A DNA stretch of 64,000 bases from Mycobacterium lacus (GTDB lineage: Bacteria; Actinomycetota; Actinomycetes; Mycobacteriales; Mycobacteriaceae). The notes under the pieces were generated by a model that was not told the origin of the DNA, did no database searches, and saw only the letters and a program-made list of their open reading frames with translations. The position numbers and the translations under genes were made by a program. The DNA lies in NCBI RefSeq assembly GCF_010731535.1, contig NZ_AP022581.1, positions 2,737,952-2,801,951 of the forward strand, read 5' to 3'. How positions within the stretch are numbered: position 1 is the first letter of the stretch; each line of letters opens with the position of its first letter. This document shows, piece after piece, positions 1-64,000 of this stretch.

Positions 1-10
1 GCCAACCGCG

Positions 11-2377
11 TTATTGGGCTTGGCCAGCCTGCCGCCCATGTTGCGCCTTGAATTCGCGGGCGACGAATCGATTTCGCGCGATCTGCTCGACATAGGCGAA
101 ATCCCGCAAAATGTCCCGCAATTCGCGGCGGAAAGCCTTCCGGCGCTCGGCGAGATCCGCTGCCGATGCGATCAGATCCTGATCGGCAACGACCTGGCGC
201 GCGGTGGCGAACAGCAGCGTCGAAACCGACTCGCTGCTGCGCACCCGGCCCTGCGCCACGTACTGACGGCCCACCCCGAGAGCGGTCTCCGTCAGTTCCT
301 TCTCGCCGACGCCGGCAGGGGCGTCGCGCAACACGTCCGCGACGATCTCATAGGCCTCGAAGAACACCCGCAACATCGCATCCGACATCAACGGCCTTTT
401 CGCATACAGCATGGCTTCGATCTCGTCGCCCCCGGCAGCAAGATGGGCTTCCCAATTGTCGTGCCACGCCATCTCTTCGGCGATGTTGGCCCGAAACGAC
501 GTCGAATCGGCAAAATAGAAATCGAATTTCAACAGATCGCGCAACCGCGTCGCCTGGTCCCAGAAGGCCGCCACACGATCGCCCTCGGCGCGCCTGGCGT
601 GCGCCAGCGCGAGTTCGACGATGGAGGTCTCCAGAAACGCGTGTATCACCGAGTTCCGGTAGAACGCCGCGGCGTGCTCATCGTCGGGGGCGATGTACCA
701 CACCGGCTCACGGCCGCTGTCCACTCGGGTGACCGGATGCCCGTTGGACAAGGCGTCCACCGCCGCGCGTACGCCGTCGCGCGAGCGCAGCCGTAACGCA
801 CTGGTGGACACCGGGGTTTGTTTTCGTTCGAGGTAATCAAGCGAGTCCTGCAAGGTGTGGTGCAGCTGATCGAGCGTCAACGCCACCCCGCGAGTGGTGA
901 GCAGCAGCGCCGACACCAATCCCGTCGCTGTCACCGGCGTCGACTGCAGGATCCGCCACGCAACCTCGAACGACATCTTTTGCAGCGCAAGCCGTTTCGC
1001 GGCCTGATCAGAAGCGAGCGGCCCGTGCGGTGCGCCGAGGTACTGGCGCATAGAGACCGCCTCGGGGAAGCGGACGTAGATCTTGCCGTAGTTGCGTTCA
1101 CCCTGCGCCTTGATGAAGTTGTAGAGCCAGCCGAATCCCTCGGGCGTCTTCTCGCCCCCGCGTGCGTAGGCGGCATATTCGGCGATCTCGTGCAGCTGGT
1201 CGAAGCAGATCGAAACCCCTTGCAGCAGGATGTCGTCGCTGCGGCCATCCAGGTACGCGTCCGCCACGTAACTCAGCAACCCGAGCTTGGGCGGCAACAT
1301 CTTTCCGGTGCGCGACCGAGTGCCTTCGATGGACCAGCTCAGGTTGAACCGCTTCTCGACGACGTAGCCGACGTACTCCTTGAGCACGTACTTGTACAGT
1401 GCGTCGTCGCCAATATTGCGGCGGATGAAGATCATCCCCGCGCGGCGCATCAGGGGCCCCATCACGCCGAATGACAGGTTTACGCCGCCGAACATGTGCA
1501 CTGGCGGTAACCGGTTGTCCTGCATGGCCACCGGTACCACCGCACCGTCGATGTAGGACCGGTGCGAGAACAGTAAGACCGCCGGATGAGCCTCCAGCGC
1601 GGCGCGCATTGCCGCGACCTGATACTCGTCGTAGTCGAATTCGGGGTCGAACCCGCGGCTGATCAGCCTGCCGAGGACGGAGATCAGGTCGATCGACACC
1701 TGGCTCCATCCGGTCGCGAGTTCGTCGAGCATTTTTCCGGCTTCCTCGACCGTCGCACCGGGGATCTGCTTAAGGCCGGCACGAAATCGCGCCGACGCCA
1801 ACATCTCTGGCTTCACGAGCCGCGGAGACTTGTATTGCGGCCCCAGGATCCGGTATTCGGCCCGGGCCAACGCCAGGATCGCCCGGCGGGTGACGAACTG
1901 GGCGAAATCGCGCTCGTTTTCGCCGACGGTGGTGTCGCGCCACTGCTGACGCAATTCGGACACCTTGGCCGACTCGCCGGCCACCACCCGCGCGCGCAGC
2001 GGATCCGTGCGCAGGATGCGACGCTGCTGACGTTGGTTGGGGTGGTAGGGATCTCGACCGGGGAGCAGCGCGGCCACCTTGCCGGCCCTGCTGCGGTCCG
2101 CGGGGGGGAGCCAGAAAACCTGCACGGGAACGATCGAACGGTCTTCACCGGATTCGGCGCCCGACTCAAGCTGCTCGACCAGCGCTGTCAGCGCCATAGG
2201 TGGTGCATTGCGGGAGGGCAGCTTCAATATGTCGAGTCTCGCTTCTGGATTGCGGGCGCGCTGCTGGCGCAGCCAATCCATGACCAGTTCCAGTTCGACG
2301 GGAGTCTCCATGGACGCAAGCACCAGCGTGTCTTCGGCGGTGAGGACCGCGCTGGCGTCTGCAGCCGGTGCGGTCAC
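11..2377 (-). CDS. plsB2: Glycerol-3-phosphate 1-O-acyltransferase PlsB2
   Basis: A 788-aa membrane-associated acyltransferase that would put the first acyl chain on glycerol-3-phosphate for phospholipid and triacylglycerol synthesis. The PlsB acyltransferase motifs are visible: HRSYID (H272 and D277, catalytic HxxxxD), a [11 protein letters not shown] block, and an EGTRSRTGK block for glycerol-phosphate binding. The length matches Mtb PlsB2 (Rv2482c). The TAA stop is at positions 11-13, so the gene is complete. Its ATG overlaps the stop of plsC by 4 bp, as expected for translational coupling in a lipid operon running leftward from the WS/DGAT gene. I see no frameshift or lost motif. Confidence 0.96.
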
Positions 2378-4125
2378 GGCCGTCCTCTGGACCCAGAGCT
2401 CGAAGATTCGGAACTGGCGGTGGGCCGTTGTGCCGCAGCGTCTTTGAGATCGATCTTCGACGTGTTCGGGCTGGCCTTGGCCTTCGCGGGGGCCCTTGGC
2501 TGGGTCCGCTTCGCGGTCGTCTTCGTTGCGGACTTGGTCGCAGCCTTCTTCGTGCTGGTCCTGGTCGCGCGGGTCCGGCCGCCCTTCTTCGGTGCCGCCT
2601 TCTTGGCCCTGGCGTACAGCCCGACCTCGGGCAGCTCGTCGACCGGCCAGTCGGCCAGCGTGTCGAGGTACACCTGGCGCACCTCGGCGATGCGCTCCGG
2701 CAGCGTGTCGAGAGTCCAGTCGTCGACCGGAATCGGCGGGTACACCGCGACATCGACCGTGCCCGGATTGATCGTGGTGGAGTTTCGAGAGGCGACGATC
2801 TCCGCGTTGCGGATCACGATGGGGACGATCGGGATCCCCACCGCCATCGCGATGCGGAACGGCCCCTTTTTGAACGGCCCGACTTCCGTGGTGTCCAGTC
2901 GGGTGCCTTCGGGGGCGATCACGATCGACAGGCCCTTCTTGGCGCGCTCTTCCACGGTGTGCAAAGTCTCCACCGCGGCGACCGGATCATCCCGGTCGAT
3001 GAACACACCGTCCAGCAATTTGCCGAGGGTGCCCATGATCGGGTCGCTCTCGAGTTCCTTCTTGCCCACGCCAACCCAGTTGTCACGCACCAGGGCACCG
3101 GCTATGACCGGGTCAACCTGGTTGCGGTGGTTGAAGATAAATACGGCCGGGCGCCGCGCGGTCAGATTCTCTTTCCCGATCACGTTCAGGTGCACGCCGG
3201 CGGTCGCCAGCAACATCTGAGAAAAGGTGGAGGTAAAGAAATTCACGCCTCGCCGGCGGCTGCCGGTTAGCAGACCGATTCCCACTGCGCCGGCCGCGAC
3301 CGGGAACATGGTGCTGAAACCGGCAAGCGTTCGCAACTGCCGCCGGATACCCACGCCGCCGCGGCTGTTGAACTTCAGAATCGGCCAGCCCCGGCGTTTG
3401 GCGACGGCGGCCATCTTGCCTTCGGGATTGGTGGGCCGCGGGTTGCCGACCAGATACATCAGCGCGACGTCTTCATCACCGTCGGCGTAGAAGTAGCTGT
3501 CTTTGAGGTCGATGTCGTGCTCGGCCGCAAACCGCTGTACCGCAGCGGCTTTCCCGGGTCCCCACAAGATCGGCTTCGCCACGCCGCCGGTGAGCATCCC
3601 GTCTTCATTGGTCTCGAACTTGTTGGTGAGCGTGTTGGTAATCCCGAGGAAGCGAGCCACCGGATTCACCTGGATCGTCAGCGCCGACGAACTGAGGACC
3701 ACGGTGTGGCCCCGAGCCACGTGAGCCCGCACCAGCTCACGCATTTCCGGATAGATCCGGGACTCGATCCGCTGGGCGAACAGTCGCTCGCCGATCTCCT
3801 CCAGGTCGTCTATCAACCGTCCGGCCAGCGCCGAGGACGCCTTCGAGATGAGGTCTTCGAACTCGATGCGCCCCAGCGTATGGTTCAGGCCGGCCTGAAC
3901 CATACCGAGTAGCTCTCCCACACCCACATCGCGGCGCCGTAGGCGCTCCTGGGTAAGGATGACGGCGGTGAAGCCCGCGACCAACGTCCCATCCAGGTCG
4001 AAAAACGCACCGACCTTCGGGCCCGGGGGGCTGGCCATGATCTCGGCTACCGAGCCGGGCAGCCGCAAATCGCGGGACGGCTTGCGCGTCTCGCGTTGCG
4101 CTCCCTGCTCCTCTGCGGCGCTCAT
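2374..4125 (-). CDS. plsC: Bifunctional HAD phosphatase-like / 1-acylglycerol-3-phosphate acyltransferase PlsC
   Basis: A 583-aa two-domain protein. Residues about 38-250 are a HAD-superfamily (SerB-like) domain with the FFDLDGT motif, D43 and D45 being the nucleophile and acid/base pair. Residues about 310-490 are a PlsC acyltransferase with NHRNQVD (near residue 332) and APEGTR. The C-terminus (about 500-560) is a low-complexity Lys/Ala/Thr/Arg tail resembling histone H1-like tails. It would make phosphatidic acid from lysophosphatidic acid; the role of the HAD half is not evident from sequence. It matches Rv2483c in length and order and overlaps both neighbours by 4 bp. Confidence 0.95.
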
Positions 4126-5606
4126 GAGCCCGACGCCGATCGGGACGCCGAATCGGCCGGCTCAGCGGTGAACGACGCCGGCACCGCACGTGGTGCCGGA
4201 TCGCCGGCCAGCGCGAGGATTTCGTCGAAACCCTCCAGCAGGCATCGGGCGAACAACTCGTCGTCTCGCACGGACGCCCTGTCGTAACGCACGGTGATGG
4301 TGCACCACCCGCCGCGGGAAATCAGCACCACCATCATCGCCACACCAGGCAACGGACCAATGCCGTACTGCCGCAATATTTTTGCGCCGGCGATGAAGGT
4401 GTCTCCCGGGTAGACCGGGACATTGCTGGCCTGCACATCGGAGCCGATCACCGAACCGGTGATCCCTTCGAGCACGGCTGTCGGCAATATGCTCAGCACC
4501 GGCGCGATGGACCCGATGATGTTCATCGCGGGCTCATCGCGGCGCTGCGTCATCTGGGCACGGATCTTCCTCATCCGGGCCGCGGGATCGACGGTGCCCA
4601 CCGGCGCGGCCAGGTTGACGCCGGTGAATCGATTGCCACCGGTCGCGTCGTCGTCGGCCCGCAGGTTCACCGGCACCGCCATCGGCAGCGTGCTGATCGG
4701 CACACCGAGGGCCTCGTGGTAGCGCCGCAAGGCGCCGCACAGCCCGGCGAGGTAGGCGTCGTTGATCGACCCGCCACCGGCCTTTGCGGCCTTGTGCAGG
4801 TCGGAGAGCGGGATGTCGATTGCCTCGGTGCGGCTGGTCAGGCTGCGCCGGCGCAGCAGCGGCGACGGCTCGGCGGCCCGGTTCATCACCCGGATCCCCG
4901 AAAGGGCGTAACCCACGATCCCCGAAACCGTGGACGCGGGGTCCAGAACCGCCCGCCCCGCCGCTGATACCACCCCGGATAAGGCGCCCAGGACCCCACC
5001 GACAAACGCGATGGGTAGATGGTTGATGCCCTGCCGCATCAATTCGTTGGGGGACAGATCCTGCGGAATGGGTTGCGGGGGCGTCGGCTTGGGCGGTGGG
5101 TCCCGCTCCAAGTCATAGATCTGCGCGAACATCTCGACGCCGCCGACGCCGTCGGTGACCGCGTGACTGACGTGCAACAGCGTCGCGGCCTTGCCGTCGG
5201 CAAGACCCTCGACCAGGGTGGCCGTCCACAGCGGCCGCGAGATGTCCATCGGTGACTGCAGCATCACCTCCGCGAGATCGAACACCTGGCGTAGCGTGCC
5301 GGGTTCGGACACGCGGACCCGACGCACATGGAAGTCCAGATTGAAATCGGGATCCACCACCCAGCGCGGTGCCGCCGTCGGCAGGGTCGGCACGACGACC
5401 TTTTGCCGCAGCCGCAACACTCGCCGGGAGGCGTTTTCGAACCGGGTGCGGAAGCGGTCCCAGTCCGGCGTGATGTCGAGGAGTTCCAGCGCCATGATCC
5501 CCGAACGAGTCCGCGGATTGGCCTCGCCTCGATGCATCAGGTAGTCGACGGGTCCAAGCTCGTCGGACAACCCGCCGGGTTCGACGGAGTCAACCATGGT
5601 CGCCAC
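4122..5606 (-). CDS. WS/DGAT-family diacylglycerol O-acyltransferase
   Basis: A 494-aa protein of the mycobacterial wax ester synthase/diacylglycerol acyltransferase family (the Rv2484c position). It would transfer an acyl group from acyl-CoA to diacylglycerol or a fatty alcohol. The usual HHxxxDG motif reads SHAVTDG here (S147, H148, D152, G153): the first His is Ser, while the second His, considered catalytic in this family, is kept. The conserved substrate-binding block GNRFTG and a Gly-rich C-terminal part are present. The 4-bp overlap with plsC places it first in the plsC-plsB2 operon. A 223-bp gap with no gene separates it from lipQ. Confidence 0.92.
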   Translation of the reverse strand: MATMVDSVEPGGLSDELGPVDYLMHRGEANPRTRSGIMALELLDITPDWDRFRTRFENASRRVLRLRQKVVVPTLPTAAPRWVVDPDFNLDFHVRRVRVSEPGTLRQVFDLAEVMLQSPMDISRPLWTATLVEGLADGKAATLLHVSHAVTDGVGGVEMFAQIYDLERDPPPKPTPPQPIPQDLSPNELMRQGINHLPIAFVGGVLGALSGVVSAAGRAVLDPASTVSGIVGYALSGIRVMNRAAEPSPLLRRRSLTSRTEAIDIPLSDLHKAAKAGGGSINDAYLAGLCGALRRYHEALGVPISTLPMAVPVNLRADDDATGGNRFTGVNLAAPVGTVDPAARMRKIRAQMTQRRDEPAMNIIGSIAPVLSILPTAVLEGITGSVIGSDVQASNVPVYPGDTFIAGAKILRQYGIGPLPGVAMMVVLISRGGWCTITVRYDRASVRDDELFARCLLEGFDEILALAGDPAPRAVPASFTAEPADSASRSASGS

Positions 5607-5829
5607 CTCGCGTGTAGTGGATAACTCGACGCGCCAACCTTGTCACCGCCGATCAAGCCTCCTGCCTCAGACCCACCCAGCCCGATTGCCAACACAACGC
5701 TAGTCCGGTTGACGCGCTGGTGAAAGCCGGTCACGGGTCAGTATTCACGCGCCGCCCCGGCGCCCAACAGTTTGCACACGACAAGCCCTGGCGCGCATAT
5801 GAATTGGAACTGCGGGGGTATTGGCTTGC

Positions 5830-7095
5830 TCAGCTGGCCGGCGATGCCGACAGCGCCAACGGATCCATTCGCGAGCCGGGGCACCGCCCGTAGACCACAC
5901 CCAGAAAGTCCGAGACGGCACCGGCGACTAGCCGAGATCGGGCGGTGGGAGCGATGTCGAAGGCGTGGTGAGCGTTGGCCAGCTCGGCATACGCCACCGT
6001 CGAGGCCCCCGCCTTTCGAAGCGCGGCGCAGAAGACCCGCGCTTGCGCGCTCGGCGCCATCGGGTCCTTGTCGCCGTGCAACACGAAGAACGGCGGCGCA
6101 TCGGCGCGCACGTACGAAATCGGCGAGGCCGCCGTGAATCGCTCGGGCGCCTCAGAGTAGCGGGCCTTCATCACAAAGTGCTCGAGGAACGGCAGCATCA
6201 TTTCATGCATGTTCTCGAAGTCGGTGAAGTCGTAGACGCCGTAGTACGGAGCAACCGCCTGCACCGTCGTGTCGGCGTCTTCGAATCCGGGCTGAAACTT
6301 CGGATCGTTGGGGGTGAGCGCGGCCAGGGAGGCCAGGTGCGCGCCCGCCGACCCGCCGGTGATGGCGATGAAATCGGGGTCGCCACCGTAGTCGGCGATG
6401 TTCTCGCGGACCCAGGCGATCGCCCTCTTGACGTCGATGATGTGCGCCGGGAACGTGCAGCGCGGGCTCTTGCTGTAGTTGATCGAGACGCAGATCCAGC
6501 CGAGTTCGACCATCCGGCTCATCAACGTGTAGGCCTGAGGGCGTTTGCCGTTGACGGACCACGCCCCTCCCGGGACCTGTATGAGCACCGGCGCCCGGCA
6601 GCCTGGCGCCTGGTCGGGACGCCGCCAGATGTCGAGCAGATTGTCACGGCCACCCGGGCCATAGGAGATGTCGGAGGTGTGCGCCGCGTACCGACGGTGG
6701 GGCCCGGACGGCAACAGCCCGCCGCGGCGCGCACCCCCGGAGGGATCCCCGGACGGACCGCCGGTCGGGTGATACACCAGATCGCGGAATTTGGGCCCGA
6801 AGGACTCTTCGAGCGCAGCGGTGAGAGCCTGGTCGGCTCGTTGGGCCGCCCAGGTGGTGGCAACCCGGCCGATCGCCGACGGTGTCATCCGGGACAACGC
6901 ATGCCCGGTCACGACGTGCAGCGGAAACTCTGTGGATAGCCAGCCGGCAAGCCAACTGACCGCAAACGGCGAGCCCCGCAGCAGCAGGGCGCAGGCCCGG
7001 CAGGTATCTCTCGCGTCGGCCGCCAGCCGCGCTCCTTGCCGCAGCGCATGGGCGCCGGCCCGCGAGCACCGCGCAGTCACATCGGTCACACACAT
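5830..7095 (-). CDS. lipQ: Carboxylesterase LipQ (alpha/beta hydrolase, LipQ/BD-FAE type)
   Basis: The protein is 421 aa when started at the ATG complementary to 7093-7095. A longer frame reaches 7278, but its extra 61 residues have no family character and run almost to the tRNA-Arg gene. The hormone-sensitive-lipase-like fold shows an oxyanion segment VPGGAW, the nucleophile elbow GGSAGAH, and a late FFVLHGDKD (Asp) and NAHHAFD (His). The N-terminal third is hydrophobic and may associate with membrane. The length agrees with LipQ (Rv2485c). The substrate is not predictable beyond short to medium acyl esters. Confidence 0.92.
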   Translation of the reverse strand: MCVTDVTARCSRAGAHALRQGARLAADARDTCRACALLLRGSPFAVSWLAGWLSTEFPLHVVTGHALSRMTPSAIGRVATTWAAQRADQALTAALEESFGPKFRDLVYHPTGGPSGDPSGGARRGGLLPSGPHRRYAAHTSDISYGPGGRDNLLDIWRRPDQAPGCRAPVLIQVPGGAWSVNGKRPQAYTLMSRMVELGWICVSINYSKSPRCTFPAHIIDVKRAIAWVRENIADYGGDPDFIAITGGSAGAHLASLAALTPNDPKFQPGFEDADTTVQAVAPYYGVYDFTDFENMHEMMLPFLEHFVMKARYSEAPERFTAASPISYVRADAPPFFVLHGDKDPMAPSAQARVFCAALRKAGASTVAYAELANAHHAFDIAPTARSRLVAGAVSDFLGVVYGRCPGSRMDPLALSASPAS

Positions 7096-7279
7096 AAAAC
7101 GCCATCCCTCGACGTCAGGCACACGCTTCGTTGCGGTTAACGGCTGTTTACCAGCCGGTGTTGTAGGTGTGTCGCGGCTCACACAATAACCGATAATTGG
7201 CTCAGCGGAAGACCTTTCGCGCGCGTGGTGTCGCCGGAATCCGTCGGTGACCGCCGTTAGATAGACTGACCTGCGCATT

Positions 7280-7353
7280 GCCTCCGTAGCTCAGGTGGAT
7301 AGAGCAAGGGCCTTCTAATCCCTAGGTCGCACGTTCGAGTCGTGCCGGGGGCA
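7280..7353 (+). tRNA. tRNA-Arg (anticodon TCT)
   Basis: A cloverleaf can be drawn: acceptor GCCTCCG paired with CGGGGGC (one G-T), D-stem GCTC/GAGC, anticodon loop CTTCTAA giving TCT, and T-arm GCACG-TTCGAGT-CGTGC. The discriminator base is A and no CCA is encoded. It sits between divergent lipQ and the cutinase gene. Confidence 0.96.
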
Positions 7354-7581
7354 CTGGTCAGGGGCGGTTCGATCTCGGCGTGCGCGACGGCCCGCCCACG
7401 TCGCCGACTTGGGGAACAGCCAGTTCGATCGCCGGCGCATTGCGATCGCGCCGCCCCGCTGGTGCGGCGCTCGGCGGCGGATCGTAGGACCGCCGCCCCG
7501 CGGGCATTCGCCACCCCGCTGAGGGCAGCCCACGATCCGGTCGGGCAGGCCGTGCAATTTGGGCGGTACGCTTCGGTCGCG

Positions 7582-8286
7582 ATGTGTCAGCATTGGTACG
7601 TGAACGCACGCCATTTCACTCGTTTGCTGGGTGTCGCGGTGGCGACGACCTGCGCGACGCTAAGCGCACCGATCGCCCCTGTCCCCGCCTCCGCTGCTCC
7701 CTGCCCCGACGTCGAGGTGACATTCGCCCGCGGCACCAACGAGGCACCTGGTGTTGGTGGGGTCGGACAGGAATTTATCGATTCACTGCGCTCGCGGGTT
7801 GGGGGTCGGTCCATCGGGGTGTATCCGGTCAACTACCCCGCCACCGAGGATTTGGCTCCGTCTGCATCCGCCGGTGCCAGCGATGCGAGCGCTCACGTTC
7901 AGTCGATGGTTGCGAACTGTCCCAGTACCAAACTTGTACTCGGTGGATATTCGCAGGGCGCGGGGGTGATAGATCTGATCACCATCGCCCGAGCATCCGT
8001 TGCGGGCTTCAACGCCGCGACGCTATCGGCGGACGAGGCCGAGCATGTCGCTGCGGTCGCCGTCTTCGGGAATCCGACGACCAGATTCCTCGGGGGGCCG
8101 ATAAGCGAGATCAGCCCGTGGTATGGGGCGAAGGCCATTGACTTATGTGCGCCCGGCGATCCGGTGTGCTCTCCCGGGGGGCTGGCGCTGCCGACGCATG
8201 ACGAGCTGTTTTCCCCGGAGCACCTATCCTATTTGCACTCCGGGATGCCCAGTCAGGCGGCGGCTTTCGTGGCGAGCCAGCTCTAA
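7582..8286 (+). CDS. Secreted cutinase-family serine esterase
   Basis: A 234-aa cutinase-like protein (Culp family). An N-terminal signal peptide ends near PASAAP. The mature part starts at CPDVEVTFARGTNE, typical of mycobacterial cutinases. The serine elbow GYSQG, a DPVCSPGG segment (Asp with its disulphide Cys) and a late His (in DELFSPEHLSYLHSG) complete the triad. The frame stays open upstream to 7342, but that start lies inside the tRNA-Arg gene and is rejected. ATG 7582 or GTG 7600 are the realistic starts. The product is exported and probably acts on lipid or polyester bonds. I recall no cutinase at this place in Mtb. Confidence 0.9.
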   Translation: MCQHWYVNARHFTRLLGVAVATTCATLSAPIAPVPASAAPCPDVEVTFARGTNEAPGVGGVGQEFIDSLRSRVGGRSIGVYPVNYPATEDLAPSASAGASDASAHVQSMVANCPSTKLVLGGYSQGAGVIDLITIARASVAGFNAATLSADEAEHVAAVAVFGNPTTRFLGGPISEISPWYGAKAIDLCAPGDPVCSPGGLALPTHDELFSPEHLSYLHSGMPSQAAAFVASQL

Positions 8287-8453
8287 CGCGCGCGGGAACG
8301 ACTTACCGGTGAATACACCGCCGTCGGTGATCGGCTGCGGGAAAACGTCCGGGCGCCGACCCTCGCCCGAGGACACGATGTCGAGCTGCTGACCACGCCC
8401 GGCCCACGGGGTCACGCCCGCCCTCATGAACCCTGACAGCACGGAGGTGCCAG

Positions 8454-9224
8454 ATGGTCCAGTCCGACCTTGTCCTGTTCAGCATCACCAATCGCGTCGC
8501 GGTCATCACCGTCAACGATCCCGATCGACGAAACGCCGTCACCGACGAGATGTCGACACGGCTGCGCGCCGCGGTGGAACGGGCCGAAGCCGACCCCGGC
8601 GTGCACGCCGTCGTGATCACCGGAGCAGGCAAAGCATTCTGCGCCGGTGCCGACCTGAGCGCCCTGGGCGCCGGCGCGGGCGGCGAGGCGGAACCGGGAC
8701 TGATACGGCTCTATGACGGATTCATGGCCGTCGGCAATTGCAGCCTGCCCACGATTGCCGCGGTCAACGGCGCGGCCGTCGGCGCCGGACTGAACCTCGC
8801 GCTGGCCGCAGACGTACGCATCGCCGGCCCCGCCGCGCTGTTCGACGCCCGCTTCCAGAGGCTCGGATTGCACCCGGGAGGGGGTGCGACCTGGATGCTG
8901 CACCGAGCGGTGGGACCACAAGTCGCCCGCGCGGCCTTGTTGTTCGGGATGAGCTTCGACGCCGAATCCGCTGTGCGGCACGGCTTGGCGCTTTGTGTTG
9001 CCGACGACCCCGTCGGTGCGGCGGTGCAGCTGGCCGCCGGACCCGCGGCCGCGCCGCGCGAGGTGGTGCTGGCAACCAAGGCCACGATGCGCGCCACCGC
9101 AAACCCGGGGTCGCTCGACAACGAGCACCACGAACTCGCCAAGCGCTTAGAGCTTGGGCCGCAGGCGAAATCGATCCAGTCACCGGAGTTCGCCGCGCGA
9201 TTGGCCAGGGCACGACGCAGATAG
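8454..9224 (+). CDS. echA14: Enoyl-CoA hydratase/isomerase family protein EchA14
   Basis: A 256-aa crotonase-fold protein with the expected [13 protein letters not shown] oxyanion-hole segment and [17 protein letters not shown] second oxyanion block. It starts at an ATG preceded by ACGGAGGTGCC, a good ribosome binding site. It follows the lipQ region as in Mtb (Rv2486). It would hydrate enoyl-CoA in beta-oxidation, or act on a related CoA ester. The last 33 bp of the gene and 69 bp downstream are present a second time at 10361-10462, beyond the IS remnant. Confidence 0.93.
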
Positions 9225-9293
9225 CGCCTAGCCGGCCAAGGCCGAACCAGGCTCAACTCTAAGCGGTTCGGTATTTGACGAAACCACTTGTGT
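9192..9293. repeat. 102-bp direct repeat, copy A (echA14 3' end)
   Basis: This segment, from GCCGCGCGATTGGCC to ACTTGTGT, recurs in the same orientation at 10361-10462 with about seven differences including one deletion and one insertion. Copy A is the original because it contains the true end of echA14. The pair brackets an IS110-type remnant, so it records a duplication or insertion event. Confidence 0.9.
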
Positions 9294-9935
9294 AACCCGA
9301 CTTGGCTCACGATTCGCAGCTCGGCATCATTGCAGCCCGCTGACCTGTGAGTTTGCTTCGTAACGCGTCGAAAATTGTGCACTAAAACCCGGCGCGCTGC
9401 TGGAGTCTTCATGGCGGGCCGGTCGCTCAGGAGCATCTGGACGCCAGGATAGCGAATCGCTGCCACTCCGGACTACGTTGGCGCGCAACATGACTCAATT
9501 GACCCGAATGCTGCTCCAGCCGTCTGTATTGCGCTCTAGCCACATCCGCAACACTGGCCTCTGCCGGAGGCGATGGTCGCCCTGCCCACCTACGCGCGAC
9601 AACTCGGTTTCCGCAGGTCAACGCCACACCGAAACCCGCACGGCCACTAACAATTTGGGAACAACACCGCAGGTCATTCCTGAAGGAGCGGGGCCGGTCA
9701 AGGCCCGGCTGCGTTTGTTTTTGCTTTGTTTTGGGGCTTCCTGGTCCTGGCTGGGCGCGTCGAAGGAGGCGTCGGGGTCAAGCTCGGGCGTAGCCCGACC
9801 GCGTAGCGGCCCGTAGGGGGCCTTGACGGCGGCGCCGTTCGGCGCATGCTGTTCAGGGCAGGGAGGATTGGAGGGCAAGGAAAGTGGCAGCACGACGCAG
9901 GCACAAGCAGAAGCCGGTGGTGGTGTCGGGGCCGG
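9294..9935. other. Non-coding scarred interval
   Basis: I see no supportable gene in this stretch. From 9697 to 9827 it contains an inverted repeat, GTCAAGGCCC (9697-9706) and GGGCCTTGAC (9818-9827), enclosing a T-rich tract. The arms could be a remnant of a mobile-element end or a long hairpin. The rest looks like eroded DNA before the IS110 remnant. Confidence 0.5.
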
Positions 9936-10310
9936 TGGGCCAAGCTGTGCCCGCGCACCATCGAGTCCGGGCCCGTTACCCGCGCCGGCAAGACCGGCAA
10001 GGCAAACCCGCATCTGAAAGGTGCGCTCGGCGAGGCCGCGACCGCGGCCGCCAAAACCAACACCGTCCTCGGCCAACGCTACCGGCGCCTAGTCAAACGC
10101 CGCGGCAAACTCAAAGCCCTCGTCGCGGTCACCCGCTCCATCCTGGTCATCGTCTGGCACCTGCTGGTCAACCCGGCCACCCGCTTCCATGACCTCGCCC
10201 CCGACTACTACACCGACCGCATCGTCACCCAACGACGACTACGCAACTACCTCGCACAACGTGCCGCCATGGGCTACCGGGTCACCATCGAGCCCGCTGC
10301 ACTCCGCCGG
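9936..10310 (+). pseudogene. IS110/IS116/IS902-family transposase, C-terminal remnant
   Basis: Translation of this stretch gives the C-terminal transposase_20 part of an IS110-type element: WAKLCPRTIESG, a NPHLKGALGEAA block, then YRRLVKRRGKLKALVAV and ILVIVWHLL, ending near YRVTIEPAA. The N-terminal catalytic DEDD half is absent, so it cannot be active. The frame runs on past the normal family end into the second copy of the echA14 repeat. It marks the junction between the echA14 region and the 13E12 and pca region. Confidence 0.8.
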
Positions 10311-10360
10311 GTCGCTTCGCGGCGCCCACTCACCTTGGTCATTTTCCGGTCAGTCAGGAC

Positions 10361-10462
10361 GCCGCGCGATTGGCCAGGGCACGACGCGATAGCGCCTAGC
10401 CGACCATAGGCCGAACCGGGCTCAACGCTAAGCGGTTCGGTATTTGACGAAATCACTTGTGT
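10361..10462. repeat. 102-bp direct repeat, copy B
   Basis: This is the second copy of 9192-9293 in the same orientation. It carries a displaced, frameshifted copy of the echA14 tail with no gene of its own, and ends 64 bp before the 13E12 pseudogene. Confidence 0.9.
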
Positions 10463-10525
10463 CACTGTGGTTTCAGTGGTTTGTGGGCGGCGTTTCTTGT
10501 CGGTGGCCTGCGATAGTTTCGCGGT

Positions 10526-11882
10526 ATGGATCGCGAGGCAATCACCGCGGCGTTCGACGCACTCGATGCCGCGGTCGACGGCGTGGTCGGGCTGAGATTC
10601 GATGCGTTGAGCACCCGGGAGTGGCTGACGCTGCTGGAACGCGTTGAGCGGGTGCGCCGTCGGCTGCCGGTGCCCGAACATCAGTTGATCAACAACCTGG
10701 CCCGCCAAGCCACTACCGAAGAATTGGGCGCCAAGCTCTCGCATGCGATCGCCGACTAGACACTGACCAGCCGCGCCGAAGCCTCCCGACGCATCAACGA
10801 GGCCGCCGACCTCGGGCCGCGCCGCGGGCTCACCGGCGAACCCCTACCGCCGACGCTGGCTGCGACGGCCGCCGCGCAGAAAGCCGGGAAACTCGGCGCC
10901 GGTCAGGTCGCGGTGATCCGCCGCGTCCACCACCAGCTGCCCGGCTGGGTCGACGCGGCCACCCGCGATAAGGCCCAAGCCGACCTGGCGCGCCAGGGCA
11001 CCCAATACCGGCCCGAACAATTGGCCGGGCTGGCCGACACCATCGCCGACTGCCTCAACCCCGATGGCACCTACCGCGACGAGGACCGGGCGCGGCGGCG
11101 CGGGCTGAGGTTGGGTAACCAACAGTCCGACGGCATGTCGGAGCTGCGCGGGATGATCACCCCCGAGTTGCGCGCCACCCTGGAGGCGGTGTTGGCCAAA
11201 CTGGCCGCCCCCGGCATGTGCAACCCCGACAGCGACACCCCCTGTGTGGACGCCACCCCCAGCCAAACCGCCATCGACACCGACACCCGCACCGCCAGCC
11301 AGCGCAACCACGACGGCCTCAACGCCGCGCTACGCGCCATGCTGGGCCTCCAGAGATTTGGGCCAGCACAACGGGCTACCGGCGTCGATCATCGTGTCCA
11401 CCACCCTGGCCGAGCTGGAAGCCGCCGCCGGCACCGCACTCACCGGCGGGGGCACCATCCTGCCGATGAGCGACGTGATCCGCCTGGCCCGCCACGCGAG
11501 GCACTATCTGGCCATCTTCGACCAGGGCAAGGCCCTGGCGCTCTATCACAGCAAACGCCTGGCCTCACCGGGGCAACGAATTGTCCTGTACGCCAAGGAC
11601 CGCGGCTGCTCAGCGCCGGGGTGCGACGTCAAGGGCTACAACGCCGAAGTCCATCACCTGACCCCCTACGCCCAGTGCCGCACCACCAACGTCAACGACC
11701 TGACCTTCGCCCGCGGCGGCCATCACCCACTAGCCGAACAAGGCTGGACCACCCGCAAACGCGCCAACGGCGACACCGAATGGATACCCCCGCCCCACCT
11801 AGACCGCAGCCAACCTAGCACGAACACCTTCCACCACCCCGAAAAACTGCTACACAACGAAGACGACGAAGACCCCGCGTAG
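10526..11882 (+). pseudogene. 13E12 repeat-family (DUF222/HNH endonuclease) protein, broken
   Basis: A degenerate REP13E12-type gene. The N-terminal part (MDREAITAAFDALDAA) runs to an in-frame TAG at 10757-10759. After it the same frame resumes with [18 protein letters not shown]. The family usually has a Trp where the stop lies, so TGG to TAG is likely. A second lesion near 11350 moves the reading from the frame of 10913-11350 into that of 11350-11882, where the C-terminal HNH-like part ([23 protein letters not shown]) and the tail [10 protein letters not shown] are intact. With one nonsense and one frameshift it cannot make the full protein. These genes are mobile-element-like and mark rearrangement sites in mycobacteria. 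Confidence 0.9.
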
Positions 11883-11906
11883 CGACCGCGCGATTCCTGC
11901 TACGCC

Positions 11907-13136
11907 TCACGAACGAGCATTGAGAACCCGCGCGGCCCGCTGCAGGGTTTCGTCGATCAACCTGTCGACCGCACCGAAATAGGTTGCCGACGGCTCCTTG
12001 CCCACCAGGTCGGCGATGGCGCGCTGTTCACCGAGCACAGCTGTCGCACTGAGATTCTTTGCCATCTGCTCGGCGTGAACCCTTAGTCCAGCCAGCAGCT
12101 CGCCGCACTGCGAACCCGCCACAATGGTCCACCGGGCCAGCTTCCGCAGGGTGTCCCATTCGGCATGCCATGCGCCGTCGGGTCGTTCGTCGTTGGCCAG
12201 CGCGGCCGCGGTGTGCAACGTCGCCGCCAATTGCGGCGCCGAAATGGCGGCACGTCGAATCAAGATGGACAACACCGGGTTGCGCTTGTGGGGCATCGAC
12301 GACGATCCGCCGCGATTTTCGGCGGCGGGCTCGCTTAGTTCGCCGATCTCCGGGCGAACCAGGATGACGATATCCGAGGCGATGCGGCCCCAGCAATCGG
12401 TACACCCGACGAAGGCGTCCGCGGCCGCGGTGACCGGCGTCCGTGTGGTGTGCCATGGTGAGCGGGTGTCCAAACCCAAAGTGGTTGCGGCGCTGCGTGC
12501 CACGCGATCCGCGACCGCTGCCGGGTCCGTCGCCCCGGTGAGCAAGGTCGCCAATTCTGTGGTGGCCGACCGCGTTCCGACGGCACCGCCGATCTGCGCC
12601 GGCGTGACGAGCTCGGTCAGCTGCCGGTGGGCGTCGACGACACCGTTCAACCAGCCGGCGACCTTGGCACCGAATGTGGTGGGTGCCGCGTGCTGGGTCA
12701 GGGTTCGGGCCACCATCGGCGTGGCCCGGTGCGCGGCCGCGAGCGCCGACAGTACTGAAATCTGTTCCACAAGAAGCGATATCAGGTGATCGACCACGCC
12801 GCGCACCCCAAGCATCAGGCTGGTGTCGACAACGTCCTGGCTGGTGAGGCCCCGGTGGATCCACGGGGCGACCGCCGGGACGGCTCGCCGGCGCAGCAGT
12901 GCGACCAGGCCGATGACCGGGTTGCCGCCGTCCTCGGCGCTGACCGCGAGGTGCTCGCGGTCGTTGTGACCCACTAGGCGCCACAGGTCAGCGCCGGCAC
13001 AGTCGAGCGGCGCCAGGCCGGCGGCTGCCAGGGCGCCCAACCAGGCGGATTCCACCGCGACCATCGATCGCAGCAGCGCCTGGTCCGTCATGTGCTCGCC
13101 GGCCCGCTGGTCCCCGGGCCACAGCAGGTTGGTCAC
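11907..13136 (-). CDS. pcaB: 3-carboxy-cis,cis-muconate cycloisomerase PcaB
   Basis: A fumarase/aspartase-superfamily enzyme of 409 aa. The superfamily signature GGSSSMPHKRNPV is present. I place the start at the GTG complementary to 13134-13136 (VTNLLWPGDQRAGE), which overlaps the pcaG stop as GTGA; the longer frame to 13238 is inside pcaG. It would cyclise 3-carboxy-cis,cis-muconate to 4-carboxymuconolactone, the step after protocatechuate 3,4-cleavage. It is the last gene of the pcaH-pcaG-pcaB run. Genes for the next steps (decarboxylase, enol-lactone hydrolase, transferase, thiolase) are not in the window. Confidence 0.93.
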   Translation of the reverse strand: MTNLLWPGDQRAGEHMTDQALLRSMVAVESAWLGALAAAGLAPLDCAGADLWRLVGHNDREHLAVSAEDGGNPVIGLVALLRRRAVPAVAPWIHRGLTSQDVVDTSLMLGVRGVVDHLISLLVEQISVLSALAAAHRATPMVARTLTQHAAPTTFGAKVAGWLNGVVDAHRQLTELVTPAQIGGAVGTRSATTELATLLTGATDPAAVADRVARSAATTLGLDTRSPWHTTRTPVTAAADAFVGCTDCWGRIASDIVILVRPEIGELSEPAAENRGGSSSMPHKRNPVLSILIRRAAISAPQLAATLHTAAALANDERPDGAWHAEWDTLRKLARWTIVAGSQCGELLAGLRVHAEQMAKNLSATAVLGEQRAIADLVGKEPSATYFGAVDRLIDETLQRAARVLNARS

Positions 13137-13702
13137 CGCTGATCGTCCTCGTACGCCAGGAACACCGTCTCGTTCGGGCCCTGCAGGTGAATGTCGAAGC
13201 GGTATCGTAATCGGCCCGAAGCACTTTCGGCGATACACACCAAGCTGTCCCGTCGCCCGGGGTCGACGGTGGACAACAGCGGATCGGCGGCAAGGTCACC
13301 ATCGGGCAGGTAGGCGCGCGTGAACAGGCCACGCAGGAGCCCCCGCGCGAAGACTGTGATCGCAAAGAACGGCGGTCGGCCTGCGCTCACTGCACCTGGT
13401 ATCACGGTGGTGAATCCGTAGTGGCCGTCCGCGTCGGTCGCCGCTCGACCCCATCCGGTAAAAGTCCAACCGTCCCGCCGCAGCGAGCCGACCGCCCGGG
13501 AGATCCGACCCGCGGTGTCGGGCTGCCAGAGTTCGATCAGGGCATCGGGGACGCCGACGCCGGCGCCGTCGTAAACCATGCCGTGTAACCGGATGGCCCC
13601 CGGATACGCATCCCCGACCAATTCGCTGTCGCGTGGATACGCCATCCCGAGGCCGAAGAAGGGTCCGACGGTTTGCTCCGGGGTGCAGGCCAATTCAGCC
13701 AT
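13133..13702 (-). CDS. pcaG: Protocatechuate 3,4-dioxygenase alpha subunit
   Basis: A 189-aa intradiol dioxygenase alpha chain starting MAELACTPEQTVGPFF. I chose the ATG at 13702 because GAGGGGG lies six bases before it; the frame also allows 13732, which would overlap pcaH further. The alpha chain carries the intradiol fold but not the iron ligands, and forms the active site together with the beta chain. It overlaps pcaH by 8 bp and pcaB by 4 bp. Confidence 0.93.
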   Translation of the reverse strand: MAELACTPEQTVGPFFGLGMAYPRDSELVGDAYPGAIRLHGMVYDGAGVGVPDALIELWQPDTAGRISRAVGSLRRDGWTFTGWGRAATDADGHYGFTTVIPGAVSAGRPPFFAITVFARGLLRGLFTRAYLPDGDLAADPLLSTVDPGRRDSLVCIAESASGRLRYRFDIHLQGPNETVFLAYEDDQR

Positions 13703-14456
13703 TCCGAACCCCCTCGGTCCAGGTTCGGTCACTGCCGGAGACCACGATGTCCCACCGATAGCCGGTCGCGTATTCGGGCTGGGTGAGGTCGTGGTCGTAG
13801 GCGGCGATCAGCCGTTGGCGCGCAACGGGATCCACGATCGATTGGAAGATGGGATCCAATCCGAACAAGGGATCGCCGGGAAAGTACATCTGGGTGACCA
13901 GGCGTTGCGTGAAAGCGGTTCCAAAGACCGAGAAGTGAATGTGAGCCGGCCGCCAGGCATTGTGATGATTGCTCCACGGGTACGGGCCGGGCTTGACCGT
14001 CATGAAGCGGTATGTCCCGTCCGGCCCGGTCAAACAACGGCCGGCGCCGATGAAGTTCGGGTCGAGCGGCGCCGGGTGCAGGTCGCACTCGTGGCGGTAG
14101 CGGCCGCTGGCGTTGGCTTGCCAGATCTCGACCAGCTGGCCCGCCACCGGCCGGCCGGATTCGTCGAGCACCCGCCCGGTGACGATGATGCGCTCCCCGA
14201 TCGGCTCGCCCGGATGGCCGGCAGTCAGATCAGCGTCGAGGGGGTCGACGTCCTGATGGCCGAAGCACGGCGCCCAGCGTTCGACCTCCTCGGGATCAAC
14301 GGCCAGCGGCCGAAACTTGGGATGACGCAGGGCGCTGCTGCGATACGGCGGGTAGTCGAGGCGCGGCTGGGTTTCCCCGCCGCCCAAGCGCCGGTAGTCG
14401 GCCGCGATCGCGGCAATCTCCGCCGTGATCTCGCCTTGCGACGCGACACCGTCCAC
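13695..14456 (-). CDS. pcaH: Protocatechuate 3,4-dioxygenase beta subunit
   Basis: The iron-bearing beta chain, 253 aa from the chosen GTG (complement of 14454-14456), which has GGAGG five bases upstream. The frame is open to an ATG at 14498, but that would lie on top of the divergent methyltransferase start. The Fe(III) ligand signature is visible: Tyr in GRYRHECD, Tyr in PGPYPWSNHHNAW, and two His in RPAHIHFS. It would open the protocatechuate ring between the hydroxyls to 3-carboxy-cis,cis-muconate. The promoter must lie in the roughly 40-bp gap before the methyltransferase or overlap its 5' end. Confidence 0.94.
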   Translation of the reverse strand: MDGVASQGEITAEIAAIAADYRRLGGGETQPRLDYPPYRSSALRHPKFRPLAVDPEEVERWAPCFGHQDVDPLDADLTAGHPGEPIGERIIVTGRVLDESGRPVAGQLVEIWQANASGRYRHECDLHPAPLDPNFIGAGRCLTGPDGTYRFMTVKPGPYPWSNHHNAWRPAHIHFSVFGTAFTQRLVTQMYFPGDPLFGLDPIFQSIVDPVARQRLIAAYDHDLTQPEYATGYRWDIVVSGSDRTWTEGVRNG

Positions 14457-14496
14457 TGCGGCCTCCACGAAGCGAGAGGCTACTAGCCTTGGCGCC

Positions 14497-15267
14497 ATGC
14501 CCCGTGACTACGTCTATGACCAAGGCTTCTCCGAGGAGCGAACCCGACTGGGTGGCATCGAGAGTTTGTGGGACCCGGGCACTCGAACGCTCCTCGACGA
14601 GCTCGGCATCGGCGGGGCCGAAAAGCCCTGGCACTGCCTGGAAGTCGGTGCGGGCGGCGGCTCATTGCTGCAATGGATGACCGGCCGCGGCGCCACGGTG
14701 GTGGCGATCGACATCGACACGCGTTTCATCGAACCGCTGGCCAGCGACACGATCGAAATCCGGCGCGTCGACATACGAAGCGACGAGCTGCCGCGGCAAG
14801 AGTTCGACCTGGTTCATGCCAGGCTGGTGCTCGAGCACCTGGCCGAGCGCCGGCAGATCCTCGACCGCCTGATCACGACGTTGCGCCCCGGCGGGTGGAT
14901 AGTGATCGAGGACTACGACTGGACCGCCTTCGGGTTCGAAGGTGGTGACGCTCGGCTCGACCGGGTGACCGAGGCGATCATCCGCTTCATGCAGCGCGCC
15001 GGCTTCGAGCCTCACTACGGCCGTCACGTCGTCGCCGACATGGCTGCCGCCGGGCTGATCGACGTGCGCGGCGAGGGCCGCGCCCGGGTGATCGACTCCC
15101 GTTCACCGGGTTTCGACTTCTTCAGGCTCTCGTTCGAGAGCCTGCGGGAAGCCGTGGTCCGAGAGGGCCTGATCTCGGCCGAGGACGCCGCGGCGGCGTC
15201 CGCCCGGTTCGGGGAGGACATCCGGGTCTTCACGCCAATCATGATGGCCGGAATCGGCCACCGTTAG
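14497..15267 (+). CDS. Class I SAM-dependent methyltransferase
   Basis: A 256-aa methyltransferase starting MPRDYVYDQGFSEER. The SAM-binding motif I reads CLEVGAGGGSLLQWM, followed by an acidic motif (VVAIDIDTRFIEPL) and the post-motif region LVHARLVLEHL. The ATG at 14497 was chosen over an upstream in-frame start that would run into pcaH. It is divergent from the pca genes. The substrate is not recognisable; there is no evidence that it belongs to the aromatic pathway beyond location. Confidence 0.88.
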   Translation: MPRDYVYDQGFSEERTRLGGIESLWDPGTRTLLDELGIGGAEKPWHCLEVGAGGGSLLQWMTGRGATVVAIDIDTRFIEPLASDTIEIRRVDIRSDELPRQEFDLVHARLVLEHLAERRQILDRLITTLRPGGWIVIEDYDWTAFGFEGGDARLDRVTEAIIRFMQRAGFEPHYGRHVVADMAAAGLIDVRGEGRARVIDSRSPGFDFFRLSFESLREAVVREGLISAEDAAAASARFGEDIRVFTPIMMAGIGHR

Positions 15268-15273
15268 AGCGGG

Positions 15274-15759
15274 CTAGACGGCCTTCAGCAGCGCTGCCTT
15301 GCCCTTCGTACGAAGCTGGTACAGGGCGGAGCCGCGCAACTGCTCGATAAGGGCGGCCATCTTGTTACCCAATTCTTCGAGTTCCGCGTCGGTGATCTGC
15401 ACCGGGGCGGGAGCGGGAATCAGGTCGCGTTCCTCTTCATCGGCGTGCGCCTCCAGCACGCTCTTGAACAGGTTCCACTCGTCCTCGTAACCGGGCGCGG
15501 ACTGCGGGGTGCGAAGCAGCTCGCCAAGTTGGTCGACCACCTGGCGATGGTCGGCATGGGCGATCGCGATCAGTTTGCTGGCCGCCGATAGGGCCGGGTA
15601 GTACAGGTCGTCTTCGATGCGGAAGTGAATGTCCAGCTCGATCAGCATCTCGTCGAAAAGGGCATGGCGCTCTTCGCTGTTCACCGGCGCCTCGCTGACC
15701 TTGCGGCCGAGCCCCTTGATCACAACGTGATGCTCCTTGAGCACGTCGTAGGCGTTCAC
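15274..15759 (-). CDS. Hemerythrin-like HHE-domain protein (Rv2633c type)
   Basis: A 161-aa four-helix bundle protein starting at a GTG (complement of 15757-15759), preceded by AAAGGAG seven bases upstream. The longer frame to 15843 has no support. Iron-ligand candidates are spread as in HHE proteins: EHH near the start, HFRIEDDLYYP (H and E), HADHRQ and AHADEEERD. Length and sequence pattern match the Mtb hemerythrin-like protein Rv2633c. It may bind a di-iron centre and sense or detoxify oxygen, peroxide or NO; that role is inferred from the family. It lies convergent to the methyltransferase, 6 bp apart. Confidence 0.9.
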   Translation of the reverse strand: MNAYDVLKEHHVVIKGLGRKVSEAPVNSEERHALFDEMLIELDIHFRIEDDLYYPALSAASKLIAIAHADHRQVVDQLGELLRTPQSAPGYEDEWNLFKSVLEAHADEEERDLIPAPAPVQITDAELEELGNKMAALIEQLRGSALYQLRTKGKAALLKAV

Positions 15760-15949
15760 GTGGCTACTCCTTTCAGACGCAAAGACGGCGGTTGGCGTCC
15801 GGCCGATTCGCGCCTTCGTGCACATCGGGCACACCGTGATCACCGTAACGTCGGCATTCCCCGGCGCCGCTGATCGTTCATTGTGAGCTGTCTGTGAGTT
15901 AGCTCGACGTTGTATGTGGAGGCGCTGTCACCCGAGTATCTCTTTATAG

Positions 15950-15984
15950 CAGAGGTATATTCTGTATAACAGAAATTTCTTCTG
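15950..15984 (+). promoter_or_regulatory. Overlapping palindromic half-sites upstream of dioxygenase operon
   Basis: Four alternating half-sites, CAGA, TCTG, CAGA and TCTG, start at 15951, 15961, 15971 and 15981, one per helical turn. The central pair forms a perfect inverted repeat, TTCTG-TATAA-CAGAA (15960-15974). The block is AT-rich in a high-GC context and ends 16 bp before the GTG of the oxygenase gene. It is the obvious candidate for IclR-regulator and RNA polymerase binding. No other gene lies between 15760 and 15999. Confidence 0.6.
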
Positions 15985-15999
15985 CGATTGTGAGGCCCC

Positions 16000-17343
16000 G
16001 TGACAGACCATCGCGACGTCTTCCAGAACATCCGCCGGGGCATGATCCCTGCCCACATCTACAACGACAAGAAGCTGTTCGCGCTGGAGAAGGAGCGGCT
16101 GTTCAGCCGGGCCTGGATGTTCGTGGCCCACGAGTCCGAGATCCCGCAGGAGGGCGACTACGTGGTGCGCCGGGTGCTCGACGACTCGTTCATCATCGCC
16201 CGCGATTCCCATGGCGATGTGCGCGCCATGTTTAACATGTGCCTGCACCGTGGGATGCAGGTATGCCGCGTGGAGATGGGCAACGCGTCCAATTTCCGCT
16301 GCCCATACCACGGCTGGTCCTACCGCAACGACGGCCGGCTCACCGGCCTGCCGTTCCACCGTGACGCGTACGGCGGGGAGGAGGGGTTCGCGAAGAGCGG
16401 CCAGACCTTGCTGCCCGCGCCGAACCTGGCGTCCTACAACGGTCTGCTGTTCATCAGCATGGACCCAGCCGCCCAGCCGCTCGCGGACTTCCTGGGCGAC
16501 TTCGGGTTCTATCTGGACTTCTACACCAAACAGAGCGCCCGGGGCCTGCAACTGCGTGGACCGCAGCGCTGGCGGATCAAGGCGAACTGGAAGATCGGCG
16601 CCGAGAATTTCGCCGGCGACATGTACCACACGCCGCACACGCACGCGTCGATCGTCGACATCGGCCTGTTCCGCGAGCCCAAGGCGCAAAAGCGCAAAGA
16701 CGGCGCCACCTACTGGGCGGACCGTGGCGGCGGAACCACCTACAAGCTGCCGCCGGGCAGCTTCGAGGAACGCATGCGCTACGTCGGCTACCCCGACGAC
16801 ATGATCAGCCGGATCAAAGAACTCTGGACCCCGCGGCAGCGGCGAGTGGTCGGCGAGGACGGGTTCATGATCTCGGCCGCCACCTGCTTCCCTAACCTGA
16901 GTTTCGTGCACAACTGGCCAAAGCTCCCCGGCACCAACGAAGTGGTGCCCTTCATCTCGATCCGGCAGTGGCAGCCCGTCAGCGAGCACGAAACCGAGGT
17001 GTGTTCGTGGTTCGCGGTCGACGCCGCCGCACCCGAGGAATTCCAGCAGAACTCCTACCGGGCCTACCTGATGTGCTTCGGGTCGACCGGCATGTTCGAG
17101 CAGGACGACGTGGAGAATTGGGTGTCGCTGACCACCACCGCGGGCGGCTCGATGGCACGGCGGCTGCTGCTGAACAGCCGGATGGGCCTGCTCGCCGACG
17201 ACCGTCCCGTGGTCGAGGCGCTGCCGCCCGAGTCCTTCCACGGGCCGGGACGGGCGCAGGTTGGCTACAACGAGTACAACCAGCGCGAGTTGCTCAAGTT
17301 GTGGGCCGCCCATCTGGAGCGGCCCTTGGCGGTCTCGGCATGA
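16000..17343 (+). CDS. Rieske aromatic-ring-hydroxylating dioxygenase, alpha subunit
   Basis: A 447-aa terminal oxygenase large subunit. The Rieske [2Fe-2S] ligands are C81-x-H83 (MCLHRGMQ) and C101-x2-H104 (RCPYHGWSY). The catalytic non-haem iron motif follows as ENFAGDMYHTPHTH (bridging D207, H210, H215). It starts at GTG 16000, with GTGAGG just upstream. It would dihydroxylate an aromatic ring to a cis-dihydrodiol, with the beta subunit encoded next by ATGA overlap. Downstream dehydrogenase and decarboxylase genes suggest a carboxylated ring such as phthalate, but the substrate is inference. No ferredoxin or reductase gene is in the window. Confidence 0.93.
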   Translation: MTDHRDVFQNIRRGMIPAHIYNDKKLFALEKERLFSRAWMFVAHESEIPQEGDYVVRRVLDDSFIIARDSHGDVRAMFNMCLHRGMQVCRVEMGNASNFRCPYHGWSYRNDGRLTGLPFHRDAYGGEEGFAKSGQTLLPAPNLASYNGLLFISMDPAAQPLADFLGDFGFYLDFYTKQSARGLQLRGPQRWRIKANWKIGAENFAGDMYHTPHTHASIVDIGLFREPKAQKRKDGATYWADRGGGTTYKLPPGSFEERMRYVGYPDDMISRIKELWTPRQRRVVGEDGFMISAATCFPNLSFVHNWPKLPGTNEVVPFISIRQWQPVSEHETEVCSWFAVDAAAPEEFQQNSYRAYLMCFGSTGMFEQDDVENWVSLTTTAGGSMARRLLLNSRMGLLADDRPVVEALPPESFHGPGRAQVGYNEYNQRELLKLWAAHLERPLAVSA

Positions 17344-17858
17344 AAAACCCCTTGCTGTTCAACGACATTCGTCATCTCCAGGCGCATCAGTTCCTGGTGG
17401 ACGAGGCCTACCTGTTGGATGCCCAGCTGTATGGGACGTGGCTGGACACGCTGACCGACGACATTCGCTATGTGATGCCGGTCCGCGTCACGACCGCACG
17501 CGGCGCCGGGTTCGACACGTCACCGGGGATGGCCCATTTCGACGAGGACAAGTACTCGCTGAGCCAGCGGGTCGCGCGTTTCGCCACCGAGCACGCCTGG
17601 ACCGAAGATCCGCCATCGCGGCTGCGCCACTTCGTCACCAACGTGCGCACGTTTGAGGGCGAGGACGACAACCACCTGATCGTCGAATCGGCCGAGCTGC
17701 TGTTCCGCAGCCGCGGCGACGTCAACGAGGGCATATTGCTGTCCTGCGGCCGCGAGGACCTATTACGCTCGTGTGACGGTCGATGGAAACTGGCCCGCCG
17801 CACGATCATTGCCGACGAGGCGGTGCTGCGGATGCAGAACCTGGCGGTGTTCCTATGA
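17340..17858 (+). CDS. Ring-hydroxylating dioxygenase, beta subunit
   Basis: A 172-aa small subunit of the SnoaL/NTF2-like fold, with typical features: YLLDAQLYGTWLDTLTDDIRYVMPVR near the N-terminus in two short blocks, LRHFVTNVR in the middle and LARRTIIADE near the end. It has a structural role in an alpha3beta3 oxygenase. Its ATG overlaps the alpha stop (ATGA), and its TGA overlaps the next ATG. Confidence 0.92.
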   Translation: MKNPLLFNDIRHLQAHQFLVDEAYLLDAQLYGTWLDTLTDDIRYVMPVRVTTARGAGFDTSPGMAHFDEDKYSLSQRVARFATEHAWTEDPPSRLRHFVTNVRTFEGEDDNHLIVESAELLFRSRGDVNEGILLSCGREDLLRSCDGRWKLARRTIIADEAVLRMQNLAVFL

Positions 17859-18115
17859 ACCCGGTCGGCGAGCCCATCACCGTCGCAAACGAATTCACCG
17901 AAGTGGTCATCCAGCGGGTCGACACCCGCAACGGATCGCGGCTACTGATCACCGCACCCAGGACCGGGCAGTGGATCACCCTGGACGCGCTCGAGGTCGA
18001 GGCGTTGACCTGGCAGAACACCCGCACGCTGGCCGCCATGGTCGGCAATTCCTGCGCCCCGCTGCTACCCGATGACCCCCACGAGATCGAGGGCCACGAT
18101 GACAGGCTGGCTTGA
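17855..18115 (+). CDS. Small conserved protein of the dioxygenase operon, unknown function
   Basis: An 86-aa protein starting MNPVGEPITVANEFTEVVIQ, overlapping the beta-subunit stop (ATGA) and running 17 bp past the start of the dehydrogenase gene. It has no Cys at ferredoxin spacing (its single Cys is near residue 66), so it is not the missing electron carrier. I recall similar small proteins in actinobacterial dihydrodiol gene clusters, sometimes loosely labelled dihydrodiol dehydrogenase. Its predicted beta-rich start and acidic end suggest an accessory or assembly factor. The overlap at both ends is good evidence that it is translated. Confidence 0.8.
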   Translation: MNPVGEPITVANEFTEVVIQRVDTRNGSRLLITAPRTGQWITLDALEVEALTWQNTRTLAAMVGNSCAPLLPDDPHEIEGHDDRLA

Positions 18116-18893
18116 CGGCAAACGGGCCCTGATCGTGGGAGCCGGTTCCGGCATCGGGCGGGCCGTCGTCGACGCGTTTCGCGCGGAAGGAGCGAAAGTC
18201 GCCGTGCTGGAACGTGATCGCGGCAAGTGCGACCAGTTGCGCGAGCAGTTGCCCGGGGTGCCGGTGACCGAAGGTGACGCGGTGACCCGCGATGCCAACG
18301 ATCGCGCCATCGCCGCCGCGGTCGCCGCGTTCGGCGGTCTCGACACGCTCGTCAACTGCGTCGGCGTTTTCGACTTCTACAAGGGCGTCATCGACATCGA
18401 CGCCGATGACCTCCCCACGGCGTTCGAGGAAATGTTCCGGACCAACGTGCTGAGCCATCTGCGGTCCGTCCAGGCCGCGGTCCCGGCGCTACAGGCCGGC
18501 GCCGGATCCTCGATCGTGCTGACCGAGTCGGTGTCGTCGTACTATCCCGGGCGCGGCGGCGTGCTGTACGTCTCGTCGAAGTTCGCCGTGCGCGGGCTGG
18601 TGGCGTCGTTGGCGCACGAGCTGGCGCCGCGGATCCGGGTCAACGGGGTGGCGCCGGGCGGCACCCTCAACACCGACCTACGCGGGCTGTCCAGCCTCGG
18701 ACTCGACACCACGCGCCTCGACGACACCCCGGACAGGGCGCGCTATCTGGCCGTGCGCACGCCGCTGAACGTGGCGCTCACCGGCGAAGACCACGCCTGG
18801 AGTTTCGTGTTCCTGGCCTCCGGCCGCTCCCGCGGCATCACCGGCGAAACGATCCACCCGGACGGCGGATTCGGCGTCGGAGCGCGGTCGTGA
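18099..18893 (+). CDS. SDR-family cis-dihydrodiol dehydrogenase
   Basis: A 264-aa short-chain dehydrogenase. The NAD-binding GAGSGIG motif is near residue 13, LVNCVGVFD corresponds to the NNAG region, and the catalytic Tyr/Lys lie in YVSSKFA with a Ser about 13 residues earlier (ESVSSYYPG). PHPDGG-like ending (HPDGGFGV) is typical of BphB/TodD-type dihydrodiol dehydrogenases. It would oxidise the dihydrodiol from the dioxygenase to a catechol. The ATG at 18099 is inside the preceding small gene, and its TGA overlaps the GTG of the next gene. Confidence 0.9.
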   Translation: MTGWLDGKRALIVGAGSGIGRAVVDAFRAEGAKVAVLERDRGKCDQLREQLPGVPVTEGDAVTRDANDRAIAAAVAAFGGLDTLVNCVGVFDFYKGVIDIDADDLPTAFEEMFRTNVLSHLRSVQAAVPALQAGAGSSIVLTESVSSYYPGRGGVLYVSSKFAVRGLVASLAHELAPRIRVNGVAPGGTLNTDLRGLSSLGLDTTRLDDTPDRARYLAVRTPLNVALTGEDHAWSFVFLASGRSRGITGETIHPDGGFGVGARS

Positions 18894-19771
18894 CCGACCA
18901 ACTCGACCGGCAGCGTGCGTTGGTGGCACAAGCCTGCCGCGTCGCCGCGGCGCGTGGCTTGGTCGACGGCATCCTCGGGCATCTGAGCCTGCGGGTCGAC
19001 GACGAGCATCTGCTTATCCGCTGCCGCAGCGACACCGACACCGGGCTGGCATTCACCCGCCCCAGCGATATTCGACTCGTCACCTTCGACGGCACCGCGG
19101 GCGCCGAGGGAGAACTCGACGGATACCGGGTCCCCAACGAGCTGCCGATCCACATCGAAACCATGTTGTCCGACCGGACATTTCGGGCCGTCGCGCACCT
19201 GCACCCGGCGGCCATCGTCGCCGCGGACCTGGCCGGCATCGCGATCCGGCCGATCTACGGGGCCTACGACATTTCCGGCGCCTGGCTGGCGCGCCGCGGG
19301 GTGCCGGTCTACGAACGCGCGGTGCTGATCCGAAACTCGCGGCTGGGCAAGGAAATGGTGGCGGCGATGGGCGGCGGCCCGGTGGTGATCTGCCGCGGGC
19401 ACGGAATCACCAGCGCCGCCGCCACCGTCGCGCAGACCGTCCTGCAGGCGATCAGCCTCGACGAGCTCGCCCGAATGTCGTTGCGGGTGCGCGCCGCCGG
19501 CGGTGTCCCGCGTGACATCGACGAGCGGGACTGGGACGACCTGCCGGACCTGGGGCCGGCCTTCGCCGTCGAAGCGGCGTGGCGGCATGAGGTCGCCCGG
19601 CTGGGCGAAGTCGGATTGTCCGCCTCGCCCCCGCAAGCGGGTGGGGGCACTCCCCCGCAAGCGGGAGGTGCCCCCACCCTCTGGGGGCGTACCCCCACCT
19701 CGACTCCCTCAGGGCCCGCATCGTCACCGGACGCTAACCGAGTTGATCGCCAATCTCCTTGGCCGCCTTGA
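18890..19771 (+). CDS. Class II aldolase/adducin-family protein, probable dihydroxy-aromatic decarboxylase
   Basis: A 293-aa frame; the first 240 residues are a class II aldolase domain. Metal-binding His are visible in PIHIETML, AVAHLHPAA and CRGHGIT. In phthalate and p-cumate clusters, members of this family decarboxylate the dihydroxy acid; for phthalate the product is protocatechuate, which the nearby pcaGH would cleave. The last 50 codons are Pro/Gly-rich and come from a palindromic repeat (19624-19769). That repeat appears to have extended the protein and made its end overlap the convergent iclR gene by 38 bp. Confidence 0.85.
   Translation: MTDQLDRQRALVAQACRVAAARGLVDGILGHLSLRVDDEHLLIRCRSDTDTGLAFTRPSDIRLVTFDGTAGAEGELDGYRVPNELPIHIETMLSDRTFRAVAHLHPAAIVAADLAGIAIRPIYGAYDISGAWLARRGVPVYERAVLIRNSRLGKEMVAAMGGGPVVICRGHGITSAAATVAQTVLQAISLDELARMSLRVRAAGGVPRDIDERDWDDLPDLGPAFAVEAAWRHEVARLGEVGLSASPPQAGGGTPPQAGGAPTLWGRTPTSTPSGPASSPDANRVDRQSPWPP
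19624..19769. repeat. Palindromic G/C repeat with MIRU-like tail, within coding end
   Basis: The block has CCCGCAAGCGGG twice (perfect palindrome arms), GGGGGCGTACCCCC, and ends GCATCGTCACCGGACGC, which resembles the tail of the 53-bp MIRU units at 55003. Related blocks lie at 39840-39905, 42449-42528 and 60945-60995. It can form strong hairpins and may act as a terminator between the convergent aldolase and iclR genes. Confidence 0.65.
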
Positions 19772-20522
19772 CAAGTGCGGCGGCGATCGTCGAGTACCGG
19801 GAGCTGTCCAGCCGGTTGTGTGGGGCCGCGGCGTTGAGCGCGAGACGCAGGCCCGGCGCCCGGGTCGGTATCGGCACCGCGACGGAGGCGACGCCCTCCT
19901 CGCTTTCCTCACGATTGACGGCATAGCCCCGCTCGCGGATGCGGGAGAGCTCGGCCTCTAGCTCGGTGCGGATGCCGATCGAGCGGGCGGTGACGCGCTC
20001 CAGATTTTCATGCGGAAGCAGTTGCCGCAGTTCGGTTTCCGACAACTGGGCCAACAAGACCTTGCCCGTCGAGGTGCAGTGCGCGGGCAGCGTGCGGCCC
20101 AGCCGGGAGGCCACCCGAACCGCCGTCGGGCCCTCGACCGCGGCGACGAACCGGACGCTCGGCCCGTCCAGCATGCCGACATGAGTCGTTTCCCGCAGGC
20201 GCTCGCTGAGGCTGCGCATGATCGGCAGTGCGGTGCCTTGGATGTCGATGCGACCGAAGATCGCAAACGCCACACCTGTTAACGCCGGTCCGGGCAGGTA
20301 GGCCCTGGACACCGGGTCTTGGCGGACGAACCCCCGATAGGTCAGCATCGCCAGCAGCCGGTGCGCGGTGGACGACGCCACACCCAGATACCGGGTTGCC
20401 TCGCTCAACCGGATGTGCGGCCGTTCGCCCAACAGCAGCAGCAGCTTCAGCGCATTGTCCACCGATTCGATCGGATACTGCGGCGCAAGCGAATCGGCCG
20501 CCCGCTCCCTCTTCGCTTGCAT
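19734..20522 (-). CDS. IclR-family transcriptional regulator
   Basis: A 262-aa regulator. The N-terminal winged HTH is seen at about 17-80 (SVDNALKLLLLLGERPHIRL, then YLGVASSTAHRLLAML). The C-terminal effector domain has the conserved LPAHCTSTGKVLLA and an RERGYAVNREESEEGVASVAVP block. IclR members often control pca and phthalate genes in response to the aromatic substrate or product. It converges on the dioxygenase operon, and its probable target is the half-site array at 15950-15984. Its own start is only 40 bp from the PE_PGRS stop, so its promoter overlaps that gene's end. Confidence 0.92.
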   Translation of the reverse strand: MQAKRERAADSLAPQYPIESVDNALKLLLLLGERPHIRLSEATRYLGVASSTAHRLLAMLTYRGFVRQDPVSRAYLPGPALTGVAFAIFGRIDIQGTALPIMRSLSERLRETTHVGMLDGPSVRFVAAVEGPTAVRVASRLGRTLPAHCTSTGKVLLAQLSETELRQLLPHENLERVTARSIGIRTELEAELSRIRERGYAVNREESEEGVASVAVPIPTRAPGLRLALNAAAPHNRLDSSRYSTIAAALVKAAKEIGDQLG

Positions 20523-20561
20523 GACACTGACGGTACCTGCGATAGGGCCGGCGAACAGACA

Positions 20562-22943
20562 TCACGGGATGATGGTGGTCGTTCCGGCCTTGCCGGGGTC
20601 GCCGGGAACGCCCAGTAGACCCGCGTTGCCGGCATGGCCGCCCGGCCCCCCGGCTGCGCCACCGGCTCCGCCCTGGCCGCCCAACGCGAAGTTTCCACCC
20701 GTGCCGCCCTTGCTGCCCGCTCCACCAACAGCGTTCCCGCCGTCGCCGCCACTGCCGCCGGCGCCACCCTGGCCACCCATGCCGCCGTTGCCCCCGGCGC
20801 CGGCAGCGCCCGTGGCGCCGGCCCATCCGATGAGCCCGCCGGCTCCGCCGCTGCCACCGGTGGTGCCACCCGCGCCCCCGACACCGCCGGTGCCGCCGGC
20901 GAGGCCTACCAGGCCGTTATTGCCGGCGGCACCAGTTGCAATGCCGCTGCTGGTGGTGGTGGCTGAGCCGCCGGCACCACCGCTGCCGCCAGCGCCACCG
21001 ACACCGCCGACCCCGCCGGTGCCACCGACACCACCGGCACCGCCGGCGCCGCCGATACCGATGAACGACCCGGCCGCGCCGCCGTGTCCGCCGACGCCCC
21101 CGGTGCCGCCGATACCGCCGTTCCCGCCAATACTGCCGGCCGCGGCAGCCGATCCGCCGTTGCCTCCAGTGGCGGCCCCACCGGCGCTCTGGGCCGCCCC
21201 GCCGGCCCCGCCGTCACCACCTGAGAAGCCCGCGGCGCCGGCACCACCGGTCCCTCCGATCCCGCCGGCGCCGCCGGCACCGCCATTGCCGACGAACATG
21301 CCGCCGCGCCCGCCATTGCCACCGGCACCACCAGTGCCGCCGTTCTGGCCATTGGCGCCCACTGCGGTGCTGGCGGCACCGCCGTTTGCGCCGTTGCCGC
21401 CCACGGCGTCACCACTGCCCGTGTTGTTGCCGAGGCCGCCCGCGCCGCCGTCACCACCGTCGCCGCCATTGGTCGAACCCGATTGAGCTTGGCCCCCGTT
21501 ACCTCCGGTCGCCTTACCCCCGTTGCTGCCGTCGGTTTGGCCGGTGCCGCCGGCGCCGCCGCTGCCGCCACTGCCACCGTCCGTGCCAGCCTTCCCGCCA
21601 TCGCCGCCGTTGCCACCTGTGCCGTCGAAGCCGTCGGTCGACTGCCCTAGCCCGCCTTTGCCGCCGGTTCCGCCGCTCTCGTTGGTGGCGGCGGTGCCAT
21701 CGGCACCGGGATCCCCGTTGCCGCCAGTTTGAGCGCCGGTGCCGGTGTTGTCCGCACCGGGGTTACCGGGCGCAGCAGGGGGACCGGGCGATTGGCCGTT
21801 TGCCCCCGTCAGACCGGTACCGCCCTGCCCACCGGCGCCGCCGGAGCCGAACCAGTTGGCGTTGCCCCCATTACCGCCCTGTCCGGGAAGGCCGCCGAGG
21901 ATTCCCGCCAAGGCCGGCCCGCCTTGCCCGCCGGCGCCACCGTCGCCGAACAACGTGCCACCGGCACCGCCGTTACCGCCGGGCGCGCCGGCCCCGCCCT
22001 GCCCGCCGATACCACCGTTGCCGATGAACCCACCGGGGCCGCCGTTCCCGCCGGCCGCGCCGTCCCCACCAACGCCACCAACGCCGCCGCCACCGAAAAA
22101 GCTGCCGGCCCCGCCCATGCCCCCAACGCCGCCTCCGCCGGTCGGGCCACCGAGGCCGCCGTGCCCGCCGAAGCCGCCGTTACCGAACACCGCGCCAACC
22201 CCACCGGTCCCACCCACGCCGCCCGCGGTTCCGGTCCCCAGCGCCCCGCCAAAGCCACCCGTTCCCCCGTTGCCGATCAACCCCGTCGCGCCGCCCACCC
22301 CGCCAGTACCTCCGACTCCGCCGGTCCCCGCGGCTCCACCGGCGCCACCCGTCCCACCATTGCCCAGCAACCACCCACCGGAACCGCCGGCACCACCGGC
22401 GCCACCGTTCCCGGTTACCGAATCCCCGCCCTTCCCGCCGATCCCGCCGTTACCGAGCAGCCCGGCCGGCCCGCCGGCACCACCCGGCTGGCCCGCCGCG
22501 CCGGAACCGCCGTTGCCCCCGTTGCCGAGCAAGAGCCCGCCCGGCCCGCCGGGAGCCCCTGTCCCGTCAGCGCCGTTGGTGCCGTTGCCGATCAGCGGGC
22601 GCCCGAACAACGCCTGGGTGGGGGCATTCACCAAACCCAGCAGTTGCTCCAGCGGCGAGGCATTCGCGGCCTCAGCGGCCGCATACGAGGCCGCACCCGC
22701 CGCCAGGGTCTGCACGAACCGGTCGTGCAGCGCCGACATTTGCGCGCTGAGGCTCTGATAGCCCTGGGCGTGCGACCCGAACACGGTCGCAACCGCCGCC
22801 GAGACCTCGTCCGCCGCGGCCGCCACCACTGCCGTCGTCGGCAACGCCGCCGCCGCGTTCGCCGCCGTGAGCGCAGACCCGATCCCCGCCAAATTCGACG
22901 CCGCCGCCGTCACCGCCTCCGGCCCCGCGATTACGAAAGACAT
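20562..22943 (-). CDS. PE_PGRS family protein
   Basis: A 793-aa protein starting MSFVIAGPE, preceded by GGGAGG seven bases upstream. Residues 1 to about 95 are the PE domain, for ESX-5-type export. A linker with [21 protein letters not shown] follows, and from about residue 120 there are Gly-Gly-X / Gly-Asn-Gly repeats to the end. The frame is unbroken. By position, next to the hemerythrin block and CPT gene, it matches PE_PGRS46 (Rv2634c) better than PE_PGRS42. Opposite-strand frames rich in Pro are composition artefacts. Function is unknown; the product is expected at the cell surface. Confidence 0.93.
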
Positions 22944-23400
22944 CCGCCAACCTCCCAATCAGGAAAGCCCCATGATCAAGCACCCGGCAGCAATCGATCC
23001 TATCCCGGCAGCGAACAACTCGAAGACCATTCGCCTAACCGTGACTCCGTGTCAGAGAATTCCCTTGTCTCACGACCCGTTCGCCAATACCACCGGATCA
23101 GACACGCGGCTCTTCGGCCAATGCACTAACGGTACGCACGGCGGAAATGGATTCACGAAACCTGTTGTCATGCATGCGGTTAATTTCTGCTGGGATCCAA
23201 CCCGCGGCCGCGAACAACACCGACAGTCTGCCCACAGACTCCCGCCCCGCAGCACCGGCCCGCAGTAGCCAAGCCACCGTCGGCATTCGGCGCGGGGACA
23301 ATCGATCGACCACAACCCGAGAGCGAATCAAGCAAAACCATCAGCATCTGGTGATCACGCGCAGGAAGGTCTTAATGGCACTAGCCTCCCTCGCATACCT
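22944..23400. other. Intergenic upstream of PE_PGRS
   Basis: I see no gene, RNA or repeat I can support here. The base composition drops in GC compared with both neighbours, as expected for a promoter-bearing region of the PE_PGRS gene. Confidence 0.5.
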
Positions 23401-23652
23401 ATGCCGCAATCAAACAAGTCTCGGCCGCATGAACCGCAGCCGGTGCAGGTTCCCGGCCCCAACGGTCACTCGGTCGCGCTGCACGACTTTGGTGGTGACG
23501 GTCCGCTGACCCACGTCTTCGGGACGTTGACCCCGACGGTGCAGCAGGAGACGATCGCCAGCGTTGCGCGTCTCAGCGGGACCCCGACGATACCGGTGGA
23601 CGGGCTCAGTCATTTTGGGCCCATGGAGCAACCATGGCTATCGCAAGGGTGA
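23401..23652 (+). pseudogene. Alpha/beta-hydrolase fragment with internal deletion
   Basis: An 83-codon frame. Its start (VQVPGPNGHSVALHDFGGDG) is the first strand of an alpha/beta hydrolase. Its end ([13 protein letters not shown]) looks like the catalytic-His segment that normally comes some 200 residues later. The middle, with the nucleophile, is missing, so it cannot be a working hydrolase. From memory Mtb also has a short frame between PE_PGRS46 and the CPT gene (Rv2635), so this truncated form may be old and conserved. It could be a relic or a reduced protein. Confidence 0.6.
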
Positions 23653-23698
23653 TCGGACACCGTCTGCGAACCACCGGATCCGATACCCTAGGGCGGCT

Positions 23699-24343
23699 AT
23701 GGCTATGACGGTTCCGGCAAGTGGCAAGCTGATCATCCTCAACGGCGGATCCAGCGCGGGCAAGACGTCGCTCGCGTGCGCGTTTCAGGATCTGGCCGCC
23801 GAATGCTGGATGCACCTGGGCATCGACCTGTTCTGGTTCGCGCTGCCGCCGGAGCAGCTGGACCTCGCGCGGGTACGGCCCGAGTACTACACCTGGGACA
23901 GTGTGGTCGAGGCCGACGGCCGGGAGTGGTTCACCATCCACCCTGGTCCGCTTCTGGACAAGGCCATGCATGCCCGCCACCGAGCCATCAGGGCCTACCT
24001 GGACTACGGCATGAACGTCATTGCCGACGACGTGATCTGGAAGCGCGAGTGGTTGGTGGACGCGTTGCGGACCTTCGACGGCTGTCGGGTCTGGATGGTG
24101 GGAGTCCACGTGTCCGACGAGGAAGGGGCGCGCCGGGAGGAAGAACGCGCCGACCGCCACCCCGGGTGGAACCGGGGCAGCGCCCGCGCCGCCCACGCCG
24201 ACACCGAATACGACTTCGAGCTGGACACCACGGCCACCCCGGCCCCGGTGCTGGCGCGCCAACTCCACGAGCGCTACCAGGCCTGCCGGGAACCCACGGC
24301 GTTCAACCGGCTGCGCAAGCGCTTCTGTCCCGACCTCGCATGA
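23699..24343 (+). CDS. Chloramphenicol phosphotransferase-like P-loop kinase
   Basis: A 214-aa protein with a Walker A motif GGSSAGKTS near the start and the CPT-family segments [14 protein letters not shown] and [14 protein letters not shown]. It corresponds to Rv2636, next to dedA as in Mtb. The family phosphorylates small hydroxyl compounds; resistance to chloramphenicol is known for the Streptomyces enzyme, but the substrate here is unknown. The start is ATG 23699 (or 23705); the upstream open frame to 23564 is not family sequence. Confidence 0.9.
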
Positions 24344-24362
24344 AGTCCCTCACCGTCGTTAG

Positions 24363-24869
24363 CACCTTTACGCGGCGCTCGCCGAATCCCGGGTGACGGT
24401 GGTGACGACGACCTTCCCGAACGTCGCGCAACTCACCCCGCTTGGCCGGATCGTGTCTGGCCTGATCGCGCGCATCAACACGACCCTCCGAGCGGCCATC
24501 GACCGCTACGGGTTCGCCCTCGTGGACCTGTACACAGCTGCCTCGGTCCGCGACCCGGAAATGCGGACCATCGACCGTTTTCATGCGTCCACCGGAGGGC
24601 ACCTCCGGTTCGCTGCCGCGGCGGCCGAAGCTATCAATTTGCCTGGCAGCAACCATGATTGGGCCAAAGCAAGCAGCAATTCGGTGCGACCGTCATTCGC
24701 GGCCCGCGGCTATGCTCAGCTGCGCTGGATGCAAGGCCTGTTCCTGCCGTGGTTCTGGAGGCGGCTGCGCGGCTACTCCTTGGCCCCCGGGCGAGTCCCC
24801 AAGCGTCCGCAGTTGGAACGTGTCGGCGCGCGATGCGAAGACGTTTCGGCGTGCGCCCCCCGTGCGTGA
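24363..24869 (+). pseudogene. GDSL/SGNH lipase, C-terminal fragment
   Basis: From 24369 the frame reads YAALAESRVTVVTTTFPNVA and goes on to HASTGGHLRFAAAAAEA (the catalytic His region of SGNH hydrolases), then LPGSNHDWAKASS and KRPQLERV. The N-terminal half with the GDS nucleophile motif is absent; only the 3' end of the CPT gene lies upstream. A short frame from GTG 24393 could be translated but would lack the active-site Ser. I call it a truncated remnant. Confidence 0.75.
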
Positions 24870-24883
24870 GGCATTCTTGACCC

Positions 24884-25540
24884 ATGGATGTCGACGCCCT
24901 GTTGCAGTCAATCCCGCCGCTCGCGGTCTACCTACTGGTCGGCGGTGTGGTCGGGATCGAGAGCCTGGGCGTGCCCCTCCCCGGCGAGATCGTGCTGGTC
25001 AGTGCGGCACTGCTCGCGTCGCATGACGATCTGGCTGTCAACCCGATCGGCGTAGGCGTCGCGGCGGTGATCGGCGCCGTTGCCGGCGACTCGATCGGCT
25101 ACTCGATCGGACGCCGGTTCGGCATGCCGCTCTTCGACCGGCTGGGCCGGCGGTTTCCGACGCACTTCGGTCCCGGGCACGTGGCGCTCGCCGAGCGAAC
25201 ATTCAACCGCTGGGGTGTCCGGGCGGTATTCTTCGGCCGCTTTATCGCGCTGCTGCGAATATTCGCCGGGCCGCTTGCCGGTGCGCTAAAGATGCCCTAC
25301 CCGCGCTTCCTGGCGGCCAACATTTCCGGCGGCATCTGCTGGGCCGGCGGGACTACCGCGCTCGTCTACTACGCCGGGGTGGCCGCCGAACGCTGGCTGA
25401 CACGGTTCTCCTGGGTCGCGCTGGTTGTCGCCGTCGTGGCCGGTGTGACGGCCGCAATCTTGCTGCGCGAACGCACGTCCCGCGCGATCGCCGAACTCGA
25501 GGCCGAGCACTACCGCAAGACCGGCACCCCCGCCACCTGA
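24884..25540 (+). CDS. dedA: DedA-family inner membrane protein
   Basis: A 218-aa membrane protein of the DedA/SNARE-associated family (the Rv2637 position). Features: VPLPGEIVLVSAALLA, then GDSIGYSIGRRFG and FFGRFIALLRIFAGPLAG, the conserved Arg/Gly re-entrant segment, and several hydrophobic helices. Family members are linked to undecaprenyl-phosphate or phospholipid flipping and proton-gradient maintenance; the role here is inferred. The ATG is at 24884. The fragment of a lipase gene ends 14 bp upstream. Confidence 0.93.
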   Translation: MDVDALLQSIPPLAVYLLVGGVVGIESLGVPLPGEIVLVSAALLASHDDLAVNPIGVGVAAVIGAVAGDSIGYSIGRRFGMPLFDRLGRRFPTHFGPGHVALAERTFNRWGVRAVFFGRFIALLRIFAGPLAGALKMPYPRFLAANISGGICWAGGTTALVYYAGVAAERWLTRFSWVALVVAVVAGVTAAILLRERTSRAIAELEAEHYRKTGTPAT

Positions 25541-25594
25541 CTCGGGCAGACCCCTGTCTTGTCCTGAATATGAGCTTCTGAACTAAGCCCGTCT

Positions 25595-26215
25595 TCAGAT
25601 GCGTTGGGCCAGAATCGTTTTCCCCGGGCCGGATAGTTGGTTGAGGGCATCGTGACGTGCCGCCATCGCCATCAGGAGCGCTTGCGCGGGACCGGTGACC
25701 TCAGGACCGCTGCCGTGCGTCCAGTCGAGGTCGGTTGCGACCAGTCGTGCGCCGCGGGCCGCCGGGCACCGCGCACCGCGGGAGACGTCAGCGCGTAGTC
25801 CAGTGCGGTCCGCAGCCGCTGTGGCGGGATGTCACGCGGGAGACCGAGCGGTCGTCGGATGTCCTGTTGGTGAATCATGCCGTCTCCGTCTAGCAACGCG
25901 ATCACCCCCGAAGCCCGCCGTCAGGCCCCGCGGCGGGCTGCAGGCGCGCATCAGCTCGGTGAGCTGCTCGGGGGACCGAACTGCGTACTCCGCGACACCG
26001 ATCGCGTTGGCGCAGCTGGGGACAAACCCCGCGCGAAGGAACCGCCGCGCCAACCCCCACCGGCTGAGCTCGTCGCAACTGAGCACGTGGGCGACGACGT
26101 CGCGCACCCGCCAGCGCTCACACAAGCTGGGCTGTTCCCACTGCCCCGGCGCCAGCCCGGCGAGCAGGTCCGCGAAGTCTTGGCGCTCCTCGCACGCCAG
26201 CTGCATGGTGGTCAT
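25595..26215 (-). pseudogene. Mycothiol-dependent maleylpyruvate isomerase-family protein, frameshifted
   Basis: Three pieces in different frames make one family protein. Codons from 26215 give MTTMQLACEERQDFADLLAG and LCERWRVRDVVAHVL (DinB/MDMPI metal-binding helix). After a shift in a GGGGGT run near 25910 the frame gives ALLDGDGMIHQQDIRRPLG. After another near 25765 it gives RLVATDLDWTHG and ends at the TGA 25595-25597. Two indels break it; a sequencing error at one is possible, at both less so. It overlaps the end of the AHSA1-like gene by 4 bp, as in an intact operon. Confidence 0.8.
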
Positions 26216-26442
26216 TGACCCGTCTCGGTCGCGATGCCGACAAAGCGTGCCAGGGTCCCGGCCCAGCCATCGGGATGATCGAAGACCACCTCTGCGAGCT
26301 CCGAGCTGCCGATCGAATGCTCCTTGGGCCAGAACTCGGTCATCCGGGTGGTGAACAACTCGAAGGCGCGCGCCAGTGGCAGCGGCACGTTCACCGATCG
26401 GACAACCTCGACATCAGCAGAGGATTCAATGCTCATGAGCAT
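26212..26442 (-). pseudogene. AHSA1/SRPBCC-family protein with in-frame internal deletion
   Basis: A 76-aa frame starting at an ATG with GAAGGAG five bases upstream. Residues 1 to about 50 are the start of an AHSA1-type protein (VPLPLARAFELFTTRMTEFWP, KEHSIGSSELAEVV). Residues 51-76 (FDHPDGWAGTLARFVGIA) match the normal C-terminus. Roughly 80-90 residues between them are missing, including most of the ligand cavity. The reading frame survives, so a small protein could still be made. I class it as a deletion relic in an operon with the broken isomerase-family gene. Confidence 0.65.
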
Positions 26443-26717
26443 GAGCGCTCCTTCTCGGCGGGACCCGGGTTCGTGTCAGATGACCGGATGCCACCTTCTG
26501 ATTCGGTGGCCGCGAGGATCGCGAAGTTGTCCAGCGTGGTTTCCCGGAACCGATCGAAGTAGTCACGTGGGCGTCTCGTTTCATAAGTAACTCATAGCGC
26601 CCGGCCGATTCCGGTGAGCAGCGCTCGGTGACAGACTGTTAGGAGACCTTAGTAGATAGCAGGCCAGGGGGACTCGCACCGCACATCGGTCTGGCGGCGA
26701 CGAAGCTTGGAGGTTCC

Positions 26718-28256
26718 GTGGACGTCGTACTCGGGGTGTCGATGGGCTCCACCGCGATCGGGATGGTGCTGATCGAAGGCGAAGACGCCGACGGGGCCAC
26801 CGTCGACGAAGACAGCTTCCACACCACCGCGATCCCTGGCCCGCCCGGTCAGGTGCTGGCGGCGATATTGGGAACCCGCGAAGGCGCCGCCGAGGGCGGC
26901 TACCACCTGAGGTCGACCGGCGTGGCGTGGACCGACCCCGCCGAGGCGGTCGCTCTGTCCGACGCGCTGGCCGCCCACAAGATCGAGAACGTCATGCTCG
27001 TCTCGGCGTTCCTGGCGGCGGCCGCTTTGGCCCAAGCCGTCGGGCAGGCCATCGGTTACCACCACACCGCGATGCTGCTCGTTGAGCCGGACAGCGCGAC
27101 CCTGGGCATCGTCGATTCCGACGACGGGTCGATCACGGCAGTACGCAGGGAGCCGTTGCAATCTTCGGGGCATTCTGGCCACACCGCCGCCCAGCTGGCC
27201 GCCATGGTCAACGCCTGCGACGGGCAACAGGCGCGCCCCGAGGGCGTGTTCATCGTCGGCCAGGGCGTCGACATCCGGCCGCTCAAGCCGGCACTGGAGG
27301 CGGTGGCCCCGCTGAGGGTGAGCGCACCCGAGGAGCCGGCGCTGGCGCTGGCCCGCGGGGCGGCGCTGGCCTCGGCGAATGCGCCGTTGTTCGTCTCATC
27401 GACAGCCGCATTGGCTTACGCCCAGGACCCCGGCACCGACGATGTGGACGCCTATGCCGAGGTTGGGTCCCGCCCCGTCGCGGACAGCCACGCACCCGAC
27501 CCGGACGCCGACGCCGACATGCTGCGCACCCTCGTCGACCCCAGTCCGGACGAGACACCAACGCGGCGCAGGCCAGTGCTGCTGGTCATCAGCGCCGTGG
27601 CGGTGATCTTCATTGCTGCGGTCGTGGCGCTCGAGGTCGCGCTGGCGATCAATATCCGCACGACGGTCGCGCTGCGACCGAGTCCTCAGCAGAGTCTCAT
27701 CGCCCCGACCCAGCAGCCGCCCCCGCCTGCGCCTACGTTGCAGGCATCTCCTCCGGCTCACCAGCTGGTGCCGCCATCCGTCCCCAATGCGCCGATTGCG
27801 CCCCGTGTCCGGACGCCGGCCGCCCCGGCGCCCGCGGTGCCTGTCCCGGCGGCGGTGCCGGCACCCGCGCCAGCCCCAGCCGCGCCGGTGCCTGTTCCGG
27901 TTCCGGTACTTGTTCCCGCGGCTCCGCCGCCGGTTCCGGGCATCCGGCTTCCGCTGAATCTGCCGGCGAACCCGCCGCCGGTAAATCCGCCACGGGTCAG
28001 CCCGCCGACCCCTCCGGTTCAGCTGCCGAAGCCTATGCCGCCGGTGGCGCGACCGACACCGAAACCGCCCGTACAGCTGCCGACACCCAAGCCGCCGGTG
28101 CAGCTGCCGCTGCCCACGGCACCGACCGCGCCCCTCCTGCCCTCGCCCGCTGCACCGCCGATCCCGGTCATGCCGGCTCCCGTGGTTCCACCGGTTCCGG
28201 TTGTGCCACCACTCGTGCCCCGAATCCCCGTGATACTGCCCCACTTTGGGTTCTAA
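26718..28256 (+). CDS. DUF7159-type membrane protein with Pro/Ala-rich tail
   Basis: A 512-aa protein from GTG 26718, with GGAGG six bases upstream. The N-terminal about 270 residues (MDVVLGVSMGSTAIGMVLIE) form the mycobacterial DUF7159 domain, an ASKHA-like fold by appearance. A single transmembrane helix follows at about 290-315 (VLLVISAVAVIFIAAVVALE). The remaining about 190 residues are Pro/Ala/Val repeats ending PVILPHFGF, probably spanning the cell wall. Opposite-strand frames in the Pro-rich part are artefacts. Function is unknown. Confidence 0.88.
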   Translation: MDVVLGVSMGSTAIGMVLIEGEDADGATVDEDSFHTTAIPGPPGQVLAAILGTREGAAEGGYHLRSTGVAWTDPAEAVALSDALAAHKIENVMLVSAFLAAAALAQAVGQAIGYHHTAMLLVEPDSATLGIVDSDDGSITAVRREPLQSSGHSGHTAAQLAAMVNACDGQQARPEGVFIVGQGVDIRPLKPALEAVAPLRVSAPEEPALALARGAALASANAPLFVSSTAALAYAQDPGTDDVDAYAEVGSRPVADSHAPDPDADADMLRTLVDPSPDETPTRRRPVLLVISAVAVIFIAAVVALEVALAINIRTTVALRPSPQQSLIAPTQQPPPPAPTLQASPPAHQLVPPSVPNAPIAPRVRTPAAPAPAVPVPAAVPAPAPAPAAPVPVPVPVLVPAAPPPVPGIRLPLNLPANPPPVNPPRVSPPTPPVQLPKPMPPVARPTPKPPVQLPTPKPPVQLPLPTAPTAPLLPSPAAPPIPVMPAPVVPPVPVVPPLVPRIPVILPHFGF

Positions 28257-28297
28257 TTAGGCTGCCCCATTGCGGCAAAGACCGACCAGCTGTCAAA

Positions 28298-28925
28298 TCA
28301 CGCTCCGACGCCAGCGGCTGGGGGCCAACATCGAGGACCGCTCGCACCGCCGCGAAGATATTCGCGCGTCATGGTCCCGTTGGATCGCTTGCCGCGCAAG
28401 ACAATCCACTTCGGAAGTTCGATGACACAACTCGCGATCACGTCGACCGCTTGAGTATCGGCGCGATCCCACAGCCGCATCGCCAGCTGCGACATGACAT
28501 CGGCGAGCTCGCGGTCGAGCGCTCGCAACTGCTCGACAACCTCGGGCGGCATCGGCTGGCTCAACGCGTCCTTGCGCCGCACCGCCATGAGCAATCCCGC
28601 CGATCTCGGATGCTGCCGCGGGCAGCGGAGCGACGCCTCCACGGCCGCAAGCGCCACATCGAAGGGATCACCATCGTGGTTGTGCGCCTCATCGATCAGA
28701 CTCGTCAGCAGCGTCATGAAGCGGCGCTCGGCACGAATCCAGAGACGGCCGAGCAGCCCGCCGCGCTATCCGAAGGCGCGGTACATCGCGCCGTTGGAAA
28801 CGCCGGTGGCCTTCGGAACGCTTGGATCGTCAGAGCTCCTACGCCGTCGCGCAACTATCGCTTGCGCGGAATCGATGACAACGTCGAGATCGCGAGAAAT
28901 TGTCAAGACCTGTGGATCGGGATTT
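28298..28925 (-). pseudogene. TetR-family regulator, broken
   Basis: The HTH part reads VVIDSAQAIVARRR, then KATGVSNGAMYRAFG and an in-frame TAG at 28766-28768. The same frame continues as RGGLLGRLWIRAERRFMTLL and through the effector domain to 28298. Between AQAIVAR and KATGVSN, the expected core helix (DGVGALTIQA-like) appears in another frame, so there are two compensating indels as well as the nonsense codon. The N-terminus runs into the end of the IS256 remnant. The frame from 28717 can still encode 139 residues of the ligand-binding domain only. Confidence 0.8.
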
Positions 28926-28926
28926 T

Positions 28927-29685
28927 TCAGGCGACCTCCGTTCCGGCTTGCTCGTTGGCATCTGAGTGCGGTGGCGGCTGGGTGATGTCGGTGGGCCGTT
29001 CGAGCAGTTTGCCCTTGTGGAAGACGGCGCCGGCGCGCACGAGGGCGACCAGGTGCGGGGCGTTGACGGCCCGCCAGCGGGCCTGGGCGGCGTCGATCAG
29101 CTTGTAGGCCATGGCAAGACCGGCCGCCCGCGATCCCGGGCCTTTGGTGACCTTGGTCCGTAACCGCACGGTGGCAAAAGTGCTTTCGATGGGATTTGTC
29201 GTGCGTAGGTGGATCCAATGTTCGGCCGGGTACTTGTAGAACTCCAGCAGCGTGTCGAGATCGTCGGTGATCTTGGCGACCGCGTTGGGGTACTTCGCGC
29301 CGTAGCCGACCGCGAAGGCTTTGACCGCCACCTGCGCCTCGTCGATATCCTCGGCGTTGTAGATCTCCTTGATCGCCGCCAATGCGGCCGGATGCGCCGA
29401 CTTCGGCAGTGCAGCAAGGACATTGGCCTGCTTGTGGAACCAGTACCGCTGCTCGCGCGTGGCCGGGAACACCTCGCGGACCGCTTTCCAGAAACCGAGG
29501 GCACCGTCACCGACGGCCAGCACCGGGGCGGTCATGCCGCGGCGGCGGCAGTCGCGCAGTAGATCAGCCCACGACTCGGTGGACTCCCGATACCCGTCGG
29601 TGATCGCGACGAGTTCCTTGCGACCGTCATGTCCCTTGACACACACAGCGATCGGTCCGTCGCACTGGAACGACAGGTACGCCTA
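28927..29685 (-). mobile_element. IS256-family transposase remnant (C-terminal part)
   Basis: The frame to 29646 encodes 239 aa of a mutator/IS256-type transposase: KGHDGRKELVAITDGYRE, AVGDGALGFWKAV, RYWFHKQANVLAALPK and IESTFATVRLRT. Homology can be read a little further upstream (AYLSFQCDGPIAV), then an in-frame TAG ends it near 29685. The N-terminal third, with the first catalytic Asp, is missing, so the element is dead. I see no clear terminal inverted repeats. It lies between a broken tetR and a small hypothetical gene whose stop shares its boundary. Confidence 0.85.
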
Positions 29686-29973
29686 TACGTATGGCAGCGT
29701 CGCAACCTTGTGAGTCTCGCCTGGGTCTTCGATCAATATGCGCAACTTGTCCTGGAGCGTCGCCGTGGCATCCCCCACCGGTTTTTCGCAGAAACGGCAC
29801 CGCGTTTTGAATTGCGGCTGCTCGCTTTCGTCCGGCCAGAACCGGCGTGGGCCAACCGCGGCTCCTGGGTCGTATTGGACTGTCTGATGCGGAGCTTCCT
29901 TGAGGATCCTGCCAACGGGATGGCTTTGCGGGCACTCGAGCTTCAGCACGCCAATCCCCTCGTTGTTTGCCAC
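29683..29973 (-). CDS. Small Cys-containing hypothetical protein
   Basis: A 96-aa frame starting MANNEGIGVLKLECPQSH from a GTG. It has paired Cys/His reminiscent of a zinc ribbon: CPQSHPVG near residue 14 and RCRFCEKPVG near residue 60. The ends look natural (LRILIEDPGETHKVATLPYV), and its stop is at the edge of the IS256 remnant. I do not recognise the family; it could be of phage or plasmid origin. The ribosome binding site is weak, so expression is uncertain. Confidence 0.5.
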   Translation of the reverse strand: MANNEGIGVLKLECPQSHPVGRILKEAPHQTVQYDPGAAVGPRRFWPDESEQPQFKTRCRFCEKPVGDATATLQDKLRILIEDPGETHKVATLPYV

Positions 29974-30382
29974 CGTTCACCGTCCTTACCGAGTCTTAGT
30001 CCGGTTATCAGCGCCCGCCCCATTGTCACCCCCGGAGGCCGCTCGATGCCCGGGTAAGCCTCGCGGCAGAAGGCGACGGTCTGATCACGAACGACGAGGT
30101 GTGCGCGACCGCGCGCGCAAACGGAACACAACCAGAGCCGTTCGCAGGGATGGGCTACATGGTGATGATGCTAGAGCCGGGTGCAAGGCCGTCGCCGAAC
30201 GGATCCATGCTTGGCTCGGCGCGCAAAGGCTTTTGGGGTCCGCTTGAATCGAATACCGGCTGCATCCAGACCACCAGCCGAGGCGGCCAGAATTACCGGC
30301 GCGCATGCCTGGTCATGGCCGCTGGACGGCTCAGTGTTATGTCGCTGGCCGAGATATATGATCTGACCTGCCCTAATACTTG
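29974..30382. other. Intergenic before the tRNA cluster
   Basis: No gene, tRNA or repeat is supportable here. Short frames exist on both strands, but none shows family features or a ribosome binding site. Confidence 0.45.
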
Positions 30383-30454
30383 TGGTCCCGGCTGGGATCG
30401 AACCAGCGACCTTCCGCGTGTGAAGCGGACGCTCTTCCACTGAGCCACGGGACC
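30383..30454 (-). tRNA. tRNA-Val (anticodon CAC)
   Basis: On the minus strand: acceptor GGTCCCG/CGGGACC, D-arm GCTC/GAGC, anticodon stem TCCGC/GCGGA with loop TTCACAC (CAC), T-arm GCTGG-TTCGATC-CCAGC, discriminator A. No CCA is encoded. It is the first of a four-tRNA cluster, divergent from the other three. Confidence 0.95.
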
Positions 30455-30635
30455 GGCGCCGACGGGCGAACGAGGTCGAAGACTAGCACGACCCGCGGAT
30501 CGGCAGCACCCGCCACATGCGCGTGACCTGGGCGCGCGATAGCCTGGACATGGTCCGCACCAAGAGATTTGTGTGGGCCCGCTCACGTGGACTATCGTCG
30601 TGCTTCGCACCGGGCGACGATCTCGTCCGTTGCGC

Positions 30636-30708
30636 GCGGATGTAGCGCAGTTGGTAGCGCATCACCTTGCCAAGGTGAGGGTCGCGGGTTCGAATCCCGT
30701 CATCCGCT
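30636..30708 (+). tRNA. tRNA-Gly (anticodon GCC)
   Basis: Acceptor GCGGATG/CATCCGC, anticodon loop TTGCCAA (GCC), T-arm GCGGG-TTCGAAT-CCCGT, discriminator T. It lies 29 bp before tRNA-Cys, on the same strand. Confidence 0.97.
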
Positions 30709-30737
30709 CGAGGGTGCAAGTGGCATCAATCCCCCGC

Positions 30738-30808
30738 GGTGGAGTGGCCGAGTGGTGAGGCAACGGCCTGCAAAGCCGTGCACACGGGTTCGATTCCCGT
30801 CTCCACCT
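30738..30808 (+). tRNA. tRNA-Cys (anticodon GCA)
   Basis: Acceptor GGTGGAG/CTCCACC, anticodon loop CTGCAAA (GCA), T-arm ACGGG-TTCGATT-CCCGT, discriminator T, followed by an encoded CCA (30809-30811). Confidence 0.97.
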
Positions 30809-30825
30809 CCAGATTCGACCCCCAA

Positions 30826-30897
30826 GCGCGATTAGCTCAGCGGGAGAGCGCTTCCCTGACACGGAAGAGGTCACTGGTTCAATCCCAGTATCGCGCA
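30826..30897 (+). tRNA. tRNA-Val (anticodon GAC), phiRv2-type attachment locus
   Basis: Acceptor GCGCGAT/ATCGCGC, D-stem GCTC/GAGC, anticodon loop CTGACAC (GAC), T-arm ACTGG-TTCAATC-CCAGT, discriminator A and an encoded CCA (30898-30900). In Mtb the corresponding tRNA-Val of the Val-Gly-Cys-Val cluster is, as I recall, the attachment site of prophage phiRv2. Here no integrase follows and I find no second copy of the tRNA 3' end before 34500, so the site looks empty or cleaned out. Confidence 0.96.
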
Positions 30898-31141
30898 CCA
30901 GCGTTTACGCAGGTCAGAGGCGGTTTTTGAGCCTCAGATTTGGATAGCGTGCCAGATACATGCCAGATCGGGCAGGCGATCTCGCCCGACCCGAGAGTTA
31001 GCCATGCCCACTACCACCAACACCACGACCGCCTTCGACGCGACCGCGACAAGGCCCGGGCGCGGCGGCGCTCGGCGAAAATCGCCGCCCGGGAAGCCGA
31101 CGAAACCCGCGCACGAGGGCCTAGTCGTCAGCCACGAGGGC

Positions 31142-31318
31142 CTACTCGTCAGCAGTGAAGACGACGTCGAACCACTTCCTGGGCGTTGCCCGGTTGGTGT
31201 CCCACTCGTCGGTCTCGGTCGCTTGTGTGACGCGGATGTTCTTCAGCTTCGGAAACTGGACGCGGAGATTCCTCTCGAGGTACGAGTCGAGCGCGTCATC
31301 CGCTAGGGTCCGGGTCAG
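31142..31318 (-). other. Possible gene remnant downstream of tRNA-Val
   Basis: On the minus strand a 59-codon stretch reads like coding sequence (LADDALDSYLERNLRVQFPK, then KNIRVTQATETDEWDT and RKWFDVVFTADE) and ends in TAG. It has no ATG or GTG start, and a stop lies just upstream in frame, so if real it is the 3' end of a lost gene. I do not recognise it. The rest of 30901-31427 shows nothing else. Confidence 0.3.
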
Positions 31319-31427
31319 CTAATGCCCTGCCTTCATGTCTCGCCATGGGGTCGATGATGCTCCCCCGTTCGTCACCGACAGAAGCTCGGATAGCGTGTCG
31401 AGGCCGAGAGACCGGCTGACCCTTCGA

Positions 31428-31817
31428 TCAGGAGGCGTTAGCAAGCTGGCTCACGCGCTGGGGTGAGACGCCGATTAGCGCCGCGGTATCACGCACCGGA
31501 ATGCCCCCGCGGGTGAGCTGTTTGGCGTATTGCTGCACAGCCATCGCCGCATCGGACTGGGCCTGTTCTGCCCTTCGCCGCAGATCCGCAATATGATGCG
31601 CGGCACCAAGGATCTCGCCGACACCCGGCACCACGATGCTCACCACATGCACCCCGACGTCGGCTAGGGGTGTGTCGGTGCTAACGGCGATGAGGCTACA
31701 CGCCATATCTTCGATCTCGTCGACGCGGCGGGCCTGAGTGAGTCCGTCGATTCCGGGGACGCTAACCATCCACCAGCGACCGTCGCGGGTGACCTCAACC
31801 TTGTACTCGCGCATCAC
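31428..31817 (-). CDS. HicB-like antitoxin
   Basis: A 129-aa protein starting MMREYKVEVTRDGRWWMVSV, a HicB-type partial RNase H fold with the typical VPGIDGLTQARRVDEIEDM (stepwise E/D pattern). The C-terminal helix-turn-helix reads RGGIPVRDTAALIGVSPQRVSQL. It overlaps the upstream toxin-like gene by 23 bp. The protein would bind the toxin and also the operator palindrome at 32021-32036. The start could be the second Met (31814). Confidence 0.78.
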   Translation of the reverse strand: MMREYKVEVTRDGRWWMVSVPGIDGLTQARRVDEIEDMACSLIAVSTDTPLADVGVHVVSIVVPGVGEILGAAHHIADLRRRAEQAQSDAAMAVQQYAKQLTRGGIPVRDTAALIGVSPQRVSQLANAS

Positions 31818-32007
31818 TTCCCTTACTGTCGTCGATGGCCTTGTTGATTTTGCGAACCACGCCCGGGCTGATCGTGTGGTGGCTGTGTGGGACCGCCACC
31901 CAGACGCCCGACGGATGAGTCCGCGTGGCGTGGCGTCCGTTCGTGCTGGTGCGGGTGAAGCCTGCGTCCTTGAGCCGCTTGGTGACCGACCGGGTAGGTT
32001 CCTCCAT
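31795..32007 (-). CDS. HicA-like toxin (mRNA interferase)
   Basis: A 70-aa protein starting MEEPTRSVTKRLKDAGF. It has the HicA/dsRBD-like layout: a leading helix, then GRHATRTHP (catalytic His position G-x-H), VAVPHSHHTISPGVVRKINKAI. The ATG at 32007 is preferred over a TTG at 32016. HicA toxins cleave mRNA. In this pair the toxin precedes the antitoxin, as in classical hicAB. It lies downstream of tRNA-Val, in a place where mobile DNA has come and gone. Confidence 0.75.
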   Translation of the reverse strand: MEEPTRSVTKRLKDAGFTRTSTNGRHATRTHPSGVWVAVPHSHHTISPGVVRKINKAIDDSKGSDARVQG

Positions 32008-32020
32008 GACGACCAAAATA

Positions 32021-32036
32021 GTCTAGTGCACTAGAC
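32021..32036. promoter_or_regulatory. Perfect 16-bp palindrome, probable hicAB operator
   Basis: GTCTAGTGCACTAGAC is a perfect 16-bp inverted repeat, 13 bp upstream of the hicA-like ATG, flanked by AAAATA on both sides. Position and symmetry suit autorepression by the HTH of the antitoxin. Confidence 0.7.
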
Positions 32037-32406
32037 AAAATAGCCAGCGGGTGGTCGCGCTATTGTTTGGCCGTCATCGCTGGCGCCACGCTATCGTCCG
32101 GCCGCGAGCCACAACCGCCTCGCCAGGCGCGCCGCCGATAACCGATGGTCCCAACGAATGCCCTGCGTGGAACCGACCGTCCAACCCCCGCGCCGGGGGT
32201 TGGCCACACATTTCGCCCAGGCCCATCTAGCGGGGCGAAACAAGACTTGCCTCATCCCCGGGGGAGAGGTCGAACGCTTGCCGGACTCGGCGCCTTTTGC
32301 GTCGCGCTGGTTACAGGCCCGGTTCGGGGGTTCCGGGCCCTGAACTGCTGCCGTCGTAAGCGTGTCCTGCCTCTGCGGCCGCCTCGTAAGCAACTAATCT
32401 CGGCCT
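32037..32406. other. Intergenic, no gene seen
   Basis: Between the toxin-antitoxin operator and the small hypothetical gene I find no supportable coding, RNA or repeat feature. Confidence 0.45.
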
Positions 32407-32670
32407 ATGCGCCCAGTACGTTTCGCCGGTACGGCTGCTGATCTTGCCAAGTACCAGGGCCGCGGCATGCCGCTGCGCCTCCGCATAGAGGGCGATCCCG
32501 ACGATCCCGCCATGTGGCATCCAATCGCCGTCGTCCACGACGACATGCTGCAGGACGTAGTGGCATTGTCCATTGAGTTTCACGATGGAACACCCGAAAA
32601 GCTCTACAACGATATAGATTCCGTCGAGTTCACCGTTCAAGCTCCAAATTCAGGCCCGCGGTTTATCTAA
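32407..32670 (+). CDS. Small hypothetical protein
   Basis: An 87-aa frame (MRPVRFAGTAADLAKYQGRG ... EFTVQAPNSGPRFI) with balanced composition and sensible strand/helix alternation. No clear ribosome binding site precedes the ATG, and I do not recognise a family. It may be a cargo gene left at the tRNA-Val integration locus. Confidence 0.45.
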   Translation: MRPVRFAGTAADLAKYQGRGMPLRLRIEGDPDDPAMWHPIAVVHDDMLQDVVALSIEFHDGTPEKLYNDIDSVEFTVQAPNSGPRFI

Positions 32671-33234
32671 ACCACTCAGCCTCGATCCACCGACGCGCCT
32701 TCTGGCCGCAGAGTCGCGCATTATGCGTCCAAATCCCCTGTGCTGCAGATGATTCGATAGCCTGCCGGCGCGCTGCTGTCCGGCGATCTGGGCCTGGCCG
32801 GCCTGGGGTGGGCGCGCATTCCGCCCACGGCACTCCCGGGACTGCCTGGGCGGAAGCTACATACGGTGGCGCCCGGGCGACCCCGATCCGGCCGACAGAG
32901 CCATGCCCCGGGACTCGAGCGCCTGGCACGACGTCTACTGGGCCTCGGCTGGCGTCCACGACGTCGGCACCGGCACCTTCTACGCCGGGTCTTCGCTCCC
33001 GTTCAAGCAGCCACTGCCGCCTGGCCCTGTGCCCATTCAAACTTCCTATCTACCGCTGCCGAATCTGCCGTCGACAAGTCCCGCCCCGATGTCCCTGACC
33101 AAGAGCCCAATCACGTTGCACTGAAAACGATTTCGACGACACTGACCAGCTCGGCGCCGCGTCCTCCCGCTGCGGATTGCGCCGTCGACGCCAGCTGGCG
33201 GGTTCCGTCACCGGCCAGCTCAGCTGGAGCAGGG
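32671..33234. other. Non-coding or decayed interval
   Basis: I cannot support a gene here. A plus-strand frame at 32903-33124 (RDSSAWHDVYWASAGVHDVG) has a protein-like start but a low-complexity end, no family match I know and no ribosome binding site. It may be a fragment of an exported protein. Confidence 0.4.
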
Positions 33235-33567
33235 CTAACCGCCGCTCCCACCTGAGGTGCTGTCGGGGCGTAGTTGTCTCGGACAGTAAACACCGGCCGA
33301 GATTGCCGTGAACCTGGCAGCGTTGACCTGCGTGAGTGCCGGGTTGAGGTCTTGGAGGTACTTGACGACCTCGGCGGCCGACTTGCCGGCGTTAGCCATC
33401 TCGCACACCTTTTTGCCGGTTGCTGCCGCGCGATCCGGGTCCTGGTAGGTGATGCCCGCCGCTCCGAGCGCGACCAGGAAGGCCTGATCTTGACTTTGGT
33501 CGGCGTGCGCCGGACCGGCCACGCCGACGACTGCGGCGACACTTGCTAACGCGAGCAGAAGTTTCAT
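33235..33567 (-). CDS. DUF732-family exported protein
   Basis: A 110-aa small secreted protein. The signal peptide MKLLLALASVAAVVGVAGP is cleaved probably after AHA. The mature part has the DUF732 pattern: FLVALGAAGITYQDPDRAAA, then a Cys (KKVCEMANAG) and a later Cys (AGVYCPRQL) that would pair. The family is widespread in mycobacteria; function is unknown. It stands alone between decayed sequences, which suggests it has been kept. Confidence 0.85.
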   Translation of the reverse strand: MKLLLALASVAAVVGVAGPAHADQSQDQAFLVALGAAGITYQDPDRAAATGKKVCEMANAGKSAAEVVKYLQDLNPALTQVNAARFTAISAGVYCPRQLRPDSTSGGSGG

Positions 33568-33729
33568 GACGCCCTGAGTGTCTCAAACCGGCGCCACCCC
33601 CGCATCCCACGCGCAAACACGTTACGCCCGCACGCCGGACCCGAAAAGCCCGGCCACGCTACGCCGCCAGCGCCCTGGCGACCCGCCACGTTCAGTTTGC
33701 CAGCTGACGGATCCGTCGCGCCCGGTGCA

Positions 33730-34340
33730 CCGTGCCGCCGCATTCGTCGACCTCCCTGCGTACCCAGACGTCGCCGTCGAGAATGCCTGGCAGGCCAGCC
33801 CCGTTGGCAACGAAGACCGCCTGTTGCCCTGCGCGTCCTTACGGTGAAAATCCCTCAGGGCCGCAAACGCCCATTTGCCGAGCAGGCATATTGCAATCAG
33901 GTTGAGGATGGCCATCAGCACCATCACCAATCGGCCAACGCGCAGACCACCGTGAGCCTGGCTGTGGCCCCCACCACGATCGCCGTCAGCGTCACAGTTT
34001 TCAGCACATTGAACGCGCTGGGCCGAGCTACCAGAAGACATCAGGTTGGTCTCGGCTCACACGTAATTGCTGAGCACCGAGGCGAACGCAAAGACCCGCG
34101 ACACAAGGCCGACGCAGAACGCCTGAAACGACGAGATCCCCCCCGTCGGGGCCGAGGGATCTGCACAGCTGGCGAAGCACGCGCCGAAGTACCGAACCTG
34201 GATGAACCGGGTGCGCACCGTGAAATAGCTGCCAACACCGATGAGCAGATAATCAGGACGTGGATGTTCAGGAGTTTGCTGAGCGGATCGACCACCTGCG
34301 GGGCAAGGAAGTCCAAATTTCCTTCTTCCCACGCCACCAC
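33730..34340 (-). pseudogene. Alanine/glycine:cation symporter (AgcS type), decayed
   Basis: On the minus strand, fragments of one transporter lie in order. N-terminal pieces are DPLSKLLNIHVLII and, in another frame, GVGSYFTVRTRFIQVRYFG plus GGISSFQAFCVGLVSRV. After a large gap comes the C-terminal helix VLMAILNLIAICLLGKWAF, then after a frameshift QAVFVANGAGLPGILDGDVW. About three quarters of the protein, including most transmembrane helices, is gone. This order and content fit AgcS carriers. It is clearly non-functional. Confidence 0.7.
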
Positions 34341-34450
34341 CGCTGAAGTCGGCAAAAACGTAAGTGCCAAATGTTTACGAAACGTTTCGCCTGTCGTAGG
34401 CGTCGTAGCCGAGTCGTTAAACCTTGTCCGCGGCGCCGCCCAGCACACGC

Positions 34451-34499
34451 GTCAACCCAAGGTTGACAGGGTCTCTGTCGTCAACCTACTGTTGACGAC
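34451..34499 (+). promoter_or_regulatory. clpC2 promoter with two palindromic operators
   Basis: Two inverted repeats with a common core lie directly before the clpC2 ATG: GTCAACC-CAA-GGTTGAC (34451-34467) and GTCGTCAAC-CTACT-GTTGACGAC (34477-34499). A TTGACA at 34463-34468 and TACTGT at 34487-34492, 18 bp apart, make a plausible -35/-10. That puts transcription start at or next to the ATG (leaderless mRNA). The operators would cover both promoter boxes. Confidence 0.7.
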
Positions 34500-35237
34500 A
34501 TGGCTCAACCAACACCCATCGCCTATCCCGTCCGCCTCGACGAGATGATCAACGCCATCAAACAGGTGCACAGTGACGCACTGGATCAACTCACCGACGC
34601 CGTCCTGGCGGCCGAGCACCTCGGCGAGATCGCCGACCACCTCATCGGGCACTTCGTCGATCAGGCCCGCCGCTCGGGAGCCTCCTGGACCGAGATCGGC
34701 AGGAGTATGGGCGTCACCAAACAGGCAGCGCAAAAGCGATTCGTCCCGAAGGCCGAGGCCACCGCGCTGGACCCCCGTCAGGGCTTCGGGCGCTTCACCC
34801 CGCGCGCCCGCAGTGCTGTCGTCGCGGCCCAGAACGCGGCGCACGAGGCCGCCAACAGCGAGATCACGCCCGACCATCTGCTACTCGGCGTGCTCAGCGA
34901 TCCGGGCGCGCTGGCCACCGTGCTGCTGCACGCCCAACAGATCGACACCGAGGCCGTGCGTGCCGCGGTGCAGCTGCCCCCAGCGCAGGACGAACCACCC
35001 GCGCTGATCCCGTTCAGCGGACCGGCACGCAAGGCGCTCGAGCTCACCTTCCGGGAGGCACTTCGCCTCGGCCACAACTACATTGGCACCGAACACCTGC
35101 TGCTGGCGCTGCTCGAGCTCGAAGACGGACCGCTGCGCCAAGCCGGCATCGACAAGGAACGTCTCGAGGCCGATCTCGCCACCACCCTGGAATCGATCAC
35201 CAGCGGTAAGGGCGTCGGTGGGGCCGGGTTCAGCTGA
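34500..35237 (+). CDS. clpC2: ClpC2, Clp N-domain protein with HTH
   Basis: A 245-aa protein lacking any AAA+ module. Residues about 58-82 form a helix-turn-helix (SWTEIGRSMGVTKQAAQKRF). The rest is a double Clp-N repeat (FTPRARSAVVAAQNAAHEA and SGPARKALELTFREALRLG with the matching HLLL and EHLLLALLE segments). It matches Rv2667 in position and length. In mycobacteria ClpC2 has been reported to bind ClpC1-targeting antibiotics such as cyclomarin and protect the ClpC1 protease. The HTH plus the two palindromes at its promoter suggest autorepression. Confidence 0.93.
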   Translation: MAQPTPIAYPVRLDEMINAIKQVHSDALDQLTDAVLAAEHLGEIADHLIGHFVDQARRSGASWTEIGRSMGVTKQAAQKRFVPKAEATALDPRQGFGRFTPRARSAVVAAQNAAHEAANSEITPDHLLLGVLSDPGALATVLLHAQQIDTEAVRAAVQLPPAQDEPPALIPFSGPARKALELTFREALRLGHNYIGTEHLLLALLELEDGPLRQAGIDKERLEADLATTLESITSGKGVGGAGFS

Positions 35238-35315
35238 GCCGGCCGACCCCTCCCCGTCGCGACCTCGCGTGTGTAATCATGCGAAGGTCCCCAGCCGGGA
35301 GCCGAGGAGGCAAAG

Positions 35316-35840
35316 ATGCGCCGCTGGCTGATCGCCCTGTCCACGTTCCTCGTCGCCGCCGCGAGCGTCACCGCCGTGGGCGTCGCCACCCCCCGCGCCC
35401 GGGCCGGCGACGCACCGATCGGTCACATCGGCGACACGCTGCGGGTGGACACCGGCACCTACGTCGCGGACGTCACCGTCAGCAGCGTCGTGCCGTGCGA
35501 CCCGCCACCGGGATTCGGCTACACCCGCAGCGGCGTTCCCGTCAAGAGCTTCCCTGGCAGCTCGGTCAATCGCGCCGACGTGACGATCCGCGCCGTGCGG
35601 GTGCCCAATCCCTACATCATGGCCACCAACTTCAGCTTCGACGGGGTGACCCCGTTCGCCGACGCCTACAAACCGCGGCCCTCGGATGCGCCCGACGCGC
35701 TGGACAACGTGCTGGTGAACGCGCCGCAGGGAGCGATCGTCCGCGGCGGAGTCTATTGGGACGCCTACCGCGACCCGGTTTCCAACGTCGTCCTGCTGGA
35801 CAAGAAGACGGGCCAGCACCTGGCACAGTGGAATCTCTGA
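35316..35840 (+). CDS. Exported protein of unknown function (Rv2668 type)
   Basis: A 174-aa secreted protein. The signal peptide MRRWLIALSTFLVAAASVTA ends around ARAGDAP. The mature part is beta-rich (IGDTLRVDTGTYVADVTVSS, then DKKTGQHLAQWNL at the end), resembling an immunoglobulin-like or DUF4352-type fold. It lies downstream of clpC2 as in Mtb. No catalytic motif is visible. Confidence 0.85.
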   Translation: MRRWLIALSTFLVAAASVTAVGVATPRARAGDAPIGHIGDTLRVDTGTYVADVTVSSVVPCDPPPGFGYTRSGVPVKSFPGSSVNRADVTIRAVRVPNPYIMATNFSFDGVTPFADAYKPRPSDAPDALDNVLVNAPQGAIVRGGVYWDAYRDPVSNVVLLDKKTGQHLAQWNL

Positions 35841-36346
35841 CCGTACGCATCGCCACGACGGATTCCGTCGACACCCAAGAGCTGGCAGCCGTTGCCGCAC
35901 AAACCTTCCCGTTGGCGTGTCCGCCCACGACGTCGCCGGAGGACATCGCGTCGTTCATCGCGGCCAACCTGTCCGCTAGCCGCTTCGCCGAATTTCTGGC
36001 CGACCCGCAACGTGCGGTTCTCACCGCACGCCAGCACGGGCGAATTGTGGGTTACGCGATGCTCATTCGCGACGTCGTCGATCGCGATGTCCCAGCGGCC
36101 GAGCTATCAAAGCTGTACGTGTTACCCGACTTTCACGGGGCGGGCGCCGCGACGGCATTAATGGACACCGCGCTGACCGTCGCGGTCGACTGGGGCGTCC
36201 GCCGCGTATGGCTTGGCGTCAACCAGAAAAACCAACGCGCACAACGCTTCTACACCAAGAGCGGCTTTACGATCAGCGGCACCAGGATGTTTCAGCTGGG
36301 CACCCATACCGAGAACGACTACGTCATGGTTCGCGGGCTTGAGTGA
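35828..36346 (+). CDS. GNAT-family N-acetyltransferase
   Basis: A 172-aa protein of the GCN5-related acetyltransferase fold (Rv2669 position), starting at GTG 35828 and overlapping the end of the exported-protein gene by 13 bp. Visible are the motif A region ELSKLYVLPDFHGAGAATALMD (acetyl-CoA pyrophosphate loop FHGAGAA) and the motif B region GVNQKNQRAQRFYTKSGF. The substrate is unknown. Its 3' end overlaps the convergent ATPase gene by 23 bp. Confidence 0.9.
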   Translation: MESLTVRIATTDSVDTQELAAVAAQTFPLACPPTTSPEDIASFIAANLSASRFAEFLADPQRAVLTARQHGRIVGYAMLIRDVVDRDVPAAELSKLYVLPDFHGAGAATALMDTALTVAVDWGVRRVWLGVNQKNQRAQRFYTKSGFTISGTRMFQLGTHTENDYVMVRGLE

Positions 36347-37388
36347 TCCCGGCCGCGGTCAGCGCCAGCAGCCGCGAGGTGGCCCGCAGGTATTTCTTGC
36401 GGTAGCCACCGGCCAGCATGTCCGCGCTGAAAATCGTGTCCAGCTTCGCCCCCGAGGCCACCACCGGGACGCCGGCGTCATACAGACGATCGGTCAGCGA
36501 CACCAACCGCAGCGCCACATTCTGGTCGTCGATGCCGTGCACGCCCATCAGGAACACCGCGGTCACACCCTCGATCAGCGTCAGATAGCGTGACGGATGC
36601 ATGGTGGCCAGGTGCGCGCACAGCGCGTCGAAGTCATCAAGGGTCGCCCCCTCGATGCGCGCGGCGCGCGCGGCGACTTCCTCGTCCGACAACGGCGGCG
36701 GCGCTGGCGGCAGGTCGCGGTGCCGGTAGTCCGGTCCCTCGATCCGCACCGTGGTGAAAATTCGTGCCAGCGTATGGATCTCGCGCAGGAAATCCTGGGC
36801 GGCAAAGCGCCCCTCGCCGAGCTGTTCGGGCAGCGTGTTGGAGGTGGCCGCGACCGACACACCCCGCTCGACCAGTTGCGAGAGCATCCGCGAGATCAGC
36901 GTGGTGTTTCCCGGGTCGTCCAGCTCGAACTCGTCGATGCATACCGCCGTGTAATCGGCCAGCAGATCGATGCATTCGACGAACCCGAACACGCCGGCCA
37001 GCTGTGTCAGCTCCGCAAACGTCGCGAACGCCTTGGGTCGTGTGGCCGTGTTTGACCGCCCATCCGGCCCGGGGCCGGGCAACTGGTAGTACGCCGAAGC
37101 CAGCAGGTGCGTCTTACCCACTCCGAACCCACCATCGAGGTACAGCCCAACACCGGGCAGAACCTCCGGCTTGCCGAACAGCTTCTTGCGGCCCGCGCGC
37201 CGCGCGACGGCCTGCCGGCAGAACTCCTGGCAGGCCGCGACGGCCGCCGCCTGGGTCGGTTCGGCCGGGTCGGGCCGATACGACGAGAAGCTCACGTCGG
37301 CGAACGTGGGCGGCGGTCTGAGCTGGGCGATCAGTCGCTCCGGGGACGCGGTCGGATGCCGATCCACCAGGCGGCCCACCCCGTGCAT
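36324..37388 (-). CDS. ZapE/AFG1-family ATPase
   Basis: A P-loop ATPase (Rv2670c position). Walker A is DGGFGVGKTHLL, Walker B is CIDEFELDDPG, and SNTLPEQLGEGRF corresponds to the sensor region of AFG1/ZapE proteins. I place the start at MHGVGRLVDRHP (37388, 354 aa); the frame is open to 37454, which would overlap ribD's start. ZapE in E. coli modulates division ring stability and AFG1 is mitochondrial; here the role is unknown. It is divergent from ribD. Confidence 0.9.
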   Translation of the reverse strand: MHGVGRLVDRHPTASPERLIAQLRPPPTFADVSFSSYRPDPAEPTQAAAVAACQEFCRQAVARRAGRKKLFGKPEVLPGVGLYLDGGFGVGKTHLLASAYYQLPGPGPDGRSNTATRPKAFATFAELTQLAGVFGFVECIDLLADYTAVCIDEFELDDPGNTTLISRMLSQLVERGVSVAATSNTLPEQLGEGRFAAQDFLREIHTLARIFTTVRIEGPDYRHRDLPPAPPPLSDEEVAARAARIEGATLDDFDALCAHLATMHPSRYLTLIEGVTAVFLMGVHGIDDQNVALRLVSLTDRLYDAGVPVVASGAKLDTIFSADMLAGGYRKKYLRATSRLLALTAAGITQAREP

Positions 37389-37422
37389 GCAGGCACTGTA
37401 GCTGCGTGTTGCAATCAAACTC

Positions 37423-38196
37423 ATGCCCGACTCTTCAGCCGGTACCGTCACCATGACACTGCTGGGAGCGGATCGCGACGTCGACGACGGCGAACTCCTG
37501 CAGCTTTACCGCTATCCGGAAGAACACGACGGCACGTGGCTGCGCGCGAATTTCATCACCAGCCTCGACGGCGGCGCCACCGCCGACGGCAAGACCGGCG
37601 CAATGGCTGGCGCCGGCGACCGAGTCATCTTCAACCTGCTGCGTGAGCTCGCCGATGTCATCCTGGTCGGCGCCGGCACCGTGCGCATTGAGGGCTACTC
37701 CGGCGCACACCTCGGGGTCGTCCAGCGCCAGCAGCGGCAGGCCCGAAAGCAAAGCGAAGTCCCGCAACTGGCCATCGTCACCAAGGCCGGTCACCTTGAC
37801 CGAGGCTTGGGAGTGTTCACCCGCACCGAGGTGGCGCCGTTGGTGCTCACCTGCACGGCGGTTGCCGACGAAACACGCCGCGCGCTGGCGGGCCTCGCCG
37901 AGGTGATCGACTGCTCTGGGGATGATCCCGGCGAGGTCGACGAGGCAGCGATCCTGGCGAACCTCGCCGCTCGCGGTCTGACCCAGATCCTGACCGAGGG
38001 CGGACCGATGCTGCTCGGCGCGCTCATCGAGCGCGACATGCTCGACGAGTTGTGTCTGACCATCGCGCCGTGTGTTGTCGGTGGCGTGGCCCGACGCATC
38101 GCGACGGGTCCCCGCCAGGTGCAAACCCGGATGCGTCGCGTCCATGTCCTCAGCGACGGCGCCGGCTACCTGTACACGCGTTACGTCAAAGCGTGA
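37423..38196 (+). CDS. ribD: RibD C-terminal-type reductase (Rv2671 type)
   Basis: A 257-aa protein consisting of the RibD/DHFR-like reductase domain only; the deaminase half of bifunctional RibD is absent. Landmarks: FITSLDGGATADGKTG near the start, DVILVGAGTVRIEGY, ILTEGGPMLLGALI. The Mtb homologue was shown to work as a dihydrofolate reductase analogue contributing to para-aminosalicylate resistance when overexpressed. The ATG at 37423 is just inside the longer version of the divergent ATPase frame. Confidence 0.9.
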   Translation: MPDSSAGTVTMTLLGADRDVDDGELLQLYRYPEEHDGTWLRANFITSLDGGATADGKTGAMAGAGDRVIFNLLRELADVILVGAGTVRIEGYSGAHLGVVQRQQRQARKQSEVPQLAIVTKAGHLDRGLGVFTRTEVAPLVLTCTAVADETRRALAGLAEVIDCSGDDPGEVDEAAILANLAARGLTQILTEGGPMLLGALIERDMLDELCLTIAPCVVGGVARRIATGPRQVQTRMRRVHVLSDGAGYLYTRYVKA

Positions 38197-38226
38197 GGGA
38201 CGGCAACGGTAGCTACTGTGGTCGGC

Positions 38227-39798
38227 ATGAGTCGGCGCATCACGTCCACCACGATCCTGGTCTCGATGGCCTGCTCAGTGAGCGCAGTTCTGGCCGGCTG
38301 TGCCCCGCTCCTGGGCGCCGGTCCGCGCTTCGCCACCAACTCCGGCGCCCGGCCACAAGGCGCGGTCACCACGACCAAGCCGGTCAGCGGCCCGCCGCCG
38401 ATCGCCGTGCCCAAGAACGACTTGTCGTGGCACGACTGCACGTCGCGGGTGTTCGCCGACGCCGGGGTCGCGGCGGCCCCCGGGATCAAGCTGGAGTGCG
38501 CCAGCTACGACTCCGACCTCGACTCGGTCAGCGGTGGATCCGGGTCGATCAGCATCGGCGTGGTCCGCGCCAAGTCGACTCAAACCCCGACGGACGCTGG
38601 GCCCCTCGTCTTCACCACCGGCTCCGATCTGCCGTCCTCGACGCAGCTGCCGGTCTGGCTGACCCACGCGGGCGCCGACGTCCTCAAGAGCCACCCCATC
38701 GTGGCGATCGACCGCCGCGGCATGGGCATGTCGAGCCCCATCGACTGCCGCGATCACTTCGACCGCGAAGAGATGCGCGATCAGGCGCAGTTCCAGTCCG
38801 GCGACGATCCGGTCGCCAACCTCTCCGAGGTCTCCAATACCGCCACCACTAACTGCACCGATGCCATCGCGCCCGGCGAGTCCGCCTACGACAACGGGCA
38901 CGCCGCCTCGGACATCGAGCGACTGCGCAACATCTGGGACGTCCCCGCGCTGGCGCTCGTCGGAATCGGCAACGGCGCCCAGGTGGCGCTGACCTATGCC
39001 GGGTCGCGGCCTGACAAGGTCGCCAGGCTGGTCCTCGACTCGCCGGTCGCGCTGGGCGTCAACGCCGAAGGAGCCGCCGAACAGCAGGTCAAGGGCCAGC
39101 AGGCGGCACTCGACGCGTTCGCGGCGCAGTGCGTCGCAGTGAACTGCGCGCTGGGCCCCGATCCGAAGGGCGCGGTCAGCGCGCTGCTGGCTGCCGCCCG
39201 TTCCGGTAATGGGCCCGGCGGCGCATCGGTAGCGTCGATCGCCAACGCGATCACCACCGCCTTGGGCTTTCCCACTGGCGACCGCGTCGGCACCACCACG
39301 AACCTGGCCAACGCACTAAATGCGGCCCGCTCCGGCGACATCAACCAGCTCACCAATCTGATCAACCGGGCCACCGAAATCCGGGATACCGACGGCGAAT
39401 TCGTCAGTGCGTGCAGCGACGCGCTCAACCGTCCGACCCCGGACCGGGTGCGCGAACTGGTCGTCGCCTGGGGGAAGCTTTACCCCCAGTTCGGCTCCGT
39501 CGCCGCGCTCAACCTCGTCAAGTGCGTGCACTGGCCCACCGGTTCACCGGCGCAACCGCCGAAGGATCTCAAGGTCGACGTCCTGTTGCTGGGTGTGCAG
39601 GACGATCCGATCGTCGGCTCGGAAGGAGTCGCCGCCACCGCCGCCACCGTCATCAACGCCAACGCGGCCAGCAAGCGGGTGATGTGGCAGGGCATCGGTC
39701 ACGGCGCCAGCGTCTATTCGTCCTGCGCCGTGCCCCCGATAATCGGGTACCTGGACAGCGGCAAGCTGCCCGGAACCGACACCTACTGTCCCGCCTGA
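38227..39798 (+). CDS. Lipoprotein, TAP-like alpha/beta hydrolase fold (Rv2672 type)
   Basis: A 523-aa exported protein. The N-terminal signal ends in a lipobox, VSAVLAGCAP, with Cys near residue 25. The fold is that of SCO7095-type tripeptidyl aminopeptidases: VAIDRRGMGMSSPIDC, then the nucleophile region, and a late DDPIVGSEG and GIGHGASVYSSC. The nucleophile elbow reads GIGNGA, so the usual Ser is replaced by Asn. It may be non-catalytic or work differently. ATG 38227 is chosen over 38218, as it gives a typical signal peptide. Confidence 0.88.
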   Translation: MSRRITSTTILVSMACSVSAVLAGCAPLLGAGPRFATNSGARPQGAVTTTKPVSGPPPIAVPKNDLSWHDCTSRVFADAGVAAAPGIKLECASYDSDLDSVSGGSGSISIGVVRAKSTQTPTDAGPLVFTTGSDLPSSTQLPVWLTHAGADVLKSHPIVAIDRRGMGMSSPIDCRDHFDREEMRDQAQFQSGDDPVANLSEVSNTATTNCTDAIAPGESAYDNGHAASDIERLRNIWDVPALALVGIGNGAQVALTYAGSRPDKVARLVLDSPVALGVNAEGAAEQQVKGQQAALDAFAAQCVAVNCALGPDPKGAVSALLAAARSGNGPGGASVASIANAITTALGFPTGDRVGTTTNLANALNAARSGDINQLTNLINRATEIRDTDGEFVSACSDALNRPTPDRVRELVVAWGKLYPQFGSVAALNLVKCVHWPTGSPAQPPKDLKVDVLLLGVQDDPIVGSEGVAATAATVINANAASKRVMWQGIGHGASVYSSCAVPPIIGYLDSGKLPGTDTYCPA

Positions 39799-39839
39799 CA
39801 GTTGGCCTCGCCCCAAGTGCCCGGCTCTCCATCTCGCCG

Positions 39840-39905
39840 CTGCCCGGCTGGGGGTACCCCCCACCTCGGTCGCTATGCGGCCGCATCGTCGCCGGACGCC
39901 CGGTG
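39840..39905. repeat. Small repeat block, G/C palindrome with MIRU-like tail
   Basis: CTGGGGGTACCCCCCA is a near-perfect palindrome, followed by GGCCGCATCGTCGCCGGACGC, similar to the MIRU tail at 55003. It occupies the short gap between the Rv2672-like gene and aftC. Confidence 0.5.
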
Positions 39906-41162
39906 TACGGTGCGCTGGTGACGGCAGCTGACTCGACTCGAACCGGCCCACCGAGCACCGCATCCATCCTGCGGTCGGTGTTATGGCCGGCGGCCATCCT
40001 GTCCGTGCTGCATCGCAGCATCGTGCTGACGACCAATGGCAACATCACCGACGATTTCAAGCCGGTCTACCGTGCGGTGCTGAACTTCCGCCATGGCTGG
40101 GACATCTACAACGAGCACTTTGACTACGTCGACCCCCACTACCTCTACCCGCCGGGCGGCACCCTGCTGATGGCGCCGTTCGGCTACCTGCCCTTCGCGC
40201 CCTCGCGCTACCTGTTCATTTCGATCAACACCGTGGCCATCCTCGTCGCCGCCTATTTGTTGTTGCGGATGTTCAATTTCACGATGACCTCGGTGGCCGC
40301 GCCCGCCCTGATACTGGCCATGTTCTGCACCGAAACGGTGACCAACACCCTGGTGTTCACCAATATCAACGGCTGCATCCTGCTGCTGGAGGTGCTGTTC
40401 TTGCGGTGGCTGCTGGACGGCCAGATCAGCCATCAGTGGTGGGCCGGCTTGGCCATCGGGCTGACGCTGGTGCTCAAACCCCTGCTCGGACCGCTGCTGT
40501 TGCTGCCCGTGCTCAACCGCCAGTGGCGGGCGCTGGTGCCCGCCATCGCGGTTCCCATCGTCATCAATCTGGCCGCGCTGCCGCTGGTCAGCCACCCGAT
40601 GGACTTCTTCACCCGCACGCTGCCCTACATCCTGGGCACCCGCGACTATTTCAACAGCTCGATCGAGGGCAACGGCGTTTACTTCGGCCTTCCCACGTGG
40701 CTGATCGTGTTCCTGCGGCTCCTGTTCACGGCGATCGCCATGGGCGCCCTGTGGCTGCTGTACCGCTATTACCGCACCCGCGATCCCCTGTTCTGGTTCA
40801 CCACCTCGTCGGGTGTGCTGCTGCTGTGGTCGTGGCTGGTGATGTCGCTGGCCCAGGGTTACTACTCGATGATGCTGTTCCCGTTCCTGATGACGGTGAC
40901 GCTGCCCAACTCCGTGATCCGCAACTGGCCGGCGTGGCTGGGAATTTACGGCTTCATGACCCTGGACCGCTGGCTGCTGTTCAACTGGATGAGATACGGC
41001 CGCGCCCTGGAGTACTTGAAGATCACTTACGGCTGGTCGCTGCTGCTGATCGTGACGTTCACCGTGCTCTACTTCCGCTACCTGGACGCCAAGGCGGAGA
41101 GCCGGCTGGACAGCGGCATCGATCCCGTCTGGCTCACGGCCGAGCGGGAGCCCGCGCGGTGA
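39903..41162 (+). CDS. aftC: Alpha-(1->3)-arabinofuranosyltransferase AftC
   Basis: A 419-aa polytopic membrane glycosyltransferase (GT-C fold, GT87) that would branch the arabinan of arabinogalactan and lipoarabinomannan using decaprenyl-phosphoryl-arabinose. The N-terminal periplasmic loop has the acidic pair NGNITDDFKPVY, then YVDPHYLYPPGG, and about ten hydrophobic helices follow. GTG 39903 gives VYGALVTAADS, the start expected from the Mtb protein; GTG 39918 is an alternative. Upstream of it the frame is open but not coding. Confidence 0.94.
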   Translation: MYGALVTAADSTRTGPPSTASILRSVLWPAAILSVLHRSIVLTTNGNITDDFKPVYRAVLNFRHGWDIYNEHFDYVDPHYLYPPGGTLLMAPFGYLPFAPSRYLFISINTVAILVAAYLLLRMFNFTMTSVAAPALILAMFCTETVTNTLVFTNINGCILLLEVLFLRWLLDGQISHQWWAGLAIGLTLVLKPLLGPLLLLPVLNRQWRALVPAIAVPIVINLAALPLVSHPMDFFTRTLPYILGTRDYFNSSIEGNGVYFGLPTWLIVFLRLLFTAIAMGALWLLYRYYRTRDPLFWFTTSSGVLLLWSWLVMSLAQGYYSMMLFPFLMTVTLPNSVIRNWPAWLGIYGFMTLDRWLLFNWMRYGRALEYLKITYGWSLLLIVTFTVLYFRYLDAKAESRLDSGIDPVWLTAEREPAR

Positions 41163-41222
41163 TCGCAAGCGCGACGCAGCCGGGCGCGGCGGGTCACCGC
41201 CATTGTGGTCTAGCGTGGACGC

Positions 41223-41630
41223 ATGACCCCGAAGCTGGAACTCTCCGACGACGAGTGGCGTAAGAAACTCACCCCGGAGGAGTTCGCCGTGCTCCGCCAA
41301 GGTGGCACCGAGCGGCCCTTCACCGGTGAGTACACCGACACCAAAACGGCGGGCGTGTACCAGTGCCGGGCCTGTGGCGCCGAATTGTTCCGCAGCACAG
41401 AGAAGTTCGAATCACATTGCGGCTGGCCGTCGTTCTTCGATCCGTCCAGCTCCGGCGCGGTGTTCTTGCGCACCGACTGGTCGATGGGGATGAAGCGTAC
41501 CGAGGTGTTGTGCGCGAACTGCTACAGCCACCTGGGCCACGTGTTCGCCGGTGAGGGGTATCCCACGCCAACCGACAAGCGCTATTGCATCAACTCGATC
41601 GCGCTGCGCCTGGTGCCGGACGGCACTTAG
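41223..41630 (+). CDS. msrB: Peptide methionine (R)-S-oxide reductase MsrB
   Basis: A 135-aa complete MsrB. Zinc-binding Cys pairs CRACG and CANCYSHLGH, catalytic Cys in RYCINSIAL, and the substrate segment SHCGWPSFFDP. It repairs oxidised Met residues, with thioredoxin as electron donor. It follows aftC as in Mtb (Rv2674). Confidence 0.96.
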   Translation: MTPKLELSDDEWRKKLTPEEFAVLRQGGTERPFTGEYTDTKTAGVYQCRACGAELFRSTEKFESHCGWPSFFDPSSSGAVFLRTDWSMGMKRTEVLCANCYSHLGHVFAGEGYPTPTDKRYCINSIALRLVPDGT

Positions 41631-41684
41631 CGTAGCGCCGAGCCTGTAGTTGGCACGGTCTCCACTCGCACTTCTCCGCGCTAA

Positions 41685-42452
41685 CTACAGTCTCGCGGAG
41701 AATCCGTCAACCCGCGTGGCGTGGACCTCCCAGAACGGGGCATGCACCCGGCCGTTGACCAGCCATGGCTCCATGACGCGGAACCGCTCCAGCACGCACT
41801 GCACCCGGTCGGCCAGGTCGGGATTCCGCGCAGCCATCAGCTCGAGCGTCTCGACGCTCAGGTTGACCTGGTAGGTCGTCGTCCCCAGGTAGCTGATCTC
41901 CCAGCCACCAAGCGGAAGCACCTGGCGAAAATCGTCCTCGGACAATGACCGCGGCATGCTGAACCCGTTGACGTTGTGCGCGCCGAACTCGTACATGTAC
42001 AGCCGCGCTCCCGGCCTGGTGGCCCGATGCAGCGCCCGCACATAAGACTTCTGCAGTTCGGGAGCGGTGCTGAAGGTGTGGTAGAAGGCGCAGTCGACGA
42101 CCGTGTCGAACCGGTCGTCCAGCCCGTCCAGCCGGGTCGCGTCGGCCACCTGGAAGTTCACCGAAACCCCGGCCTTTTGCGCGTTCGCCAGGGCGCGATC
42201 GATAGCGGCCGCCGACCCGTCGATGCCGGTGGCCGAGTAGCCCTTGGCGGCGTAGTAGATCGCGTGGTGACCAGGGCCGGTGCCAGGGTCGAGCACTTCG
42301 CCCTTGATCGCGCCGACGGCAACTAGTTGCTGAACCACCGGCTGCGGGCCGCCGATATCCCACGGCGTGGCAGCCGGCAGGCCGTGCACGAACCGGTCAT
42401 CGCGATACATGTCCTCGAAGCGGGTGGGATCGCTCGGGTCGGATTGAGTCAT
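41685..42452 (-). CDS. Class I SAM-dependent methyltransferase (Rv2675c type)
   Basis: A 255-aa protein starting MTQSDPSDPTRFEDMYRDD (complement of 42450-42452). SAM motif: EVLDPGTGPGHHAIYYA, then ATGIDGSAAAIDRA. The DPGTGPG form departs slightly from the usual DxGxGxG but keeps the glycines. The substrate is unknown. The start codon is the last base group of a MIRU-like element (42449-42528) separating it from chdC; both are in the same direction. Confidence 0.9.
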   Translation of the reverse strand: MTQSDPSDPTRFEDMYRDDRFVHGLPAATPWDIGGPQPVVQQLVAVGAIKGEVLDPGTGPGHHAIYYAAKGYSATGIDGSAAAIDRALANAQKAGVSVNFQVADATRLDGLDDRFDTVVDCAFYHTFSTAPELQKSYVRALHRATRPGARLYMYEFGAHNVNGFSMPRSLSEDDFRQVLPLGGWEISYLGTTTYQVNLSVETLELMAARNPDLADRVQCVLERFRVMEPWLVNGRVHAPFWEVHATRVDGFSARL

Positions 42453-42525
42453 GAGCGCCGCTTTCCCGCGCAAGCGGGCGGGACCCCCACCCCTTCGCTC
42501 GGGCTCCGCATCGTCGCCGGCGCGG

Positions 42526-42528
<3 letters not shown>
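42449..42528 (-). repeat. MIRU-like element between chdC and methyltransferase gene
   Basis: Read on the minus strand it begins ATGACCGCGCCGGCGACGAT and ends GCGCTCATGACT, so it is bracketed by ATGAC. The first ATGA contains the chdC stop, the last the start of the next gene. Its head matches that of the 53-bp units at 55003. An inner part with CCCGCGCAAGCGGGCGGG is a palindromic insertion. Confidence 0.7.
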
Positions 42529-44593
<2,065 letters not shown>

Positions 44594-44597
<4 letters not shown>

Positions 44598-45673
44598 AGC
44601 GAGTGGACCAGCGATACCAGCTCGGCCAGCACGCCCGGGTCGGTCTCCGGCAGCACCCCGTGGCCGAGGTTGAATACGTGCCCGGCGGCCCCGGCGTCGA
44701 CCGCGCGCCGCCCGTCGTCGACGACGGCCCGCGCGGCGCGCTCCACCACCGGCCACCCGGCCAGCAACACCACCGGATCGAGGTTGCCCTGCAGCGCGGT
44801 GCCCGGTTGCACCCTGGCGGCGGCATCGGTCAGTGTCGTACGCCAATCCACGCCGACGACTGTCGCACCGGCCTCTGACATCGCGCCCAGCAGTTCGGCG
44901 GTGCCGACCCCGAAATGCGTCATCGGCACGCCGCGCTCGGCCAGCGTGCCGAACACCCGCGCGCTGTGCGGCAGCACGTGCTGACGGTAATCGGCCAACG
45001 ACAACGCCCCCGCCCACGAGTCGAACACCTGGACGGCGTCCACCCCGGCGTCGATTTGGCCCCACAGGACCGCGATGGTGAGGTCGGTCAGCCGTTCCAT
45101 CAGCGCGTGCCAGCTCGCCGGCTCGGCCAGCATCATTGCTTTGGTACGGGCGTGGTGGCGGCTCGGTCCGCCCTCGACCAGGTAGGACGCCAGCGTGAAC
45201 GGGGCGCCCGCGAAACCGATCAGCGGAACTTCGCCCAGCGCGTCGACCAACAGCGAAACCGCCTCTAACACCGGCTGAATCGCTTGTGGATCAAGGGGTT
45301 TCATGGCCTCGATATCGGCAGCGGTGCGCACCGGGTCCGCGATCACGGGTCCCACGTCAGCGACGATGTCCACATCGATGCCGGCGGCACGCAGCGGCAC
45401 GACGATATCGGAGAACAGGATCGCCGCGTCGACGTCGTAGCGGCGGATCGGTTGCAGGGTGACCTCGCAGGCCAGGTCCGGCTCGAAGCAGGCCGCCAGC
45501 ATGCTGTGCCGTTCGCGCAGGGCCCGATATTCGGGCAGCGAGCGGCCGGCCTGTCGCATGAACCACACCGGAACCCGGTTGGGTTTGCGGCCGGCGACGG
45601 CGGCCAGATAGGGCGACTTCACAAGGTCGCGACGGGTACGCGCAGGAGTATTCACTGGCTTCAATGCTGCCAT
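44594..45673 (-). CDS. hemE: Uroporphyrinogen decarboxylase HemE
   Basis: A 359-aa enzyme with the UroD signatures [17 protein letters not shown] near residue 38 and [17 protein letters not shown] near 145. I start it at [17 protein letters not shown] (complement of 45671-45673). It decarboxylates uroporphyrinogen III to coproporphyrinogen III, the entry to the chdC/hemY branch. It is the first gene of hemE-hemY-chdC. Its start coincides with an ATG on the opposite strand that could start echA15. Confidence 0.94.
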
Positions 45674-45707
45674 GAGCGCAGATCGGCACTTGCGTAACAT
45701 CAACCCG

Positions 45708-46514
45708 GTGCCGGTCACCTACGACGAGTTCCCCAGCCTCCGCTTCGAACCCAGGGAAAATGGCGTGCTCGAGCTGGTCCTCGATGCGCCCGGGCTGAAC
45801 TCGGTCGGGCCGCAAATGCACCGCGACCTTGCCGACATCTGGCCGGTGATCGATCGCGACCCGGACGTAAGGGTCGTGCTGGTCCGCGGGGAAGGTAAGG
45901 CGTTTTCCTCCGGCGGCAGCTTCGACCTGATCGACGAGACGATCGGCGACTACGAGGGCCGGATCCGGATCATGCGCGAGGCGCGCGACCTGGTGCTCAA
46001 CCTGGTCAACTTCGACAAGCCGGTGATATCGGCGATTCGGGGCCCCGCCGTCGGCGCGGGTCTGGTGGTGGCGCTGCTCGCCGACATCTCCGTCGCCAGC
46101 CGGACCGCGAAGATCATCGACGGGCACACTAAACTCGGCGTCGCCGCTGGGGATCACGCCGCGATCTGCTGGCCGCTACTGGTCGGCATGGCCAAGGCCA
46201 AGTACTACCTGCTCACCTGCGAGACGCTCTCCGGTGAGGAGGCCGAGCGCATCGGCCTGGTGTCGACCTGTGTCGACGACAACGAGGTACTCCCGACCGC
46301 GGCCCGGCTCGCCGAGAATTTGGCGCACGGCGCGCAAAACGCGATTCGCTGGACCAAGCGCAGCCTGAATCACTGGTACCGGATGTTCGGGCCCACCTTC
46401 GAAACGTCGCTCGGCCTGGAATTCGTCGGTTTCAGCGGTCCCGACGTCCGCGAAGGGCTGTCCGCACACCGCGAGAAGCGCCCCGCGCGATTTGCCGCCG
46501 GCCCTAACGGCTGA
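45708..46514 (+). CDS. echA15: Enoyl-CoA hydratase/isomerase EchA15
   Basis: A crotonase-fold protein of 268 aa if started at GTG 45708 ([13 protein letters not shown]), or 280 aa from ATG 45672. Motifs: [16 protein letters not shown] (first oxyanion block) and [17 protein letters not shown] (second). Compared with true hydratases, the catalytic Glu positions are not clearly kept, so the reaction is uncertain. It is divergent from hemE and followed by a MIRU-like element and the DUF3000 gene. Confidence 0.9.
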
Positions 46515-46585
46515 GCCCTCACGGCTGAGCGCGATTCGGCGCGCCTGTTCACACCTGTCGGACGATGGGTCTACCGTCGAATTCT

Positions 46586-46668
46586 GTGACCCGCGCCAGC
46601 GACGATACGGAGCGCAGCGACGGAGGGGTACCTCACGCTTGGGGGGGAGAGGAGCGGCGCAGATGACC
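46586..46668 (+). repeat. MIRU-like element carrying the RBS and start of the DUF3000 gene
   Basis: It reads GTGACCCGCGCCAGCGACGA at its start and GAGGAGCGGCGCAGATGACC at its end. This is the same head and tail as the reverse complement of the 53-bp MIRU units at 55003, with about 27 extra bases in the middle (46625-46652, G-rich). It is bracketed by GTGACC and ATGACC, as if inserted at the original start codon. Confidence 0.72.
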
Positions 46669-47244
46669 TCAGCCGAACCGGCCCCCTTCCGCGAGGCGGT
46701 AGCAGCGATGAATGCCGTCAACGTGCGGCCGGAGATCGAGCTTGGGCCCATCCGCCCACCGCAGCGGCTGGCGCCGTACAGTTACGCGCTGGGAGCCGAG
46801 GTCAAACATCCCGACCTCGACGTCGTCCCGGAACGATCCGAGGGAGACGCATTCGGGCGGCTGATCCTCTTGTACGACCCGGAGGGCTCCGACGCTTGGG
46901 ACGGCACGATCCGCCTGGTCGCCTACATCCAGGCCGACCTGGACTCGCACGAGGCCATCGACCCGCTGCTGCCCGACGTGGCGTGGAGTTGGCTGGTCGA
47001 GGCGCTCGAGTCGCACACCGAGCACATGACCGCCCTTGGCGGCACCGTCACCGCCACCACATCGGTGCGCTACGGCGACATCTCCGGACCGCCGCGCGCC
47101 CACCAGCTGGAGCTGCGGGCGTCGTGGACGGCGACCACCCCCGAACTGGGCAGCCACGTCGAGGCGTTCTGCGACGTTCTCGAGCACGCCGCGGGCCTGC
47201 CGCCGGCCGGGGTCACCGACCTGAGCTCCCGGTCACGCGCCTGA
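46663..47244 (+). CDS. DUF3000-family protein (Rv2680 type)
   Basis: A 193-aa conserved actinobacterial protein starting MTSAEPAPFREAVAAMNAVN. An open segment upstream (from 46585) would add 26 residues encoded by the repeat element. The GAGGAG supplied by that element, nine bases before the ATG, supports 46663. Conserved segments: RPPQRLAPYSYALGAEV and LILLYDPEGSDAWDGTIRLV. Function is unknown; it is linked to the RNase D-like gene by near overlap (TGA then ATG one base later). Confidence 0.9.
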   Translation: MTSAEPAPFREAVAAMNAVNVRPEIELGPIRPPQRLAPYSYALGAEVKHPDLDVVPERSEGDAFGRLILLYDPEGSDAWDGTIRLVAYIQADLDSHEAIDPLLPDVAWSWLVEALESHTEHMTALGGTVTATTSVRYGDISGPPRAHQLELRASWTATTPELGSHVEAFCDVLEHAAGLPPAGVTDLSSRSRA

Positions 47245-47245
47245 C

Positions 47246-48547
47246 ATGTGCCCCGAGCTGTCTCCGCGGGGGACCGATCTGCCGGGCAGCACTGAACCCG
47301 ACCCCACCCCGCTGATGCACCCCGCTGATGGGATACCGGAGCTCTCCGTGACCGTCAGCCAGATCGAAGCGGCCGCAGCGCTCCTGGACCACGGCACGGG
47401 ACCCTTTGCCGTGGACGCCGAGCGGGCATCGGGCTTCCGATACTCCAACCGTGCCTACCTGATCCAGATACGGCGGGCCGGCGCGGGCACCGTGCTCATC
47501 GACCCGGTCAGCCACGGCGGTGATCCGCTGACCGTGCTGCGGCCCGTCGCCGAGGTGCTCGGCCAGGGCGAGTGGATCGTGCACTCCGCCGATCAAGACC
47601 TGCCGTGTCTGGCCGAGGTCGGCATGCGACCGTCGGCGCTGTACGACACCGAGCTGGCCGGACGCCTGGCCGGATTCGACCGGGTGAACCTGGCGACCAT
47701 GGTCCAGCGGCTCCTGGGCCTGGGGTTGGCGAAGGGGCATGGCGCGGCCGACTGGTCCCGGCGACCGCTGCCGCCGGCGTGGCTCAACTACGCGGCCCTG
47801 GACGTGGAGCTGCTCATCGAACTGCGTGCGGCAATTTCAGCGGTGTTGGCCGAGCAAGGCAAAACCAGATGGGCCACGGAGGAATTCGAATATCTGCGGA
47901 CCTTAGGCGAACGTGGGAGCCCGCCCGCCCGACGCGATCGCTGGCGCCGGACGTCGGGCCTGCACAGGGTGCGGGATCGGCGAGGCCTGGCGGCGGTTCG
48001 CGAGTTGTGGCTGGCGCGCGACCGCATCGCCCAGCGTCGCGATATCGCGCCCCGCCGGATCCTGCCGGATTCGGCCATCATCGAGGCCGCGATCGCCGAC
48101 CCGAAGACGATCGACGATCTGGCGGCGTTGCCAGTGTTCGGTGGACGCAATCAGCGTCGCAGCGCCGCGCTGTGGTTGGCGGCGCTGGAAGCGGCCCGGG
48201 AAAGCCGAGATCTGCCCGAGGAAGTCGAGCAGACGAACGGGCCGCCGCCGCCGGCGCGGTGGGGCAGGCGAAAACCGGAGGCCGCCGCACGCCTGGATGC
48301 GGCCCGCACGGCGCTCGCGCGGTTGTCGCAACGGGTGAGGGTGCCGATCGAGAACCTGGTGCCACCCGACCTGGTGCGACGGCTGTGCTGGGAGTGGGAG
48401 GGCGCCTCTGACCCCGTCACGGCTGTCGAGGAGTACTTGCGCGCCGGCCAGGCGCGGGCGTGGCAACGAGAACTCGTGGTGCCGATCCTGGCCGCGGCGG
48501 TGACACGGGCTGCCGACACCGGCGCCGAGACCGACGAGAACTCCTAG
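47246..48547 (+). CDS. RNase D-like 3'-5' exonuclease with HRDC domain (Rv2681 type)
   Basis: A 433-aa protein. Residues about 35-205 are a DEDDy exonuclease: exo [12 protein letters not shown] (D, E), exo [12 protein letters not shown] (D), exo III near [14 protein letters not shown] (Y, D). The HRDC domain is at about 225-310 ([19 protein letters not shown]). It would trim tRNA or other stable RNA 3' ends. It converges with dxs with a 4-bp overlap. Confidence 0.92.
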
Positions 48548-50469
48548 TCCAGCTGTTCGCGGATCTCGGCTACGGCCGGGTTGTCGGACGCGCAGGCTCC
48601 CAGCGCGGCGACCCAGCCGGTGATCCGGCGGGCCACGTCCTGGTCGGTGAGCCCCAGATCGGCCAACACCTCACCCCGTGACGCGTGGTCGTAGAACTCC
48701 TGCGGCAGCCCGACGTCGCGGCACGGCACGTCGATCTCGGCGCGCCGCAACGCGGCCGACACCGCAGCACCCACACCGCCGTTGACCCCGTTGTCCTCCA
48801 GCGTGACGAGCAGCTTGTGCTCGATGGCCAGTTCGCGCAGACCATCGCACACCGGCAACACCCAACGCGGGTCGACCACCGTCACGCCGATCCCCTGGTT
48901 GTGCAGCCGCTTGGCCACCGCCACCGCCATCGACGCGAACGCACCGACCGCCACCAGCAGCACGTCGTGATTCAAGCCGGCCGCCGGCACCGCGAGCACG
49001 TCCACGCCAGCGCGCCGCTCGAGGGCCGGAATATCTTCCCCCACATCGCCTTTGGGAAACCGTATCGCCGTTGGGCCGTCGTCGACGTCGAGTGCCTCAC
49101 CGAGTTCCTCGCGCAACCGGGTGCCGTCCCGGGGTGCAGCCACCCGGATGCCGGGCACGATGTCCAGCATCGACAAGTCCCACATGCCGTTGTGGCTGGC
49201 GCCGTCCGACCCCGTGATCCCGGCCCGGTCGAGCACCATGGTGACGGGCAGCTTGTGCAGCGCTACGTCCATCATGATCTGGTCGAACGCCCGGTTGAGG
49301 AACGTCGAATAGATCGCCACGACGGGATGCATCCCGCCCATCGCCAGCCCGGCCGCCGACGTGATCGCGTGTTGCTCGGCGATGCCGACGTCGAACAACC
49401 GATCCGGAAAACGCTGCCCGAACGCCGCCAGCCCGGTGGGCCCGGGCATGGCGGCGGTGATGGCCACGATGTCGCGGCGCTTCTTGCCGTAGTCGATGAG
49501 GGCGTCGGAAAACGTCGCCGTCCAGCCGGGACCGCCGATCTTGGTGGCCTGGCCGGTGGCCGGGTCGATCACCCCGCAGGAATGCATCTGTTCGGCCTCG
49601 TCGTCCTCGGCCGGCGGGTAGCCCATCCCCTTGCGGGTGACAACGTGCACGATCACCGGGCGGCCGAAGCCGCGGGCCTTGCGCAGCGCGACCTCCACCG
49701 CCCGTTCGTCGTGGCCGTCGACCGGGCCGACGTACTTCAGCCCGAGATCGGTGAACAGCAGCTGCGGCGACAGCGAGTCCTTGATACCCGCTTTCACGCT
49801 GTGCAGGAAGTGGTAAAAGACCTCTCCAATGAGCGGCACCGCGCGCACCACGTTGCGGCCCTTCTCCAGCGCCTGCTCGTAGACCGGCTGCAGCCGCAGC
49901 GTGGCTAGGTGGTCGGCGACGCCCCCGATCGTCGGCGCGTAGCTGCGGCCGTTGTCGTTGACGACGATGATCACCGGCCGGCGGGAAGCGGCGATATTGT
50001 TCAGCGCCTCCCAGCACATACCGCCGGTGAGAGCGCCGTCGCCGACCACCGCGACCACGTGCCGGTTGCGGTGCCCGGTCAGCTCGAACGCCTTGGCCAA
50101 GCCGTCGGCATAGGACAGCGCGGCGCTGGCGTGGCTGGACTCGACCCAGTCGTGTTCGCTCTCCGCGCGAGATGGATAGCCCGACAGCCCGCCCTTCTTG
50201 CGCAGGCTCTCGAAGTCCTGGCAGCGCCCGGTCAGCATCTTGTGCACGTAGGCCTGGTGACCGGTGTCGAAGATGATCGGATCGTGCGGCGAGTCGAATA
50301 CCCGGTGCAGCGCCAGCGTCAGTTCGACGACGCCGAGGTTCGGCCCCAGGTGACCCCCGGTGGCAGCAACCTTGTGGATCAGGAACTCACGGATCTCGGA
50401 AGCCAGATGCCGCAGCTGCTGTTGGGAAAGGTGCTGCAGATCAGCGGGCCCGCGGATCTGTTCCAGCAT
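48544..50469 (-). CDS. dxs: 1-deoxy-D-xylulose-5-phosphate synthase Dxs
   Basis: A 641-aa enzyme of the MEP isoprenoid pathway, condensing pyruvate and glyceraldehyde-3-phosphate. It has a TPP-binding motif [18 protein letters not shown], His in HLGPNLG near residue 40, the transketolase-like segment [18 protein letters not shown] and a C-terminal transketolase domain. It supplies precursors for menaquinone and decaprenyl phosphate, the latter used by AftC. It starts [14 protein letters not shown]. Confidence 0.96.
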
Positions 50470-50603
50470 CCCGTTAGTCTACGCAGCCACCGCAAGGGTC
50501 GGTCCCATGAAGCGGGTACCGACACCGCGTCTTTGGTAGCGTCGGTCGGCGGTGAGCCGGGAAGCCTGGTCGGCATCAGTGTCCCGCAACCCCGGAGTTT
50601 GCC

Positions 50604-51101
50604 GTGAGTCTCGACATCGCCCAGACCACACCTGTGATCCAGACGTATCGTCACAACATGCGTGCCGAGGAATTCGCCGAAGACTTTCCCGTTGTCACGA
50701 TCGATTCGAACGCGCTGGATGCGGCCCGCTTGCTCGCCGAGCACCGGCTGCCGGGACTCCTGGTCACCGACACGTCGGGAAAGCCGTACGCCGTGCTGCC
50801 TGCCTCCCAGGTGGTGCGATTCATCGTGCCCCGCTACATCCAGGACGATCCCTCGCTAGCCGGCGTGCTCAACGAATCGACGGCCGACCGGGCCGCGGAA
50901 AAGTTGGGTGGCAAGAAGGTCCGCGATGTGTTGCCGGACCGCCTTGTCGACGTTCCCTCGGTCAATGCCGACGACACCATCATCGAGGTGGCCGCCGCCA
51001 TGGCACGGCTGCGAAGTCCGCTGCTCGCGGTGGTCAAAGAGGGACGATTACTCGGGGTGATCACGGCATCGCGCCTCCTCGGGGCGGCGCTGGAACATTG
51101 A
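50604..51101 (+). CDS. CBS-domain protein (Rv2683 type)
   Basis: A 165-aa protein with two CBS motifs (about 20-75, [20 protein letters not shown]; and about 105-160, [18 protein letters not shown]) ending in [20 protein letters not shown] pairs bind adenosine nucleotides and regulate. It starts at GTG 50604, and the length equals the Mtb protein. It lies 52 bp before arsA and may regulate transport. Confidence 0.9.
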
Positions 51102-51153
51102 TCCCCGCGGATGCAGTGACAAATCTGCTGCGGACAGCAGCGCAGGAAACCCG

Positions 51154-52443
51154 ATGAGCGTCATCGCGGTCGCCGTGTTCGTGGTGGCCTATGCGCTGAT
51201 CGCCTCCGAACGTGTCAACAAGACGCTGGTGGCCCTGGTGGGCGCGGCGATGATGACCGCCCTGCCGGTGATCAATTCCCACGAAGTGTTCTACTCCCGT
51301 GAGACCGGAATCGATTGGGACGTCATCTTTTTGCTGCTGGGCATGATGATCATCGTCGGCGTGCTGCGGCAAACCGGGGTGTTCGAATACGTCGCGATCT
51401 GGGCGGCCAAACGCGCCGGCGGCTCCCCGTTGCGTATCATGATCCTGCTGGTGTTGGTCACCGCCGTTGCGTCGGCCTTGCTGGACAACGTGACAACGGT
51501 GTTATTGGTCGCGCCGGTCACGCTGCTGGTGTGTGACCGGCTGGCTATCAACGCGGCGCCGTTCTTGATAGCGGAAGCGTTCGCCTCCAACATCGGCGGC
51601 GCGGCGACGTTGGTCGGCGACCCGCCCAACATCATCATCGCCAGCAAGGCGCGATTGTCGTTCAACGACTTTCTGATCCACCTGGCCCCGGTTGTGATCG
51701 TCGTGCTGATCGTCCTCATCGCCGTGCTGCCGCGCCTGTTTCCCGGCGCGTTCGCCGTCGACCCCGAGCGGGTTTCCGATGTCATGTCGCTCGAAGAGAA
51801 AGAGGCCATCCACGATCACGGGCTGCTCATCAAGTGCAGCGCCGTCCTGGTGGCGTTATTCGCCGCGTTCATCGCCCACGCGCAGGTGCACATGGAGCCC
51901 GCCATCGTGGCGCTGCTCGGGGCCGGCATTCTGATCACGGTCTCGGGGCTGCACCGATCCGATTACCTGTCCAGTGTCGAGTGGGACACGCTGCTGTTCT
52001 TCGCCGGCCTGTTCATCATGGTCGGGGCGTTGGTGCAGACCGGCGTCGTCAAACAGCTCGCACGGCTGGCCGTGACCGCGACCGGCGGCAACACGTTGTT
52101 GGCGACGATGGTGATCCTCGCGGCGTCATTGGTGATCAGTGGCGTCGTCAACAACGTCCCGTACGCCGCGACAATGGCGCCCATCGTCGCCGAGCTGGCA
52201 CCATCCCTGGTGGACCACATCAACCCGCAGGTGCTGTGGTGGGCACTTGCCCTCGGCACCGACTTCGGCGGCAACCTCACCGCCGTCGGGGCCAGCGCCA
52301 ACGTCGTCATCCTCGGTATCGCCGGGCGCGCGGACAATCCCATTTCCTTCAGGGAATTCACCAGCAAGGGCGCGGTGGTCACGGTGATGTCCCTCGCGGT
52401 CGGCGCGATCTATCTCTGGTTGCGCTACTTCGTGCTGAGCTGA
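51154..52443 (+). CDS. arsA: ArsB/NhaD-type anion transporter ArsA
   Basis: A 429-aa polytopic membrane protein of the ArsB/NhaD (ion transporter) superfamily, Rv2684. Two inverted halves are visible, each with a hydrophobic core and the conserved segments [13 protein letters not shown] and [30 protein letters not shown] and [15 protein letters not shown]. The annotation as arsenite exporter is historical; the ligand (arsenite, citrate-like or Na+/H+) is unproven. A close tandem copy follows. Confidence 0.9.
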
Positions 52444-52493
52444 CCGTTGCACATAACGACGATGAGCCTCTTGAAGATTCGAAAGGACAGCCC

Positions 52494-53780
52494 GTGAGCG
52501 TCATCGCGATCGCGGTGTTCGTAGTCAGCTATGTGCTCATCGCCGGCGATCGGGTCAACAAGACCCTGGCGGCGCTCGGGGGCGCGGCGATCATGGTCGC
52601 CACCGGGATCGTCAGCACCCACGACGTGTTCTACTCCCACGAGACCGGAATCGATTGGGACGTCGTCTTTTTGCTGCTGGGCATGATGATCATCGTCGGC
52701 GTGCTGCGGCAAACCGGGGTGTTCGAATACGTCGCGATCTGGGCCACCAAACGCGCCGGCGGCTCCCCGTTGCGCATCATGATCCTGCTGGTGCTGGTGA
52801 TGGCGGTCGGATCGGCCTTGCTGGACAACGTGACCACCGTGTTGTTGATCGCCCCGGTCACGCTGCTCGTGTGTGACCGGCTGGCTATCAACGCGGCGCC
52901 GTTCTTGATGGCCGAAGTGTTCGCCTCCAACATCGGGGGCGCGGCGACGTTGGTCGGCGACCCGCCCAACATCATCATCGCCAGCCGCGCGGGGTTGACG
53001 TTCAACGACTTTCTCGTCCACATGGCACCGATCATCGTTATCGTCGTCGCTGTGCTCGTCGCACTCCTACCGCGCCTGGTCGGCACCTGCTCCGTCGACC
53101 CCGAGCGAGTCGCCGACGTGATGTCGCTCGAAGAGCGCGAGGCCATCCGCGATCCCGGGCTGCTGATCAAGTGCGGCGTCGTGCTGGTGTTGGTATTCAC
53201 CGGATTCGTCGCCCATCCGGTGCTGCACATCGAGCCGTCCGCGGTGGCGCTGCTGGGCGCCGGCGTCCTCATCGTGATCTCCGGGCTGCCGCGTTCCGAG
53301 TACCTGTCCAGCGTCGAGTGGGAGACGCTGCTGTTTTTCGCCGGCCTGTTCATCATGGTCGGGGCCTTGGTGAAGACCGGTGTCGTCGACAAGCTGGCGC
53401 GGGCAGCGACCGAGGTGACGGGCGGCAACGGGTTGCTCACGGTGCTGCTCATCCTCGGCGTCTCGGCTCCGGTGTCCGGCATCATCGACAACATTCCCTA
53501 CGTCGCCACGATGTCACCGATCGTCACCGAGCTGGTCGCGGTCATGCCGGGCCACGTCGACCCCGACACGCTGTGGTGGGCGCTGGCGCTGGGCGCCGAT
53601 CTGGGCGGCAACCTGACCGCCGTCGGGGCCAGCGCCAACGTCGTCATGCTCGGAATCGCCCGGCGCGCCGGCGCTCCCATCTCATTCTGGGAATTCACCC
53701 GCAAGGGCTTGGTGGTCACCGCGATCTCGCTCGCGCTCACCGCGGTCTACCTGTGGCTGCGTTACTTCGTGTTGAGCTGA
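52494..53780 (+). CDS. arsB1: ArsB/NhaD-type anion transporter ArsB1
   Basis: A 428-aa paralogue of arsA, starting [20 protein letters not shown] at a GTG with GAAAGGACAG upstream. It shares all landmarks with arsA, including a 104-bp stretch (52641-52744 versus 51301-51404) with one base difference. It corresponds to Rv2685. The frame is open far upstream (51834) because of the duplicated composition, but the start here matches the arsA start. Confidence 0.9.
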
Positions 53781-53802
53781 GGGGCAGGCGCCGCAGCGGC
53801 GA

Positions 53803-55008
53803 TCAACGGGCCAGCAGCGCGACGCACTCGGTGTGATGGGTCAACGGGAAGGCATCGAAGACCCTGATCTTCTCGACGGCGTAACCGCGGCCGACGTAGA
53901 GTCCGATATCGCGAGCGAAAGACGCTGCCTCACAACCGATATGCACCACCCGTGGTACCCCGACCGCGGCGAGTAGGTCGATGACGTCGCGCCCGGCCCC
54001 GGATCGCGGCGGATCCAGCACCGCGACATGAGCTCTCGAGGCTTCGGCTTGTTGCGCCAACAGCGCGCGCCGCACCGAATCGGTGACGACGTCCACTTGC
54101 GGCATGTCGATGAGCGCGGCACGCGCGGCCCCCGATGACCCGCGCGAGGTGTCGACCGTCAGCACGCGCCCCGACTCCCCTACCGCCTCACCGAGCACCG
54201 CGGCGAAAACCCCCGCGCCGCCGTAGAGGTCCCAGGCGGTCATGCCGGCGGCCGGTTGTGCCCAGTCGGCGATCAGTCTGCTGTAGACCTCCGCCGCTTC
54301 GCGGTGTGCCTGCCAGAAGGCGGTCACCGGGACCCGCCAGCTGCGCCCACCCACCCGTTGCGCCGCCTGGTAGTTTCCCTCCACCACCGTGGTCGCGGTG
54401 CGCCGGCCCTGCCTCAGGCTGCGCACCACATGGCGCCGCCCGTCGTCGTCGACGGCCACGTGCAGCTTCGCGCCCGGCGGCCAATCGGACGCTGCGAGTC
54501 CATCCAACATGCCGGCGGGCAACTGCCCGCAACGCAGGTCGGTCACCAGCTCGTCGCTGTGGTAGCGGTGGAAACCCGGGCGACCGTCTGTCCCGACCTC
54601 GAGCCGGACCCGGGTGCGCCAGCCCGTGGGGCCGCCATCCGAAAGCGGTTCAGCCTCACCGGACCAGTGGTGTCCGCCCAGCCGCGCCAGCTGATTGGCC
54701 ACAACTTGAGCTTTGAGCGCGCGGGCCGGCTCGGGGGCCGCGAACGCCAGGTCGCAACACCCTGCGCCGTCTACCCCGGCGATCGGGCACAGCGACGCGA
54801 TCCGGTCGGCCGACGCGTCGACAATCTCGAAGGCCTCTGCGTGCCAATACGAACCACAATCGGCGGTGACCCGCACCCGAACCCGTTCGCCGGGCAACGC
54901 ATAGCGGACGAAGATCACCCGGCCCTCGTCGTGCGCTACGCAGCTGCCGCCGTTCGCGGGGGCGCCGGTGACCACCGTCAGCTCCCGGCCCGCGGATTCT
55001 CTGGTCAA
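53803..55008 (-). CDS. TrmA/RumA-family RNA (uracil-5-)-methyltransferase (Rv2689c type)
   Basis: A 401-aa protein. N-terminal TRAM domain (PANGGSCVAHDEGRVIFVRY, then GERVRVRV), a Cys group (CPIAGVDGAGCCD) resembling the [4Fe-4S] site of this family, SAM motif DLYGGAGVFA, DPPRSGAGRDV, and the catalytic-Cys region HIGCEAASFARD. It starts at a TTG (complement of 55006-55008) that lies in the first MIRU unit and has AGGAG eight bases upstream. The modified RNA (rRNA or tRNA) is unknown. In Mtb an ABC efflux set lies between arsB1 and this gene; it is absent here. Confidence 0.9.
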   Translation of the reverse strand: MTRESAGRELTVVTGAPANGGSCVAHDEGRVIFVRYALPGERVRVRVTADCGSYWHAEAFEIVDASADRIASLCPIAGVDGAGCCDLAFAAPEPARALKAQVVANQLARLGGHHWSGEAEPLSDGGPTGWRTRVRLEVGTDGRPGFHRYHSDELVTDLRCGQLPAGMLDGLAASDWPPGAKLHVAVDDDGRRHVVRSLRQGRRTATTVVEGNYQAAQRVGGRSWRVPVTAFWQAHREAAEVYSRLIADWAQPAAGMTAWDLYGGAGVFAAVLGEAVGESGRVLTVDTSRGSSGAARAALIDMPQVDVVTDSVRRALLAQQAEASRAHVAVLDPPRSGAGRDVIDLLAAVGVPRVVHIGCEAASFARDIGLYVGRGYAVEKIRVFDAFPLTHHTECVALLAR

Positions 55009-55223
55009 TCGCGCCGCTCCTCTTCATCGCTTCGCTCTGCATCGTCGTCGGCGCGGGTCAATCGCGCCGCTCCTCTTCATCGCTTCGCTCTGCATCGTCG
55101 TCGGCGCGGGTCAATCGCGCCGCTCCTCTTCATCGCTTCGCTCTGCATCGTCGTCGGCGCGGGTCAATCGCGCCGCTCCTCTTCATCGCTTCGCTCTGCA
55201 TCGTCGTCGGCGCGGGTCAATCG
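55003..55223 (-). repeat. MIRU tandem array: four 53-bp units plus partial fifth
   Basis: Units start at 55003, 55056, 55109 and 55162, with a 9-bp partial at 55215. All four are identical as far as I can compare. Each starts GGTCAATCGCGCCGCTCC on the plus strand; on the gene strand each ends AGGAGCGGCGCGATTGACC. The TCAA at the left end of each unit reads TTGA on the gene strand, a combined stop/start. The upstream permease's TGA lies in the partial unit, and the methyltransferase's TTG lies in the first. Confidence 0.95.
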
Positions 55224-57214
55224 AATATTCCCCGGCGGGCGTCACCCGGAGCCACATGCGGCTGCAGAGTCTTGACCCGCTCAGACGAAGTCAGTTGCCA
55301 GGGAACCGAAGTCACCATCACCCCGGGCATGAACAGCAGGCGGCCCTTGAGGCGCAGCGCGCTCTGGTTGTGCAGCAACTGCTCCCACCAGCGGCCCACC
55401 ACATACTCCGGGATGAACACCGTCACCACGGTGCGCGGAGACTCCTTGCTGACCCGTTTGACGTAATCGAGCACCGGACGGGTGATCTCCCGGTACGGCG
55501 AGGCGATGACCTTTAGCGGCACGCTGATGTCACTCTCCTCCCATTGGTGCACCAACTCCCTGGTTTCCGCGTCGTCGACGCTGACCGTGACAGCCTCAAG
55601 CACGTCGGGACGGGTCGCTCGCGCATAGGCCAGTGCCCGCCGTGTCGGCAGGTGCAACTTCGACACCAGCACGACGGCGTGATTGCGGCTGGGCAAAACC
55701 ATCTGGTATTCCTCTGCCGCGGCCTGTTCCGCCAGTTCCTGGTTGACGCTGTCATAGTGCTTGTGGATCAGCTTCATCATGATGAACAGCGCGCCCATAG
55801 CGACAATCGCGATCCACGCCCCCACAAGGAACTTCGTGATCAGCACGATGAATAGGACCGTGCCGGTGGACAGCAAGCCGACCGTGTTCACCACCCGCGA
55901 GCGGATCATCCTGCGGCGCGCCGAAGGATCGGTCTCGGTGCGAAGCAACCGGGTCCAGTGCCGGACCATGCCGATCTGGCTCAGCGTGAACGAGATGAAC
56001 ACGCCCACGATGTACAGCTGGATCAGGGCGGACAGCTCGGCGCGGAACGCGACAACCGCCCCGATCGCCGAGGCCGACAGGAACAGGATCCCGTTGGAGA
56101 ACGCCAGCCGGTCCCCGCGGGTGTGCAGTTGGCGGGGGAGGTAGCTGTGCTGCGCTAACACCGAGCCGAGCACCGGGAAGCCGTTGAAGGCGGTATTGGC
56201 GGCTAGCACCAGGATCAGCGCGGTCACCCCGGCGATCAGCAAGAACCCGAGGTGAAAGCCGCCGAACACGGCCTGCGCCAGCTGCGCGACCAGCGTCTTC
56301 TGTTGATAGCCCGGCGGGGCGCCCGTCAGCTGCGTGTCGGGATCGTCGACAACTTGGACCCCTGTCTTGATGGCCAGCACGATCATGCCCATGAACATGC
56401 TCACCGCGATGATGCCCAGCATCAACAACGTGGTCGCCGCGTTACGCGACTTGGGCTTCTGGAACGCCGGCACCCCGTTGCTGATCGCCTCGACACCGGT
56501 CAGCGCCGCGCACCCCGAGGAGAACGAGCGCGCCACCAGGAACACCAGCGCGAATCCGACGACCGTGCCGTGTTCGGCGTGCATTTCGAAACCCGCGGAC
56601 TCGGCGCGCACCGGATTTCCCAACACGAAAATCCGGAACAGCCCCCAACCGAGCATCGTGCCGATTCCGGCGATGAAGGCATAGGTCGGGATGGCGAACG
56701 CCACTCCGGATTCGCGGACCCCGCGCAGGTTCATCGCCATGATCAGCACGATCGCGCCGACCGCACACAACACCTTGTGTTCGTACACGAACGGGCTCAC
56801 AGAGCCGATGTTCGACATCGCCGAAGCTATCGAAACCGCAACGGTGAGAACGTAATCCACCATCAGCGCACTGGCAACCACGAGGCCGGCGGTGTCCCCC
56901 AGGTTGGTGGTGACGACCTCGTAGTCACCGCCGCCGGAGGGGTAGGCATGCACGTTCTGCCGGTAGCTGGACACAACGACGAGTAAGACCGCGGCGACCG
57001 CCAGGCCTATCCACGGCGCCATCGAGTAGGCAGCCAGGCCGGCCACCGAGAGCACCAGGAAGATCTCCTCGGGAGCGTAGGCAACCGACGACATCGCGTC
57101 TGAGGCGAACACCGGCAAGGCGATCCGCTTGGGCAGCAGCGTGTGACTCAGCCGGTCGCTGCGAAATGGCCTGCCGATCAGCAGCCTGCGCGCAGCGGTT
57201 GAAAGTTTGGACAC
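55217..57214 (-). CDS. APC-superfamily amino-acid permease (Rv2690c type)
   Basis: A 665-aa protein: about 12 transmembrane helices to residue about 470, then a cytoplasmic C-terminal domain of some 190 residues (MKLIHKHYDSVNQELAEQ, then VVLVSKLHLPTRRALAYARA). The APC start motif is FASDAMSSVAYAPEEI. I chose the GTG at 57214 (VSKLSTAARRLLIGRP); a longer frame to 57388 runs into ceoB. The likely substrate is an amino acid, K+ or similar cation, since KUP/APC carriers of this shape lie next to the TrkA-like genes. Its TGA is in the MIRU partial unit. Confidence 0.9.
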   Translation of the reverse strand: MSKLSTAARRLLIGRPFRSDRLSHTLLPKRIALPVFASDAMSSVAYAPEEIFLVLSVAGLAAYSMAPWIGLAVAAVLLVVVSSYRQNVHAYPSGGGDYEVVTTNLGDTAGLVVASALMVDYVLTVAVSIASAMSNIGSVSPFVYEHKVLCAVGAIVLIMAMNLRGVRESGVAFAIPTYAFIAGIGTMLGWGLFRIFVLGNPVRAESAGFEMHAEHGTVVGFALVFLVARSFSSGCAALTGVEAISNGVPAFQKPKSRNAATTLLMLGIIAVSMFMGMIVLAIKTGVQVVDDPDTQLTGAPPGYQQKTLVAQLAQAVFGGFHLGFLLIAGVTALILVLAANTAFNGFPVLGSVLAQHSYLPRQLHTRGDRLAFSNGILFLSASAIGAVVAFRAELSALIQLYIVGVFISFTLSQIGMVRHWTRLLRTETDPSARRRMIRSRVVNTVGLLSTGTVLFIVLITKFLVGAWIAIVAMGALFIMMKLIHKHYDSVNQELAEQAAAEEYQMVLPSRNHAVVLVSKLHLPTRRALAYARATRPDVLEAVTVSVDDAETRELVHQWEESDISVPLKVIASPYREITRPVLDYVKRVSKESPRTVVTVFIPEYVVGRWWEQLLHNQSALRLKGRLLFMPGVMVTSVPWQLTSSERVKTLQPHVAPGDARRGIFD

Positions 57215-57348
57215 GAGAGCCAAGAGTAAGCCCCCGCGGCTTTGGCGGTAGCGTTCCCTAGGCGGGAATGTTCCGGACCGAAATCGGCTGGCCAACGGGG
57301 ATTGCCGAGTGAACGGGACGCGCAGGGACGCAGCCGAGAGGATCTCAG

Positions 57349-58035
57349 GTGCGAGTGGTAGTGATGGGGTGCGGCCGGGTGGGTTCATCGGTAGCCGATG
57401 GACTGTCCCGGATCGGCCACGATGTCGCGGTCATCGACCGCGACAGCACGGCTTTCAATCGGCTCAGCCCGGAGTTCGCGGGCGAGCGGGTGCTGGGTCA
57501 GGGATTCGACCGAGACGTGCTGCTGCGGGCGGGCATCGAGGAGGCCGACGCGTTCGCCGCGGTGTCCTCCGGCGACAATTCCAACATCATCTCGGCACGG
57601 TTGGCCCGGGAGACCTTTGGGGTGAAGCGCGTCGTCGCACGAATTTACGATGCCAAGCGCGCGGAGGTCTACGAGCGCCTCGGCATCCCCACGATCGCCA
57701 CCGTGCCCTGGACCACCGACCGCCTGCTCAATGCCCTGCTCAAGGAGACCGAGACCGCCAAGTGGCGCGATCCGACCGGTACCGTCGCCGTCTGCGAGGT
57801 CGTCTTGCACGAGGATTGGGCGGGGCATCGGGCCACCGACCTGGAGCAGGCCACCGGCGCCCGGATTGCGTTCTTGATCCGCTTCGGGACCGGTGTGTTA
57901 CCCGAACCCAAGACGGTCCTGCAGGCCGGCGATCAGGTCTACGTCGCCGCGATATCCGGTCGCGCCGCCGAGGCGGTCGCCATCGCGGCGTTGCCGCCCA
58001 GTGAGGACCTCGAGACAGGACCTGGCCGCAAATGA
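57349..58035 (+). CDS. ceoB: TrkA-type NAD-binding K+ transport regulator CeoB
   Basis: A 228-aa RCK protein: Rossmann start VVMGCGRVGSSVADGLSRI from GTG 57349, TrkA-N body, and TrkA-C end (LQAGDQVYVAAISGRAAE). Together with CeoC it would gate a K+ uptake system. Homolog of Rv2691. It is divergent from the permease gene with 134 bp between. Confidence 0.93.
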   Translation: MRVVVMGCGRVGSSVADGLSRIGHDVAVIDRDSTAFNRLSPEFAGERVLGQGFDRDVLLRAGIEEADAFAAVSSGDNSNIISARLARETFGVKRVVARIYDAKRAEVYERLGIPTIATVPWTTDRLLNALLKETETAKWRDPTGTVAVCEVVLHEDWAGHRATDLEQATGARIAFLIRFGTGVLPEPKTVLQAGDQVYVAAISGRAAEAVAIAALPPSEDLETGPGRK

Positions 58036-58083
58036 AGCGCGGCACGAAGACGCCGGCGAAGCCGGGGTGAAGGAGTGGCGCAC

Positions 58084-58746
58084 ATGAAGGTAGCTGTCGC
58101 CGGAGCGGGCGCGGTCGGCCGCTCGGTCACCCGCGAACTCGTCGAAAACGGACACGAAATCACCCTGATCGAACGCAACCCCGAGCACCTTGAAGCCGAC
58201 GCCATACCGACCGCACATTGGCGACTGGGCGATGCCTGCGAGCTGAGCCTGCTGGAGTCCATCCACCTCGAGGACTTTGACGTCGTGGTCGCCGCCACCG
58301 GCGACGACAAGGTCAACGTGGTGCTCAGCCTGCTGGCCAAGACCGAATTCGCGGTCCCGCGAGTGGTAGCCCGGGTCAACGATCCCCGCAACGAGTGGCT
58401 GTTCACCGACGCCTGGGGGGTCGACGTGGCCGTATCCACGCCGCGCATGCTGGCGTCCCTGATCGAGGAGGCCGTCGCCGTCGGCGACCTGGTGCGACTG
58501 ATCGAATTCCGCCGGGGTCAGGCCAACTTGGTCGAAATCACCCTGCCCGACGACACGCCGTGGGGCGGCAAGCCGGTGCGCAAACTGCAGCTGCCCCGGG
58601 ATGCCGCGCTGGTGACGATCCTGCGTGGGCCGCGAGTCATCGTGCCGGAGGCCGATGAGCCGCTGGAAGGTGGCGACGAGTTGCTCTTCGTCGCGGTCAC
58701 CGAGGTCGAGGAGGAGCTGCGTCAGCTGCTGTTGCCGGCAACCTAG
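58084..58746 (+). CDS. ceoC: TrkA-type NAD-binding K+ transport regulator CeoC
   Basis: A 220-aa RCK partner of CeoB (Rv2692). Rossmann motif MKVAVAGAGAVGRSVTREL, TrkA-C region at about 140-215. The ATG at 58084 has AAGGAG upstream (58067-58072) and is preferred to GTG 58075. Its TAG stop is the first triplet of the 57-bp repeat array. Confidence 0.93.
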   Translation: MKVAVAGAGAVGRSVTRELVENGHEITLIERNPEHLEADAIPTAHWRLGDACELSLLESIHLEDFDVVVAATGDDKVNVVLSLLAKTEFAVPRVVARVNDPRNEWLFTDAWGVDVAVSTPRMLASLIEEAVAVGDLVRLIEFRRGQANLVEITLPDDTPWGGKPVRKLQLPRDAALVTILRGPRVIVPEADEPLEGGDELLFVAVTEVEEELRQLLLPAT

Positions 58747-58914
58747 CCCGACGACGGCGAGCGCCGGAACGGCGCGAGCAAGGAATCGGGCAATCGGTCC
58801 TAGCCCGACGACGGCGAGCGCCGGAACGGCGCGAGCAAGGAATCGGGCAATCGGTCCCAGCCCGACGACGGCGAGCGCCGGAACGGCGCGAGCAAGGAAT
58901 CGGGCAATCGGTCC
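58744..58914. repeat. Three tandem 57-bp repeats between convergent genes
   Basis: Units begin at 58744, 58801 and 58858; the first two start TAGCCCGACGACGG, the third CAGCCCGACGACGG, and they are otherwise identical. Each contains a perfect hairpin GCGCC-GGAAC-GGCGC. The array fills the gap between ceoC and the convergent membrane-protein gene, so it may act as a bidirectional terminator and could vary in copy number. Confidence 0.93.
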
Positions 58915-58926
58915 CAGCCGCCAGAA

Positions 58927-59598
58927 CTACTCGCGGCCGGTGTCAGTGTTGAGGTCAGCGTCGCCCGTCGCAGCTGCGGCGTCATGGGGCGCAGGCAGGG
59001 CCCGCTGGGCGGCCTTGACCGCCCAGTAGGTCGCCAGCGCGGCGATCGCGGTCAGCGGCCAGCCCATCCCGATCCGCGCCACCCCCAGCCAGCCGGTCAA
59101 ATCGGCGTCGTAGAGCAGCCGTTGGACAACGAACCGGGCGCTGAACACCAGCGTCCAGCCGAGCGTGGCGATGTCGAACACGAATACGGCCCGGGGCACG
59201 ACGCGCCAGCCGCGATCACGCCCGCTGGCCCAGCTCCACAGGTAACCGACCACGGGTCGGCGGATCAAGACCGACAACGCGAAGACCACCGCCCACACCA
59301 ACGACATCCAGATGCCCACCAGGAAGTAGCCCCTCGACTCCCCCACGGCGTAGGCGATCAGCGCGCACACCGCGACCCCGAAGAATCCGGCAACCGCCGG
59401 CTGGACAGACTCCCGTCGAATTAGCCGCCACAACAAGACCATCCCGGCGATCCCCACCGCAGACGTGATCGCGGGCAGTAAGCCGGCGGCACTGGACGCG
59501 ATCACGAAAGTCATCACCGGCAGCGATGAGTAGACGAGGCCGCTCACCCCGCCGGCCTGTGCCAGCAGCCGCTCGGCGCTGACTCGGTTGGCGTTCAC
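58927..59598 (-). CDS. DUF3159-family membrane protein (Rv2693c type)
   Basis: A 223-aa integral membrane protein with about six hydrophobic segments (VMTFVIASSAAGLLPAITSA, FVFDIATLGWTLVFSARFVV). Conserved motifs: RRPVVGYLWSW and YDADLTGWLGVARIGMGWP. Function unknown. The same length as in Mtb. It is downstream of an OB-fold gene on the same strand. Confidence 0.9.
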   Translation of the reverse strand: MNANRVSAERLLAQAGGVSGLVYSSLPVMTFVIASSAAGLLPAITSAVGIAGMVLLWRLIRRESVQPAVAGFFGVAVCALIAYAVGESRGYFLVGIWMSLVWAVVFALSVLIRRPVVGYLWSWASGRDRGWRVVPRAVFVFDIATLGWTLVFSARFVVQRLLYDADLTGWLGVARIGMGWPLTAIAALATYWAVKAAQRALPAPHDAAAATGDADLNTDTGRE

Positions 59599-59629
59599 GA
59601 GATACCGGGGGGCCCGGTCTTCGAGGCGA

Positions 59630-59998
59630 TCACCGCTGAATTTCGTAATGCGGGTTGTAGATGGCCTTGGTCCCGTTCTCTAGCTTGCCCAGCCGGCCCC
59701 GGACCCGCAGCGTCCGGCCGGAGTCGATGCCGGGGATCCGGCGTTGCCCCAACCACACCAGCGTGACTGTGTCGCTACCGTCGAAGAATTCGGCGCGAAC
59801 CCCGCCGGAGCAACCCTTGCCGTTGGTTTCGACGCTGCGCAAGGTGCCAACCATCGTCACCTCCTGGCCACGCTCGCAGTCGATGGCACGCTGCGCGCCG
59901 GTATTGACGACCTCGTCGGACAGCTCCTCGACGTCGCGTTGCTCCGGGTCCTCCGTCAACCGACGGGTGAGCCGGCGCAGATAACTTTGGGCCCCCAT
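59630..59998 (-). CDS. OB-fold nucleic acid-binding protein (Rv2694c type)
   Basis: A 122-aa protein starting MGAQSYLRRLTRRLTEDPEQ from the ATG complementary to 59996-59998, with AGGAGG upstream. The body is an OB fold (EVTMVGTLRSVETNGKGCSG, VTLVWLGQRRIPGIDSG, TLRVRGRLG). It would bind RNA or ssDNA; partners unknown. The extra 13 residues of the longer frame are not needed. Confidence 0.9.
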   Translation of the reverse strand: MGAQSYLRRLTRRLTEDPEQRDVEELSDEVVNTGAQRAIDCERGQEVTMVGTLRSVETNGKGCSGGVRAEFFDGSDTVTLVWLGQRRIPGIDSGRTLRVRGRLGKLENGTKAIYNPHYEIQR

Positions 59999-60155
59999 GG
60001 CCCCTCCTGCCACTTCAGATCGTTGTCGGAAGCTCACTGGCTATCGGCGCGTTCCATCTATGCCAACGGTCACCGTAGACCCGTTGGTTCCCGGGCGCCA
60101 CACAGATGAAACCACCGATCTTGGAGGACCTCAAAACGCCGGGCACTATCGAGGT

Positions 60156-60872
60156 GTGCCTGTCGATTTGCGCGGTATCACAACCGTGTTGTTGCCCGGA
60201 ACGGGATCCGACGACGACTACGTCTACCGGGCATTTTCCGGCGCCTTGCAAGAGGTGGGAGCGATGCTGGTGACGCCGCCGCCACGGCCGGATCATCTGA
60301 TTGAGGGCTACGTGGCCGCCCTGGATGACGCCGCTTGCGCAGATTCGATCTGCGTCGGCGGCGTGTCGATCGGCGCCGCGGTGGCCGCCGCGTGGGCACT
60401 GGCCCATCCCGATCGCACGGTCGCCGTCCTGGCCGCGCTACCTGCGTGGACCGGAGCGCCCGGATCAGCCCCGGCGGCTCATGCGGCACGACATTCGGCT
60501 TCCCAGTTGCGCCGCGACGGCCTGGCGGCGACGACGACGCACATGCGGGAGTCCAGTCCGCGCTGGTTAGCCGACGAACTGGCCCGGTCGTGGCGGGTTC
60601 AGTGGCCGCAGCTTCCCGACGCGATGGAGGAAGCGGCGGCCTATATTGCCCCAAGCCGCGCCCAACTGAGGCGGCTGGCCGCGCCGTTGGGGGTCGTCGC
60701 GGCCGTCGACGATCCAATTCATCCCCTGCAGGTCGGCGTCGATTGGGTGAATGCCGCGCCGCGCGCGGCGCTGCGGACGGTGACGCTCGATCAGATCGGC
60801 ACCGACACCGCCGCGCTGGGCGCTGCCTGCCTGGCCGCCCTGTCTGACGCCTGGAGCCGCAAAACCCCCTAG
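60156..60872 (+). CDS. Alpha/beta-hydrolase fold protein (Rv2695 type)
   Basis: A 238-aa protein from GTG 60156 (VPVDLRGITTVLLPGTGSDD); an ATG at 60060 would make 270 aa. The nucleophile elbow reads GGVSIGAAVA, so Ser is in a G-x-S-x-G context. Other segments are PAWTGAP and AAVDDPIHPLQVG (Asp/His region). The substrate is unknown. It is convergent with the DUF3710 gene, ending 4 bp inside it. Confidence 0.85.
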   Translation: MPVDLRGITTVLLPGTGSDDDYVYRAFSGALQEVGAMLVTPPPRPDHLIEGYVAALDDAACADSICVGGVSIGAAVAAAWALAHPDRTVAVLAALPAWTGAPGSAPAAHAARHSASQLRRDGLAATTTHMRESSPRWLADELARSWRVQWPQLPDAMEEAAAYIAPSRAQLRRLAAPLGVVAAVDDPIHPLQVGVDWVNAAPRAALRTVTLDQIGTDTAALGAACLAALSDAWSRKTP

Positions 60873-61675
60873 TTTCCGCCGGTTGTGCTGCGCAGCTGCT
60901 GCATCGCCGAACCTTCGGCGCCGCGTCGTGGGGTCGGCTGGCTGGCCTGTCCCCCACTAGCGGGTGGGGGCACCTCCCTCTGGGGGCGTTCCCCCAGTTG
61001 CGCCTCGGCATGTTGGGCGGCCGCGGCCTCGCGCAGCTGTTCCACCATCGGCTCGGGCAGCTGCACCGGCAACGGCGTCCGCACCGGCAGCGGTGTAGCG
61101 CCGCGGCGAACCACGGTGTCCGCCAACGCTGCCCGAGCCTCCTCGGTCAGCGCGTCGATGGTTTCGTGGGGACCGTTGACCACGCAGCGGACCATCCAGC
61201 GGTAGCCATCCACGCCGATGAAACGCACCACACCGGCGGCGGTGCCAAGCACCTCACGACCCCACTTGCCGTCCCTGATAGAGACCTTGGCCGAGTCCCT
61301 GCGCAGCGATTCGGCGAGTTCACCGGCCACCTCACGCCACAGGCCGCCGGTCTTGGGTGCGGCGTAGGCCGCGATGGTGAATCGACCGTTGGGTGTGACG
61401 ACCCACACCGCGTTGGGAACCCCGGACTCGGTCAGCTCGACCTGTAACTGCCCCCCCGCCGGCATGGGGATCAGCACCGAACCCAGATCAAGTCGAGCCA
61501 GCTCGGCGACCGAGGGGTCGTCGAAGTCGTCGATGTCGAAGGGTCCCTCCAGTTCTTCCAGCTCGTCACCTTGCTCGGAGCCGGCTTCCGCTTGGACCTC
61601 CGGTTCGGGGTGTTCGTCCGCCGGCTCGACGGAACCGTTTTGCCTGTCGCCCTTGCGTCTACCGAATGCCATCAC
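60869..61675 (-). CDS. DUF3710-family protein (Rv2696c type)
   Basis: A 268-aa conserved actinobacterial protein starting [20 protein letters not shown]. The acidic linker (about 20-55) precedes the core ([40 protein letters not shown]). Residues about 230-255 come from the palindromic repeat at 60945-60995 and look like an insertion. Overlaps dut by 4 bp (ATGA). Function unknown. Confidence 0.9.
60945..60995. repeat. Palindromic G/C repeat inside the DUF3710 gene
   Basis: CCCCCACTAGCGGGTGGGGG and CTGGGGGCGTTCCCCCAG are inverted-repeat units like those at 19624. They are read in frame near the protein's end and supply Pro/Gly/Ser-rich codons. Confidence 0.6.
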
Positions 61676-62136
61676 AAACTCGCATGTCCGCCGGAGGAAC
61701 CGTGACCCCCATCGCCACGGGTTGTTTCGGCCAGCCCCGCCTCGTCGAACGACGAGACCTCAACCAGCTCCATCAGCTCGACCCGCTGCACCAGCAACTG
61801 GGCGATCCGGTCGCCCCGATGTACCACGATCGGAGTGTCCGGGTCGAGGTTGATCAGGGCGACCTTGATCTCGCCACGATAGCCCGCATCGATGGTCCCC
61901 GGGCTGTTGACGATCGAAAGTCCCACCCGCGAAGCCAATCCCGAGCGCGGGTGCACGAGGCCGACCATCCCGAACGGAATGGCGACCGCGAGGCCGGTCG
62001 CCACCAGTGCACGTTGCCCGGGTGCCAGCTCGACGTCTTCTGCGCTGTATAGATCCACCCCGGCGTCGCCCTCGTGAGCGCGGGTGGGCACTGGAAGCCC
62101 GGGGTCGAGGCGGACAACGGCCAGCGTGGTCGACAC
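61672..62136 (-). CDS. dut: dUTP diphosphatase Dut
   Basis: A 154-aa trimeric dUTPase with its five motifs: [44 protein letters not shown] and the C-terminal [11 protein letters not shown] arm. It starts at GTG 62136 ([20 protein letters not shown]); the longer frame runs over the divergent gene. It converts dUTP to dUMP, limiting uracil in DNA. Confidence 0.96.
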
Positions 62137-62161
62137 GGGGCCACAGACTACCCTTGACCGG

Positions 62162-62647
62162 ATGTTTGGTACCCATGTCGCACCGCATAACGTGCGATAT
62201 CGCGAACGACTGTGGGTGCCATGGTGGTGGTGGCCCCCGGGTTTCGCGCTTTCGGCCCTCATCGCGTTCGAAGTGAACATGGGTGTTCGGGCCCTGCCCG
62301 ACTGGCTGCCGTTCGCGACGCTGTTCATCGTTGCGGCAGCGACCCTGCTGTGGCTGGGCCGCATCGAGATCCGGGTGACCGTAGGCTCGGAAGGCGAGCG
62401 CGCAGTCGAACTTTGGGCCGGCGCGGCGCATCTGCCCGTCACAGCCATCGCCCGGTCCGCCGAGATCCCGCGCACGGCCAAGTCCGCGGCGCTGGGCCGC
62501 CAACTCGACCCGGCTGCCTATGTGCTCCACCGGGCCTGGGTCGGTCCGATGGTCCTGATCGTCCTCGACGATCCCGACGATCCGACGCCGTACTGGCTGG
62601 TGAGCTGCCGTCACCCGAAGCGGGTGCTGTCGGCCCTGACAAGCTGA
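62162..62647 (+). CDS. DUF3093-family membrane protein (Rv2698 type)
   Basis: A 161-aa protein starting [20 protein letters not shown] (ATG 62162, after the 25-bp gap from dut). Two hydrophobic segments follow ([33 protein letters not shown]), then a soluble domain ending [17 protein letters not shown]. Function unknown. Divergent from dut. Confidence 0.9.
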
Positions 62648-62656
62648 GTGCGGCTA

Positions 62657-62959
62657 TCAGGCCGCGCAGTCGGTACAGATCATTACGCCGTTCTTCTCGC
62701 TGGCCAGCCGGCTGCGGTGTTGCACCAAAAAGCAGCTCGAGCAGGTGAATTCGTCAGCCTGCTTTGGAATCACGCGGACCGAGAGCTCTTCACCAGACAA
62801 GTCGGCGCCGGGCAGCTCGAAAGACTCGGCGGATTCGGATTCGTCCACATCAACCACCGCCGACGCCGCCTCGTTCCGTCGTGCCTTCAGCTCCTCCAGC
62901 GAATCCTCTGAGACATCGTCGGCCTCGGTGCGCCGCGGAGCGTCATAGTCGGTAGGCAT
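62657..62959 (-). CDS. DUF4193-family protein with zinc-ribbon (Rv2699c type)
   Basis: A 100-aa acidic protein starting MPTDYDAPRRTEADDVSEDS. The C-terminal half has CSSCFLVQHRSRLA and ICTDCAA, a four-Cys zinc ribbon of the kind seen in RNA-polymerase or translation-associated small proteins of actinobacteria. Function unproven. Confidence 0.9.
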   Translation of the reverse strand: MPTDYDAPRRTEADDVSEDSLEELKARRNEAASAVVDVDESESAESFELPGADLSGEELSVRVIPKQADEFTCSSCFLVQHRSRLASEKNGVMICTDCAA

Positions 62960-63173
62960 CGCCCTATCCCCTCACATGCCCTCATCACTTCAAGCAACGC
63001 TTTGTACCAGCGTCGAACGCATCCACCAAACGATTCGTGCCCGGATCTCGGCCCATTCAAGTGTGATTTGCGTCACATCCTAGTATTGACCCTTGTATTC
63101 TGCTCCAAACAGTGCGTTTGGCGTGCGACAACGATGCATCTGAGGCGCATTCGACGTCGACTAGAGTGCACGT

Positions 63174-63824
63174 GTGGTCGCACAAATCACCGAGGGTACC
63201 GCCTTCGACAAGCACGGCCGGCCGTTTCGGCGACGCAATCCCCGGCCCGCCATCGTCGTCGTGGTGTTCCTGGCGCTGGTGACGGGCGTGGTGTGGACTG
63301 TGGCGCTGACGCGACCGGCGGATGTTCGAGAGGCCGCAGTGTGCAACCCACCCCCGCAACCCGCGGGTTCGCCACCGACAAAACTCGGTGAGCAGGTGTC
63401 GCGGTCGGAGATGACGGACGTCGCGCCCGCCAAACTCGGCGACACCAAGGTCCGAGTCCTCAACGCCAGTGGCCGGGGCGGTCAGGCTGCCGACATTGCC
63501 GGCGCGCTACAGGACCTGGGATTCGCGCAGCCATCCGCTGCCAATGACCCGATCTATGCCAACACCCGCCTGAATTGCCAAGGCCAGATCCGCTTCGGCA
63601 CGGCAGGACAGGCCACTGCCGCCGCCGTGTGGCTGGTGGCGCCGTGCACCGAACTGTTCCGCGACAACCGCTCCGACGACTCCGTCGACCTTGCGCTCGG
63701 CACGGACTTCACCGCTTTGGCGCATAACGACAACATCGACGCCGTCCTCGCGACCCTGCGTCCCGGTGCCACCGAACCGTCAGATCCCGCGCTGCTGTCG
63801 AAGATTCACTCCAGCAGCTGCTGA
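63174..63824 (+). CDS. cei: Cell envelope integrity protein Cei
   Basis: A 216-aa protein from GTG 63174. A cytoplasmic head of about 25 residues is followed by one transmembrane helix (AIVVVVFLALVTGVVWTVAL) and an extracytoplasmic LytR_C-like domain (TKVRVLNASGRGGQAADIAG, QDLGFAQ). In Mtb Rv2700 is needed for envelope integrity and virulence. It is flanked as in Mtb by the zinc-ribbon gene and suhB. Confidence 0.9.
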   Translation: MVAQITEGTAFDKHGRPFRRRNPRPAIVVVVFLALVTGVVWTVALTRPADVREAAVCNPPPQPAGSPPTKLGEQVSRSEMTDVAPAKLGDTKVRVLNASGRGGQAADIAGALQDLGFAQPSAANDPIYANTRLNCQGQIRFGTAGQATAAAVWLVAPCTELFRDNRSDDSVDLALGTDFTALAHNDNIDAVLATLRPGATEPSDPALLSKIHSSSC

Positions 63825-63834
63825 TTGACCCGGC

Positions 63835-64000
63835 TTAGTCGAGGATCGGGTCCAGACCGTTCACTTGCCCGAGGGCCGCCAACAGATCGTCGGCGATTCC
63901 TGGCGCCGCAGCGACCACCAATCCTGCGCGGTCTTCGTCCCACGCGGGCAACAGCACGCGGGCCCCCGACTCGGAAGCGATCAGCGCACCAGCCGCACAA
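63835..64000 (-). CDS. suhB: Inositol-1-monophosphatase-like SuhB, 3' end only
   Basis: The window ends inside this gene, so only the last 54 codons (minus strand) are present. They read CAAGALIASESGARVLLPAW and end GQVNGLDPILD before TAA. The AAGALIASESGAR segment is the C-terminal IMPase signature (AAGxL). By synteny this is suhB (Rv2701c), a Mg-dependent phosphatase that makes free myo-inositol. Confidence 0.85.
   Translation of the reverse strand, partial: CAAGALIASESGARVLLPAWDEDRAGLVVAAAPGIADDLLAALGQVNGLDPILD

Follow-up and report, generated by a model that had tools for sequence, protein, structure and literature searches.

A MIRU in the probably leaderless start of the DUF3000 gene of Mycobacterium lacus and the coupled small ORF that it is predicted to create

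The start codon of the DUF3000 gene of M. lacus, located in a 64,000 nt stretch of contig NZ_AP022581.1 (hereafter the window, whose numbering is used unless genome positions are given), is the insertion site of a mycobacterial interspersed repetitive unit (MIRU) of the long class. We consider it likely that this insertion entered a leaderless start and generated a leaderless small ORF followed by a DUF3000 gene that is led by a Shine–Dalgarno sequence and coupled to that ORF. The insertion site, the corresponding empty sites of relatives, the gain of a Shine–Dalgarno sequence, the overlap of stop and start codons and the conserved −10 box were all directly observed. The addition of a ribosome-binding site and the remaking of a start codon are ordinary MIRU behaviour and already known; what is new, to a modest degree, is the apparent repeated targeting of a leaderless start codon, with a natural leaderless bicistron as the probable outcome.

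The element and its relatives in the M. lacus genome

The DUF3000 gene (46663..47244, + strand; 193 aa; Pfam PF11452, E=5.6e-73) presently starts at ATG46663 and lies downstream of an echA-type enoyl-CoA hydratase gene on the same strand (45672..46514; Pfam PF00378, ECH_1). The echA stop is separated by 71 nt from GTG46586 (46586..46588), the codon that alignment with empty sites identifies as the original DUF3000 start and that now opens the small ORF, and there is no operon-junction overlap at this site. A TANNNT-type −10 box, TACCGT (46572..46577, + strand), conserved in relatives as TANCGT, precedes GTG46586 with a spacer of 8 nt, and this GTG is probably the 5′ end of the transcript. The MIRU is in the orientation of the gene, flanked by GTGA (46586-46589) and ATGA (46663-46666); the bracketing by GTGACC and ATGACC described in the first-pass annotation is base-exact at 46586-46591 and 46663-46668. 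Within these brackets, TGACC at 46587..46591 and at 46664..46668 (both + strand) would be the left and right copies of a 5 bp target duplication, and the core of the element, of the long (77 bp) class, extends from CGCGCC to the A of the ATG (46592..46663, + strand). The core contains a G/C-rich block, placed at approximately 46622..46648 (+ strand) by comparison with four other sites (L002, L003, L034 and L086) and diverged here from its commoner form GGGGGCACCTCCCGCTTGCGGGGGAG, and a Shine–Dalgarno sequence, GAGGAG (46649..46654, + strand), 8 nt before ATG46663. The predicted small ORF of 26 codons (VTRASDDTERSDGGVPHAWGGEERRR; 46586..46666, + strand) ends at TGA46664-46666, which overlaps ATG46663 by 4 nt (ATGA). 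Short perfect or near-perfect tandem duplications occur close to either end of the DUF3000 gene, at 47305-47330 (13 bp, CACCCCGCTGATG) and at 46501-46530 (14 bp, around the echA stop).

The head of the element differs by 3 mismatches in 20 nt from that of the four 53 bp units located at 55 kb in the window, a likeness for which shuffled sequences gave an expectation of 0, and its tail, GAGGAGCGGCGC followed by TGA, has 18 occurrences genome-wide (reversed-pattern control, 0). The kinship that had been noted previously is confirmed. The distance from G46586 to A46663 is 77 nt as against 53 nt per unit at 55 kb, i.e. 24 extra nucleotides and not the approximately 27 given at first. Whole-genome searches, with reading of the copies found, yielded further long copies of 79–86% identity and showed that the repeat is dispersed and built as DTGANN-CGCGCCGGCGACGATGCAG-(optional G/C-rich block)-AGCGATGAGGAGGAGCGGCGCNN-DTGA; almost every copy ends where a long downstream frame begins. 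MIRU classes of 77 bp and 53 bp have been described (PMC4213456). The element at DUF3000 is related to the dispersed copies, has a unit of 77 bp (53 bp in the 55 kb array), carries DTGA on both sides in the orientation of the gene and encloses a small ORF that overlaps the start by 4 nt. It and the dispersed copies are MIRUs, and what had been called a MIRU-like element is a MIRU of the long class, for which the G/C-rich block, commonly GGGGGCACCTCCCGCTTGCGGGGGA, is ordinary.

The array used for this comparison (55003..55223, − strand) is likewise situated at a DTGA and leads into a frame of 401 codons that starts with TTG. Its units are identical and each opens an 18-codon frame running from TTG to the next TTGA, giving a chain of overlapping small ORFs, the last of them at the TTG start of the 401-codon frame; this array is probably the MIRU27 region. 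Another long-class MIRU (ATGACCGCGCCGGCGACGATGCGG...AAAGCGGCGCTCATGACT) occupies 42452-42530 on the − strand, where a downstream frame begins, and a tandem array at 58745-58919 (57 bp unit, 3.1 copies, 99% identity) did not look MIRU-like by eye.

Among the MIRU units of the genome for which both ends were found, 23/27 have the coupled geometry, two are in frame and two are neither. The coupled units have nine distinct lengths (50, 53, 65, 74, 77, 101, 104, 113 and 146), all of them 2 mod 3. A mobile translation start of this kind was at first regarded as unusual; it is the prevailing arrangement in this genome and has been published for MIRUs (PMC12548453). Many other MIRU sites in the genome are at operon junctions. 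At four sites, namely DUF3000 and genome positions 3109143, 3423015 and 3370227, the left DTG is preceded at 6–8 nt by a TANNNT motif and is not the end of any long upstream ORF, and these look like leaderless-type sites. Two copies, L163 (genome 1552154) and L164 (genome 1588966), are located at ATGC and TGG and not at DTGA, which suggests that start codons are targeted without a strict requirement for DTGA. No transposase-bearing long element with MIRU ends was seen among the copies read.

Empty and filled sites in relatives

Orthologous sites were collected from 30 genomes of the genus and 80 named records, and removal of identical site sequences and of sites in which the promoter motif was not found left 25 empty and 52 filled sites. 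TANCGT starts 12–15 nt before the RTG in 25/25 empty sites (exactly 14 nt in 19/25), TANNNT being the mycobacterial −10 consensus (PMC3898074), and a Shine–Dalgarno sequence of GGAG, AGGA or GAGG type 4–14 nt before the start was present in 0/25. From this conserved spacing and the missing Shine–Dalgarno sequence, we consider that DUF3000 without a MIRU is probably a leaderless gene. In the filled sites the TANCGT box stands at an unchanged distance from the first RTG, and GGAG or AGGAG is found 6–12 nt before the second RTG in all 52. A pair is provided by M. celatum (empty, L117) and M. kyorinense DSM 45166 (filled, L118), which differ by a clean 53 bp insertion between near-identical flanks. 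Comparison of the junction with relatives that lack the element thus places the old RTG at GTG46586, upholding the suggestion that the original start had been displaced upstream. The further proposal that the element supplies both ribosome-binding site and start codon stands for the former, in the shape of GAGGAG, but not for the latter, as only the A can come from the element, the TG being part of the duplicated TGACC. The right-hand D is mostly A regardless of the base at the left-hand D, so the A of the ATG is probably indeed from the element.

The extent of the duplication was estimated from 26 sites in the M. lacus genome, using a flank table read by hand. After the TG, left and right flanks agreed in 26/26, 22/26 and 15/21 positions, with P = 0.0016, below 1e-4 and 4e-4, respectively, when the right flanks were permuted. 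MIRU insertion thus probably duplicates a target of roughly 5 bp, TGNNN.

When a tree was built from the 3′ flank of the DUF3000 site (81 rows), the filled or empty state changed nine times, and at least five of these changes are forced by starred branches; change counts of themselves do not distinguish gain from loss. A repeat that is ancestral at this position, with empty sites formed by deletion and no insertion into the start codon at all, would agree with the filled state of most slow growers, and precise loss between the TGACC direct repeats is conceivable. However, the Mycolicibacterium outgroup is empty with unchanged promoter spacing, the filled tips L118, L059 and L075/L079 fall inside empty clades on starred branches, and flank duplication at many loci indicates insertion, so we regard ancestral presence as improbable. 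Several gains at the DUF3000 site are favoured by the outgroup and the nesting. The present analysis adds the DUF3000 start as an apparently leaderless site that has been filled or emptied at least five times in mycobacteria.

Translation across the element

Our current working model is that DUF3000 was a probably leaderless gene whose start codon would have been entered by a long-class MIRU, with some five bases (TGACC) duplicated. Both the promoter and the old GTG would have stayed in place, the transcript still beginning at or next to GTG46586, which would now start the 26-codon ORF whose TGA46664 overlaps the new ATG46663. DUF3000 would be started both by ribosomes terminating at this TGA and by ribosomes binding the GAGGAG of the MIRU, and the DUF3000 protein would be unchanged by the switch from leaderless to coupled initiation. 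The 5′ end of the transcript, the translation of the small ORF and the coupling are predictions made from the DNA sequence. The displaced GTG probably still functions, opening as it does a 26-codon ORF 8 nt after TACCGT, and the MIRU is probably read as codons in another frame before handing over to the new ATG. The first-pass annotation had opposed initiation at the upstream GTG with read-through to a start provided by the element; as a small ORF in another frame may hand over to ATG46663, that choice does not separate the two.

The outcome for the reading frame was counted from the conserved GTG, some rows having been scripted from a TTG or GTG two bases earlier, and the copies share ancestry, so that the following counts are not independent. 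In 24 of the 52 distinct filled sites the small ORF is coupled (RTGA), in 21 it is in frame with DUF3000, in three it meets TAA, in three (all Mycolicibacter) the first RTG is absent and in one (M. uberis) it runs out of frame. In-frame sites have units of 51, 54, 72 or 81 nt, or arrays ending in one. The MIRU is thus probably read as codons in many species, either as a coupled small ORF or as an extended N-terminus. The 54 bp units of seven sites (L080, L084, L092, L098, L100, L109 and L113) put the leaderless-type GTG in the DUF3000 frame; the species with such units include M. scrofulaceum, M. nebraskense, M. colombiense and relatives, for which an 18-residue N-terminal extension is predicted.

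Several observations speak against the working model: the MIRU is open in all relevant frames partly through high G+C content, TTG46639, inside the element and in the DUF3000 frame, is another possible start, and in the 21 in-frame sites elsewhere a fused N-terminus is possible and not coupling. A start further upstream in the gene's own frame, at TTG46639 or TTG46492, would make part of the MIRU coding sequence of DUF3000. The frame is indeed open up to 46366 and includes both codons, and the first GTG is in frame in species with 51 or 54 bp units. Yet in M. lacus the 77 nt put GTG46586 out of frame, a well-placed Shine–Dalgarno sequence is missing before TTG46639, TTG46492 lies inside echA, and the protein aligned across species begins at the second RTG, the sole start that the empty sites possess, so we consider such initiation very improbable. 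Extension of the N-terminus through the MIRU from GTG46586 was rejected for M. lacus, this codon being in the wrong frame. An RNA element was likewise rejected, there being no Rfam match up to E=1, and the folded region (z 0.04), with the G/C-rich block, being no more stable than shuffles.

A simpler explanation is that the MIRU is a plain 5′ UTR of a transcript made from the −10 box, the small ORF remaining untranslated and DUF3000 being started by the MIRU Shine–Dalgarno sequence only. There is a precedent, in that the 77 nt 5′ UTR of M. bovis parA consists wholly of a class I MIRU and the M. marinum orthologue is leaderless (PMC4128351). Moreover, the five scorable Mycolicibacter sites lack the first RTG or contain TAA and yet have kept AAGGAG. 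Outside Mycolicibacter, however, every filled site retains the first RTG, 45/47 have a reading frame that is either coupled or in frame, length changes in the M. lacus genome are mostly in threes, and leaderless RTG codons are efficiently translated in mycobacteria (PMC4633059). We therefore think the untranslated alternative unlikely and prefer the coupled small ORF. In Mycolicibacter (L119, L123, L125, L126 and L130), the element preceding DUF3000 measures some 90 nt and has diverged strongly; the first RTG is lost or TAA stops occur, and the ribosome-binding site is of GTTAAGGAG type, an appearance that would fit decay of the repeat to an ordinary 5′ UTR.

Comparison with known MIRUs and leaderless bicistrons

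The DUF3000 site offers clean natural before-and-after pairs in closely related species, with the same promoter and the same protein, so that the effect of leaderless as against coupled Shine–Dalgarno-led initiation is measurable. It also gives a mechanistic reading to MIRU26, a locus used worldwide in the typing of tuberculosis. In M. tuberculosis MIRU26 lies between Rv2679 (echA15) and Rv2680 (PMC3294723), and the M. lacus element likewise has an ECH_1 gene upstream and DUF3000 downstream. The MIRU26 forward primer GCGGATAGGTCTACCGTCGAAATC (PMC3294723) covers GGTCTACCGTCGAA, the promoter stretch at 46568-46581 of the window, as matched by eye; a search with this primer of 397 genomes of the genus gave only one site, with 2 mismatches, and no M. 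tuberculosis. As judged from gene interval and primer, the DUF3000 site is the orthologous position of MIRU26. The M. tuberculosis locus has a 51 bp unit in several copies (PMC4338821) and M. lacus a single 77 bp unit; whether such a site yields an extended N-terminus or coupling would depend on its unit length (51/54 in frame, 53/77 coupled).

According to a 2025 review citing Supply 1997, MIRUs insert at start codons and their ORF is coupled at −4 nt (PMC12548453). The MIRUs of M. lacus have in common with those of Supply et al. (1997), as known from PMC12548453 and PMC4213456, the lengths of class I (77 bp) and of the 53 bp class, the G/C-rich block, start-codon insertion, the ATGA overlap of the small ORF and AGGAG before the start. 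The classic site, in senX3-regX3, is an overlapping stop and start inside an operon, whereas the DUF3000 site is probably leaderless and lies 71 nt past the upstream stop, so that its left DTGA does not end the upstream gene. Classic sites typically lie at an operon junction, which does not hold for every MIRU, parA being an exception (PMC4128351), and the DUF3000 site does not belong to that sub-type. The 77 nt class I MIRU of M. bovis parA (Mb3239c) also stands between a transcript start, mapped for parA and predicted for DUF3000, and a gene whose counterpart in a relative, M. marinum MMAR_1344, is leaderless. The parA element was described as a 5′ UTR (PMC4128351) and ours is read as a coupled small ORF.

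In M. tuberculosis, leaderless small ORFs coupled by RTGA have been reported in excess (23/220; PMC4633059), in a text that does not contain the word MIRU. The DUF3000 arrangement resembles these in having an RTG at the expected 5′ end, a short ORF and a TGA overlapping the next start, the RTGA overlap being ATGA at 46663-46666; its transcript probably begins at GTG46586, as judged only from the spacing and conservation of the −10 box. We would put at about even chances the wider proposal that MIRU insertion into leaderless starts is a recurrent natural route to leaderless bicistrons and explains part of this excess, the DUF3000 start having been hit independently several times by movement that leaves a TGNNN duplication. 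A synthetic counterpart exists in the leaderless bicistronic design of Corynebacterium glutamicum, in which a leaderless fore-cistron is followed by a Shine–Dalgarno sequence and a coupled gene (PMC10367133). That design is engineered and is compared with the DUF3000 site only for how it works; its full strength needs both translation of the fore-cistron and the Shine–Dalgarno sequence (PMC10367133).
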